From positions 38,704,052-38,768,051 of the forward strand of contig CM040747.1 of the NCBI GenBank assembly GCA_022829145.1: 64,000 nt of DNA. Reading direction: 5' to 3'. The DNA comes from Albula goreensis (lineage: Eukaryota; Chordata; Actinopteri; Albuliformes; Albulidae). Every line of letters starts with the position of its first letter. The stretch's first letter is position 1. Below the pieces are notes generated by a model. The model did not search any database. It saw nothing but the letters and a program-made list of their open reading frames with translations, and was not told the DNA's origin. Positions 1 to 64,000 of this stretch are shown piece after piece. A program made the translations under genes and the position numbers.

Positions 1-260
1 GAAGTATGATTAAACTCTCACTGTCAATGTCATATATCTAGCATAAATTCATTCTGTGGCACTGTACCACTGAATTACCCGATTCTGCTTTACTTGGCTG
101 TGATAGAGGAGTAAGAAGAGAGGGATGGGACCAATGTGGACGCTGGAAGGAAGGCTGGAGAGAGGAGAAGTTTGATTGAGAGAAGGAGCTGTTTAAGATT
201 TCTCTGTATGAAGCCATAATCACTCCTAGCACAGCACTACTACCCATAAGCACTACTCAC

Positions 261-434
261 CCCAGTGTCTGTAGTTTACAGTTTGGGCTCTCCAGTCCAG
301 CACAGAGCAGCACCACTCCTGAATCTCCCAGGTTATTGTAGCTGAGGTCCAGCTCTCTCACGGGTGAGTTTGATGACTGGAGAGCTGAGGCCACAATTTC
401 ACAGGACTCCTCTGTAAGACCACAGCTGCTGAGT
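261..434 (-). CDS. LRR exon of an NLR-family gene (partial gene, minus strand)
   Basis: This is a 174-bp exon with an acceptor (TTTCTTTCAG) just above 434 and a GTGAGT donor just below 261. Its 58 codons form two 29-residue ribonuclease-inhibitor-type leucine-rich repeats, including [12 protein letters not shown] and [16 protein letters not shown]. The 174-bp length and phase 2 match LRR exons of fish NLRC3/NLRP12-like genes and the exons at 39140 and 47634 in this window. No NACHT or B30.2 exon is visible on this strand before the gap. It is either an exon of a neighbouring NLR gene or a stranded copy made by the inverted duplication. Confidence 0.85.
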
Positions 435-1689
435 CTGAAAGAAAGAGGTGATGTGTTAATATTTAACACTTAATATTTTAAATGTAGTATTGATAGTGCT
501 CACTGATAAAGAGTGATAATGAGGATTGTAAGATCTACAATGCTCTGAGGAAGATGTCTGTGCTACACTCTCCAACTGCAGCACTTTACACCTGAGAATA
601 AGATGTCCTGCTCAAGTCTGACAGTTCTACAGCTGTGGTTCTGACCAAAATAGCCCCTTTTCCTCTATTCAGTTCTGTAAAATTTGGGGCTAATGGCCCA
701 GCTACCTTTTCCACAGTCTTTTTCAGGCTAACTCTGGGCTTTAAGCCTCACTCATGGCCCTACTCATGTCCCTGAGCTAAGTGTGGACAGCAGGGCTAAG
801 GATGGAGTTATCAGATCCTTTTATACTGTATTTCATGATTAAAGCAAATTCCAGCCTTTAGAGTGAATAGTAAGTTGGACTGACAACTTGTGAGAAGTTT
901 GTATTTCCTTCCCATGAGAGCAAAAAAGCAGAAATGATCACACAGCTAAAGGTTCACAGGAGTAGTCAAAGGAAGGCAAGGGGGTTTTTAGTTCACATCT
1001 GATCAGCAGTGCAGTGTCTCTGTTCTTATGGTGATCATTTCTCAATGACCTGTGACCAAACATTTTGATAGTTATTGGTTTTATGAATTTTACCAAAAAA
1101 CCCCAGCGAAGGAACACTAATGTCAAAACAGTGCACATCACTGAGCCATCAGCAGGAAACTAAAATCATTTTTTGATGTTAAACACAATGAAAGTGCCCG
1201 GATAAGAAACTAAAATGTTTACTCTCTGATACTCTCTGATACTTACCTGCCATTCTCTGAAAAAGTTAAAGACAAAATAACAGAACCAAAAAGCTATCAA
1301 TATTCTAGGCTACTACAGTCTGCTTTCCCTGTTTTCAGGCATCAGTCAGTTTCAGAGCTTGTTTATAATCAGGTCTGCATTTCAGAACATTCACAGGTGC
1401 TTCTGATCAAGTGACTGGCCTGAACTTCAAAACTAAATGATTATGATTAAAATTCTAATCCCATTATTCTGCTAAATTGTTTGATTTAAATGTATAATCA
1501 CAATTATCAGTCTGATTCAGGAAACAAAATTATTTTATTGTATTTTATGCATCTTAAAACATGCTCATATTTTTTCTTTGGTTCTTGTAAATCAGTGCAT
1601 TATTCATTTCTCAAAGTTGCAACAGCTAGAAAAGCTCATTTTCAATTTTATTGTGGTCCTTATTTTAGTATTTAGTTGTGTTACTAGTT

Positions 1690-2085
1690 GTATGAATGAT
1701 AATGATAAACTGGTGTGAAACCAAAGTATTTCCAAATTCTGTGTTCACTTTGTCACTTCCAACTGGCCCTGACGTCTCCTGCTCCTGTACTGGCATCACA
1801 GTCCAGCATTTACCAGGTTCTGGGTCAATGTGCTCAGCATCCAAAGGTATCACAGTCTCCTTATCCTCAAACTCTCATAATATGCTGGATGGAAAGTGCT
1901 CAGTAATTCTTTGGAATTGGGTGATTTTTCCCAGTACCTGGAAAGCCTTTGATACTTCAGTATAGTCTGTATAAATACCCACATTTTGAAGTATGATTAA
2001 ACTCTCACTGTCAATGTCATATATCTTGCATGAATTCATTCTGTGGCACTGTACCACTGAATTACCCGATTCACAAATATACAAC
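1690..2085 (-). pseudogene. Gag/PNMA-like retroelement relic, copy 1
   Basis: The minus strand encodes about 110 residues in one frame broken by a TGA near 1880. Recognisable segments include [15 protein letters not shown] and [15 protein letters not shown]. The pattern resembles the N-terminal region of PNMA/Gypsy-type gag proteins; that assignment is by eye and tentative. Copies at about 36290-36600 and 37540-37865 share the same in-frame TGA, so the relic was already dead before the region was duplicated. It lies in NLR intron sequence. Confidence 0.4.
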
Positions 2086-2530
2086 CTTATGCCAATGATA
2101 TAACCCTATATCATTTGAAATATAATTTTTCACAAGGTCTGAATCATCAAACTTTTGTGATTCGGGTTAGAAGCAAGTAAATATTTTGGCTGTGCATCAT
2201 TTCCCCATCTTTTGTTGTGTTTACTTGTCTTTTGTGTAATTGAAAATAATATAATATGTAATAATAAAACCTCTACAACAATAATACTCAGTTTTACAAA
2301 AAAACCAACACAGCTGTAGCATTAACCAGTTGCATTAAACCAGAAATGAAATAACACACAAAGCTGGATCCATTGGGGCCCTTATTCAGAACAGTTCTGC
2401 TGTATCTAAATGCTTTGGCTCCTCTCTGAGCTCTGCTGCAGTTACTAAATGAGTCCACTAGAGAGCGCTGTCATCCATCCACAGAGAACAGGCTGCGACA
2501 CATTCACGCCAAAACTATTGCGATGATATA

Positions 2531-2974
2531 ATAATGAAGCGCTGCGTTGCAGAGGTACCGCTAGCTTATGACTGTGCGCGGTTTATGTCGCTCAGCTTCA
2601 CAAGCCACTGATGGCATCCAAATTAAAGTTTCATCTGTCAAAGTCACCAATTTTGTATAAACGGAACAGAATATTCAACATATACCTTGTGGGTAAACGA
2701 GCTAGTACCTCGCCAATAGAATAAGTTTGCTTGGTAGCTGGTACATAGCCTCCCTCTCCATCTCTGGCAGAAAAGCTTCTCTGTCAAGTCTCTTGTTGTG
2801 GCAGGAGAAGCAAGCTCCACTGCTTGTTTGAGCCAAATTGCCAATCAACTTGGCTGTTGGCGATGTCAGGTTTTAGTAAAAACCTTGCTTTGAGTTCACA
2901 TAGTTTTTGTACAGGTCTCGCTTTCTAATCTTGTAGTCGCCATAATTTAGCCTTCTGACACATATCCTACGTTG
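2531..2974. other. No recognised gene
   Basis: This stretch lies between the inverted duplication and the assembly gap. It has short open frames only and no splice-flanked exon, RNA gene or transposon end that I recognise. Confidence 0.5.
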
Positions 2975-3474
2975 NNNNNNNNNNNNNNNNNNNNNNNNNN
3001 NNNNNNNNNNNNNNNNNNNNNNNNNNNNNNNNNNNNNNNNNNNNNNNNNNNNNNNNNNNNNNNNNNNNNNNNNNNNNNNNNNNNNNNNNNNNNNNNNNNN
3101 NNNNNNNNNNNNNNNNNNNNNNNNNNNNNNNNNNNNNNNNNNNNNNNNNNNNNNNNNNNNNNNNNNNNNNNNNNNNNNNNNNNNNNNNNNNNNNNNNNNN
3201 NNNNNNNNNNNNNNNNNNNNNNNNNNNNNNNNNNNNNNNNNNNNNNNNNNNNNNNNNNNNNNNNNNNNNNNNNNNNNNNNNNNNNNNNNNNNNNNNNNNN
3301 NNNNNNNNNNNNNNNNNNNNNNNNNNNNNNNNNNNNNNNNNNNNNNNNNNNNNNNNNNNNNNNNNNNNNNNNNNNNNNNNNNNNNNNNNNNNNNNNNNNN
3401 NNNNNNNNNNNNNNNNNNNNNNNNNNNNNNNNNNNNNNNNNNNNNNNNNNNNNNNNNNNNNNNNNNNNNNNNNN
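2975..3474. other. Assembly gap (500 N)
   Basis: Exactly 500 consecutive N bases, the usual placeholder for a scaffold gap of unknown size. The apparent open frame across it is an artefact. The order of the inverted NLR block relative to the V cluster therefore rests on scaffolding. Confidence 0.99.
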
Positions 3475-4282
3475 TAATTACAAAGTTTTTAAATTACATC
3501 TTTAAACCTCTTACTCAAAACTTCCAAACTAAATAAGGTGACCACCTATTCCATTGAACCACCGGTGGGTCATCCAGACAGACGGCGGTTCCACATGTTT
3601 GTGTTTCCATTAAAGATTTCAAGATTCTGTCTAACAGAGTTACAGCTTTTAATGTCAGAGAATGAAAACTATATCTATTTGAATGATGTGTGCACATATC
3701 CCTTTCATCTCTCTTATCACTCACATATGAATTGGCAATATGACACGGTTTGTAAATGAGGTACCAGGACTTGAGCTTCTGTGAAATTCGGCCCTCTAGT
3801 GCCGGTGCTTCTGCATCGCTTCCGATGAGCAGCTTATTTAGCTTTGCAGAACCAGATGGGTGGCGGCTTGATCCAAGTGATGAAATTAAGCACTGAAAAG
3901 CCCAACAGTGCAGCACAGACACTGGGCATGAACTGAGCACTCATACAAAAATATTTTATCACACCTTTGATGGGTGTGAATGGGCTGAGGGATTGGCAGT
4001 GGATGGGCGTTTCTCCCCATGCTATTTGACCCACAACACGGCATCTGCTCGTTTTCACTACTGACTTCATCCCCTTGTCTGGACCTGAGCTTCTTCAAGA
4101 GAATTCGGTGCTGAGATACAAACTCCAAACGACTGTTCAGGAGCTGGAGTTGAATGGCTTTGGTGAGGAAGGCCTTTTCAGCTGGTCTCTGGGGGAACGA
4201 CGGTCGGTGAATGATTGAGAGGTCATGTGATGGCCAAGAGCCTCGCCAAAGTTCTACAATAAGGAAGGAGAGAAAGTTCTGC
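3475..4282. other. No recognised gene
   Basis: The open frames here (for example 141 codons on the minus strand, 3515-3940) have no recognisable domain and no credible splice context. No repeat family was identified. Confidence 0.45.
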
Positions 4283-4357
4283 CGTCCCTGGGTGGGCTCG
4301 AACCACCGACCTTTCAGTTAACAGCCAAATGCACTAGACATATTGCACCACAGAGAC
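4283..4357 (-). tRNA. tRNA-Asn(GTT)-like sequence, probably a pseudogene
   Basis: The minus strand folds as a cloverleaf. The acceptor pair GTCTCTG/CAGGGAC is complete, with one G-T pair. The anticodon loop is CTGTTAA (anticodon GTT), and the T arm GGTGG-TTCGAGC-CCACC is perfect. The sequence tracks vertebrate tRNA-Asn closely. The D loop has lost the invariant GG and the D and anticodon stems contain several G-T pairs, as expected from CpG decay. I see no clear terminator-like T run directly after it. Most likely it is a decayed tRNA gene or tRNA-derived copy rather than an active gene. Confidence 0.6.
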
Positions 4358-4600
4358 TGCGTTGCACCCCTTCTTTTGGCCTGCATTTAACAGAGTAACA
4401 TATTGGGAGGGCCCTCAGCATGAACAGGGTAAAAAGGGTTAAGTGCATGTAATATAAATGAATTGTTTTGCTAAAGATGACCCTGTCCAAACTTATGTGT
4501 GCATCTGGTGGAAAAGTACTGGGGCAACTAGAAGAGATTGTGCAGAGAACAAGATGTTTTGCAAAACTGTCCCACGGTTGTCTTGAGGAGAAGAACAGCA

Positions 4601-5893
4601 ATTCAAAATTCAAGATTTCTTTATTGTCATTTTTCTTGCACTTACATTCAATCAAGAATGAAGTACCGTTCCTCCAAGGGCAACAGTGTACATAAATTAA
4701 AATAGAGAATTAAAAGAGCTTTTATAAAAAGATATGTATAAAATATAAAAAATACTATAAGCAATAAACATATAAGCAACATGTAGATATACACAATACA
4801 CGCAATACATACACACAATACAACCCAATACACATGGTGCATCAAGGAAAAAAAGAAAATTAGCAGTATATCTGGGGAGGGAATACCAGCATAGACTTTA
4901 AATTACCTTTGAAAAAGTATGTTTTGCAGTGTGAAAATGGCACTAGTGGAGAGAAGTGTCTGGTACTATGGGGAGTTAATGGTTTAGTGGTGGAGGGGGG
5001 TGCAAGAATGTTTATGATCCTCACAGCCTGGCGTATGACGCTGTTTAGAAACCTGCTGGTCCTGGTACGGATACTTCTGTACCTCTTCCCAGATGGCAGG
5101 AGGGAAAACAGGCTGTGGGAGGGGTGGTCGGGTCCTTGGTGATGCTGGAGGCTCTGTGGGTGCAGCGCTGGTTGAAGATCTCCAGCAGGGAGGGGAGAGG
5201 GACACCAACGACCTTCCCAGCTGTTCTCACTATCCTGCTCAGCTGTTTCTGTTTGGAGGTTTTGCACTTTCTGAACCAGGCAGTGATACAATAGGTCAGA
5301 ACACTTTCAATGGTGCTCCTGGAGAAGGTGGTGAGGGCCGGAATGGAGAGACTGGCCTATTGGGCCTTCTTGACGATGGCCATGGTGTTGGTGGTCGAGG
5401 TCAGGTCCTTCGCCATGTACGCTCCCAGGAAATTGATGCTACCGACCCTCTACACGATCGCGCCATCTACGGTCAGCAGGGTTGGAGGTCCGTGCGGGCC
5501 TTCCTGAAGTCGATGACCATCTCCTTGGTTTTGTCGACATTCAGGGAGAGGTTGTGTCGGTAGCACCACGCTGTCGGCTGCTCCACCTCCATCCTGTATG
5601 CTGACTCATCACCTTTGCTGATGAGACCCACAACTGTCGTGTCATCAGCAAACTTGATGATGTGGTTGTTGCTGGATCTGGCAGTACAGTCGTGGGTCAG
5701 CAGGGTGAACAGCAGGGGGCTCAGGACGCAGCCCTGGGGTGAGCCTGTGCTCACTGAGGTGGTACCTGATGTGTGGCTGCAGACTCTGACTGTCTGCTGC
5801 CTTTGTGTCGGGAAGTCCAGGATCCAGTTACAGGTGGCAGTATCCACATCCAGCTTCTCCACCAGTTGCTGTGGTATGATGGTATTGATAAAT
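4601..5893 (-). mobile_element. 5'-truncated LINE (L2/CR1/Rex-like) with decayed reverse transcriptase
   Basis: The minus strand carries the C-terminal half of a non-LTR reverse transcriptase. The clearest part is an open frame at 5473-5862 with [15 protein letters not shown], the catalytic FADDT motif and [17 protein letters not shown]. Downstream, toward lower coordinates, shifted frames hold the thumb-like and C-terminal parts (LPSGKRYRSIRTRTSRF). The 3' end near 4601 has the ATGACAATAAAGAAATC-type tail typical of fish L2/CR1-group LINEs. The element is truncated just upstream of the NTIIP segment and has several frameshifts, so it is dead. The clade was assigned by motif only. Confidence 0.8.
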
Positions 5894-6419
5894 ACATAAA
5901 TCTGTCAAAGAGCAATCTACATGTTCAAACTCCAATGCCCTGTCAGTCTCTCCCAAAATGAAGAGAGAGCCTCCATCTCTGATCAGCACTATGGGCAGTT
6001 ATGTAATTCTCTGTGGGGCTGTGGGACTCAGTAAGGACTGCCTCAGATACCAAAATGTGTTCTCTGCTCAGTTATTACGGGGTAGTTACATGCAGATATA
6101 CAGTGGTGCTCTGTCTATGTCTAATGGTCAGTATATGTAATGGCAGCTTGTGTTAAGTGGGTCGAAGGGAATTCCTTTGGACTGTCCTGGACAGAGGGTT
6201 CACTGCTACTCTTTCCACAGATATGGTATGTATAACTACAATACATTCAAAAGATTTAACCAATAGAATTTCATGTAAGAGCACTGATAGCAAGAACAAC
6301 TTTGAAATGTTTGCCATCTGATTTTGTTTCAACTGTCATTCCTTCTCAACGCTGGGATATAATGACAATAAAATTCAGACTCAGTAATTTTGTGTATTAA
6401 ATGTTGATTAGATGTATGA
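5894..6419. other. No recognised gene
   Basis: Spacer between the LINE truncation point and the conserved 3' flank of V1. Only short open frames were seen. Confidence 0.5.
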
Positions 6420-6535
6420 GAGTTTATTGAACTGGAGCAGAACCCCTCAGTGTCTCGGGTCAGTGCCTCCCCCCTCAGCACCTGCAGTAGGTCCCAGCTG
6501 CAGCAGTGCAGTCTCTGTGCAGTCTGACTGAGGGA

Positions 6536-6563
6536 GGTTTTTGTACGGCTCTCTATCACTGTG
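6536..6563 (-). other. V1 recombination signal sequence (12-RSS)
   Basis: On the minus strand the V1 exon is followed at once by heptamer CACAGTG, a 12-base spacer (ATAGAGAGCCGT) and nonamer ACAAAAACC. Both elements match the RAG1/2 consensus. A 12-bp spacer on V is the kappa-type arrangement. The signal indicates that V1 can serve as a recombination substrate. Confidence 0.95.
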
Positions 6564-7149
6564 TGAACACATCACTACTGCTGATGTAGTGTTCACTCTG
6601 ACAGTAGTAATCTCCTGCATCTTCAGCCTGGACTCCACTGATGGTCAGAGTGAAGTCAGTCCCAGATCCACTGCCACTGAATCGATCAGGAATCCCTGAG
6701 TTACGTGATGTTGCCCAGTAGATCAGGAGTTTGGGAGCTTCTCCAGGTTTCTGCTGATACCAGGCCATATAGTGATAACCACCACTGGTGTACACAGCAG
6801 GGCTGGTTCTACAGCTCAGGGTGACAGTGTCTCCTATGAGAGCAGATTTACCAGCAGGAGTCTGAGTCACAGTCACCTGTCCTGTGGATTCTGAAGGGAA
6901 AAATAAAATAAATTTTAAAAATAAAATAAATACTTATATTATCCATAGTCACATTAGAATGTCACATTATTGCCCAGGCAGTTATTTAATATTTTTTAAT
7001 ACATTTACTTTTTATACTTCCATTCCATGAAAATTGAAGACAGTATAACAATTTGAATATGTTTTATGAATCTTACCCTGAATGTAGAAAGTGAGAGCCC
7101 AGATGAAGATGGTGATAAAAGTCATTGTTGCTGTGGGTTCCGTTGCCAT
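6564..7149 (-). CDS. Immunoglobulin light chain V segment V1 (kappa-like), leader + V exon
   Basis: This is a germline IgL variable segment for antibody light chains. The leader exon is 7149-7077 (73 bp; [19 protein letters not shown], a hydrophobic signal peptide, with a second Met at residue 9), with a GTAAG donor. The V exon is 6890-6564 (327 bp) after a TTCAG acceptor, and the phases match. The domain is complete: first Cys in [22 protein letters not shown], a kappa-like [15 protein letters not shown] segment, and DAGDYYC. CDR3 ends at the 12-RSS. There are no stops or frameshifts, so it looks functional. The sequence resembles teleost IgL type L1/L3. No J or C segment is seen nearby. Confidence 0.93.
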
Positions 7150-7189
7150 GAAGGACAGCTCTCAGTCATCAAGTGTTAAACTCACAGGA

Positions 7190-7253
7190 CTATAAACACT
7201 CCCAGAGCACTGAAGCATGTGCTGCCAATGCAAAGTGTCTTCTCTATGCAAAT
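7190..7253 (-). promoter_or_regulatory. V1 promoter: TATA-like box and Ig octamer
   Basis: The plus strand reads ATGCAAAT at 7246-7253, so relative to the gene it is ATTTGCAT, the orientation typical of light-chain V promoters, about 100 bp upstream of the start codon. A TATA-like TTTATAG lies at 7190-7196, nearer the start codon. The block is nearly identical in all four V segments. Oct-1/Oct-2 with B-cell co-activator would be the expected binders. Confidence 0.85.
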
Positions 7254-9560
7254 GGTCTTCCTGGGTACAGCAGGCACTTGTAGCCCAGCAGTGCTGTGGA
7301 GGCAGACTAGGGCTTATGGGCTGTGACACAGACAGAGCAGTTTAACACTGCATTTTGCCATCATATTCTTTTTCTCACATGTACCCTGTTAAACAGCACA
7401 TACACCCCTCCTCTGACTCATCTCTATAGATGCAGCATTGGCCTTTGAGCAGGTGAAATTGCATGAAGAAACCTCGGGTTTTGCCTAATGTTAATGCTAT
7501 TGGTTAAGTTAGTTATAAGTTAGTTATCCTCTATCACGACTACACTGACAAGTAATGCATATTGTGATTGATTCCCATTGTATTAAATTACCAGTCAGGT
7601 CTGGCTTCTGCAGCCATTGCTGTTTCTGCAATACAGTGAATGAAGCTTTTGCTGCTTTCCTACATAAACATGCTAAATTAACTGGATGTGATCTGAACAT
7701 TATCCTGATTGGTAATAACTCAGTTTCATTTAAACTGGGTAATTTTGAGAGGGGAATAATCGAGCTCTGATCTGATGTGTTCCTGCTCAGGAGTGCCTCT
7801 CAGTGTAGGGTGAGAGCAACACACAGTAATATAAAGAGTACTATAATGCATTTCCATAACTGCAATGGAAGTAATACAGTCATTTAACACTTTACTTGTA
7901 AAAGCAATAATGAGTACTGTGGAATATATTGCAGTTTTTATGTGTATGTGTATTTATAACATTAATTGAACCATCGTAAAGACCACTGTTTTGGAATGTG
8001 CTTCAACATCATAGAGTAAATTAGACTGTTGTTGGTGCTCTCATAAAACTCTTGCTTGTTCAGCACTGTAAACTCTGTAAAACTTACTGTTTTTATTCTT
8101 TTACTTTTACAACACAGAATTGGTCAGAATTCACATTCTGTTTCCCAGCAACAGTAGTAAGTTCAAGTTATTTAGAATTTTCAGTTTTACAGCCTCTATG
8201 ATGTCACAATAGGAATGTTCTTAAAATGCAAACAGCTATCAATTAATATGTCATTTGGACTTGTCATCGATTGCAACTATATCTTACCAAAATGTACCAG
8301 TCACATAGTATAGCAGAAGACAATATTGTGTTCCACTATTTTCTTGGAAAGTTACATCCCTCAGACTTGTAAGTAGATACCTAAAGCTTTTCCACAAATG
8401 CAGTGTCTCTTCTGTGCCTGGATCTACAGAAATTACAGGAGTTTTAATATGCCTCGTTAGCAAGCTAGCTATGTAGGGAAACCAAGTAAGCGAGTCATAT
8501 CATATATGAGAATTAACAATTTTGGTGCAAACTTGTTTTGCCTTAACATCTGAATTCCTTGCATTTCACAAGAAATTGTGATAACAGTGGAATTATGAAA
8601 AAAAAAACAGGTTGCTCGAAAAAGCCATTTGTAAATAAAATTTATTGTTATGAAATAAAGATCAAATAATTAATTACTTCATCATTATGAAGTAAAATGT
8701 AAACATGATAGTGGTATTGTGAAAATCTGTGTGCTGAAATAATATTTTATCATAACAGGTTGAGTATTTGTTGAATTATTTCACAATTTATCCACTATTT
8801 TATCATCTATGTGATTACAGTATTTATTTCATAAATATTTTTGGTTATTTAAATATTAATAAAATGGCATTCCATAACTATGATGTCACAATTGGAAGGA
8901 AGTTCAAATGTAGAACATTGACCACTGATGCAGAATTGAACATAAAGGACAGACAGAAATTATTATGAATGACCACGTACTTCCTAGCTGCTGGGACTGT
9001 TTTTCTTCCTAAATTTGTGAATCAACACTGAACATTCATTTAGATTTGAGGGACTGTGGGACAGAATGTACTGAATTATATCATCAACCTTGACATCTCT
9101 GGCCTGTAATTCTGGTCAGTAAAATCAGTGCATATTAAAAGCAGCTGAGTGAGATTAGGACTGTGCTCCAAAAAATAAGTATATTCTCAGAGAAGTCCTC
9201 AAAGGTTGGAAGTTTGCAAATTAAATAATGGAATTTATTCTTTTAATATAGCCAGTTCTGCACTATATACACTTTGCTTGTAGCTCAGCTAAAACACTGC
9301 ATTATCCTGGGTATTGTTGTGACAGACCTAAGGGGTACCTTGAAATGGTACCTTTACATAAAAACTAAAAGTGCTTGTTTTGCCTTGTTGTTAGGTAAGT
9401 CAGTAATGGTTTGGTTAGTTGCAAACAAGTAATTTAAGTGACCTTCATTCACATGATGATGTTGCAGAGTGTTGTGTCTGGTACAAAGAGAGGGCAGTAC
9501 AGTCGTTTGAGATGGGCCCAGGTGAAGTTGTACTTTCTCCTGTCTTATATTTGCTTGCCA

Positions 9561-10849
9561 TATAATTTGTACAAAGCTGAGGAAAACACATGAGGAAAAC
9601 ATAAACACAAGCACATGACTGTGAAATACGGAAATAAAAACAATAACAACAAAAACAAAACCAGCTAAGAAACCAGCTGACATAACATCAATTACAGTAA
9701 CAGTGATAATAAGAATGAATGTGGAATAAGCAGATAATGTGTAACAGAACAGGGCAGTGGCACAGGGAGGGTGGGATCTCCTCCTCTCTGTATCAGACCC
9801 ATGATGATCTGTGTCTGATCCAGCCACCTCACTACCCAGCATTCCCTTCACCTTACATAAACCTGCTAAACCCTACAGATACTAACTGAACCCAAACCAA
9901 GGTTCATTTCTCCAAATCAATGATCATATGTCAGTCATAATATTGACTCTGTTTTCTCTACATGCATTTGGAATGGGAAACATCCCTGTATATATGTGAG
10001 GTTTTTCTATTCAGACCCAGGAGTTAGCTTTACCTATCTTCCAGCATTACTACTGCTCTGCTAACATTCACTGCATTTTATTGTGTAAAAGCTTTCCCTC
10101 ACAGCACACAGGACCTTCATGGGTGACTATGGAGGCCAGATCATGCTGCTCACCCCGCCTGTCTGGGCTTATATGTGGCTCATTGGCCCTCACCGATCCC
10201 TAAAGCTGTAAGAATCCTGTGGTGAAGCAGTCACTCACAATATGGGTTCAGTTCAGGATGCACTTTGAGCTTCAGTCCTCCTCTCTGCTCTACACTACTG
10301 CTGAAAAGCTTTGTTTTGCTTCCCTTTTCCATGAGTCTGCATTCAGAAAGGGATTTAAACTATTTGAAAAGTTTGTTTGAGAAAATTCATTGATAATTGG
10401 TTTTTCTGTTTTAATTATCTTGTAAGAGTAATATCTCGAGCTCTTGTGTCTTGTGTTCTTTCAGAAGCCCCTCAAAGTGCTGCCCAGAGATGGAGGTAAA
10501 AAGTTGGCAGCATGACAATGTCTCACTGCACCACAGCACCTCCTTGTGGCCAGTTGTGTTTCCCACAGTCTGCTTGTTGAAGCTGCACATGAAGAGTCCT
10601 CCTCTGACTCAGTGTCTGTGTGAGCACAACTGGGGGACTGCAGAGTGAAAAGAAGCAGCAGCTGACATCACATGTTTCAGAGGAGCGCTCATGCTTTTCT
10701 GTGCTCTCTGGAGTTAACGGAGAAGGTAAAAGTGATTATCTGGGCTTACAGATATAACTGGGTATTATGGGCTGGGGAAAAGTGGGGGCACATTGCTTCA
10801 CTGTATTAGATTACAGAGTGTGAGAGTTAGTTTTGAATCACTGAAGCTC
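9561..10849. other. Spacer between cassettes A and B
   Basis: No J, C or V exon could be found here on either strand. A 165-codon minus-strand open frame (9354-9851) encodes a hydrophobic stretch but has no recognisable domain. Its lower part overlaps repeat sequence shared with 13740-13890 and 52060-52450. It is unlikely to be a gene. Confidence 0.45.
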
Positions 10850-10959
10850 AGTGTGCTGGAGCAGAACCCCTCAGTGTCCCGGGTCAGTGCCTCCCCCCTC
10901 AGCACCTGCGGTAGGTCCCAGCTGCAGCAGTGCAGTCTCTGTGCAGTCTGACTGAGGGA

Positions 10960-10987
10960 GGTTTTTGTACGGCTCTCTATCACTGTG
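10960..10987 (-). other. V2 recombination signal sequence (12-RSS)
   Basis: Heptamer CACAGTG, a 12-base spacer identical to that of V1, and nonamer ACAAAAACC directly follow the V2 exon on the minus strand. Confidence 0.95.
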
Positions 10988-11562
10988 TGAACACATAGTT
11001 ACTGCTGATCTCATGGTAACTCTGACAGTAGTAATCTCCTGCATCTTCAGCCTGGACTCCACTGATGGTCAGAGTGAAGTCAGTCCCAGATCCACTGCCA
11101 CTGAATCGATCAGGAATCCCTGAGATACGCGATGTTGCAGCATAGATCAGGAGTTTAGGAGCTTCTCCAGGTTTCTGCTGATACCAGGCTAGGCGGTGAT
11201 AACCACTATAGACATGAACAGCAGGGCTGGTTCTACAGCTGAGGGTGACAGTGTCTCCTATGAGAGCAGATTTACCAGCAGGAGTCTGAGTCACAGTCAC
11301 CTGTCCTGTGCATTCTGAAGAGAAGAATAAAAACACATTTATTTTATCCACAGGCACATTAGACTGTTACACTGTTGCCCAGATTGCTATTTTATACATT
11401 TATTTCATACAGTTATTTTAAGCTCAATACTTCAATTTCATAAAACTAGAAGGTCACATATCTCTTTGAATATTTTTCATGAATCTCACCCTGGATGCAG
11501 AAAGCAAGTGCCCAGATGAAGATGGTGATAAAAGTCATTGTTGCTGTGGGTTCTGTTGCCAT
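10988..11562 (-). CDS. Immunoglobulin light chain V segment V2 (kappa-like), leader + V exon
   Basis: The leader exon is 11562-11490 (73 bp, [19 protein letters not shown], then AFCIQG), with a GTGAG donor. The V exon is 11314-10988 (327 bp) after a CTTCAG acceptor. The frame is open throughout, with the conserved Cys, [15 protein letters not shown] and DAGDYYC. It differs from V1 mainly in the CDRs: [10 protein letters not shown] in place of [10 protein letters not shown] around CDR1, AATSRIS around CDR2 and [12 protein letters not shown] in CDR3. It appears intact and recombination-competent. Confidence 0.93.
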
Positions 11563-11602
11563 GAAGGACAGCTCTCAGCCATCAAGTGTTAAACTCACAG
11601 GA

Positions 11603-11666
11603 CTATAAACATTCCCAGAGCACTGAAGCATGTGCTGCCAATGCAAAGTGTCTTCTCTATGCAAAT
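11603..11666 (-). promoter_or_regulatory. V2 promoter: TATA-like box and Ig octamer
   Basis: The octamer is ATTTGCAT relative to the gene (11659-11666), with a TATA-like box at 11603-11609, spaced as in V1. Confidence 0.85.
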
Positions 11667-13890
11667 GTTCTTCCTGGGTACAGCAGGCACTTGTAGCCCA
11701 GCAGTGCTGTGGAGGCAGACTAGGGCTTATGGGCTGTGACACAGACAGAGCAGTTTAACACTGGTGTAACAGTGTCTGGACAGCAGGATCACAATCCAAA
11801 CCAATATCACTCACATTTTGCCATCATATTCTTTTTCTCCCATGTACCCCTGTTAAACAGCACATACACCCCTCCTCTGACTCATCTCTATAGATGCAGC
11901 ATTGGCCTTTGAGCAGGTGAAATTGCATGAAGAAACCTCGGGTTTTGCCTCATGTTAATGCTATGGGTTAAGTTAGTTATAAGTTAGTTATCCTCTATCA
12001 CTACTGCACTGACAAGTAATGCATATTGTGATTGATTCCCATTGTATTAAATTACCAGTCAGGTCTGGCTTCTGCAGCCATTGCTGTTTCTGCACTGCAG
12101 TGAATGAGACTTTTGCTGCTTTCCTACATAAACATGCTAAATTAACTGGATGTGATGTGAACATTATCCTGATTGGTAATAACTCAGTTTCATTTAAACT
12201 GGGTAATTCTGAGAGGGGAATAATCGGGCTCTGATCTGATATGTTCCTGCTCAGGAGTGCCTCTCAGTGTAGGGTGAGAGCAACACACAGTAATATAAAG
12301 AGTAAAAGAAAGTTTCCATGACTGCAAAGTAAGTAATACAATCATTTCACACTTTACTTGTAAAAGCAATAATGAGTACTGTGGAATATATTGCAGTTTT
12401 TATGTGTATGTGTATTTGAAACACTAAATGAACCTTTTTATTTGCCTCATTTGGCCTAGAAATTAAATCATACACAAATACTGTACCATCATAAAGGCCA
12501 CTGTGCTGGAATGTGCTTCAGCATCATAGAGTATGTAAGACTGTTGTTGGTGCTCTTATAAAACTCTTGTTTGTTCAGCACTGTAAACTCTTACTGTTTT
12601 TATTCTTTTAAATTAAGAACATAGAATTGGACAGAATTCACATCATTCTGTTTCCCAGCAACAGTCGTAAGTTCAAGTGGTTTAGAATTTTCAGTATTTC
12701 AGCCTCTATGATGTCACAATAGGAATGTTCTTAAAATGCAAACAACTATCAATTAATATGTCATTTTGACTTTTCATTTTTTGCAACTATATCATACCAA
12801 AATGTACCAGTCATTTAGAATAGTAGAAGACAATATTGTGTTACACTGTTTTCTTGGACAGTTACATTCTTCAGAATTGTAAGTAGATACCTAAAGCTTT
12901 TCCTCAAATGCAGTGTCTCTTTGTCATTACTTCAAAATGAATTGATCAGTTCTGTGCCTGAATCTAACAGATAGACTAGAGAAATTACAGGAGTTTTAAT
13001 GTTTTACCTTAACATTGCTTGTTAGCAAGCCAGCTATGTGCGGTAACTCAAGTAAGGGTGTCATATCATATATGAGAATGGCCAATGGTGGTGTGAACTT
13101 GTTTTGCCATAAGTTGCAAGCATTTCTGTGAATTGCACTTCACAAGTAATTGTGATAAAAGTGACATTGAAACGAAATAAAAGTTTAATTATGAAAAAAA
13201 GATCAAATAATTAATCACAACATCATTATGATGTAAAATTTAAACATGACAATGGTATTGTGAAAATTAGTATGCGGAAATAATATTTTATCATAATGGG
13301 TTGAGTATTATTTATTTCACAATTTATTGACTAATTTATTATCAATTTTATTATGTATTTCATAAAAGTTTTTGTTTAATTATGAATAAAATGGCATTCC
13401 ATAACTATGATGTCACAATGGGAAGGAACTTCAAATGTAGAACACTGACAACTGATGCAGAATTGAACATAAAGGACAGACAGAAATTATTATGAATGAC
13501 CACGTACTTCCTAGCTGCTGGGACTGGTTTTTTCCTAAATTTGTGAATCAACACTGAACATTCATTTAGCTTTGAGGGACTGTGGGACAGAATGTACTGA
13601 ATCATATCTTCGAGCTTGAAATCTCTGGCCTATCATTCTGAAGTCAGTTAAATCAGTGCATATTAAAAGCAGATGAATGAGATTTGGACTGTATTCCAAA
13701 CAAGAAGTGTATTCTCTACACAGAAATCCTCAAAGGTTGGAAGTTCGCAAATTAAATAAAGAAATGTATTCCTTTAATATAGCTAGTTCTGCACTATATA
13801 CATTATACTAGTAACCCTGCTAAAACATTACATTATCCTGGGCATTGTTGTGACAGAGCTAAGGGGTACCTTTACATAAACTGGTACCTT

Positions 13891-14180
13891 TACACCTGAT
13901 ACAGAACCCGCCCCCTCCCTGCAGAACCCAGGAGGCAGAGTACACAGTCAAACAGGAAGAAGAGCGAAACAGGTAAGGAAATCCCTCTTAGTAGTAAAAA
14001 CATTATATTTAATATCACAGAAAATGTAATATTTAACATGTGGCTGTAACAGATGCAATATGGATTTATGGAATCCAGAATATGGATTTAGGCAGAACTG
14101 GGGAATTGTGGGATAGAGTGCACTGAAGCTATGCTGGATGCAAAAAACCCAAACTAACATGGATAGTGATTAAAGAGGTA
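13891..14180. other. Flank between cassette B and solo LTR
   Basis: This short stretch contains an exon-like segment ending in a GTAAGG donor match near 13973, but no open frame that I can link to a gene. Confidence 0.3.
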
Positions 14181-14917
14181 TGTTACGACCTTGGTCGTGT
14201 GTATACTGTTTGTGCATCTTTCCCGTCTTTCTGTTTGTTTTTTCGTCTTTCTCCCGCTTTTCATTTCATACAAGGTATTCGTCATCCGTTGGTCCACCCC
14301 TGATGACTGTGCGTCCTCATCAACCAATCCCCTCTCCATCCGTTATGCCCTGTAAAAATCTCTTTATTACCCTGTTGCATGTTTGGGAAAAAGGGCAGGT
14401 AAGATATACTGTAAATAATAATCACACTCCATACAGTCTGCTTACTCCTAGGATATTGCCTGTTAGATACATTATGTTAGGGGCGAGTGCCACCCACTGT
14501 GTTCGGTTTGGAAAGGTCAGTCTAGTGTAGTAAGTTAGGTCTTTATTTTTTTGTGACCTATTGTTTTTGTTATTAGTTAGCTAGCTGGGTATTCACCTAA
14601 GACTAGATAAGACTGGCAATTTGGTTATTTTTTTTTTCTTTGGTGCCGCCCATAGCCCTCTTCTCCCCTTTTGTGTGTTTGATTTGTGTTTGTGCTGTTG
14701 TGTATTTGTTGTAAATATTTGTACGTAGTGTTTATTGCCCCCTCCTTTGTAAATACCCCCAGCACAGTACACCTTGTAAATAAACCGCACACCCCGTTGT
14801 TAACACTTAACTTTTTGGTTGATTGCGTGGTTTTTCTGTCCTGGCCTCCCATTACACCACCTCCTTTTATGTTGCATTCCCCTTCCCTATACCCCTAAAC
14901 ACCTCAGGGACGTAACA
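14181..14917 (+). mobile_element. Solo LTR, family 1
   Basis: The element is 737 bp, begins TGTTACG and ends CGTAACA (perfect 7-bp inverted termini). It is flanked by a 5-bp target-site duplication AGGTA at 14176-14180 and 14918-14922. An AATAAA signal near 14777 marks the R region in plus orientation. No internal gag-pol lies next to it, so it is a solo LTR left by LTR-LTR recombination. A 5-bp duplication fits Gypsy, Copia or BEL elements; the superfamily cannot be told from the LTR alone. Confidence 0.9.
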
Positions 14918-14922
14918 AGGTA

Positions 14923-17150
14923 ACAGTTTGGTGTGTCCCAATGGCTACACCACATGCTAAACTGGTCATTTATGTAACATGTACTTTATGTGTAATTTAT
15001 GTAATCTTTTCTGTTCCCTGTTTGTCTCTGAGTCTCAGTCTCTCTGGTAGCCGATGCATCTCAGCCTGACACTGAAAGGAGTCCTGGACTTGCGCCAGTG
15101 AAGAGTGCACCTGGAACGACTAAGTCTATGAAAAAGAAGCACAAAGGTAGGATTACAGACTCAGTTCAGTCACATTGACAGTCCATCCTTCCTACAGTAG
15201 CATGGGAGTATTTTCTCCCAGTCAGCATTCAGGAAGTGGAGGCATCAGTCTGTCTTTAAAACAACATTTAAAGTAACATTCACCACTGCAACAGAGATGA
15301 CACTTAGTAACAACAGAGGAATCAGTTACATGGTGGAGGTATCAGTCACAGTAGAGACGTCAGCTATAAACTGCTCCCATGTGCAAAGAAGATAAGGTTT
15401 GACCAGGCCTCTCTGCTGATGATGGAGACATCCAGCGAGACCGAGTTCAATAGAGGATGGTATCATTGATATGTTTTCTGTCTGAAAATAATATACTCAG
15501 ATTTATTGAAGCACACTGTTCTAACTACTATCCATGACAGAGCTGGGTGAAGGGAGTTATATCAGTGTCTGTATTTCATACCCAGTGATTATGCACATAG
15601 ATCAGAGCAGATCAAGATGTTATGAATGAAAATTATAATGTACTGCTTTTATGTACATTTAACTTTAAATATATGGGCATGCTGTTCAAATGAGTAGACC
15701 ATGTTAGATTGACAAACTGTTCATTTCTCCAACAGTTTTATCAGTCAGAGTAGAAAGACTCTCAGACACTTCTCACCTTACACTGCTAACATTTACCTTG
15801 AGTCTGATTTATGTAGGTCTAGCTCTGAGTTAGAGCTCTAGTTCACCCAGTCTGCTTGGCTCCACTTAATGAGCAGCCAGCCTCTGACTGTTCACCTTGT
15901 TCTCAGGCTCTTGCTGAGTCTGTTGAATTGTCTCCACACAGCAGTTCCTCTGCTTATGCCTCTGCTGGAGGAGATGATGTGGGGACAGAGGCTGAGAGTC
16001 TACCAAGGCTCTGTGCTCACGTGGCTCCTGGCCATCACCATGGAATCAAGGATGCCTCTACCTGCCAGCACACATGAGTCTCTCTCCTCTGTCTTAGGAT
16101 GTCCTGATCAGCACCAGCTCCAAATAAATGCATTTGGTTATGCAGTAAGAGAGCGCCCACGCTACAGCGCTCACTATGAAATCATGCATATGATGTGAAT
16201 AGTTGCAGATTACCATGAGCAAAGGGTATGTGTTATTCCATATGGTTATCTGTTTAAAGACTGTTTGTGCTGACCTCATCAAATGAGGGCCATTTGATGC
16301 TAAGATTATAACATTCTGTTATATGATTCAGACAAACCAATATGTATTTAATAATATCAGTCTGGGCCACATACTGATAAATAACTAATCAGGACAGCAA
16401 CGATTTTGTACTGTACTTAGACTTGATGATTTTCCACACCACAAGGGGGAGCCATCCTACTGTGATATAAGAGGGGTTATATGGTCTCTATTTGAGAAGA
16501 ACCACAGAGACACCATAATAATGATTATGAAACACCTCTGTAGAACACACATCAGTCCAATGGAGGGGCCGATAGTGCCTCACTTTCACACTGTATTCAA
16601 CACAAGGGACTGAGGTGGCACCCAAGTGACCGTAGTGTTGTTGAGGATAAAACAGTAACAGCTGTAAGGGTGAGGAAGAGTCAGCTCAGGTGTGAAGCTG
16701 TTGATGGAAACAGCACTGCTGTCCAATCCAGTTCAACACTACAGCTCCCAACTAGTTCAGTCTCTCTGACAGATTTAAGCTATGTTTCTAAATTATTACT
16801 TAATTCATGTCCATACTTTCTATCATTGAAAATGTAAAAAAGTTTACTCAAGGAAACATAACCAAAAAAATCACATTTGATATGATTGTATTAATTGTGA
16901 TTGGGAGTAATTGTGTTAAGTTCATGTTCAACCTTTTATTGAGAGTGAATGCAGAAAACTGCTTCATGCATGTAATCCAGTTGCTAGTTTTCTGTACTGT
17001 GTTTGACTTGGATAATATCACTTGTTTTTAAAAAAGGTGTTTCATATAACCATAATTATTCATTCACTGGGCTTTGATACTGTTGGATGTACAGACATGA
17101 AAATGCTCAAATATTGTATTACTTGTGAGAGCATTTCTAAGTTATAACTG
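14923..17150. other. Spacer between solo LTR and V3
   Basis: No confident gene. A splice-flanked 108-bp segment (15039-15146) could be an exon with a lysine-rich end. A 109-codon open frame at 15869-16198 has no recognisable domain. The part just above 17040 resembles the DNA near 59840 downstream of V4, showing that V3 and V4 share a 3' flank. Confidence 0.4.
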
Positions 17151-17274
17151 AACCTCAGAAGCTCAGTGTGCTGGAGCAGAACCCCTCAGTGTCCCGGGTC
17201 AGTGCCTCCCCCCTCAGCACCTGCAGTAGGTCCCAGCTGCAGCAGTGCAGTCTCTGTGCAGTCTGACTGAGGGA

Positions 17275-17302
17275 GGTTTTTGTACGGCTCTCTATCACTG
17301 TG
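17275..17302 (-). other. V3 recombination signal sequence (12-RSS)
   Basis: CACAGTG heptamer, a 12-base spacer identical to V1 and V2, and ACAAAAACC nonamer directly follow the V3 exon. Confidence 0.95.
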
Positions 17303-17852
17303 TGAACACAGGGCCACTGTGTACACTCTGACAGTAGTAATCTCCTGCATCTTCAGCCTGGACTCCACTGATGGTCAGAGTGAAGTCAGTCCCAGATCCA
17401 CTGCCACTGAATCGATCAGGAATCCCTGAGATACGCTGATTTACATACTTTATCAGGAGTTTAGGAGCTTCTCCAGGTTTCTGCTGGTACCAGTGTAAAT
17501 AGTTGTTGTTGTATACAGCAGGGTTGGTTCTACAGCTCAGGGTGACAGTGTCTCCTTTGAGAGCAGATTTACCAGCAGGAGTCTGAGTCACAGTCACCTG
17601 TCCTGTGCATTCTGAAGAGAAGAATAAAAAATAAATATTAAAATATTCTATGAGCACATTAGAATGTCACACCATTGCCCTGACAGTTATTTCATATGAT
17701 TAATTTCAGCCGTATACTTCCCTTTTATTAAAATCAAAAATATCATATCTATTTAAATATTTTTTTCAATGAATCTCACTCTGAATGCAGAAAGCGAGCG
17801 CCCAGATGAAGATGGTGATAAAAGTCATTGTTGCTGTGGGTTCTGTTGCCAT
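17303..17852 (-). CDS. Immunoglobulin light chain V segment V3 (kappa-like), leader + V exon
   Basis: The leader exon is 17852-17780 (73 bp) with a GTGAG donor. The V exon is 17611-17303 (309 bp), 18 bp shorter than the other three because CDR1 (VYNNNYLHW) and CDR3 (CQSVHSGPV) are shorter. The frame is open, with the conserved Cys, Trp and DAGDYYC. At the exon junction the codon reads Lys where V1, V2 and V4 have Glu, because the last leader base is A rather than G. It looks functional. Its upstream DNA lacks the 2.3-kb tail of cassettes A and B, so it is a more diverged or truncated cassette. Confidence 0.93.
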
Positions 17853-17892
17853 GAAGGACAGCTCTCAGTCATCAAGTGTTAAACTCACAGGA

Positions 17893-17956
17893 CTATAAAC
17901 ACTCCCAGAGCACTGAAGCATGTGCTGCCAATGCAAAGTGTCTTCTCTATGCAAAT
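17893..17956 (-). promoter_or_regulatory. V3 promoter: TATA-like box and Ig octamer
   Basis: The octamer is ATTTGCAT relative to the gene (17949-17956), with a TATA-like box at 17893-17899. Similarity to the other V promoters stops near 18000, just upstream of the octamer. Confidence 0.85.
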
Positions 17957-18454
17957 GGTCTTCCTGGGTACAGCAGGCACTTGTAGCCCAGCAGTGCTGT
18001 GGACTGGAGACTGTGGGCTGTGACAGAGAGAGAGAGTTCAACAGCAGCACCAGGACAGCAGCAGAGGTGTCAGTAACTCTGGTTTGACAGAGAGTCACAG
18101 TTCACTTCACACATTAACATTATTAATACATTATATTAATAATATACAATAACAGAAATTAAAATCATGATATTGCAGGGTGGTTTAGAAGACCCTGCTG
18201 CTTAAAAGGGAGAGCACTATGACTGCATCTGCACTGGCTGTATAAGTGAGGTGCAGATTCACTTCTGAGCTCATTTTTGGGGCTCATTTTTGGCTTTTCA
18301 TAAGTATCCCATTAAACATCTGTCTGTCTCCATGGATTTGATTTAAGATTTAAATGATTTAATGTGCCAAAACAAACAAAAAAAAGTTTTGATTTGACAA
18401 TGTATTTTACACTAGAAAGTACTCACAATTCATATTGACTTTTTAGAAAACATA

Positions 18455-20049
18455 CAGTTGTGTGAAAAATTGTTGCCCCCTGTTTGGTTTCCTCTTTTAT
18501 TTTATATTTCTCTTGCTGAATGGTTTCAGATAATCTAATAAAATATTATTTTAGATGAGGGAAACCCACATAAACATAAATCATAGTTTTTACAACATTA
18601 TTTCATTCACTCATGAGAGTTATTCACCAATTACCAATATTGTCCCTGTGAAGAAGTAATTGCCCCCTTAAAGTGAATATGTGGCTGGACCACCCTTACA
18701 GCAGCAGTAACTGTAATGAAATGCTTCCTATAACTTGATATGAGCCTCTCACATCTCTGAGGAGGAATCTTGGCCCACTCTTCTTTGTAGAACCTCTGTA
18801 TCCCTGACAAATTTGTAGGTCATGAACTGAGAGCATGAACTGCTCTTTTCAGGTCCTGCCACAGCATTTCTGATGGGTTCAAGTCAGGACTTTGACTCGG
18901 CCACTGCAACACTTTCATTTTGTTTCTCAGCCATTCAGATGTGGACTTGCTCGCATGCTTAGGATCATTGTCCCGCTGCATCACCCAGTTACGCTTCAGC
19001 TTCAGCTCACACACAGATGGTCGGACGTTCTCCTTAAGAATATTCTGGTACACATCAGAATTCATGCTTCCTTCAAAGATTACAAGTCATCCAGGTCCTG
19101 AGGCAATAAAACATTCCCATACCATCACACTGCCACCACCATGCTTCAGTGTAGGTATGACATTCTTACAGTGGGATGCTGTGTTTGCTTTATGCCAGAC
19201 AAAGAAGGACTCACACACTCTAACAAGTTCCACCTTTGACTCATCTGTCCATAGAATATTATCCCAAAAGACTTGAGGATCAACCATGTGCTTTTTAGCA
19301 GAGATGAGATGAGATTTCATGTTTCTCTTGGAGAGCAGTGGTTTCCACCTTGCCACGGTGTCTTTCATACCATAGAGTCATGGACACTGATCTTAGCTGA
19401 TGCTAGAGAGGCCTACAGTTCTTTTGAAGCTTTTCTGGGGGCTTTAGATACTTCCTGGATAAGGTGCCGGTGTGCCCTGGCAGAAATTGTGGCAGGTTGA
19501 GCAATCCTGGGAAGTTTCACCACTGTTCCAAGTCTTCTCCATTTGGAGATAATGGCGCACACTGTGGTTCACTGGAGTTCAAGAGCCATAGAAATGACTC
19601 TGTAACCTTTTCCAGACTGGTTTGGCTCCACAGCTTTTATCCTCAGTTGTTCTGGGAGCTCCTTTGATAATGGCATTGTGTTCCTGTAGAAACTTTGAGG
19701 TGAATATTTCTTTCTGATGGTTAGTTTCAGTATATATCCTTTCTAAACTCAACAAGGTTGGTTGCAATCGAGACTGGCTGTGTCCAGTCACCTCAATCTA
19801 ATTTTCAATGACAAATATGTAGATTTATTTGTTTACAAACAAAGGGGGCAATTACTTTTTCTCAGGGCCAACATGGGTCATTGGTGACTTTCTCGATTGA
19901 ATTAATGAAGTAAGGATGTAAAAGCTATGTTTATGTTTGTTTGGGTTTCCCTTGTCTAATAATATATTTTATTTGATTATCTGAAACCATTCAATGAGAG
20001 AACTATGCAAAAAAAGAGGAATGGGGGCAAAAACCTTTTCACGGCACTG
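18455..20049 (-). mobile_element. Tc1-like DNA transposon with long terminal inverted repeats
   Basis: The element is 1595 bp with a TA dinucleotide on both sides (18453-18454 and 20050-20051). The ends read CAGTTGTGTGAAAAA and, in reverse complement, CAGTGCCGTGAAAAG. The inverted similarity extends well over 100 bp inward (shared GAATGGTTTCAGATAATC and GGGAAACCCA motifs). The full size and both ends are kept, but the arms have diverged and the transposase is broken, so this is an old insertion. Similarity of the ends would still allow trans-mobilisation in principle. Confidence 0.92.
18815..19870 (-). pseudogene. Tc1-family transposase, frameshifted
   Basis: The DDE transposase is split over several minus-strand frames. 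The N-terminal part lies at 19579-19791. The first catalytic Asp is in NILWTDESKVEL (19087-19368), followed by GGGSVMVW. The second Asp is in [15 protein letters not shown] and the Glu is in [16 protein letters not shown] (18820-19065). Frameshifts between these parts mean no intact enzyme can be made. Confidence 0.88.
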
Positions 20050-20051
20050 TA

Positions 20052-21109
20052 TGTGTTGATCCATTTTAATTGTGATTTAGTTACTACAAAAGGTTGGTGC
20101 TACCAGTGCAAAGTCATAGTAATTTTTCCTAATTTAGACCCTTTAAATGGTCCTGTATTGAGCTTTAATGTATCTGATATCAGTCATGAGCCATTAACCC
20201 CCATGTTATTATAAATAATAAATAGTCATAGCCTTTATTCCTTTATCAGTCCAGAATTCTCATAATTTTCATCTGTGTATTATCACTCAATGTGTCTGAC
20301 TGGTTTCCACAAATTGCTTATTTCATTCAACTGTCCAATTTATATTTTGCACGTATATTGGAAGTAAAGTTTGATCTGTGGTTTGAAGCAATGCCTTATG
20401 TCTTGTTTATTTACTTACTTTGTAGAACGTATTAATTGCTGTGTATGATTAGTAGTGTGCGCAGTCAAACACTGACTGTTTGACTGCGGGGAAGAAATTT
20501 GTGCCATTTTATTGAGCTTATATCTAAAGACATGTGCTTTCCATGCAGTGCAATGAAGGATTACATTTAACTTTTTCTCACTTACCTGTGTGGCATTTGG
20601 TCTGATCGTCCTTTTTATTTCATTTTGAGAGTGCAGACAGACAGAAAAACCCCTAAGTGGGAGGAGGCCATGATACACAGGAAGCTTGTAAGATGGTCGG
20701 CCTGTCTTATTGTGTCATGAGAGAAAGTAATCAGTATTCCACTACGTATTCTGGAAAATATGAGTGTTCAACCCCTTAACATGGCTATATAATCTGTCCC
20801 CACCTTGAGTACATTACACCACTACATGCACTATAATGCCATTTGTGCAGTGTGGCATCTGTTACACGATTAGGTTGGGCAAATCATTATTTGTGTTTGT
20901 CCAGTTTGTCCAGTTGTCCATTTACTATTGCGTGATGTATTTGTCCGACTCCATTGTACTTAGCCTGCATTTATGTCCATAGCATTGTTAAAGTTTTACC
21001 TATTTAATAATACTAGCATTATTTCATCATCCATCATCTGTTAAAACCATTTGCTTGAAAACCTGAAAAAAATTGTGATGCCCCAAAATTCTTGATTTTT
21101 CTGCTTCAT
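20052..21109. other. No recognised gene
   Basis: AT-rich DNA with short open frames only. No transposon end, exon or RNA gene was recognised. Confidence 0.5.
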
Positions 21110-21868
21110 ATGGGAAAAACATATTTCACCCATATTTCATGAAATATATCAGGAAAAATCATGATGACATCATAAAATGAATTAAATTGTAGAAAATGGA
21201 AAGTGAATATTTCACTGAAAATCAGGAAAAACTCCAGATCTGAAAAAAAGTACAAATTTAATGCTTAAAATTACTGGGAATAATCTGCCTTCACTTAATG
21301 GAAGAAAACGACATGAGAAATAACTTTAATGGAAGAACCTGAAGCTCTGGACCTGAAGAAAAATAATATCCAGTATTCTAGATTTTTCTGGTCAGAGTAA
21401 TTGGAAATCATCTGCATTCACTAAATATGTAAGGAAAAAGTCATGAGAAAACTTTAAATGACAGAAAATTGAAACTATTAAAGTCAAAATCAGGAAAAAC
21501 CATGAGCTCTAGACATGGGAAAAATCTGCATTTATTAAATATGCAGGAAAAATACATGAGCAATAAATAGCAGAAAATGTCAACTAGAAAGAACATATTT
21601 CTCCCAAAATCAACAAAAACCACAAGCTTTGGCCCTGAATAATAAAATTCATTCAGTGTTTGAAAATCAACAGTGTCATCTAAAGTCATGTGAAATTACT
21701 TAAATGGCTTGAAAACTAGAAAAACATATTTCAATGAAAATCATGAAAAACTTAGTTAAAAAGTATAAAAATATCAGCTGTCACTAAATATGTCAGAATT
21801 GTGTCAGAAAATTAGTCAACAGTTACTTAAATGGCAGAAAATGGGAAGAGCATATTTCACCCCACACC
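21110..21868. repeat. Degenerate tandem repeat, period about 120-130 bp
   Basis: An AT-rich array whose unit contains, in order, ATATTTCA, AAAATCAGGAAAAA, a CATGAGCTCTGGAC-like segment, a CACTAAATATG segment and TTAAATGGCAGAAAAT. Anchors recur near 21208, 21470, 21592, 21721 and 21848, giving about six decayed copies. The array stops abruptly where the H2B-like fragment begins. Confidence 0.65.
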
Positions 21869-22018
21869 TGAAATATCAGTGACTGGATGCACCTGCTTCA
21901 GAACTTTGTACACGTAGATGGCGTAGTTCTCCTTCCAGGACTTTCTGCGCTTCTTGCCTCCCTTAAAAGCCGACTTAGTCACAGCTTTCTTCAAGCCCTT
22001 CTTAGGCGCGGACTTAGG
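21869..22018 (-). pseudogene. Histone H2B N-terminal fragment
   Basis: Fifty uninterrupted minus-strand codons match the H2B tail and first helices: [35 protein letters not shown] and LKQVHP. The initiator Met and first few residues are missing and the frame stops being H2B after VTDIS, so about 75 C-terminal residues are absent. Substitutions at normally invariant positions (RKSWKEN for RKSRKES) indicate relaxed constraint. It is sandwiched between a satellite and a retroelement fragment, consistent with a captured or retrocopied piece rather than a working gene. Confidence 0.85.
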
Positions 22019-22259
22019 TTTTTAAAGAACTTTATTGATCAAGATCTCATTCACACAAAACAATACAATACGTTACAAAACAATACAACTGATCATTTTG
22101 AAACAAAAGGCATTTTACATAGCAGCTAGAATTTGAGTTATACTATAGCTTAATTGCAGTCCATTTCAGCAGTGGGCGTTTTTTTTTTAAGGCCAAGGGT
22201 CCGTTTCCCTTTCAAGTCAGTATTTTATTGTTTAAACTCACTCTCAAAGAACAACAGCG

Positions 22260-22760
22260 TGCGGCATACTGTCAACTGTTGCATCTGTATACGACCCCCT
22301 AGGTTTCATTGCTCCTGATCTCCTTAAAGGGAAAAGGATTCTACAGGAAATGTGTACCACTATCCGAGGAACTTAAGCCGTGGTGGGAGAGTTTGAGGAA
22401 TCATTTCACCAATCTGGAAAAGCATACCCAGATATTACTTGCCTTCCAACTTCGTAAAGGTAGTCAACACGGAATTGCATCACTTCTCAGATGCAAACAC
22501 CATTGGATATAATCAGTGCTCCTACCCCAGACTGAAGAATGGAAAAGGAGAAGTACACTGCGTTCTCATCACGGGAAAGTCCCACTGTCTTTCTCCCACA
22601 AGTCAAAAACAAAAGCCCAGATTGATAACCTTACTTTGACTGTTGATTATGCCACGGGGGGAAATGCACTGGAACGGATCATTGTTTCGAAACGTTGGCA
22701 CAACTGGTACTCTAGAACAATTAAGACTGTTACTGTTAAAGCTCTGATACTATAGGGATT
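22260..22760 (+). mobile_element. BEL/Pao retrotransposon polymerase fragment
   Basis: Plus-strand frames encode a Pao-type pol segment with frameshifts. Landmarks are SVYDPLGFIAPDLLKGKRIL, typical of the Pao connection region, and the RNase H-like ELHHFSDAN (22439-22639 frame), then HCVLITGKS. At least two frame changes and the absence of reverse-transcriptase motifs, integrase and LTRs show a dead internal fragment. Confidence 0.8.
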
Positions 22761-24306
22761 ACAGTCAGGAATAAAAACCTAGGGACTCCTAAAGGTTTGC
22801 TCAACGTTTTCTCTGCAAGATAATGTAAAAATGACCAGTAAGTAAGAAACAGTTCCTCAACTCGGTCTAAGTAAAAGTAAAAAATCTGAAACGCCATTTT
22901 AAAGAAGGGGACAGGTGATAATGAAGTGAGAAGGAATACATGTCACGCCGTAAGTATCTTTCACAGGTGGTTATTCTGCTTGGGGGTGGTGTGTCGGGAT
23001 AAAATCGCTGGGGGTTCATTTAGGCAAATGTAAAAAAATGTGAAGCGTCCGCTGCAGCTTGTAGAGTCGTTGAACTGAATCACTGTGCACTGACAGCTAA
23101 TCTCTCTCATCGACAATCGCCTCAACTAATATCCGACAGACTACAGCAAAACTATTTGAAATCCGATTGTCCGAGATGAAATTTGCCTCTGAACTGAGCA
23201 TCCAGTTAGTGGACTTATTTATGATGAACGATGCTCACTAAACGGAAGTAAATTTCCTGCATTTATTATGTGACTTTTCCGGAGAAACTTGAAAAAATAT
23301 AATAATCGAATATTAGATATTACAGGCTGTATGTCGCAAAAGAATCTTCTACCCCGTATAATCATATTTTCATTGTAAAAAATTGCAAAATGATGCATGT
23401 TAGCAAAACCGGTCATTAACGGGTTCACGTCATGTCATTTAAACATAGCGCTTTGGCTTTTGATTCAGAGCCGAACGTCCCTTTCTTCAACTTTTTCCTT
23501 TAGTGCAGCATTGAGGCAGTTCCCAAATAGGCAGCAATATGTGATGTTGCGCTTGAGTTGAAAGTGGTGCTGAAGCGATATAATGTAGCCTATGCTGTCG
23601 AATATAATCGCTATCATACTATCAGTAATATCATGGCAAATTCCGTCAATATCTGTACAATTAATGTGGTTACACATTCCAGAGCAGTAAGGCTGCACTG
23701 AAGGCGGGTGAAAATATGCATTTATTTGTTCGCAACATTAATTCTTCGTGGTGTGATTCAGACAACGCAAACCATGGATTTACCGTCAGAAAAGTGTTGA
23801 TACATATCCAGAACATTTAGGAACAGTCTTGTGCGTTTTTGGTTCTCAGATGTCAACAACTTTCCAACCACTTTACTCGAGGTGTTCAAACATTATAGAA
23901 TCCAAGTTATATGGACATACATGATCAAACAATTTTTAGATTAAATTGTTATTTAAATACCGCATTGACAATGGTGCCAGTACACAAGTTGTATTTTCCA
24001 TTCAGATTTGGTAGATTGAATTTTGATTGGTTGTTGTGGCCATAATACACCTACGAACACACAAAGGCCTTTTTCCATCTTAAATGTCAAAAACCTTTCA
24101 ACCTCAGCACTCAGCTTGTTGAACAAAGTTGTGTCCAAGTGATATTGACATGTGGGTACAGCCCTTTGATTTCCCTTCAATTTCGGCTCATGGCATCGAG
24201 GCGATTTTTAAGTGACGATGTTAAATGTCAGAGATCTCTAGCACAAAAACGAAATGTGGATAATGAAGCTCAAATGTTCATAATTTCTATTCTTGTGTGT
24301 TTACAG
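22761..24306. other. Upstream region of the NLR gene
   Basis: I see no recognisable coding exon or transposon in this stretch. A first noncoding exon and the promoter of the NLR gene probably lie here, because the exon at 24307 begins with a splice acceptor, but they cannot be placed from sequence alone. Confidence 0.4.
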
Positions 24307-24453
24307 GTCTGTTAGACCTGGGTCAGAACCGTTTCATGATCAGTTCTGATCAGGCATGTTCCAGTCTCCTGAGACAGGGGGCGCTGTCTCTAAAATGAGT
24401 CTCTCTGGGGAGCCAGAGACCATCGCTGGAACCTCCAGCAGTGACAGCAAGAG
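24307..24453 (+). CDS. NLR exon 1 (5' UTR plus start codon)
   Basis: The exon follows a TTTACAG acceptor and ends at a GTATG donor. The start ATG at 24395 opens [19 protein letters not shown], which matches the MSLSGERE-type opening usual for fish NLR proteins; that similarity decided the start. The first 88 bases are 5' UTR. It ends in phase 2. Confidence 0.8.
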
Positions 24454-27400
24454 GTATGAATACGTGGAAGAGATTGTACTTTAATTAATACATTACCAAT
24501 GACTTAGAGCTGCAGTAAGAGGCTGAGGTTAACTGGAAGCTCTGTCTCCATGTGCTGTGAGTTAGAGCGGCAGTAAGAGGATGAGATTAACTGGAAGCTC
24601 TGTCTCCATGTGCTGTGAGTTAGAGCTGCAGTAAGAGGATGAGGTTAACTGGAAGCTCTGTCTCCATGTGCTGTGAATTAGAGCTGCAGTAAGAGGATGA
24701 GGTTAACTGGAAGCTCTGTCTCCATGAGCTGTGAGTTAGAGCTGCAGTAAGAGGATGAGGTTAACTGGAAGCTCTGTCTCCATGAGCTGTGAGTTAGAGC
24801 TGCAGTAAGAGGATGAGGTTAACTGGAAGCTCTGTCTCCATGTGCTGTGAGTTAGAGCTGCAGTGAGAGGATGAGGTTAACCTGAAGCTCTGTCTCCATG
24901 TGCTGTGAGTTAGAGCTGCAGTAAGAGGATGAGGTTAACTGGAAGCTCTGTCTCCATGTGCTGTGAGTTAGAGCTGCAGTGAGAGGATGAGGTTAACTGG
25001 AAGCCCTGTCTCCTTTTCCTTTTCACAGGGTCCAGGTGGAGAGAGCAGGATCACCTGTACCCTGCTGTATATCAGTGAAGAGTGACAGGTCAATGGAGCA
25101 ACCACCCACATTAAGAGGAGATCCTCCACCTTATCCAAGGTAAACAGGTTCATATTTACACTGCTGTTTCCTTATTCCTCACTCTTACAGGCTACAGTCT
25201 GGTGTCGGCAGAGTGGGGACACAGTTCCTCAGCACTTAGAAAAGTTTAATTTTATGGTTTTCCAAAGGAATTCATCTGAATCTGTGTTCATGTTGTGAAC
25301 GGTGTAATAAAGACTAAACGTTTTCATCACATTCTTCATTGTACTCAGCAGTCTTCAACTAATTTCTGATTAAATTAAGGCTTAATTCTGAATAAGTTGT
25401 GCAAATTTTGGAACCTTCGCTTATCAATAGATTTAAAGAAGAGATAAAGAAACTTTTTACATTTTGGATATCACTTACTTAACTGCATAATAAAATAAGG
25501 TATTCACTCCATGTGCTGTGAGTTAGAGCTGCAGTAAGAGGATGTGGTTAACTGGAAGGTCTGTCTCCATGTGCTGTGAGTTAGAGCTGCAGTAAGAGGA
25601 TGAGGTTAACTGGAAGCTCTGTCTCCATGTGTTGTGAGTTTGAGTTGCTAACGAGCATGAGATTAAAATGGAAATTAGTTCCTCCAAACTTTCTAATGAA
25701 ACGAACAACCAAGTTTATTGTTGAGAAGGAATGTTGGTAAGTTGATAATGCCTTGAATTGTTTGGCAATTTTCAACATCATTCACCAAATTATCTGTAAT
25801 AACAAAATATGCAATGTAATGTCTGTTTTGACTTTTTTGGTCCAGCAGGAAAGAGCAGGGTCACCTGTACCCAGCTGTCTTAGAGCTGCAGGAAGAGGAT
25901 GACGTGAAGACTTTCTCAGGATGGTGGAAATTTACCATCATCTCAGGATGGTTGTAGATGGTTGTTTGTGGTTTAGTGAACATGTTTTAGCTGTGACTCA
26001 GCCTGCTTGAATCCAGTGGCATCATACCTCACTCCCTCCTTCAGCATGTTAGATCGATTCAAGTGACCCACACCCTCTGTTTTTGTGAGGCCCTGTTTGG
26101 GCTGGCTCAGTTTGAAGCCTGGAGGAGACCTATCGTCAGTAGACCTGTGCTGTGTAGCTTCTAGGTATGAGAACGACATGCATTTCTGCCAGTCAACTAG
26201 CTGATGCTGAAGCTGACACATTATAGACAAATCTTTTTTTTTAATTGTATGATGAAGGATAATAACAAAATTAAGCCATGTGATCAGCACAGATCACAAG
26301 ATGAAAATGTTGTTCCATTTGGTGTGTACCAAAATATTGTGAGCTTCTTCGCTCACTGCACAGCTTAACGGAAGCTCAAACCCCTCAATTAACATGTTCC
26401 AAGACACTGATTAATAAGAGATTCTATTTAATGAAACAAGAAGTTTGGTTTTAGCAAAATAGCCTAAACATTCATCCACATTTGAACTTACACAGTTATA
26501 AAAATGTAGTAGGCAAATAAAAAATAGCAACCATAACAACAACAATTTTGTCATTGACCCACATATTGAACTCAAGCAAATAAAAAACCTAATAAAAACT
26601 TTTTTTACCCACTAAACTGTCGACCAACAATTGACAAATCGAAAAATTTGTTCACATCCCTCGTCGTTTTTGTGTCCTTTCTCCACACACTGAGGGTGTA
26701 ATTAGAGCCCAGGAGTCTCTCAGCCAAGTTTAGCTAGCCACATTGCTTACTTGGTTTGTGTGAGACATTGCCAAGTACTGCAGAATATGAAGAGAGGTAT
26801 CTGACAGTTTTCTACAGTCAACAACTGCATTTGCCATAAAAAGCATAACCCAGCTATCTGCTGGTACAGATTAAGCCGTGGCCTTACGCTGTCTCCAATT
26901 TTGTAATTTTGTAATATGGCCTGATAAAAGGTTTTATTTTCCTGAAGGGAAGTATTTTTAAGTCAGTTGTTTGTAACTGATACCACAGAAATAATTGACC
27001 AGTTTTGTCTGTGTCACATGTGTCTGTTTCCCCAGACACTGCTGGGATATTTGCTATAAATATGAGCAACCTTTATCACTCCAGAAGCTCCACTCATACC
27101 TGGAGTTTTGGAGGTCTTACTCTTTTCTCCTGACTGTCCTGTTTTAATCAACACCTGCATTTTGAGACACTTCCCTATATTATCAGTTTATTTAAAATGT
27201 TCAACACCCCATACTACAATGACTGGAGGTTCACTTTGGTGGGGCAATGTTTGCACAGCCTAAACAGGTAAAAATAGACTGTAAACCAGTAAAATTATCT
27301 GTCTCATTGCTCTGTTGTGCCCTCTACTGGCAAACTGGGCAGCTAATTGGAGGAGCCACATGTATGGGCAAAAGGTTCACAGTGTGGGGCTGAGAACATC

Positions 27401-30400
27401 ATTTGAGAAAACACCCTCATTCCCTGTTGGATGAGACATGGGCAGGAAGGAGTTCCTTTAAGAACTCTTTATCATTAAATGGGGTTGTGGCATTATGAGC
27501 AAAGCCATCAATGTATGTATTGACTTCCCTTTGATGTGTTTACATGAGCAGGTACCTTCAGTGGACAAAAAGCCAATCCCATTCTGCAACAATTTTCATA
27601 TGGACAGTTTGTTTTTCAAAAAGGCTCTGTCCATATGTCTCTGTTAGGCGTAACATATCAACAACTTCAGCTGCCTTTATCTTAACACAAAGAAAAAGCA
27701 TGTGTAATCAAGTCTCATTATAAGGAAATGAAAATTTCTTGAACGATGTCAGGACGCAGTATGAACTCAAGTGCAGACAGGGATGAGATGAACCAGAGTT
27801 TATTAAGAGGGGCAAATCCAAAAAACAGAGTCAAAAACAGGCACAGGGTCAAACCAGAAGAGCACGGTATCAGGGCCAAAAACAGAATCCAAAGCAGTAG
27901 TCAAAAACAGGCAAAGTTCGAACCAGGTAAACACAGCAATCAGGCAGAGACACAATCCAAAATCAGAAATCGGGGAAAACAGGCAAGAATCAAAACAGGC
28001 AGGTCAGAACAGGAAAAGGCTCATAGCACAACTGATCACAGGGAATACAGAGACAAACTCGCACAGAACAAACACAAGACAGGGTTTAAATGCACAGACT
28101 AACGAGCCAACGAGACACAGGTGCACAATAGGGCAGGTGAAACAAATGGGTAATCAACTGGGAAGGTAACAAGGAGGGCGGGGCAGACACAAGGGGAAAT
28201 GAAAACAAAAGCACATGGACAGGGAACACAAAAACAAAAACACAGCATCAGACAGCCTTACTGACAAACGATTATCTTTTGTTTCACGCCCCAAAGGCTA
28301 TTTCATTGGTTAATTGTATGGCTAGGTACGTTTTACCCACAGGTTCACTGTTTGATATAAGTATGAGTGACCCAACCTACCCCCAAACACCCTTGCCCCA
28401 CAAACCCCCCACTCCCCGCGTGAGTGTACCTGGTTTTTACAAGACAGAGGTCTAATGATTGAGCTTCTCTAAAACATTTTAATGTACTCTTCTTATGTAT
28501 TTTTTTTCTAAATTCACTGTTTCTTTCTGTTGGATCTCTGATTCCTCACAAACCTCTTTGCAGGGTCCAGCAATCAGCAGAGTCCAGCTGTCTGGAACAG
28601 AAGAGTCCAGAGAAGAGAGAGCAGTGTATGGATGTAAACCCCACAAAAAAGGTGTGATATCTCTTTATCTATGTATTAATCATCATGGGGTTTGGCTTGG
28701 AGAATACTCTTTATTTCACCTCTCTTTTCAGGCTCATAACTATTAGAATGACTAACCTCTCACTCTGATGTGGTGTAATTGCACATATTCAAAGGAAGTG
28801 CTCTGCTAAAAAGCCCTAATTCTAATGAATCGCAATTTCATACAGATTACAGTATAGGCACATGTTTGTTATGGGACTCAAACTCAAAACAATTCAATTA
28901 CTCTCAGGGAAAGCATGATTAATCTGAACTACTGCCTCTACAAAGTCATCAATCAAAAGCAAAAGCTGAACTTTAAAGAACTGGAGTGAATTATTGCACA
29001 TCTCTTTATGTGCTTATTTCAGCCTCTCTGATGCAGCACACCTCTTCATGTGTTTATTTCAGTCACTCTGATACAGCACACCTCTTCATGTGTTTATTTC
29101 AGCCTCTCTGATGCAGCATCTCTTCATGTGTTTATTTCAGTCTTCTCTTATACAGAACACCAGCAGTCACTATGATACAGCACACCTCTTCATGTGTTTA
29201 TTTCAGTCTCTCTACAGCATACAGTGTTTATTTCAGTCACTCTGATACAGCACACCTCTTCATGTGTTTATTTCAGTCACTATGATACAGCACACCTTCA
29301 TTCATCTCTCTGTGTTTTCATTTCAGTCACTCTGTGTTTATTTCACAGCACACCTCTTCATGTGTTTATTTCAGTCTCTCTGATAAAGCACACCTCTTCA
29401 TGTGTTTATTTCAGTCTCTCTGATACAGCACACCTCTTCATGTGTTTATTTCAGTCACTATGATACAGCACACCTCTTCATGTGTTTATTTCAGTCACTC
29501 TGATACAGCACACCTCTTCATGTGTTTATTTCAGTCTCTCTGATAAAGCACACCTCTTCATGTGTTTATTTCAGTCTCTCTGATACAGCACACCTCTTCA
29601 TGTGTTTATTTCAGTCTCTCTTATACAACACACCTCTTCATGTGTTTATGTCAGTCTCTCTGATGCAGCACACCTCTTCATGTGTTTATTTCAGTCTCTC
29701 TGATACAGCACACCTCTTCATGTGTTTATTTCAGTCACTCTGATACAGCACATCTCTTCATGTGTTTATTTCAGTCTTTCTTATACAGAACACCTCTTCA
29801 TGTGTTTATTTCAGTCTCTCTGATACAGCACACCTCTTCATGTGTTTATTTCAGTCTCTCAAGCACACTTTGATGAAGTTGAAGGAGGAGGAGTTGAAAC
29901 AGTTTCACAGCCATCTGAGTCAGTATTACCCAGAATGCTCTGAGACACAACAGGAGGACATTGAGGCCCTGCATGTAGTTGAGAAGATGCTGGAGACCTG
30001 TGGCAGTGAGGGATCTCTGGAGATCACACTCCACATCCTGAGGAAAATGAAGCAGAAGGATCTCGCGGACTCACTGGAGAGAGATGAGCAGAAGAGTAAG
30101 ACACTATTTTGTGTAAATCAGTCATTAATATATCAGTATTAGCAACTGCAAACAAGCCACTAAAGAGTGAATGTGCTTGTGCTGTGACTATTCCTTAGTA
30201 AACCTGGCCCTGAGAGAGATGTGCAACACACTGGGCCCTTATGTAAGGATATAAATGTTGTAAAAAGTTTATTAATGCAGATTTAAAAAGCTGTGGCAGA
30301 ATCAGTTTAGCAGTTTAATGTCTGAAAGAGAAGCAGATAGAGCAAAGTACTGATTTAAAGCTTTGATCATGCACTGACCAATGAGGATGTTTTCCACATT

Positions 30401-33400
30401 CCCTTTAAATGAGTGGATGCTTCACATATCCATATTTTTTCATGTTTGTTCGTGCAGGTTTTCTGCCTCTACTTTTCTGTATCTCTTATTCCCTTAGTGT
30501 GGTGTCAAATGAGCACCACAGGCAGGTGCAGTTCTTCATAAAGTGGCTGTAGTGCTCATTTAACACCAGAATAATGGATATGTTAAAATAATAGTAAGAG
30601 AGCACATGCCAGATAACACAGAAAAATATGACTGTGCCAAACATACCGTATTTTAGTGTTCTGTTCCAACGTCTGAAAAGCATTTTCAGCATTTCAGCAT
30701 CACGAAAATAATACATCATTCCACCAACAGCCACCAAATGAAACCCAATTTATGATATTATTATCTGAAATTTATTATCTGAAATTTCATCTAAACTGAG
30801 TGGCCCTCTGCATCAGGTTGTGAAGCTGCCTAATCACTTAATCTCATAGATTCATGTAATCTCTTTATCTCATTTCACATCGTTGGTAAGACCTTATGCT
30901 CTATAGTTCCACTGCTCTGGTGTGTCTTCATGAACAAAGCAGAATCTATTTCTGTTCACCATTTGTGCAGATTGTTGGCGTGATGTGTAACACACTGTGT
31001 GACAGACTTGTGTAAAATATTGTGTCAAGGGGAAAAGTTTATAACAATTTGTTCAATTGATTAGTTTTTTATATATATGAGTAAATTATATGTCATATTT
31101 CCTCTTCTCAGAAAAACTTTCAAGAACCCAACAGACACTGAAATCTGATCTGAAGAAGAAGTTTGAATGCATATTTGAAGGTTTGGTACAGCAGGGCCAC
31201 CCAACTCTCCTCAATGAGATCTATACAGAGCTCTACATCACAGAGGGAGGAGGTGGGGGGGTCAATAATGAACATGAGGTCAGACAGATTGAGGCAGCAT
31301 CCAAGAGACAAACCACACAGGAGACTGCAATCCTCTGCAATGACATCTTTAAACCTTTACCTGGACAGGAGAAACACATCAGAACTGTGCTTACAAAGGG
31401 CATCGCTGGCATTGGGAAAACTGTCTCTGTGCAGAAGTTCATTCTGGACTGGGCAGAAGAAAAGCCAATCAGGACATTAATTTAATCTTCACTCTTCCTT
31501 TCCGAGACCTGAACTTGAAGAAGGAGAGAGAATTTAGTCTGATGCAACTCCTCCAGCACTACTTTCCACAGCTGAAAGAGATTGAAAGTGTTGAACATGA
31601 TGAAGTCAAAGTTGTGTTCATCTTTGATGGTCTGGATGAGTGTCGACTTCCTCTAAATTTTCGGAAAAATAAGATCTGCAGTGATGTAACAGAGTCAGCA
31701 TCAGTGGACGTGCTGCTGACCAACCTCATTTTGGGGAATCTGCTTCCCTCTGCTCTCCTCTGGATCACCTCCCGACCAGCAGCAGCCAATCAGATCCCTC
31801 CTGAGTGTGTCCACCAGGTGACAGAGATACGAGGGTTCAATGACCACAGAAGGAGGAGTACTTTAGGAAGAGAATCAGAAAAAGAACCTGGCCAGCAGAA
31901 TTATCTCACACATAAAGTCATCCAGGAGTCTCCACATCATGTGTCACATTCCAGTCTTCTGCTGGATTTCTGCTACAGTTCTGGAGACATTGTTGGGCAA
32001 AACAGACAGTGGAGAACTGCCCAGAACTCTGACTGAAATGTACACACACTTCCTGCTCATTCAGACCAATGTGAAGAATCAGAAGTATCATGGCACCAAT
32101 GAGACAAACCCAAAGAAGATCTCAGCATCAGATGCAGAAATGACCCTGAAACTGGGGAAGCTGGCTTTTCTACAGCTGCAAAAGGGCAATCTGATATTCT
32201 ATGAAGAGGACCTGAGAGAGAGTGGCATTGATGTCAGTGAAGCTTCAGTGTACTCTGGGGTGTGCACAGAAATCTTTAAAGAGGAGTCTGGGTTGCATCA
32301 GGAGAAAGTCTACTGCTTTGTGCATCTGAGCATTCAGGAGTTTCTGGCTGCCTTGTTTGTGTTTCATTCATGTGTAAATAAGAACAGAAATGCACTCAGA
32401 TCAGAAAAGTCAAAACCTGAGGGTGACAGAATGCTGCTGAATTCCAATAATAATATTAAGCTGTCTGAGTTACACAGGCCAGAAGGGTCAACACCGGAGG
32501 GTGACATGATGCAGCTGTCTGAGGTACACAGGAGTGCAGTGGATCAGGCCTTACAGAGTAAGAATGGACACCTGGACCTTTTCCTCCGATTCCTTCTGGG
32601 CCTCTCACTGGACTCCACTAAGACTCTCTTGAGACAGAGAGGTCATCTGAACCAGACAAGAAGCAGATCAGAGAGCATTGAAGAAACAGTCCAGTACATT
32701 AAGCAGAAGATCAGTGAAGAGTCTTCAGCAGAGAGGACCATCAATCTGTTCCACTGTCTGAACGAACTGAATGACAACTCTCTCGTGGAGGAAATCCAGA
32801 CTTCCCTGACATCAGGAAGACCTTCTGATAAAGAGCTGGAACCACACCAATGCTCAGCTCTGGCCTATGTGTTACTGATGTCAGAGGAGGTCCTGGATGA
32901 GTTTGACTTGAAGACGTACAACACATCAGCAGCAGGTCAGCAGAGACTGGTACCAGTAGTGAGGAACTGCAGGAAGGCCAAGTGAGTACTGTTACATCAT
33001 TCATAATGCAGATGATTGACACTGATATTTGCATAAACAGTTTATAATTGTGTGAGAATAAACTGCATGAACATAGCTCACCTATATCATGACCAGAAGC
33101 CTGTGTTAATAAATAATATTTCAGAAGGTAGTATTTCTGTTCTGTTTTCATATACCCCTAGGTGTATGTTGTAAAGAAAAACCAATGGTAAAATACTGTA
33201 ATCTGAATGTGATATTGTAGTTGAACAATTGGCCATGTAGGATGCAGACAATAAATCGTAAAATTAATTGTAATTAATTCAACAGCATTTTTATGTGTCA
33301 AACCTCATTGCACTTTAGGTCCTCATCTCCACAGCATCCTCTCTGAATTTGGAGTTTGTGCTCTAGGTATAGAGGTAGGGGTTGGTGGGGGGGTGGGGTG

Positions 33401-36400
33401 ACAGGGGGTTGCGAGCTCACTGCATTTCCTGCACAGCTTGGGCATGCTGTGACAGCACACCCCATCCCATCCTGTTCCCCAGTGTGCTGGTGCTGGGGAT
33501 GTGGCTCACTCTGCCTACTGCAGAGGGGTGGGGTTTGACCTGGCCCAGCCATTTCCTGGCCCCTGTACAAACTCTGCCCTCCTCTAGGACCCTCCTGGTG
33601 TCAGATTTGAACTAAACAAACCATGTTACAGCACTGAGGTCCTATACAGCTTCCTTATTGTGCTGCACAGTGACCAGTTTGTTCTCCATCTCAGACAGGG
33701 GCTCAGTGGTGAAATTACTGAGGGACTCTTATCCTTCCCCTCTCTATGGAGGTTCCAGAACCTCTCCAGGGCATTAGCATTTTCAAGCTAAGCTCAAAGA
33801 TGTCAGTGGGGCCTGGAACCTTCACCTCCAAACAGGTCATGCTGGGCATTTTGGTCTCTGTCTGTGGAGGATGGGTGGGGTGTTGTGCCATCCTTATTGT
33901 TCTGTCCACTGGCTCTGTCATGCCAAATTTGAGCCGCCTTGGAAATTTGATCCGGCCTGACGCAACAATGGGTTCTGAACAGCTGATACAGCGTCTCCAT
34001 TGAAAAAAAACTAAAAGGCAAATACATATTTTACAAAGGGGCATGCTTTGTAAGTATTCGTGATTAAAGTCTTTGGTGAAATTATAGTTACAAGCAAATG
34101 ATGGTGGTGAACCTTAAGATTCAACCTGGTGGGCGTACAAATTCATGAGTCAAATTACTGGTCACCCCTGAATGCTGGAACTCACTCACCACTTTAACGG
34201 TTGTGTTAGCTGATGACATGCTCATGTATTTGACCTGTGTTTAGATACTCACCAGCAGGGTGCTGCTCTCTCTCTCAAAAGCAGATAGATTCTTTTGGAG
34301 TTTCAGAAATGATCGCTCTTTTAAAAAATATTTTTTTTTGCTCGTGAATTAGTAAATAGTGTTTAAAATCTCTATGTCTCAAATACTCAGACAAAATTTA
34401 ACTTCGATGCTGCCCCTGTCAGGGGGATCATGTCATCCACCCACAACCAACACCCCACCTGCCTGTCCCTCCTATACCCCCCCCGCCTGAGTCTGTCCAA
34501 ACTAATCCAACTCACCTCAACCCTAGAAGGCCCCTCCGATTCTGCCCGCCACATTGTCAGTATTGGCTGTGTTTTTTATGTTGTCAGTTTTATTCTATTG
34601 TGTTCGTGTGTTCAGTTCCTTCGTTTTTCCGATCCTTGTGCTTTTGTTTTCATCTGCTCTTGTGTCTGCTCGGCTTCCCTCTTCACCTGATTACCAATCT
34701 GTTTCACCTGCTCTGTTTCGCACCTGTGTCTCGTCTGCTCATTAGTCCTCTGTGTATTTAAACCCTGTCTTGTCCTGTGTTCTGTGCGAGTTCGTCTCAG
34801 TTGTTTATACACAGTTGCGCGACAAGCCTTTTGTTCCTGTTCTGTCTGCCCGTTTTTGATTCCTGCCTGTTTGCCCGTTTTCTGTTTTTGGATTGTGTTT
34901 TTGTACTGTTGCCGTGTCTTCTGGTTTTTTATCTTTACCTGCCTGCCCTTTTGACCGTTCTTTCGGATTGTGTTTTTTTGCTTTTGCTGTGTCGCCCCGG
35001 TCATGACCATTGCCTGTTTTTCCACTACGTTTCTGGATTTTGGACTTTTGCTGCTACTAATCAATCCTTTAAAAGTCTGAGTCCTACCTGAGTCCTGACA
35101 CACATACACAGTGAGGGAAATACGAGGGAAAGAGATGAGGAGACTGTGGAAACAAAGAAAGAGCTGAGAAAGAAAGAAAGAATGAAAGAGACATATGATA
35201 TTCAATACAGGAAACTGTAGAGATCATATACTTTTTAGTTTTGCATTTTACAACTTTCATGTTTTGGATATCATAAATATTTAATTATATTGTTTTACAG
35301 AATAAAAGAAAATTGCATTAAGAGGATGATATTTGCCCAGCAGTAGAAATAAATTCAGAATAAAGTTCTGTGATAGGTCTTGATCATAGTGGTCAAACGT
35401 CATAGATTGAGGGTTAAAACATTACTCTGACTTTTATAACTAACTGGCCGCTTAGTTTCAACCAGAAACAATATGAAATAATTGTCATAACAATATTACT
35501 TATATTTTACTAGATCATTTTCCACAATCCCTTTTACAATATTAAATGTACCATTAAATAGTGACAGTAGGTTAATGTTTTATGTAAAAAGTGACAGTTG
35601 GTGTTGCTGAATTGTGTTCAAAGCAGACCTGTCCTCAACACCTCTATTAGCTTTACAGGCAAATTTCATTGGGTCTCGTAAACTCTCTGCTTTGCTATGT
35701 AGCTTTTACTTGACCAATCTCTCGAATGATTTCATGACCAATGAGGTCAATGACACAGAGTTCTTTGGGGGTTTTGTTCTTTACTATGGGAAACAATGAT
35801 TGACTTCATTATTATATCCTCAAAATAGTTTTGGCGTGAATGTGTCACAGCCTGTTCTCTGTGGAGGGATGACAGCGCTCTCTAGTGGACTCATTTAGTA
35901 ACTGCAGCAGAGCTGAGAGAGGAGCCAAAGCATTTAGATACAGCAGAACTGTTCTGAATAAGGGCCCCAATGGATCCAGCTTTGTGTGTTATTTCATTTC
36001 TGGTTTTATGCAACCGGTTAATGCTACAGCTGTGTTGGTTTCCTTGTAAAACTGAGTATTATTGTTGTCGAGGTTCATTATTTTCAATTACACGAAAGAC
36101 AAGTAAACACAACAAAAGATGGGAAAATGATGCACAGCCAAAATATTTACTTGCATCTAACCCTAATCACAAAAGTTTGATGATTCAGACCTTGTGTTAA
36201 ATTATATTTCAAATGATAAAGGGTTACACAGAATTTTCTGGCACACGGCATAGGGTTGTATATTTGTGAATTGGGTAATTCAGTTGTACAGTGCCACAGA
36301 ATGAATTTATGCTAGATATATGACATTGACAGTGAGAGTTTAATCATACTTCAAAATGTGGGTATTCATACAGACTATACTGAAGTATCAAAGGCTTTCC

Positions 36401-39400
36401 AGGTACTGGGAAAAATCACTCAATTCCAAAGAATTACTGAGCACTTTCCATCCAGCATATTATGAGAGTTTGAGGATAAGGAGACTGTGATACCTTTGGA
36501 TGCTGAGCACATTGACCCAGAACCTGGTAAATGCTGGACTGTGATGCCAGTACAGGAGCAGGACACGTCAGGGCCAGTTGGAAGTGGCAAAGTGAATACA
36601 GAATTTGGAAATACTTTGGTTTCACACCAGTTTATCATAATTGTTTGTACAACTAAAAATATGGACCACAGTAAAATTGAAAATGAGCTTTTCTAGCTGT
36701 TGCAACTTTGAGAAAAGAATATTGCACTGATTTACTCAAGCCAAAGAAAAAACACTGTGGAAAAGGTAGCTGGGCCATTAGCCCCAATTCTGACAGAACT
36801 GAATAGAGGAAAAGGGGCTATTTGGGTCAGAAGCACAGCTGTAGAACTGTCAAACTTGAGCAGGAAATCTTATTCTCAGGTGTGAAGTGCTGCAGTTGGA
36901 GAGTGTAGCACAGACATCTTCCTCAGAACATTGTAGATCTTACAATCCTCATTATCACTCTTTGTCAGTGAGCACTATCAATACTACATTTAAAATATTA
37001 AGTGTTAAATATTAACACATCACCTCTTTCTTTCAGACTTGGCAGTTGTGGTCTTACAAAGAAGTCCTGTGAAATTGTGGCCTCAGCTCTCCAGTCATCA
37101 AACTCACCCCTGAGAGAGCTGGACCTCAGCTACAATAACCTGGGAGATTCAGGACTGAAGCTGCTCTGTGCCGGACTGAAGAGTCCAAACTGTAAACTAC
37201 AGACACTGGACCTCAGCTACAACAACCTGGGAGATTCAGGACTGAAGCTGCTCTGTGCCGGACTGGAGAGTCCAAACTGTCAACTACAGACACTGGGGTG
37301 AGTAGTGCTGTGTAATTTGTGACTTTTTGTAAATAGTTGGTGATTATGGCTCCATACAGAGAAACCTTAAACAGCTCCTTCTCTCAATCAAACTTCTCCT
37401 CTCTCTAGGCTTGCTTCCTTTGTCCTCATTGGTCCCATCCCTCTCTTCTTACTCCTCTATCACAGATATTTCAAATGATATAGGGTTACATAGAATTTTC
37501 TGGCACACGGCATAGGATTGTATATTTGTGAACTGGGTAATTCAGTTGTACAGTGCCACAGAATGAATTTATGCTAGATATATGACATTGACAGTGAGAG
37601 TATAATCATCCTTCAAAATGTGGGTATTTATACAGACTATACTGAAGTATCAAAAGGCTTTCCAGGTACTGGGAAAAATCACTCAATTCCAAAGAATTAC
37701 TGGGCACTTTCCATCCAGCATATTATGAGAGTTTGAGGATAAGGAGACTGTGATACCTTTGGATGCTGAGCACATTGACCCAGAACCTGGTAAATGCTGG
37801 ACTGTGATGCCAGTACAGGAGCAGGAGATGCCAGTTGAAGCCAGCAACGTGAACACAGAATTTGGAAGTACTTAGATTTCACGCCAGTTTATCATTGTTG
37901 TTTGTACAAATAAATACTGTAAGGACCACAGTAAAATCGAAAATGAGCTTTTTTAGCAGTTGCAACTTTGGTTGTAAATCAGTGCATTATTCATTTTTCA
38001 AAGAATTAAGATGAACATGGTCTAAGATGCATGAAGTACAAAAAAAAATGATTTTTATTGTGTTTTCTGAATCAGATGATTGTGATTTATAATTGTCATC
38101 ACAAAATTCTGCAAAATAATTGGGATTATAATTTTATCCATTATCATTTAGCTCTGAAGTTCAGGCCAGTAAGTTGAACAGAAGAAACTGTGAATGTTCT
38201 GAAATGCAGACCTGATTATAAACAAGCTCTGAAACTGACTGATGCCTGAAAACAGGGGAAGCAGACTGTAGTAGCCAAGAATATTGATTGCTTTTTGGTT
38301 CTGTTATTTTGTCTTCAATTGTTTCAGAGAATGGCAGGCAAGTATCAGAGAGTAAATATTTGTGTTTCTTATCTGAGCACTTTCATTGTGTTTAACGTTA
38401 AAAAAAATATTTTAGTTTCCTGCTGATGGCTCAGTGATATGCACTGTTTTGACATTGGTGTTCCTACGTTGGGGTTTTTTGGTAAAATTCATAAAACCAA
38501 AAACTATCAAAGTTTGGTCACAGGTCATTGAGAAATGATCACCATCAGAACAGACACACTGCACTGCTGATCAGATGTGAACTAAAAACCCCATTGCCTT
38601 CCTGTGACTACTCCTGTGAACCTTTATCTGTGTAATAATGTTTGCTTTTTTACCCTCATTGGAAGGAAATACAAACTTCTCACAACATGTCAATCTAACT
38701 CACTCTTCACTCTAAAGGCTGGAATTTGCTTTAATAATGAAATACAGTATAAAGGGATCTGATAACTCCATCCTTAGCCCTGCTGTCCACACTTGGCTCA
38801 GGGGCATGAGTAGGGCCATGAGTGAGGCTTAAAGCCCAGAGTTAGCCTGAAAAAGACTGTGGAAAAGGTATCTGGGCCATTTGCCCCAAATTCTGACAGA
38901 ACTGAACAGAGGAAAAGGGGCTATTTGAGTCAGAAGCACAGCTGTAGAACTGTCAGACTTGAGCTGGACATCTTATTCTCAGGTGTAAAGTGCTGCAGTT
39001 GGAGAGTGTAGCACAGACATCTTCATCAGAGCATTGTAGATCTTACAATCCTCAATATCACTCTTTATCAGTGAGCACTATCAACGCTACATTTAAAATA
39101 TTTAGTGTTAAATATTTACACATCACCTCTTTCTTTCAGACTCAGCAGCTGTGGTCTTACAGAGGAGTCCTGTGAAATTATGGCCTCAGCTCTTCAGTCA
39201 TCAAACTCAGCCGTGAGAGAGCTGGACCTCAGCTACAATAACCTGGGAGATTCAGGAGTGAAGCTGCTCTCTGCTGGGCTGAAGAGTCCAAACTGTAAAC
39301 TACAGACACTGAGGTGAGTAGTGCTGTGTACTTTGTTACTTTTAGTAAATAGTTGGTGATTTAACTCCAAACAGAGAAACGTTAAACAGCTCCTTCTCTC

Positions 39401-42400
39401 AATCAAACTTCTCTTCTCTCCAGCCTTCCTTCCTTTGTCCACATTGATCCCATCCCTCTCTTCTTACTCCTTTATCACAGCAAAGTAAAGCAGGATAAAA
39501 CCCCATGAGTCACACTTATGACAGCCAAAATGGATGTACATTTGGAGTTACCAGTTAAAAGCGGAATTGGGCATGGTACGACCCTCTTTGTTGTTGGTAA
39601 GCCCTAAGATTCCCCCAAATGTAGAATCCTTTCATAAACATGCCCAACCACAGGGGGCTATCACCTGTCTCTCTCCGTCTGGCTCCTTCCCCTTCTGGAG
39701 CACAGGTATGTCTGTGTGCGTGCGTGCGTGCGTGTGAGCGAGCGAGCGAACAGGTTCACAAACTATCCTGGAGTTACTCGTTAGAACACCTGCAGAGCCT
39801 GCAGCATGTAGGTAGGAGATAGTTTGTCGGACGTGGCGTGCCCTTTTCTTGGTGATCGTATCAGCACTGAAGCTCTAATAATTTGCAGAGCTTTACATGG
39901 GGAGAGGGAGATTAGACCCTGATTAGATAGCTATTCTATCATTCCCTGATGAGTATCTTTGTGAATTTTCCCATTTTCTGAGCAATCAATAATTAATTTG
40001 AACAACATTCTCCAGGCTCATATTTCAAACATTAGGCAGCACATCATTTCAAGGTGCTTTATTGGCATGACATGGGCTGTGTTGCCAAAGCAAATGATAC
40101 AGTTAACACAATAACAGAACAATTAACACAAATAATAACAGGGGAAAAAGGAACAAATATGAATCCATACAATGAATGGATTAACTAACATTTATACATT
40201 TATTACAATCCTGCACTGGTGACAGGTTGCTACATATAGAGCAGCCAGGGAGGCTGTGTGTCCTTCACCCAGTAAGATTGGTAATTGTCTCTCCACAGAG
40301 AGTGTTTCAAAATTTGGATATATTCTTTTAAAATTTTCAAAGAAGTCTTTGTGAATTTTTGTGTAATTTGTGCAGTATAGGAGGAAGTGTAGCTCTGTCT
40401 CAGCCTCACCTGTCTCACAGTGATCACATATCCTCTCCTCTTTAGGGTGCCAGGTTTGCTTGTGTCTGCCTGTTTCAATGGCCAGGCTGTGAGCACTTAG
40501 TCTGTATTTGGTTTGGATCTGTCTGCTGTATATCTCTGAAAGTGGAGAGATATTCTGCCAGTTTTGTGATTTCTGCTTAATGTTGTGTAGCAATTTAATT
40601 TGTGGTTTTTTCATTTTCTTCCAATGTTCCAAATAAGAATCTTTTATTTATTAATTGGCTGATTTTAATTGAAGCAGTGCTGGTCTGAAGCATGCCATAG
40701 TTGGTATTGTTAGTTATTTGGTTTGTTAGTTTCATGGCCAGCTGACTGAGAGGACTTCTATTGGGGCGTAGCTCTTGGGATAGGAAGGCGTTTTATTGGA
40801 GGGAATTTGGTTTGTTTGTTTTCAGATGAATCCATAATTTTAATGCTCTTTTCCGAATGTTAATAATCAAAGGGTAACGGCTTAATTATGCCCTGCATGC
40901 ATTAATTGGTGTGTTTCGGTGGACCTGGAGTATATTTTTGTAAAATTCAGGATTTCCACTGGGTTTTTGTCCCATTGTGAGTAGTCTGGACGGCTAAGTG
41001 GACCCCATACCTCACAGCACAATACAGCACAATTGGCTGTAAGATGCTGTCAATTATTTTTAACTAGATTTTTATAGGTAATTTCATCTTGTAAAATGTT
41101 CTTTTTATGGCATAGAATGCTCTTTTGGCTTTGTCTTTTTGTGCGTTCACTGCTAAGTTAAAGCTCCCCGATGCATTGATTTTCAGACCAAGGTATTTGT
41201 AATTTGTGGTAAGTTCCAATACTGTGTTGCAGAAGGTGAAACTGTATCTGCTTTTCTGAGACCTGGGGCCTCATTTATAAACCGTGCGTACGCACAAAAA
41301 CCGCTCCAAAACGTGCGTATGCCGATTTTCACGCACAATTTGGGATTTATAAAACTTCTACTTGACGTGAGAATGTGCGTACCGGTACGATAAGTTTGAC
41401 CCATGCGTACGCACATTTAGGGCACATATTTGCTCTAAATAGCACACCCTAGAGACCACTAGAAATTTGCACTATAGTTTCCTTTTTCTTGACGATTAAT
41501 TAGGATCACATTATTATTCGTAACCAATGTTGTTTTGGCCATAAATGATAAATTAACAGATTAAGAGACATGAACAATCAGCAATCACTAACAATCATGA
41601 TTAGTCAATGTATTTTGTTCACATTAATAGACTTAAAGCGTGTGAAGATAGCAAGACAGCATAACCATGGCTGCCTTTTCAATGAGGATATTGTGAACTG
41701 AATGGTGCAACCAAACGTGTCTTCAGGGACTGTTCCGACTTTTTTTTTTTTTTTTTTTGCCCACGATGACGACTGGCTCATGAGTCGATTTCGCTTAACA
41801 TGACTGCACTCTTGGAACTCTGTGCTGATCTGGGGCCGGTGCTGGAGCGCCCTACACATAGCAACCATTCAATACCTGCCTATCTGAAAATCCTGTCAAC
41901 TCTGGGGTTCTTGGCCACGGGGAGTGTCCAGCGGGAAATAGTGGACCGGTCGTGTATATCCCAGACTCTCATTCAGTCATGTCATACCATGGATGGTCCT
42001 TGAGTTCGATATATCAAATTCCACTATACAGAGAAAACATCAAAAAACAATTTGCAGCGATGACCGGTTTTCCCTTTGTAACCGGTGCAATCGACTGCTC
42101 TCACATTGCAATAAGGGCGCAGTCAGTGTATGAATAGGTGTACGTAAATCATAAGAATCTCCATTTAATAAACGTGCAATTGATTTGCGATACACAAATT
42201 ACACCGACATTATGTGGTTGCCCGATGGCCAGGGTCTCGTCGTGATTCGTTCACTCTGATGAACAGTAAAGTTGGAAATCAACTCCGATAATTGTAGCCA
42301 GCCACTCATTGACGGAGCTCAGTGGTGGCACCCTCCATATACTTGCCCATATACTTGCAGTTGGGCAAGTAGAAGCCTGTTTGCCTCAAGCTTGATGTCG

Positions 42401-45400
42401 GACCATCTTTTATTGATTTTGATCTGCGTGCGGCTCTCTATACCTGAGAAACTGACAGCCACGGTAACCTCCTGCAATGCATGGTGTTTTTGTATTTGCT
42501 ACCCCGGTGCCGTGGCCACCTGAAATTATACTTTTTCTAATCTCTGTTTAGGAGACTAAAGCTTCGATCTCGCAGCTTCTTTCGCAGTTTCTTTCCCCCC
42601 CTGTTCACTGCCATTGTTGCATTTAAAATGTTTTGCTCTGTTCTACACATTATTTATAGATCTTACCTAATTGATTTTGATTTCCAGAGCATCATATGCT
42701 TAAATGTGGGCGTTTCAGGGTGTGGTTGTGGCGCGCGTTCACGCACGCACAATTGTAGGATTAGTTGTGATTTATAACAGAGACATGCATATGTGTTGTG
42801 TACGCAAGTTTTATAAATCAGAAATTTTTTTTGCGTACGCAAACTCGTAGGTTTTGGCGTACGTAACTATTTAGGCACGAAAGTACGCAAAGTTTTAAAA
42901 ATGAGGGCTGGGATATATCCGACCGGTCCGCTATTTCCCGCTGGACACTCCCCGTAGCTGAAAATCCACACAGGATTTTCAGATGGGCAGGTATTGAATG
43001 GTTTCTACGTGTAGGGCGCTCCAGCATCGGCCTCAATTCAGCACAGAGTTCCAAGAGTACAGTTATGTTAAATAAATCGACTCATGAGCCAATCGTCATC
43101 GTGGGCAAAAAAAAAAGTCGGAGCAGTCCCTGAAAACACGTTCCGTCGCAACATTCAGTTCACAATATCCTCATATTGCCAAGGCAGCCATGGTCATGCT
43201 GTCTTGCTATCCTTACACGTTTTAAGTCTATTAATGTGAACAAAATACATTGACAAATAATGATTATTAGTGATTGCTGATAAATCTGTTAATTTATCAT
43301 TTATGGCCAAAACAACATTGGTTACGAATAATAATGGGATCCTAATTAATTATCAGGAAAAAGGAAAATATAGTGCAAATTTCATTTGGTCTTTAGGGTT
43401 TGCTATTTAGAGCAAATATGTGCCCTAAATGTGCGTACGCATGGGTCAAACGTATCGTACCGGTACGCACATTCTCACGTCAAGTAGAAGTTTTATAAAT
43501 CCCAAATTGTGCATGAAAATCGGCGTACGCACGTTTGGAGCGTTTTTTGTGTGTACGCACGGTTTATAAATGAGGCCCCTGGTCTTTTTCTAGAATATCA
43601 TTATTTTGGTCTTTTTTAAGTTTACTGCCAGGGCCCCGGGCAGGTAGAATTTTTCTAAGATGGCCAGGTTCTGTGGCCATCAGTTTGTTCATAGGATCCG
43701 AAGAAATTTCACGAGTGCTCTAAACTGTTCGTATTGCGTGCGTAAATGGAAAAACACAGCTGTAAAGCTTGTTTTTCGTGTTGTTGCTTTTAATTTTCCA
43801 TTCACTCATTTTTTATTTGATTAAAAATGAGTAGCAAATTATTTGGCAGTAATATCATGACATTATAACGGTTCAAAGTGTTATATAAAATCACTATTGG
43901 ATTCAACATTAAAACAGGTCATTCGGCTTCATTTGTGTAATCCTGATTAATCAAATTACTTAGTATGCTTGCCAAAGGCGCAAACTACTGTTCCTCTGTA
44001 GAATCTTTACTTCTTCTTCTTCTTCTTAATATTAGTATTCCTGGTTCTTCCGGACGTATCTCCCCCAACAGTTTTTAAGGTAGACATACCGAACTTGGCG
44101 TGAATATACTGGTCAGGTTGCTTGTATTTTTCTGAGCTATAGATTCATACTTTTTAAACTTCAAATCTTAAAAAAAACGCCTTCATTTACTTCACATTGG
44201 TGGAGTGTTGAGCGTGTTCATGTGGCTAATGTTACTAAGCAACAATTATAACTGCTCCTGCAATTTTAAGGTTGTTGAAAAATTATCCAAAGAATTATGC
44301 TTGCCGGTTAGCTACCTTACCGGACTTGACATTTTGAAATAACTTTCTGGATATAATGACACTGCAATGCTGGTCAGGTATAATGATCTTAAATGTCAAT
44401 TTCAGGTTTTGAACAGAAAGTTCTGCTGTTCTTTGACTGCTTCTAGTACTCCTGCTGCTACTACGTCAGTTCTTAGTGTACCTACTAAACGTTTTAATAT
44501 ACTAATAATAAGTATATTAGTAATTAAAACTTCTACTAGGTACCCAGCACACTCTTCAAGTCCTCGGCAAGCAAATAGAGTTTCTTCTGGAACTCTATAT
44601 CTAGTTATTGTTTGGAATTTTACATGAATTCCATAAAACACGCTCATGACGTTTACTGTAAATAAGGAGCAGAAACCATTGCTAAGGTCTTCATTGCTAT
44701 GGCTGACCTCGCTCTATTCGTTTTAAGAGAATTTTAAGCAGTCAACACGTCTCTGAAACAGCGCAAAAATAGGACTGTCATAATACATTTACATTATTTA
44801 ATCAACATACGTTCTTATACGATTTGACTAATATAGCCAGCTGATTGGGCCATTTACTGTATAATTTGCGATCTAATTTTCTTCTGTGTTTGTTTGAAAA
44901 ATAAATCTAAATATTACAATCATCGTTATTTTAATACAAGGTAAAATGACGTTAGAGAGGGACTGCAGAGTGGAGGGAAAGGCAAGGGAGGGCACACAAT
45001 TATGGAGGATCCTAATTACGTAATAGTTCTAATTTGAACTAATTATTTAACTAGGGATTTGTTCCAAGTTGATTTAGGAAAAACATGACTGTCTCAACGA
45101 TGTATTTCATGTGTCATTACCACTTTGGCCAACCGTGCCCCCTCGCGGGTCCAGGTGCAGCTGGCCCCCAGGATTTATGGCAACGATAAGGCTGGTATAC
45201 AAAAATTTACCTTCAGAATTGGAGAGTGATTGATCCAAGACCAGGGAAAACAGATCGCGGTCACCCTCCACTGTATTTCCAGTTAACGACGTCTCTCCAA
45301 TAATCCGCCACCAGTTTCATGTCAAACCATTTTCCTTTAACCTGCTGCAGCATACGCGGAACTTTTGACACCAAATTTACTGCAGTTATTTCTTGCCAGG

Positions 45401-48400
45401 CTTTTGGCCCCGACACTAAACTACTTACACTTCTGAACAAAGTATTTTTTTTTTTATTCTATTTCCATAAACAAAACTTCATTCGCCACTTCAGAACTGT
45501 TTTTTTCTTCTTCTGCCTTTACTCTGCCACCTCTTTACATTACCAGCAATGGGATTTCAAGCTCCTTATATGGTATTTCAGGGGCGTCGATTTATGCTTA
45601 TCGAAAATTTTGTGAACGTGCTTGTCATTTATGATTGATTGGTATTTATCAACATACGGACGAAATACGAACAAATGATGTGTTTACGCATGTTTGATAT
45701 ATCCGTTATGTTAGTTCGTAGCCATTGACACATAAATTTACACACAGTTTAAATATTGATGAATGAGGCCCACTGAGTGACGAATTCTGGTCTTTGTCAC
45801 TTTTCACTGCACAGTTGTTTTCTAAATAGAATGATTTAATGATGTCATATACTTTACCCCCAATACCACTTTGAAGTATTCTATAACTTAATCCCTGGTG
45901 TCAAATAGAATCAAATGCTTTTTGAAAGTCAAAGTATGGAAAGATGTTTCCTTTGTTAATTTGGTGAACATGTTTGTCTATGAGGGTGTATAGGGTGTAA
46001 ATATGATCTGTTGTGTGATGTTTTGGGAGGAATCCAGTTTGACTCAAGACACTGTGCTCGGAAAGGAAGTTTATAATTCGTGAATTAAGGATGCTACAAA
46101 ATAACTTCCCCAGATTACTGCTTACACAGATGCCTCGGTAATTATTGGGGTCTAATTTATCTCCACTCTTATAAATTGAGGATATAAGCCCTTGGTTCCA
46201 GGTGTCAGGGAGCAGCCAGTACTTGGTGATAGACTGAATAATTTCAGTAGGGCCTCTTGTATAAAATGGTTATTATTATTTCAGCATCTCATTATTTATG
46301 TAGTCAAAACCACAAGGCTTTCCTAGTTTTAGTTTTTCCTAGTTGTCTCTTACAGTGATTTGAATGATTAAGGGTGATTAATAATACCAATAATGAATAA
46401 CAATGCTTTTCTTCAAGTTTTTGTGGAATTGTCTATGTGTTACCAAAGGGAATTCACAGCCACAGCCACAGTGTGAGCTTTGCTTGCTGTAACTTCATTC
46501 AACTGCAGTAGACAGTGGTGTTTGAGAACATGTCCATCTAGTGGTGAATGTGGGAAGTGCAATGATTTAAGTTTGAAGCTGCTTGGATAGGGGCCCCTTT
46601 ATCTGTTTTGTCAGGGGCCTCACTCCCTCCTTCTTCTCCAGGGGCCCCACTCTCTGCCTGTTTTCTAAAAACTGAGTAGCATTTTTCATTCTAAAAAAAC
46701 ACATTTCATACAGCCAGATTATATTATCACAAAATATTGAATATGCAAAAATCTATCCTGACACATGAGGGCACCACAAAATGTAGAGTAAATGTGTTAT
46801 TCAGCACATGGGAAGCAGAAAATATGAGGATAATGCTATTCCTCACAGTTAAATGCAGGTGAAGTGTATATAGAGCAAGAACAAACAGATCGCACAATAT
46901 GTTCATCATCAACAGTCCCAGCACAAGGCACCTATTAAAAGTGATCAATCTCATAAAATGACTTAAGCCATAACCTTTAATTTCAAAAATGTATTTAAAT
47001 TACAATATTAATGGCAAACCAACAGGAATTACCATCCCCTTTTAACAATACAATTATTGATAATTAGTATTGAGAATCTAACCAGTTTCTGAAGGCTTTG
47101 TTCTATGAATAGAATGGCTACAGTCAATGTTTATGTGAACAACCAGTCATATCCAATCATTCAATGACAAGCAGTCATAAATACAAATCTGCATTATTCA
47201 GAATGATAAAAATGATAAAAATATGTGTATGAAAGTGAATCTGAGTGTGTGTAGATGACTTAGTCAGAACACAAATAGAGTGTGTGTGTGTGTGTGTTTT
47301 CTCCACAGGCAGGGATGGTGTACATTTATTGTGTGTGTGTGTGTGTTCTCTCCACAGGCTGGGTTGGTGTATATTTACAGTGTGTGTGTGTTCTCTCCAC
47401 AGGCTGGGTTGGTGTATATTTACAGTGTATGTATGTTCTCTCCACAGGCTGGGTTGGTGTATATTTATTGTGTGTGTGTGTGTGTGTGTTCTCTCCACAG
47501 GCTGGGTTGGTGTATATATAGTGTGTGTTCTCTCCACAGGCTGGGTTGGTGTATATTTACAGTGTGTGTGTGTGTTCTCTCCACAGTCTGGGTTGGTGTA
47601 TATTTATTGTGTGTGTGTGTGTTCTCTCCACAGGCTGGGTTGCTGTAATCTCACAGAGGGCTGCTGTGATGATCTGGCCTCAGTCCTGTATTCTCCCCAC
47701 TCAGAGCTGAGAGATCTGGAGCTCAGAGACAACGAGCTGCAGGATTCAGGAGTGAGAGCGCTCTCTGCTGGACTGGAGGACCCACTCTGTAAACTGCAGA
47801 GACTGGGGTGAGTAACAAACTCAAACCCCCTCTTTGATGAAGGGCTCAAATGTGACTAAATATCCCAATAATATTAACAATGACTCAGGCTAACGCTTCC
47901 TGTTCTCTTTGTGCAGTCAGTCTGTGATGTTAAAATGTGTGTTTTTCCAACAGCTGCTGTTCGGAATAGCAATTACAGTGTTCATAAGGGAATAAAATAC
48001 TGAATTGTTACTTTTGAAAATTATGAATTCAGTATTACAATATGAATTACATACCTTTAAATACAGAAAACAAAGAAGTAAATGAGTCAGTCCCACTCAT
48101 TAAAATAATGATAATAAGGTGTATACTACTAATTCCACAGCCCTGTCATTTTATATTCAGATTCTGTAAGGTGTTTAACACACTGCTTTGTGTTTGATAA
48201 TGATAATCACCAATTCCACAGCCCTGTTATTTTATATTCAGATTCTGTAAGGTGTGTTTGTCCAGAGCTGGTCTCCTTCTCTCTGCAGGCTGTCAGGCTG
48301 TCGAGTCACAGAGAGAGGTTGTGATTCTCTGGCTTCAGCTCTGCGTTCAAACCCGTCACACCTGAGAGAGCTGGATCTGAGCTACAATCACCCAGGAGAC

Positions 48401-50072
48401 TCAGGAGTGAGAGCGCTCTCTGCTGCTAAACTGGACACACTTACACTGCTGTAAGTACAGAGAGTTTCCACACTGCACCTCATAGACACACTGCTGGAAG
48501 TACAGAGAGTTTCCACACTGCACCTCATAGACACACTGCTGTAAGTACAGAGAGTTTCCACACTGCACTTCACAGACACACTGCTGTAAGTACAGAGAGT
48601 TTCCACACTGCACCTCATAGACACACTGCTGTAAGTACAGAGAGTTTCCACACTGCACCTCATAGACACACTGCTGTAAGTACAGAGAGTTTCCACACTG
48701 CACCTCATAGACACACTGCTGTAAGTACAGAGTTTCCACACTGCACCTCATAGACACACTGCTGTAAGTACAGAGAGTTTCCACACTGCACCTCATAGAC
48801 ACACTGCTGTAAGTACAGAGAGTTTCACACTGCACCTCATAGACACACTGCTGTAAGTACAGAGAGTTTCCACACTGCACCTCATAGACACACTGCTGTA
48901 CGTACAGAGAGTTTCCACACTGTGTGTCACTCAGTCACTGTCTGTTCTGCTGTTCCTACAGTGTGGACCATGGAGGAGAGAGCATGAAAAAACCAGGACC
49001 CAGGAAATGTGAGTCTGTCAGCACTGAACACTCACTCCCCCCATTTCCTCTCCTCCCTCTCTCCCTCTTTTTTCACATCTATTTTCAACTCTTTTTTCCA
49101 GTCCCTCTCTTCACCATTCTCTCTTTCACACTCAGACAGAAGTCTGTCCATACATACAGCACTGTGTGTGTGTGTGTGTGTGTGTTTCTCATGGTCATTG
49201 AGTTCAGTTTGTGTTTGTTTGCAGATGGTGTTTACAAACATTCACCCAGATTTAGACACCTACACATAAACACACACACAAACAGCCCCACATACTCCAA
49301 ACACACATGTGAAAACACTCACACAGAGGTGCACACACATACAAACACAACCCTGTTTCTCTCTTTCTCTCACACACACTCAGTCACACATTATGAGATG
49401 AATATTAATAATGATAATTAATCTCATTAATGTCTCTGGTTTGCAGATGGCTGTCAGCTCACACTGGATCCAAACACAGCACACAGAAAGCTGTCTCTGT
49501 CTGAGGAGAACAGGAAGGTGACACGCACAGAGAGAGAGCAGCCATATCCTGATCACCCAGAGAGATTTGACCGCTGGCTCCAGGTTTTGTGCAGAGAGAG
49601 TCTGTCTGGACGCTGTTACTGGGAGGCTGAGTGGAGTGTGTCTGAGTGGGGAGTGGTTTATATAGCAGTGACATATAAAGGAATCAGCAGGAAAGGAGGG
49701 GGTTATCACTATAGGTTTGGACGGAATAAAAACTCCTGGAGGCTGGAGTGCTCTAAACGCAGTTACTCTGTCAGGCACAATAAGAAACAAACACACATAC
49801 CTGTCCCCCCCTCCCCCTACCGCAGAATAGGAGTGTGTGATGATGATGATGATGATAGTGATGATGAAGATGTTGAAGGAGTGTGTGTGTACAGAGTAGG
49901 AGTGTGTGTGGACCGTCCAGCCGGCACTCTGTCCTTCTACAGCGTCTCTGACTCTGACACACTGACCCTCCTGCACAGATTCCACACCAACTTCACTGAA
50001 CACACACCCCTCTGTGCTGGGTTTAGATTGGGGGGACTTAACACCTCAGTATCCCTGTACCAACTGAAGTAG
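24395..50072 (+). CDS. NLR gene: PYD-FISNA-NACHT-LRR-B30.2 protein (NLRP/NLRC3-like)
   Basis: A cytosolic innate immune sensor of the expanded fish NLR family. Coding exons are 24395-24453, 25029-25139, 28564-28651, 29855-30095 (pyrin-like), 31112-32981 (FISNA-NACHT), 37037-37297, 39140-39313, 47634-47807, 48289-48450 (LRR), 48962-49008 (linker) and 49447-50072 (B30.2, stop TAG). Every junction has GT/AG ends and compatible phases. The total is about 1270 codons. By analogy with the family, NACHT would oligomerise, the pyrin-like domain would recruit an adaptor, and the LRR and B30.2 parts would sense ligand. The NACHT exon holds three one-base frame slips that cancel in sum, so the gene is either a pseudogene or intact with consensus errors. 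Introns hold minisatellites at several splice sites. Confidence 0.85.
24504..25015 (+). repeat. 58-bp minisatellite in NLR intron 1 (9 copies)
   Basis: Units start at 24504, 24562, 24620, 24678, 24736, 24794, 24852, 24910 and 24968, exactly 58 bp apart. Each contains TTAGAGCTGCAGTAAGAGG and TTAACTGGAAGCTCTGTCTC. The array fills nearly the whole intron and its last unit runs into the acceptor of exon 2. Two more copies and a decayed third lie at 25510-25650. Confidence 0.95.
25029..25139 (+). CDS. NLR exon 2 (short N-terminal exon)
   Basis: A 111-bp exon entering and leaving in phase 2. It encodes [14 protein letters not shown] and [12 protein letters not shown], the VQxERAxSPxPSCxSMKSDxSM motif repeated at the N terminus of many fish NLRs. 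It is flanked by TTTTCACAG and GTAAAC. Because it is phase-symmetric it can be skipped or duplicated without breaking the frame. Confidence 0.85.
25510..25650 (+). repeat. Second block of the 58-bp minisatellite
   Basis: Two good units starting at 25523 and 25581 and one decayed unit at 25639, in NLR intron 2. They match the intron-1 array and precede a truncated copy of exon 2, which suggests that intron array and exon were duplicated together. Confidence 0.85.
25842..25885 (+). pseudogene. Truncated copy of NLR exon 2
   Basis: The sequence reads [14 protein letters not shown], the start of the exon-2 motif, then stops resembling it at CTTAGAGCTGCAGG, where it joins minisatellite-like sequence. 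A credible acceptor is lacking. It is a relic of an exon-2 duplication. Confidence 0.7.
25886..27741. other. NLR intron 2 interior
   Basis: No gene or transposon was recognised. Short open frames only. Confidence 0.5.
27747..28266 (-). mobile_element. Solo LTR, family 2 (in NLR intron 2)
   Basis: The element is 520 bp. In minus orientation it begins TGTCAGTAAGG and ends GTCCTGACA. The 5-bp target-site duplication AACGA is present at 27742-27746 and 28267-28271. It is the same family as the LTR at 34555-35100 (shared TGTCAGTA start, CCTGACA end and T-rich body). The 118-codon open frame through it is not a gene. Confidence 0.9.
28564..28651 (+). CDS. NLR exon 3 (short N-terminal exon)
   Basis: An 88-bp exon after a CTCTTTGCAG acceptor. 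It enters in phase 2 and encodes [19 protein letters not shown], then [11 protein letters not shown], ending in phase 0 at GTGTGA. It starts with the same RVQ motif as exon 2, so it is a diverged member of the same exon family. Confidence 0.75.
28999..29854 (+). repeat. 40-bp minisatellite carrying a 3' splice site in each unit
   Basis: About twenty units of 40 bp, a few truncated. Each carries CTCTGAT (branch-point-like), CACACCTCTTCATGTG and TTTATTTCAG, then TCTCTC or TCACTC. The last TTTATTTCAG is the real acceptor of the pyrin exon at 29855, whose first bases are TCTCTC. Because 40 is not a multiple of 3, the array is open in long stretches and yields spurious frames such as [12 protein letters not shown]. 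Confidence 0.95.
29855..30095 (+). CDS. NLR exon 4: pyrin-like (death-fold) domain
   Basis: A 241-bp exon, phase 0 in and phase 1 out, GTAAGA donor. It encodes an all-helical domain: [65 protein letters not shown]. The spacing and the final ILRKMxQxDLAxxLE signature fit a pyrin (PYD) domain of fish NLRP-type proteins, which would recruit ASC-like adaptors. A CARD is less likely on this signature. Confidence 0.85.
30096..31111. other. NLR intron 4
   Basis: No repeat, transposon or gene recognised. It ends in a CTCTTCTCAG acceptor. Confidence 0.6.
31112..32981 (+). CDS. NLR exon 5: FISNA-NACHT domain with three frame slips
   Basis: A 1870-bp exon, the size usual for the fish NLR NACHT exon. 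FISNA starts at [20 protein letters not shown]. Walker A is GIAGIGKT at 31399-31422. Walker B is [12 protein letters not shown] near 31611-31645. Sensor-like [15 protein letters not shown] follows near 31759, and the winged-helix and helical region ends with [18 protein letters not shown]. The frame shifts by one base near 31467, 31843 and 31883, together restoring frame. The rest, to 32981, is open. Domain order and motifs are otherwise complete. It ends in phase 2 at GTGAGT. Confidence 0.9.
32982..34549. other. NLR intron 5, first part
   Basis: No recognised gene. A 109-codon minus-strand open frame (33715-34044) and GC-richer DNA at 33300-33600 may be an old transposon, but no domain or terminus could be identified. 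Confidence 0.4.
34555..35100 (+). mobile_element. Solo LTR, family 2 (in NLR intron 5)
   Basis: The element is 546 bp, begins TGTCAGTATTGG and ends AGTCCTGACA, with the 5-bp duplication CACAT at 34550-34554 and 35101-35105. It is in opposite orientation to its relative at 27747-28266. The long open frame on its minus strand is not a gene. Confidence 0.92.
36290..36640 (+). pseudogene. Gag/PNMA-like retroelement relic, copy 2
   Basis: Same relic as at 1690-2085, plus orientation, with the same TGA inside the frame after the FPSSIL segment. It lies in NLR intron 5 upstream of the first LRR exon. Confidence 0.4.
37037..37297 (+). CDS. NLR exon 6: LRR exon with an extra repeat (261 bp)
   Basis: Acceptor TTTCTTTCAG and donor GTGAGT. 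It encodes three leucine-rich repeats, 87 codons, where the family norm is 58 codons. The extra unit is a nearly exact 87-bp internal duplication: [20 protein letters not shown] occurs twice. It remains phase 2 to phase 2, so the frame is kept. Its counterpart at 261-434 has only two repeats. Confidence 0.9.
37540..37880 (+). pseudogene. Gag/PNMA-like retroelement relic, copy 3
   Basis: Third copy of the relic, with the same TGA and a further small deletion after PVQEQ. It lies between LRR exons 6 and 7. Confidence 0.4.
39140..39313 (+). CDS. NLR exon 7: LRR exon (174 bp)
   Basis: A standard two-repeat LRR exon: [40 protein letters not shown]. Acceptor TTTCTTTCAG, donor GTGAGT, phase 2 in and out. 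Exon and flanks are a tandem copy of exon 6 and its surroundings, about 2.1 kb away. Confidence 0.9.
39481..40059. other. NLR intron 7, first part
   Basis: No gene recognised. Contains a short GTGCGTGC/GAGCGAGC simple repeat near 39715-39750. Confidence 0.5.
40060..41262 (-). mobile_element. LINE 3' portion (same element as 45790-46300)
   Basis: The minus-strand open frame at 40192-40632 (146 codons) is the C-terminal part of a non-LTR retrotransposon ORF2: [20 protein letters not shown], then the zinc-knuckle-like [20 protein letters not shown]. The 3' end near 40065 has the GCCAATAAAGCACCTTG-type tail seen in fish LINEs. The upstream part is separated by a Harbinger insertion and a composite repeat. 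The clade is probably Tx1/L1-like, uncertain. Confidence 0.75.
41266..43578. mobile_element. PIF/Harbinger fold-back element
   Basis: The element is 2313 bp, starts GGGCCTCATTTATAAACC and ends with its inverse, flanked by a 3-bp CTG duplication (41263-41265 and 43579-43581). The two arms, about 41266-41960 and 42895-43578, are long inverted copies of each other. The middle holds the rest of a decayed transposase. It is inserted in a LINE. CWG-type 3-bp duplications are known for some Harbinger families. Confidence 0.88.
41800..42270 (+). pseudogene. Harbinger transposase fragment
   Basis: Two plus-strand frames hold an N-terminal part (41800-42003) and the DDE_4-type core [16 protein letters not shown] (41952-42137), followed in a shifted frame by [19 protein letters not shown]. 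Stops and frameshifts break it, and the C-terminal part with the last acidic residue is missing. The N-terminal part is present again, inverted, at 42900-43060. Confidence 0.8.
43582..43690 (-). mobile_element. LINE internal sliver
   Basis: A short LINE-like stretch left between the Harbinger element and the next insertion. It continues the sequence context broken at 41262. Confidence 0.45.
43690..45770. mobile_element. Composite repeat block with a Harbinger-like right end
   Basis: The block ends at 45770 in GATGAATGAGGCCCA, matching the Harbinger-type terminus of its neighbour. The segment 43965-44640 is a copy of the dispersed repeat at 62695-64000. The left end has no matching terminus and no transposase is visible, so this is a truncated or composite non-autonomous insertion. 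Confidence 0.5.
43965..44640 (+). repeat. Dispersed repeat, copy 1
   Basis: Shares with 62695-64000 a series of blocks in the same order: AAGGCGCAAACT, TTCTTCCGGACGTATCTCC, TTACCGGACTTGACATTTTG, and CTCGGCAAGC followed by TCTGGAACTCTATATCT. No open frame of note. Transposon class unknown. Confidence 0.75.
45790..46300 (-). mobile_element. LINE reverse-transcriptase fragment (upstream part of 40060-41262)
   Basis: Minus-strand frames, with breaks, read [20 protein letters not shown], then [19 protein letters not shown], then [10 protein letters not shown], the conserved N-terminal blocks of a non-LTR reverse transcriptase. The catalytic FADD-type region is missing, presumably lost within the inserted block at 43690-45770. 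Confidence 0.75.
46301..47244. other. NLR intron 7, last part
   Basis: No gene or repeat recognised. It runs into the splice-site minisatellite. Confidence 0.5.
47280..47633 (+). repeat. Minisatellite repeating the acceptor of LRR exon 8
   Basis: Seven units of about 40-55 bp, each with a GT microsatellite, TTCTCTCCACAG and the first exon bases GCTGGGTTG (small variants), then TGTATATTTA. The eighth copy is the true acceptor at 47632-47633. Unit lengths vary with the GT run. The frame of exon 8 stays open upstream through the array to 47245. Confidence 0.93.
47634..47807 (+). CDS. NLR exon 8: LRR exon (174 bp)
   Basis: Acceptor TCTCTCCACAG, donor GTGAGT, phase 2 in and out. It encodes [20 protein letters not shown] and [20 protein letters not shown], two leucine-rich repeats more diverged from exons 6 and 7 than those are from each other. 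Confidence 0.9.
48289..48450 (+). CDS. NLR exon 9: last LRR exon (162 bp)
   Basis: Acceptor TCTCTGCAG, perfect donor GTAAGT. It encodes [20 protein letters not shown] and [20 protein letters not shown], ending in [10 protein letters not shown]. It is 12 bp shorter than the standard unit because the end of the second repeat is condensed. Phase 2 in and out. Confidence 0.88.
48446..48912 (+). repeat. 45-bp minisatellite repeating the donor of LRR exon 9
   Basis: About eleven units of 45 bp (two a base or two shorter). Each carries ACACTGCTGTAAGTACAGAG and TTTCCACACTGCACCTCA. Donor-like GT positions are 48451 (real), 48541, 48586, 48631, 48676, 48721, 48764, 48809 and 48853. The copy near 48496 reads GG and the last, at 48898, reads GTACGT. 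The array begins inside the last exon bases and fills most of intron 9. Confidence 0.95.
48962..49008 (+). CDS. NLR exon 10: linker between LRR and B30.2
   Basis: A 47-bp exon after TGTTCCTACAG, encoding [15 protein letters not shown], the short linker found before B30.2 in fish NLR proteins. It enters in phase 2 and leaves in phase 1 at GTGAGT. Confidence 0.85.
49447..50072 (+). CDS. NLR exon 11: PRY-SPRY (B30.2) domain and stop
   Basis: A 626-bp terminal exon after a TTTGCAG acceptor, ending in TAG at 50070-50072. [23 protein letters not shown] and [62 protein letters not shown]. An acidic insert ([11 protein letters not shown]) encoded by a GAT microsatellite at about 49838-49872 lies between two copies of an RIGVC/RVGVC strand. 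The domain is otherwise complete. B30.2 is the presumed ligand-binding end of fish NLRs. Confidence 0.92.
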
Positions 50073-50760
50073 AGTCACACACACACACACACACACTCTC
50101 TCCCTGTGATACATATCTACTCCAGCTCACACACTCACCCATAAAAACATGCTGTAACCCAAATGCACACATACTCACACCTGTATGGCTACACACACAC
50201 TCCAAACACTGTAAAATACATGCACACACACTCATACTCATAGTCTCAGATTTATCAACACACTTGCATCGGAACTGCTACAGACAAACACACTGATACA
50301 ACTGTAAACACAATAAAAAATAGACTGTGTTTTCAGTTGACACTTCCACCCACACATAAACACACACTTACACTCACTTACACACACTCACCTATACATA
50401 CATACATAGACACACACACACACACAAAAAATGCATGTTCACTCACAAACACAAATGTACACATGCACACATAACATGCACACACGCTGACGTAAATATA
50501 CACTCAACCAAATTCTGTTTCATAGCTCACACACAAACAGTATTTTATATATTTTTTAAACATATGTGCCTGTGGAAACACACAGATTTGTACATAGATA
50601 CACTAGGTAGGAGCAGAGGTAGGAGAGAGACACAGTTTCAGATGTCTCCAGTTTACCTCAGTACAAGTTCAATCCTGTATATAACAATATGGCTTTTTAG
50701 CAGGTTCATTTGAAGAACTATTGTGTAATCATGTTTTATTTTATTACAATAAAATTATAT
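50073..50760 (+). other. NLR 3' UTR, CA-rich
   Basis: Many short CACACA runs and no gene. Likely transcribed as 3' UTR up to the polyadenylation signal at 50748. Confidence 0.6.
50748..50753 (+). terminator. Candidate NLR polyadenylation signal (AATAAA)
   Basis: Canonical AATAAA about 680 bp after the stop codon, in an AT-rich context. An earlier AATAAA (near 50311) is an alternative. Confidence 0.5.
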
Positions 50761-50829
50761 TATAAATGTTAAAGGTGTGTGTATGTAATTTTTTTGATGT
50801 AAGACATGAATATCACACACAACCCCCTG

Positions 50830-51130
50830 AACCAAACACCAACTGTACCACAGAGAAACAGCCCTGACTGTGCTGTGAACAAAAACAGTAGGGAGTTAGT
50901 GTGTCTCTGTGGAGCCTTTGGCCTGTACATGCTTAATGGCAGGATCAGAGGGGACTCTTTAGGGAGCTTCACTTACTACTCCGCTCTTAGGGCTAGTGTC
51001 ATCGACTATGCCATCACTGATATTGACCCCTCCGACATTAGTGCATTCACTGTCAGACCACAGACCCCTTTTTACCACCACTGTCAAATCAATGTGCACC
51101 TGAACAGAACTGGAAAACCTAGGAATTAAA
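50830..51130 (+). mobile_element. LINE endonuclease fragment
   Basis: The plus frame reads GLYMLNGRIRGDSLGSFTYY, then VIDYAITDIDPSDISAFTVR, the conserved late part of an APE-type endonuclease of fish LINEs. The final SDH motif is degraded (FYHHCQI). No flanking reverse transcriptase, so a truncated fragment. Confidence 0.75.
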
Positions 51131-51179
51131 GGCATTTGTTCTTCAATCTGTAATTTAAGCTAACCCCCAAAACACTAAC

Positions 51180-51410
51180 CAGAAAAATTGGGGTTGGTGA
51201 TGGAACTTATCCCAGCATGAATTGGGCAAGGGGCAGGGAGACACCCTGGACAGATGAGCACTTCCAAAACCCAGGCAAACACATGCAAGCTCAACACAGG
51301 GACTGCTGCCCATTGCACCTGCCCACTGAAACTGTGAGACCACAGTGCTAACCACTGAGCCACCATGCTGCCTGCAAATGGTACAGCTCAGTATATATTT
51401 CATAGTCTTG
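51180..51410 (-). repeat. Probable fish interspersed repeat
   Basis: Contains ACACCCTGGACAGATGAG and CTAACCACTGAGCCACCATG, motifs that recur in many fish repeats. Family and ends uncertain. Confidence 0.4.
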
Positions 51411-51473
51411 GGTCTCATTTGCAACCCTGAAATGTATCAATTAAACATGTTATTTAATCTGACAAACATATGT

Positions 51474-51612
51474 CAGTCATGTGGTGTAATGGTTATGTTG
51501 CAGCAGGTCAAACTTAGTGATAGAGGGTTTGATTCTCAGGTAGGCACTGCTGTTGTACCCTTAAGCAAGGCATGTGACCCAGATTGCTCCAATAAACATC
51601 CAGCTTTATAAA
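51474..51612 (+). mobile_element. tRNA-derived SINE
   Basis: The tRNA-like head has a box A (TGGTGTAATGG) and a box B (GGTTTGATTCT), followed by the tail TTGTACCCTTAAGCAAGGCA and a TCCAGCTTTATAAA end typical of a widespread fish SINE family (V-SINE/HE1-like). A single 5'-complete copy without clear target duplications. Confidence 0.65.
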
Positions 51613-52059
51613 CAGAAGTTTCTGTGCTTTAGGCACTATCTGAAATATATTGTGATACCATGTGATGTATGTACTGTGTGGTACATGGGGAAAAAAAAAC
51701 AGTATCAGGCTGAGATGCATCAGCTACCAGAGAGAAAAATGACTGAGACTGAAACACAAAGAGGTATCGAAAAGATTACATAAATTACACATGAAGTACA
51801 CTGATCTGGGTACACCCTTCCTCTTATTTACCTTCTTCTTCTTTCTCCTCCATTTCTTTAGTCATCAGATTATCGTCCTCCACCTCGTCAGCACCTCACA
51901 AAAGTAGGTCCTCCCCGGGAAGAGGCAGATGGTTGGGCAGATGAGGGAGACAATTACAGCGAACACCAGAATCCAAAGCTCCAAGGCCATTCTGCAGCTA
52001 TCGAGGGACATTCTGCAGAGAAGGCATCTTGTGAGAGCACCGTTCACAACTTGTAATTT
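51613..52059. other. Spacer with a decayed single-TM open frame
   Basis: The minus strand at 51830-52047 encodes a hydrophobic segment (MALELWILVFAVIVSLICPT) and, one base out of frame, an acidic end (EDDNLMTKEMEEKEEEGK). A frame slip and a stop separate the two. No family recognised. Confidence 0.35.
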
Positions 52060-52610
52060 TAAGTTTGCTTGATTTAAATTTGCTTCAAGACAGGAGTGAG
52101 CACAAATTCACATGGGCCTATCTCAAAGGACTGTACCGTCCTCTCTTCCTACCAGACACCATACTCACCATACTATGCAACTTCACCATGTAAATTAGTC
52201 ACTTAAATTACTTGTTCACAACTAATCAAACCATGACTTACCTAACAACAAGGCAAAACAAGCGCCTTTGGTTTTTATGGAAAGGTACCATTTCATGTAA
52301 AGGTACCCCTTAGGTCTGTCACAACAATGCCCTGGATAATGCAGTGCCTTAGCTGAGCTGCTACAAAAATGTAGATAGTGCAGAACTGACTATATTGAAG
52401 GAATAAATTCCATCATTTAATTTTCCAACTTTCAACCTTTGAGGACTTCTCTGTAGAAAATATCCTTCTTATTTGGAACACAGTCCAAATCTCATTGATC
52501 TACTTTTAATATGCACTGATTTTCGGACTTCAGAATTATAGGCCAGAGATGTCAAGCTATAAGATATGATTCACATTTACATTTAGTATTCTGTCCTCAC
52601 TTAACGTTTC
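52060..52610 (+). repeat. Inverted remnant of a V cassette tail
   Basis: The reverse complement matches cassette A at about 9050-9560 and cassette B at about 13610-13890, including the GGTACC pair and the CATTATCC(T/A)GGG(T/C)ATTGTTGTGACAG block. The V exon, RSS and promoter are absent. It shows that cassettes also spread in the opposite orientation. Confidence 0.8.
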
Positions 52611-53351
52611 TGTGCAAAGTTAGACAGATAGTTAACATAAAGGATCCAATAAAAGGCTTGAGGTAAGTTAAGTGCTTTACTGACAATTCCTTTATCTATC
52701 GCCCTTGTATTTTTATTTTGTAAAACTGAAATGACTTAAATTACATTTGCTGTCTGCGTAATTATTTATTCATGACATCAATAACCAGGCTAAACAAAGG
52801 AGAGTAGCTAACATGGATTTCCACATAAATATTGTAGTGTAGCTAGGAGAAAACTAAGTTAACATACTTAGCAAGCCTAAACAGCTGAAATAATATTAAA
52901 CAGATGTACCACTTAATATAGAATGTTTACAAGGACTTTTTATGAATTAAGCTTAGAATAAACTCATTAACTTTGCAATATACTTGAATGAATAATTAGC
53001 TACGTGTCTAGGTAAGTACAAAACACAGCATAGCAAAATGCTAGCGAAATACAATGTAAATATACAAATAAATGCTATCTCGGTTAGCGCGTATGATAAC
53101 TTGCTAATAATAACAAAAACTGGCAAAAAAGTAGCTGTACTGCCTGACAACTGTAACGCAAATTACAAAATATTTTGTGACTTACAGACGTATATTCCAA
53201 GACCTAGCCAAGAAAGGTGAACGAACAATATACAGCGTGGCTTAACCGAAGTCATTCTCTAAAATGGAGGATAGATTGACAGGTTAATTCTAACAATACA
53301 GGAGCAGCAACAACTGCACCACTAGGGGGAGTGAAATTAACAGAATTAAGA
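52611..53351. other. No recognised gene
   Basis: AT-rich DNA without recognised features. Confidence 0.5.
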
Positions 53352-53420
53352 CCAGAACATTTACACTTGTTCATTTTGCAGTCGCTTTCATCCAAAGCAA
53401 CGTACAAGGAGTGCATACAG
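53352..53420 (+). repeat. Fish dispersed repeat end
   Basis: Matches the common fish motif TTCATTTNGCAGNCGCTTTNATCCAAAGC followed by CNACGTACAAGG. Only a short piece is recognisable. Confidence 0.5.
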
Positions 53421-54514
53421 TCAGCGTATGCATTTAAACAGCAGTTTAAAGTATAGCTAAAGTAAGGTCAATGTAATAGTCATAGTCACAAACATAGCAT
53501 AGCCAACAAACATAGTACATAGCAAGTAATACATTTATAAACATTACTTTATACAATTTATAATAAAGTAATAAACTGAAAGGAACTGAAACTACTATAC
53601 TCGGCATAGAAGTCAGTTTTGTTGGCCAGGTTGCGTCTGCAGTGGTTGGGTCTCCTGAAATGAGTAGAAAAGCACAGAGCAATAGGGGAAGGAAGCAAAC
53701 ACATGACAAGCTGAGGGTTGTCTGGAGAGAAGAGAATAAAGAATAAAGAAACTGTAGGTAGAGGCCAGAAAAGGCACACAAAAAGTGATGGAAGGAGGAT
53801 ACAACTGACGATGAGGATGCTGGACTGCTAATTCCGACAATTGACAACATATGAACAACTGCTGCTACTGCTTCAGACACACAACAAAAATCAAAACTAC
53901 TTGTCAGAATTCAGTATGTTCTGTCAGTTATAAGTCTTTACAAATGTTACAGAATGATGTATCAATGCATTTCCAGCAAATATTGAAATAATGAAGGGTG
54001 TCAATCAAATATTGCAGTGTCACATGTTTAGTGTAAATAGTCACATGACCACAGCTGTTTACTTCTTGGTTGCGCCATGACAACAGCATGGCAGAATCAA
54101 AGCTCCCAAACAAAAGATTAGTAAAGGTATTTACTTGTCTATAAATACTAGGTATTTATTAGTAAAGGTAAATTAGTATGTTAAAGGTAGGACAAAGATT
54201 TTTGGAACACATCATCTTTAAGGTGTCTAGTATTGATATATGCATTTGCAATTACTCAACTTTGTTCAGTGTGGTCATAGAATGAGACATGATGAAACAT
54301 GTTGATGGCAACTATAGTGACCGGCGGGATAGCAGTACAGGTATACACATACTTATACACATACATAGTTGTTGTTCCACCTAACTTTCTACTCTGTTCT
54401 ACCTTTAAATTCAAAATATTCACAAAAATCTATTCTATTCTAATATTCACAAAAAAAGTAAAATGATTGAAAGTAAAAACTAAATCTTATAATGATATAA
54501 ATATTTTTCTCCAA
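53421..54514. other. No recognised gene
   Basis: The 144-codon minus frame at 53446-53880 is low-complexity and hydrophobic, with no domain. No other feature seen. Confidence 0.45.
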
Positions 54515-56000
54515 AATATGTGTGCCACAATTATTGGCACCCAAAAAAATTATTTTGAGTAAAATGCTAACTAAAGTATATTCCCATTCATATTTCATGT
54601 TTTAAAGTTTACCTGAGGGATTAGGAACACTTAAATGGTCAGCCATGACTTCCTGTTTCACTGGGGTATAAATATGAGGTGACACACAGGCCAAATTCCC
54701 CTAGCCATCCATCAATATGAGGCAGACCAGATAGAGCAATGATGTGAAACACAAAGTTGTTGAGCTGCACAAATCAGGAAATGGCTATGAGAAAATAGTT
54801 AAACAGTTGAAAATGCCTGTCACAGACGAGCGCCGCAATGAAACCCACATCACTACAGATGCACAACACAAACACCGCAACTCCACACTTTTTACAATTT
54901 ACAGGAAATAGACTATGAATTTATTATTGGTTTGTTTTTCTGTAGTACCTCCTTTGTTGTTGTTTTGCTTTTAAATATTTCCATCAATTTCCATGGCCAT
55001 GTTTATTGTGTTTGATTTCATTTTTCTCTGTTGTATTTAGTTGATTGTTTTTTTTTAATGGACGGTGCCCCACCTTTAAAACAGGGGGGTTTAGACCTCC
55101 TGGTCTCTTTGTCTTTTTTTTTTTTTTTTGAATAGAGTGGGCAGTGGAGTGGGCATGTGCCTTAGGCCCTACAGTTGGTGTAGCTGAGTGCACTGACCAT
55201 TACTTTTTCCCCTTAGTTTTTGTTTTCTGTTTTTGTATCGTATTTTGTTCTTTTTCATTCATTGTAAAAATATATTTTTTCACTGCCACTGTTTTTTTCT
55301 CTGAACTGTAGATACATTTCTCCATCTGCACCCCATCCCGGCAATCCTAGTCCTTTGAGTCCTCCGCCCTTGGGGCACTCTGTCACAATGCCCATTTCCA
55401 CTATCAGGGCAATAATTAAGACATTTAAAGTAACTGGAGATGTTGAAAATCGGCCTGGAAGAGGACATATGTCTATTTTGACCCCACATACAGTGAGGAG
55501 GATGGTTTGGTTGGTCAAACAATCTCCAAGGATCTCAGTTGGGGAATTGCAGACATTAGTTTGGTCTTGGGGTCAGAAAGTCTCCCAAACTACAATCAGA
55601 CACCACCTACATAAGCAGAGGTTGTTTGGGAGGGTTGCCAGAGAAAAGCCTCTGCTGTCATCAACCAACAAACTCAAGAACCTACAGAACATCACTGGAA
55701 CTTTCAGTGGGACCATGTTCTATGGTCAGATGACACCAAAAAGAGCATTTTGGCAACAAACACCAGAGGTGGGTTTGGAGTAGACAGAAAAATAGACATG
55801 CAGAAAAGTATCTCATTCCCACGCTGAAGTATGGTGGTGGATCTGTGATGTTGTGGGGCTGTTTGTCTTCCAAAGGCCAGAATAACTGGAGATACAAGAG
55901 CTTAATTCAAGACAAGATATTCTTGGCAAGAAAGTCCAAGATCTCAAAGCTCAGAATTAAGTCTTCAAGTAAAAACTTTCTGAAGCAAGTGCAGTAAGTA
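54515..56000 (+). mobile_element. Tc1-like transposon, decayed, interrupted by a solo LTR
   Basis: The left end region carries CACAATTATTGGCACCC, typical of Tc1 termini. Transposase pieces: KVVELHKSGNGYEKIV before the insertion and STIRAIIKTFKVTGDVENRP, VRRMVWLVKQSPRISVGELQ and TTIRHHLHKQRLFGR after it (55355-55783), then frameshifted remnants including GGGSVMLWGC. The right end is not recognisable and the last catalytic block is lost. Boundaries are approximate. Confidence 0.8.
54818..55387 (+). mobile_element. Solo LTR, family 3, nested in the Tc1 element
   Basis: The element is 570 bp, begins TGTCACAG and ends CTGTCACA, with 5-bp duplications ATGCC at 54813-54817 and 55388-55392. Removing it makes the flanking transposase reading continuous, which confirms the insertion point. 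The orientation is uncertain. Confidence 0.88.
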
Positions 56001-56119
56001 GAGTATAAGACCCCAAATGGTGACTGTTATGAGCAGTATAGCAAGGTGAAGACAGCTGGAGCCCAACAGCAACGTGCACGTTAAAATCTGAAAAACAAAG
56101 ACAGAGAGAGAAAAACCTT

Positions 56120-59100
56120 ATATTTATGGAAGTGGCAGAGTAAAAAAGGAGAGAAATGTTGGGAAGAGGAAGCCATATTCATGGAGATTCAGTGCCCTGG
56201 TGTTGTGCCTGCTAAAATTATGAGGCTTGGGAACCAAAGGGATGAAAATTCACCACCCCACCCGTTGTTGGTGATTACTATAACAGAGGCAAAGACTGTG
56301 TTGGATAATGCCAGAAAGTTGAAGGACTCACTAAAGAAGACCGTAAAAAAGTTTACAAAATGAAAGATCTACATCCCGTCATTCGTAGGGAATGGAAGAG
56401 GCTGCGTGACTATGCAAAAACTGAGAGTACAGCTCCTGCATATGTTGGGTGCACAATCAGAGTGGATTACAGGAAGCGCGCTGTAACTAAAGATGAGGAG
56501 GTGGTCTGTAAGTTTGTGTCCCCTTTTCAGCTACTGGGTCCAAACATATATGACTTGGGTTCTGGATGTTAACGGGCTGCATAATAAACTGGGAAATATG
56601 AATGTGATATGGTGGCTGAGGGACCATGACATAGTGGTGCTGACAGAGATTAAAAGAGCTCATGTGACCCACGCCCCTAGACTCATACCTGTGGTAGCCA
56701 ATAACCAGTACAGTCAGAGAGGGGGTGTCGCTGCTCTGTTTAGACATGATATTTACAATGATGTCACTGTAATTGACACATCAGCTCAAGAGCAAATTTG
56801 GTTTGGACTGCAGAGCGTTCCCGGTATAATGATTGGCAGAGCCTATATACCGCCATCTGATTCCCCTTTTTTCTCCAATGTACGTTTTTCTGAGATCCAG
56901 GTCAGAACCCAGAACAACACCTTTGGCTATGTGGTAGTTGGTCACATGAACGCTAGGTGTGGAGATAAGGTGAATGAGCTGCTTGAAGGTAGCAATAACA
57001 TGCACTACAAGCCTGTTGATGAAACAGTAAACACCAGTGGAAAGAGTATTATTCAGGTTTGCAATAATCTATTGATTGTGAACAACTTCAACACAGCGTT
57101 TTTACTCCTTCCCGAGTTCCCTAACCTATCACAAGAGAAAAAAAAATGATTTCTGTAGTGGATTACGGTCTAAACTCTGCTTGTTATATTAATTGTGTTA
57201 AAAGTTTTGAAGTGAACCAAAACACTGACATGCCATCCGATCACGCCCCATTGTCTGTAGAACTTGTGTTCCCTGAAGAAACGTTTAATGCAAAGGTTTT
57301 GTCACAGTGCTCAGGATTTGTGTATGCATTCTATTATGACTCACTCTGGCAACCCGCGCTGCAGGAAACCAGTGCCTTATAGGCGCTGTACACCACAATA
57401 TAGATGCAGATCAATTTTCTTTCAACATAAGTTCACTGGAAGCACCCATCATTAGCTGTGACCAAAACCTGGATGATATGGCTGTGTGGGTTGCAGATTT
57501 ATTGTATAACTGTGCAGCCCAGAACCAACTAGTGAGCTCTTAGACCCCGCAGCCTGCCCCAGAATCAGGAAGCACTTTCACCCCCCATAGGCAGCGTATA
57601 TTGGGGTGCAGTGATGCTAAAATGTTGTGGCAGGCCATTGATTGGAAAGGGGGGTTTTCCTCAACTCCTCACCAAGAGATGCCTTCTGGAGCTGCCTTTA
57701 AAGAACATATGGAGAAGCTGCTGAACCTTCCTGCTGGTGAGGGAGAAATCCCACTGCATATGGAGGCCTATAATGTGAATATGCCACTGCTAGATGACCC
57801 AATCACAGCAGCAGAGACTCAACATGTGATCGACCACCAGCTAAAGTGGGGAAATGGAACGGGCCCTGATGGGGTACACCAAGGCGTGTTCAAATTTATG
57901 CCCGGCGACTGGGTAATATTTTTATGCACGCATATAAATCTCATCTTTGTGACTGGCTATTCAATGAGCTGGGCCCCTGCTAGATTGATCGTGTTATTCA
58001 GGAAAGGTAACGCCCTTGATTGTGATGATTACCGGGGGATAAGTGTGATCAACAGTGCAGCAAAGCTGTGTGATTATGTGCTGAACAATAGACTGATGGG
58101 CTGGTATGAGCCATTCTGGGAGCAGGCAGGAGCCCAACCTAAAAGAGGCTGCATTGAACACATTGTGGCACTTAGGTTTATAATGGACTATTGTATCAGA
58201 AAGAAGGTTCAGCTGTACACTGCTGTTATAGACTTCTCCAAAGCTATGACCGGGTTCCATGAGGAAAACTGTTCACAATTTTAAAACGCTTGGGGTGTGG
58301 AGTTACTATGATTTAGGTTCTGATAACAATATACAGTGTAACAACACGTATCCTGGGCACTACAGCAATAACATCGTCCATCGGGTGAGGCAAGGATCCC
58401 CCACATCCTGCTTCCTGTTTGTGATGTTTGTTGACCTGTTGATCAGAAAGTTTAAACAAAAATGTGGAGATGATGGATTCTTGAGATGACTCCATGTTCT
58501 AATGCTGATTGAGAAACTGAAATACTTGGAGGAATATGATGTGGAATGTAATGAATATGGAATTCTTGGTAATGAAGGTAAAACAAAGTTTACGGCCATT
58601 TTGAGATCTGATGAAGGCAGACAGCCTATTCAGCTTGGTTCATTTATGGTGAGGCGTTGTAACAGTTATACATATCTTGGAGATATCCTCACTGCTGATT
58701 GAAATTCCCAAACCTCACTCTACATGTAAAAGAGAAAACAAAGCATTTAAACAAATTAATCATGTTCTTATCAACCAACTATGACGCCCCATTTTGTGTT
58801 AAAGGTATTTGAGGCTGCTTTCTCATCAGCTGTCTTATATGGGTGTGAGGCTCGGTTAAAAGTGCCCTTAAAACCTGTTTAAACTCTCTATATGACTGGA
58901 CTGAAATCCCTACTTGGGGTGAGGTCTATGACACTGAACCAAACCTGCCTCTTGGAGGCAGGACTTCCTACAGTGCAGACTTTAGTGAGAGAAAAGCCAG
59001 CCAGGTTTTTGACCGAGGTGAAGGAGCGTCATGGCATGCTTGATGACCCCTTATGGCATGTGCTTGAAATAACTAGAACAGATAACCAAGTTATGAACTC

Positions 59101-59683
59101 ACATTTATCTAAGATAATGGAGAAACAAGATCCTGTTGAGAATGACCATATGGAGATGATTAAGAAACTGCAATCTAAAGAGGGAACAAGATACAAGACC
59201 TACCAAGCCATCAACCGATATATCCGTCCACCAACTTTATACCAGCCATACACTGGTTTATTGAAGACCACTTGAGAATAAGCTTCACACGGTTCCGGTT
59301 GTCCTCTCACTGACTGCGAGTGGAAATGGGAAGGTGGAGCCGTACACCACCTGAACAACACGTGTGTTGCTGCAAGACTGGCATACAGAATGAAGAACAT
59401 ATACTGGTGTGCCCTCACACACAGGATATCTGTGTGAAATATGGGCATGACTCCACTGAACTGAGCTCACTCTTTGTGGACACTGATAACAGAACTTTAG
59501 TGATGTTACATGCTTGCCTTGAGTTATTGGAGCACCAGCAGTATTCTATGGACTGAGTGATGGGACTTTGTGCTGCTGGTTTCAGTACCTTTTTTAACTT
59601 ATGGGCTCATTTTATATATGATTTTTTATTGTTTAGACCCAAATGTTGTATCACTTTGTGATAATAAAATGACTAACTAACTA
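56120..59683 (+). mobile_element. LINE with decayed ORF1 and ORF2
   Basis: The ORF1 end lies at 56181-56572 (KDLHPVIRREWKRLRDYAKT). The ORF2 endonuclease lies at 56493-57260 (WWLRDHDIVVLTEIKR, VVVGHMNARCGD, the catalytic-end SDHAPLSVEL). The reverse transcriptase runs 57601-58700 (DDYRGISVINSAAKL, QLYTAVIDFSKA, VRQGSPTSCFLFVMFVDLL). The C-terminal Cys-rich part lies at 59320-59556 (CCCKTGIQNEEHILVCPH). The 3' end is an AATAAAATGACTAACTAACT tail near 59660-59683. Multiple frameshifts and stops; the catalytic DD motif is degraded (LMLIEK). The clade was not determined. Confidence 0.85.
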
Positions 59684-60042
59684 GCCTTAATGGTTCATTT
59701 ATTCATGTAAAAGTGTTTTTAATTAATGACAGCGAGGTCTTCCAATATTCTATGACACATGTATCTTTAATTTCAGTCTTCCTCATTCCTCTCAAAAATA
59801 AGGGCAGAACATCCTCCCTTACCTGCATGGTACCATAATTATTCATCCATGGGGCTTTGAAACTGTTGGCTGTACAGACATGAAAATTCTCAAACATTGT
59901 ATTAGGTGTGAGAGCTTCTGGAAGTGATAACTGAACCGCTGGAGCAGAACCCCTCAGTGTCCCGGGTCAGTGCCTCCCCCCTCAGCACCTGCAGTAGGTC
60001 CCAGCTGCAGCAGTGCAGGCTCTGTGCAGTCTGACTGAGGGA

Positions 60043-60070
60043 GGTTTTTGTACGGCTCTCGATCACTGTG
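60043..60070 (-). other. V4 recombination signal sequence (12-RSS)
   Basis: CACAGTG heptamer, a 12-base spacer with one change from the other three (ATCGAGAGCCGT), and ACAAAAACC nonamer. Confidence 0.95.
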
Positions 60071-60623
60071 TGAACACAACACTACTGCTGATCACATGTG
60101 CACTCTGACAGTTGTAATCTCCTGCATCTTCAGCCTGGACTCCACTGATGGTCAGAGTGAAGTCAGTCCCAGATCCACTGCCACTGAATCGATCAGGAAT
60201 CCCTGAGTTACGCCGATTTGCATAGTAGATCAGGAGTTTAGGAGCTTCTCCAGGACTCTGCTGATACCAGTGCATGTAATGATAACCACTGTAGAAGGTA
60301 ACTGCAGGGTTGGTTCTACAGCTCAGGGTGACAGTGTCTCCTATGAGAGCAGATTTACCAGCAGGAGTCTGAGTCACAGTCACCTGTCCTCTGGACTCTG
60401 AAGAGAAGAAGAGGAAAACAACACACATTAGAAACAAAACATGAATAAATATATTTTTATGAATCTAATAACAAAATACAGGAAAATACATGTTTTTCAA
60501 CAAATATACAGTATAGTCACACATGTATTTGATTGCTTTATAAATCTTACCCTGAATGGAGAAAGCGAGTGCCCAGATGAAGATGGTGATAAAAGTCATT
60601 GTTGCTGTGGGTTCTGTTGCCAT
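60071..60623 (-). CDS. Immunoglobulin light chain V segment V4 (kappa-like), leader + V exon
   Basis: The leader exon is 60623-60551 (73 bp; [19 protein letters not shown], then AFSIQG), with a GTAAG donor. The V exon is 60397-60071 (327 bp) after a CTTCAG acceptor. The frame is open, with the conserved Cys and [15 protein letters not shown] (Ser replaces the usual Lys). The last framework reads DAGDYNC, so Tyr before the second Cys is replaced by Asn. CDR3 is [12 protein letters not shown]. Apart from the YNC change it looks functional. It lies about 42 kb beyond V3, on the far side of the NLR gene. Confidence 0.92.
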
Positions 60624-60663
60624 GAAGGACAGCTCTCAGTCATCAAGTGTTAAACTCACAGGA

Positions 60664-60727
60664 CTATAAACACTCCCAGAGCACTGAAGCATGTGCTGCC
60701 AATGCAAAGTGTCTTCTCTATGCAAAT
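60664..60727 (-). promoter_or_regulatory. V4 promoter: TATA-like box and Ig octamer
   Basis: The octamer is ATTTGCAT relative to the gene (60720-60727), with a TATA-like box at 60664-60670, spaced as in V1-V3. Confidence 0.85.
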
Positions 60728-61672
60728 GGTCTTCCTGGGTACAGCAGGTACTTGTAGCCCAGCAGTGCTGTGGAGGCAGACTAGGGCTTATGGGCTGTGA
60801 CACAGACAGAGCAGTTTAACACTGGTGTAACAGTGTCTGGACAGCAGGATCACAATCCAAACCAACATCACTCACATTTTGCCATCATATTCTTTTTCTC
60901 ACATGTACCCCTGTTAAACAGCACATACACCCCTCCTCTGACTCATCTCTATAGATGCAGCATTGGCCTTTGAGCAGGTGAAATTGCATGCAGAAACCTC
61001 GGGTTTTGCCTCATGTTAATGCTATGGGTTAAGTTAGTTATAAGTTAATTATTCTCTATCACTACTGCACTGACAAGTAATGCATATTGTGATTGAGTCT
61101 CATTGTATTAAATTACCAGTCAGGTCTGGCTTCTGCAGCCATTGCTGTTTCTGCACTGCAGTGAATGAGGCTTTTGCTGCTTTCCTACATAAACATGCTA
61201 AATTAACTGGATGTGATCTGATCATTATCCTGATTGGTAATAACTCAGTTTCATTTAAACTGGGTAATTCTGAGAGGGGAATAATTGAGCTCTGATCTGA
61301 TGTGTTCCTGCTGAGGAGTGCCTCTCAGTGTTGGGTGAGAGCAACACACAGTAATATAAAGAGTACTATAATGCATTTCCATTACTGCAAAGTAAGTTAT
61401 CCAGTCATTTAACACTTTACTTGTAAAAGCAATAATGAGTACTGTGTAATATATTACAGCTTTTATGTGTATGTGTATTTGTAACATTAAATGAAACCCA
61501 TGAATAAGTTTCATGGGTGTTTGAAGTACATTGATTTGTTTCCCAAGAATTGTTCACCTGTAAGTTTGATTCAGGAATAGGGTCATTCATGCATTTTCAC
61601 ATCAGTATTACATTTTCAAATTTATATGGTTATCATCTATGAGAACTACACAGAGAAATGAATAATGAGTCC

Positions 61673-62105
61673 TGTGACACAGTGGCTGGTGTGGCCACTG
61701 AGTTGGGTGGTGAGTGGAAGGAAAATACAGAAGTTTAAACAAGAAGTGGCCAAAGGCCTTTTATTTGACCCTTTTCCCAGGGAAAACCCAACAAAACAAA
61801 TGGCAACAATGAAATGGAACAGCATAGCCAGGGAAAACACAATTAACACAAACCCAGTCCAAACCCAAAAGAAGTCCTTGTTCAGCCTCTCAGGCTGTGC
61901 TTAAATAGAAGGCCTAACTGAAGGCAAGTGCTCACAGCTGAGTTGATTAGAAATCACTCTCAGGTGAGGCTGCCTGTTCGTGAGGCCTCTGCTGCTGCAG
62001 CTCCAGTTAACTCTCCAGGCTGAGGGAGGGAACCAGGAGACTGACAGCAGTACAGTGGGAGGAGCTGAGGAGCTTGCTCCTCAATCCACCTCTCCCAGCA
62101 CCACA
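61673..62105 (-). mobile_element. Solo LTR, family 4, in cassette D
   Basis: The element is 433 bp. In minus orientation it begins TGTGGTGC and ends TGTCACA, with GTCC repeated on both sides in plus orientation (4-bp duplication; the exact edge is ambiguous by one or two bases). A TATA-like CTATTTAAG (about 61903-61911) lies upstream of AATAAA (about 61758-61764), the correct order for U3-R in minus orientation. Confidence 0.75.
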
Positions 62106-62694
62106 GTCCTATAAAATTTGATGTCCCTTTATCAACTTTTGTTGGTTTTGTAAAAATGCAAGTTATAAGATATGAGACAAGATATAAGTAATATTTCATC
62201 ATAAAATGATATAATGTATGCAAATAAGCAATGAAAATACATTTCAAAATTATGTCACTTCCTGCTATACTGGTTTCTGAGAGACTTTTACAATTTATTC
62301 ATGTGAATTATATTTTTTTAAATAGCCCATATGAACACTTTTATTTTAAAACAGCATAAATAACACATCCATTTTTTAAAAAAATTTGCTTGATTCGGCC
62401 TAGAAATTAAATCATACACAAATACTGTACCATCGTAAAGACCACTGTGCTGGAATGTGCTTCAACATGATAGAGTAAGCTCTTATAAAACTCTTGCTTG
62501 TTCAGCACTGTAAACTCTTACTGTTTTTATTCTTTTTAATTTAGAACATAGAATTGGACAGAATTCACATCATTGTTTCCCAGCAACAATCGTAAGTTTA
62601 AGAGGTTTAGAATTTTCAGTGTTTCAGCCTCTATGATGTCACAATAGGAATGTTCTTAAAATATAAACAGCTATCAATTAATATGTCATTAGTT

Positions 62695-64000
62695 TTCTTG
62701 CCGAAGGCGCAAACTGCTGTTCTTCTGTAGAATCTTTACTTCTTCCTATCATTATTCCAGATTCTTCCGGACGTATCTCCTCCTGCAGTTTTTAAGATAG
62801 ACATACCAAACTTGGTCACCTGAGGCGTGGATACACAAGTCAGGTTGCTTGTATTTTTCTAAGCTATATGATTCATACTTTTTAAACTATTAAGCTTTAA
62901 TAAATGTCCTCCATTGACTTAACATTGGTGGAATGTTGAGCATGCTAATGTGGCTAACGTTACTAAGCAACAATTGTAACGGTCGCTGCTCGGCTCACAA
63001 ACGGATTTAATGCGTCAGTATCTGAATTGTATGAACTACTTCAGCGGTAAGGATTTGCAGTCCTAAATATTATCTACTTTTTAAAGTAGACATACCAACT
63101 TTGTTAACTTGAATAATACTGGCTACGTTGCTTTTACTTATCTAAACTATAAGATTTATACTTGTTTTAAACTATAAAGCTTTAAAAAACGGTGTCCGTT
63201 GACTTAATATTGGTGTAATACTGAGCATGCTAACAAGCTAACGTTAGTGACACGAAGCGACAGTGATGACATGTAACGTTAGTTTTAATTTAACTTATAC
63301 CACTTCACCACTAACAGTGGAAAGTACTACCTACTTTCCGATAATTTTAAGGTAGGTGACAGAATAACATTATCCAAAGAATACAGCATGCTAGCTACTT
63401 TACCGGACTTGACATTTTGAAATAACTGTCCTTTTGACACAAAGATACTGGGATAACGTTATCTCTCGCTATGATGTCATACTGCACTAATGGAATTTGT
63501 CTCGGACAATCACAATGCGCGGTCGGAGCTAACTGTTGTATAAAGTGCGTTGTGTGTAATATACTGTATGTGTGGTATAACTGCATCATTATCCATTAAG
63601 TGTACAGTTAGCTAGCTAATGTTACTGTTAGAATTCAGGTTAGCTAGCTAGCTGCTTTGCCTTTTTGCTAGTAAACAATTAATGCACACCTGCAGTACTG
63701 ACTGCACAAGTGTAATGATAAACACTGCTGTTTATATTAATACTGCCTTGTAGCCTACAGATATTATAATGTATTGTGTACAAGTCTGATACATGTTGCC
63801 TAGCAGATATAATGACACTGCAGTGCTGTTCAGGTATAATTATATTAAATTAATCATTCAATTAATAGTTATATTATTATATTGTATTCTTATTATTAAC
63901 TTTTAGGAGGTAGCCTACAGTTTTAAACATACTCTTAAAGCCTTCGGCAAGCTAACAGTTTTTTTTCTGGAACTCTATATCTCGTTATGAAATAAAGATC
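62695..64000 (+). repeat. Dispersed repeat, copy 2 (runs to window end)
   Basis: A longer copy of the repeat at 43965-44640, cutting off cassette D at about 62690. It includes internal duplications of the TTTTTAA(A/G)(A/G)TAGACATACC block (about 62790 and 63080). No coding capacity seen. Its right end is outside the window. Confidence 0.7.

What the first reader, a model, noticed from the sequence alone, without database searches (positions are those of the whole stretch)
28999..29860. Array of about twenty complete 3' splice sites in front of the pyrin-domain exon
Seen directly: each 40-bp unit carries a branch-point-like CTCTGAT, a pyrimidine-rich stretch and TTTATTTCAG, followed by the first exon bases. 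The last unit is the real acceptor of the PYD exon. The intron end thus holds a ladder of near-identical acceptors about 40 bp apart. Inference: use of upstream copies would add multiples of 40 bp and shift the frame two times in three, so the array could tune or vary the N terminus that couples the sensor to its adaptor. I do not know of a described case for NLR genes.
Basis: partly seen in the sequence, partly recalled or inferred. Interest (0 to 1): 0.8.

Follow-up and report, generated by a model that had tools for sequence, protein, structure and literature searches.

The report
Splice-acceptor ladder before fish NLR exon
In a large family of fish immune-sensor genes, the short DNA segment that marks where one exon starts has been copied many times in a row; most extra copies would put an early stop in the protein, so the array is most likely a tolerated, slightly risky repeat rather than a fine tuner.

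Summary
28996-29860 carries 21 acceptor-like sites before a pyrin-domain exon (29855-30095), 15 of 20 spacings exactly 40 bp. It is a family feature: in the same genome 48 of the 50 best PYD matches (window included) and 8 of 8 at 59-70% identity have it, with up to 31 upstream rungs; 1,092 rungs genome-wide. A more distant PYD gene has one copy of the unit, so the working acceptor probably seeded the ladder. The same gene has a second acceptor ladder (8 sites) and a donor ladder (11 units, 10 with GT); those units occur 555 and 1,127 times. Upstream AGs are not clearly more conserved than other A/G positions, while the last rung is invariant. Best reading: a minisatellite born at a splice junction, tolerated because the exon-proximal rung is used, with some leak into stop-bearing transcripts. 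Splicing was not observed. Donor ladders have a human precedent (ABCA7); my searches showed none for acceptors. The window's own gene has a frame-broken NACHT exon.

The parts
28564..28651 (+). N-terminal exon before the ladder, 88 nt, enters in phase 2 and leaves in phase 0 (AAAAAAG|GTGTGA)
   Evidence: sequence; splice sites read from sequence, no transcript
28996..29854 (+). acceptor ladder: 21 TCAG sites, unit TCTCTCTGATACAGCACACCTCTTCATGTGTTTATTTCAG
29815..29854 (+). last rung, taken as the working acceptor of the PYD exon; unit positions 34-40 show no difference in the last rung of 48 loci (one of them, L052, is scored so only past an insertion)
29855..30095 (+). pyrin-domain (PYD) exon, 241 nt, phase 0 in, phase 1 out
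   Evidence: Pfam PYRIN; sequence
31112..33000 (+). FISNA-like start, NACHT, winged-helix and HD2 exon; open frame interrupted twice in the window copy (end approximate)
   Evidence: ORFs, Pfam NACHT, NOD2_WH, NLRC4_HD2, first break compared with other loci
47283..47633 (+). second acceptor ladder, 8 CCACAG sites with (GT)n, before an LRR exon
47634..47807 (+). LRR exon served by the second acceptor ladder (donor GTGAGT at 47808)
   Evidence: LRR_6, E 0.00036, below Pfam's cut-off
48289..48450 (+). last LRR exon
48443..48922 (+). donor ladder: 11 copies of a 45-bp unit carrying ACTGCT|GTAAGTACAG (one reads GGAAGT, one GTACGT)

Best explanation
A minisatellite born at a splice junction and shared by a gene family. 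Seen: a 40-bp unit, whose first six bases equal the first six of the exon and whose end is the acceptor, stands in variable number before almost every PYD exon that I read in this NLR family. Inferred: it arose once, in an ancestor of the family, by a tandem duplication between TCTCTC upstream of the branch point and TCTCTC at the exon start; length then changed by slippage or unequal exchange, and copies spread with gene duplication. Inferred: the spliceosome mostly uses the exon-proximal rung, because sites nearest across the exon are favoured where flanking introns are long, and the array is tolerated for that reason. Use of an upstream rung from a phase-0 exon gives a stop codon at once in most cases, so the ladder can mainly leak transcripts into truncation or decay. 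The donor ladder at the last LRR exon is the mirror image: reading past the first donor gives TAA at once.
For: Ladder in 48 of the 50 best PYD matches, window included, and in 8 of 8 at 59-70% identity. 1,092 rungs genome-wide against 0 for the reversed pattern; the 100 places listed, checked by eye, lie within 3 kb upstream, same strand, of a PYD match. One unit only, 31 of 39 bases alike, in L080 (about 51% identical PYD); ladder rows plus two single-acceptor rows form one group against 8 others, support 98/89. 475 of 513 upstream rungs stop within three codons. Last rung: 0 of 336 cells differ at unit positions 34-40, upstream rungs 1.9%. Upstream AG not clearly more conserved than other A and G positions (exact p 0.2). 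L025 and L046 have a single acceptor. Carranza 2022 (PMC9225289, abstract and one section read): sites closest across the exon are favoured under exon definition.
Against: No transcript was examined. In Carranza 2022 long flanking introns only reduce the preference for the upstream acceptor, so upstream rungs of equal strength may be used more than I assume. Branch-point and 3'-end positions of upstream rungs are about half as variable as the rest (2.5% and 1.9% against 4.1%; base-stratified permutation p 0.015, positions chosen after a first look), also in the distal third, which may mean weak selection on the rungs or reseeding from the constrained last rung. Nearly all copies read keep a ladder although single acceptors exist, which a purely neutral repeat does not explain by itself. 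The invariance of the last rung leans on the aligner (L052 has an insertion there) and on the choice of loci; L078, outside that set, has lost the last AG. The tree is drawn with a midpoint root on 80 columns and its bootstrap had not settled.
Confidence: 0.6

Rival explanations
1. Dose control: each upstream acceptor (and each downstream donor) competes with the proper site and diverts a share of transcripts to an immediate stop, so rung number sets how much full-length sensor each gene makes.
For: Upstream rungs with AG read into a stop within three codons in 475 of 513 cases; upstream counts range from 0 to 31 among 50 loci; stops follow both the acceptor and the donor rungs; splice core about half as variable as the rest.
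Against: No expression data. AG alone shows no significant extra conservation (p 0.2); donor rungs show none (1.4% against 1.6%, 104 units). In human ABCA7 use of a donor rung stays near 2% and does not depend on array length (PMC5954066, section 21).
Confidence: 0.15
2. N-terminal tuning, including a phase-adapter version: a donor of another phase reads in frame from the rung one or two units upstream.
For: From a phase-2 donor the penultimate rung is open and in frame in 41 of 48 loci, from a phase-1 donor the rung before it in 38 of 45; exon 2 of this gene (25029-25139, by eye) leaves in phase 2. At the LRR ladder 3 of 7 upstream rungs in the window are in frame and open (62, 77 and 92 codons).
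Against: From a phase-0 exon only 1 of 513 is open and in frame. The phase-adapter needs exon 28564-28651 to be skipped, which is not known. A 40-bp unit with a stop in one frame gives this pattern without selection.
Confidence: 0.08
3. Recombination joint: arrays at module borders let PYD, LRR or B30.2 modules be exchanged between paralogues without damaging a splice site.
For: Ladders lie between N-terminal exons and PYD and after the last LRR exon; exon shuffling and gene conversion are described for the zebrafish family (PMC4852459, passages). The segments on either side of array plus PYD exon (A and D) correlate with each other (Spearman 0.60, 22 loci) although the PYD exon correlates with neither, as if the PYD block were exchanged; within chromosome C7 the A-D value falls to 0.27, p 0.11, 17 loci.
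Against: Distances are as uncorrelated across the array (0.016) as across the array-free border after the PYD exon (0.012) and between the two halves of that exon (-0.06), so nothing singles out the array; 22 of 50 loci, low power; the same control on halves of segment A failed to compute.
Confidence: 0.07
4. Redundant landing platform: many branch points and pyrimidine tracts raise the chance that U2AF and U2 snRNP engage this intron, strengthening inclusion of the PYD exon.
For: Most rungs carry a branch-point-like CTGAT and a pyrimidine-rich stretch; the core is somewhat conserved in upstream rungs.
Against: L025 and L046 have one acceptor; upstream sites may compete as much as they help.
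Confidence: 0.1

Closest known systems
ABCA7 intron 18 VNTR (human; PMC5954066, passages and section 21 read)
   Same: Tandem unit (25 bp) starts at the exon edge and includes the real splice site; use of the next unit adds one unit and gives a stop; copy number varies.
   Different: Donor, not acceptor; one gene, polymorphic among people, not a feature of a whole gene family; there junctions were measured.
6-16 / IFI6 minisatellite with multiple splice donor sites (Turri, Cuin and Porter 1995; only the citation seen; paper not held)
   Same: By its title, a minisatellite that provides several splice donors in an interferon-induced transcript.
   Different: Donor sites in a single gene (gene name and details recalled, not read).
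Tandem acceptors NAGNAG (PMC3250501, search listing and start of abstract only)
   Same: More than one acceptor at one exon.
   Different: 3 nt apart; here whole acceptors about 40 bp apart, most with their own branch-point-like site and pyrimidine tract.
Zebrafish NLR-B30.2 family (Howe 2016, PMC4852459, passages read)
   Same: NACHT, LRR and B30.2 modules on separate exons, death-fold domains in some groups, last LRR nearly invariant, hundreds of copies, gene conversion.
   Different: The main text holds no word beginning with 'minisatellite' or 'splice' ('splicing' was not asked for); a ladder is not mentioned in the passages seen.

Membership tests
Splice-site-containing VNTR (ABCA7 / IFI6 kind) | tandem unit spans the exon edge and repeats the real splice site | tested here: met
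   acceptor; donor; by sequence, no transcript
Splice-site-containing VNTR (ABCA7 / IFI6 kind) | copy number differs between individuals | not testable with these tools
   one genome; copy number differs between paralogues
Splice-site-containing VNTR (ABCA7 / IFI6 kind) | extra units are used as splice sites | not testable with these tools
   no RNA data
Splice-site-containing VNTR (ABCA7 / IFI6 kind) | repeated site is a donor | tested here: not met
   the PYD ladder repeats an acceptor; the ladder of the same gene at 48443-48922 does repeat a donor
Teleost NLR-B30.2 (FISNA-NACHT) genes | PYD exon in front of a NACHT exon, then LRR exons | tested here: met
   Pfam PYRIN, NACHT, NOD2_WH, NLRC4_HD2, LRR_6
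Teleost NLR-B30.2 (FISNA-NACHT) genes | FISNA domain and C-terminal B30.2 exon | not tested
   seen by eye only: FISNA-like start at 31112, PRY-like start near 49448; not run against Pfam
Teleost NLR-B30.2 (FISNA-NACHT) genes | intact reading frame in the window copy | tested here: not met
   the NACHT exon lies in three pieces in two frames; of 27 loci with enough sequence, the window included, 25 are open over the first break, that is 25 of 26 others

The most novel reading that the evidence does not exclude
A whole receptor family carries splice ladders at two or three module borders that set, gene by gene, what share of transcripts ends in a stop before the signalling PYD or after the LRRs; repeat-length mutation could then change the dose or module content of well over a hundred immune sensors without touching coding sequence.
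Probability: 0.12. Interest if true: 0.85.

Novelty: new variant of a known kind. Interest (0 to 1): 0.55.

Why it matters
Acceptor ladders on this scale are a natural experiment on how the spliceosome picks one of many near-identical 3' splice sites: dozens of paralogues in one nucleus with 0 to 31 extra rungs before nearly the same exon. If extra rungs leak, repeat length is an unrecognised source of expression and isoform variation in a large immune gene family, and gene models that begin the PYD exon at a wrong rung may be in error. If they do not leak, that shows how strong exon definition is.

Tried and rejected
Recombination-joint idea: Mantel tests on four segments showed no special decoupling at the array; the outer flanks correlate (0.60 in 22 loci, 0.27 with p 0.11 in the 17 on C7), which leaves exchange of the PYD block open but does not point to the array. 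N-terminal tuning: rejected as the main reading after the stop-codon count. Selection on upstream AGs: no clear signal; donor rungs none. PDB sequence search of the PYD gave only pentatricopeptide chains over 28-29 residues, judged chance. Assembly artefact: considered unlikely because dozens of separate loci show ladders of different length; not tested with reads. Literature: the listings of nine searches showed no acceptor ladder and no splice-site minisatellite in NLR genes; I opened few of the listed papers, and subscription papers are mostly not held. PMC4039745 (C. elegans minisatellites near alternative exons) and PMC3039753 (DDX3Y, MSY2) were read in passages and are different things. 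PMC11192531 (zebrafish NLR copy number) was read in passages; no word there begins with 'minisatellite' or 'splice'.

Rows dropped or limited: upstream units with at least 36 of 40 positions (46 loci) were counted; the last-rung count uses 48 of 50 loci, L025 and L046 being left out, and scores L052 as intact past an insertion. Mantel tests used the 22 of 50 loci having all four segments. Of 150 scored PYD matches (187 candidates) I read 66: the best 50 by rank and 16 chosen for low identity; 84 were not fetched. Of 150 scored last-LRR matches (922 candidates) I read 12, all with identical protein. For the donor and LRR-acceptor units I did not check place by place that the rungs lie in NLR genes.

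Full report
What is there. The region 28996-29860 holds a 40-bp minisatellite whose unit, TCTCTCTGATACAGCACACCTCTTCATGTGTTTATTTCAG, contains a branch-point-like CTGAT, a pyrimidine-rich stretch and an acceptor AG; its first six bases equal the first six of the exon. I count 21 acceptor-like sites, 18 with exact TTTATTTCAG, 15 of 20 spacings being 40. The last is the acceptor of a pyrin-domain exon, 29855-30095 (Pfam PYRIN E 1.1e-13). The exon before it, 28564-28651, ends in phase 0 and the next begins at 31112, giving a coherent frame ...[13 protein letters not shown]...DEQK|KKLSRTQQ... (from sequence, no transcript). The gene is a fish NLR with NACHT, winged helix, HD2 and LRR domains and, by eye, a FISNA start and a PRY-like start. 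Its NACHT exon lies in three pieces in two frames; of 27 loci with enough sequence, the window included, 25 are open over the first break. The window copy is therefore probably a pseudogene or carries sequence errors, and the argument below rests on the family.

A family feature. The PYD exon finds 150 scored matches in the genome. I read 66. Of the 50 best, the window's own among them, 48 have at least one upstream rung with AG and 45 at least two; counts run from 0 to 31. L025 and L046 have one acceptor. All 8 read at 59-70% identity (tblastn) have ladders. L079 and L080 (55% and 51%) and six more distant PYD genes have none. L080 has one copy of the unit, 31 of 39 bases alike. In a tree of the 66 PYDs the ladder rows and the two single-acceptor rows form one group against the other eight (98/89; 80 columns, midpoint root, bootstrap not settled, many open forks). 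Genome-wide, a 36-base piece of the unit with up to two mismatches occurs 1,092 times, its reversed control 0 times; 100 places were listed and, checked by eye, all of these lie within 3 kb upstream of a PYD match on the same strand. The simplest reading is that the ladder began once, from the working acceptor, at the base of this family, and that its length has changed often since.

More ladders in the same gene. 47283-47647 repeats the acceptor CTCCACAG of an LRR exon eight times; 48443-48922 repeats the donor ACTGCT|GTAAGTACAG of the last LRR exon in eleven units, ten of them with GT. The donor ladder is present in 12 of 12 loci read (2 to 34 units within about 1.5 kb, the longest cut by the end of the locus); its unit occurs 1,127 times in the genome, the LRR acceptor unit 555 times, reversed controls 0; where these rungs lie was not checked one by one. 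In those 12 loci an LRR acceptor motif occurs 0 to 7 times in 1.5 kb upstream, 0 in three of them, so that ladder is less regular.

What upstream rungs would do. From a phase-0 exon most rungs read TCT CTC TGA. Of 513 upstream acceptors in 50 loci, 475 stop within three codons, 505 before the PYD exon, 7 reach it out of frame and stop, and 1 (L026) is open in frame (phase 0 assumed from the window). For other donor phases one rung each is mostly open: the penultimate for phase 2 in 41 of 48 loci, the one before for phase 1 in 38 of 45. Exon 2 of this gene ends in phase 2, so skipping exon 28564-28651 together with use of the penultimate rung would restore the frame; this is a testable oddity, not evidence. 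At the donor ladder, reading past the first GT gives TAA at once. At the LRR acceptor ladder three of seven upstream rungs in the window are in frame and open.

Are upstream rungs kept by selection? In 488 full upstream units, 2.5% of cells at the branch point, 1.9% at unit positions 34-40 and 4.1% elsewhere (position 3 left out) differ from the consensus; the distal third looks the same. A base-stratified permutation gives p 0.015, but I chose the positions after a first look. AG alone against other A and G positions gives p 0.2. The last rung has 0 of 336 differences at positions 34-40 in 48 loci, L052 being scored so only past an insertion; L078, outside this set, has lost the last AG. Donor rungs show no difference (1.4% against 1.6%, 104 units). 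I read this as no more than weak constraint, or reseeding from the constrained last rung.

Mechanism. Tandem duplication between TCTCTC at the start of the unit and TCTCTC at the exon start would give this array (inference). Its tolerance follows if the exon-proximal rung is chosen. Carranza and others (PMC9225289; abstract and the 3' splice-site section read) report that sites closest across the exon are favoured under exon definition; for 3' sites of similar strength the upstream preference is reduced when flanking introns are long. Introns here are about 1.2 and 1.0 kb. Equal rungs may therefore leak. In ABCA7, where a VNTR repeats the donor of exon 18, retention of one unit was about 2% of transcripts and did not depend on length; it brings a premature stop, and stop-bearing transcripts rose with cycloheximide, while skipping of the next exon did rise with length (PMC5954066, section 21). 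That is the best yardstick for what to expect.

Rivals tested. A recombination-joint role found no specific support: distances upstream and downstream of the array are uncorrelated, but so are those across an array-free border and within the PYD exon, in 22 loci. The outer flanks, upstream exon and FISNA-NACHT start, do correlate (0.60; 0.27 with p 0.11 within C7), which would fit exchange of the PYD block between them or short conversion tracts in general. Dose control is possible and unproven.

Novelty. Minisatellites that repeat a donor are known (ABCA7; 6-16/IFI6 by its title). The listings of nine literature searches showed no ladder of acceptors and none in NLR genes; the passages seen of two zebrafish family papers do not mention it. 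I therefore call it a new variant of a known kind: acceptors, more than a thousand rungs, across a gene family, with a donor ladder in the same genes.

Noticed in passing
48443-48922; L059-L070: Donor ladder at the last LRR exon, 45-bp unit, 11 units here, in 12 of 12 loci read; 1,127 rungs in the genome.
   Followed up: yes
47283-47647: Acceptor ladder of an LRR exon with a (GT)n-rich unit, sites 39-53 bp apart, 8 sites here, 555 rungs in the genome; three upstream rungs are in frame and open.
   Followed up: partly
24500-25013 and 25507-25666: 58-bp minisatellite fills most of intron 1 and has related copies in intron 2; unit holds GCAGTAAGAGG, a donor-like string, and the array ends about 15 bp before an acceptor.
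   Followed up: no
48289-48450; list: The 54-aa last LRR exon is identical at protein level in 41 of 150 scored genome matches, window included.
   Followed up: no
31112-33000: NACHT exon of the window copy changes frame twice; 25 of 26 other loci with enough sequence are open over the first break.
   Followed up: partly
L078, L025, L052: In L078 the last rung reads TTTATTTCGG, so the usual acceptor AG is lost; L025 and L052 have lost it too but show a CTCTTTCAG just downstream.
   Followed up: no
G000 C5:1251368-1254236: Longest PYD ladder among the 100 places listed, about 2.9 kb, with many 38- and 40-bp spacings.
   Followed up: no
6559-6933, 10983-11366, 17298-17666, 60066-60464 (minus strand): Immunoglobulin light-chain-like V segments lie around the NLR gene (read by eye from translations).
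   Followed up: no
28470-31560 and paralogues: Halves of the PYD exon give uncorrelated distances and many incompatible site pairs (78 of 120), as if short conversion tracts were frequent.
   Followed up: partly
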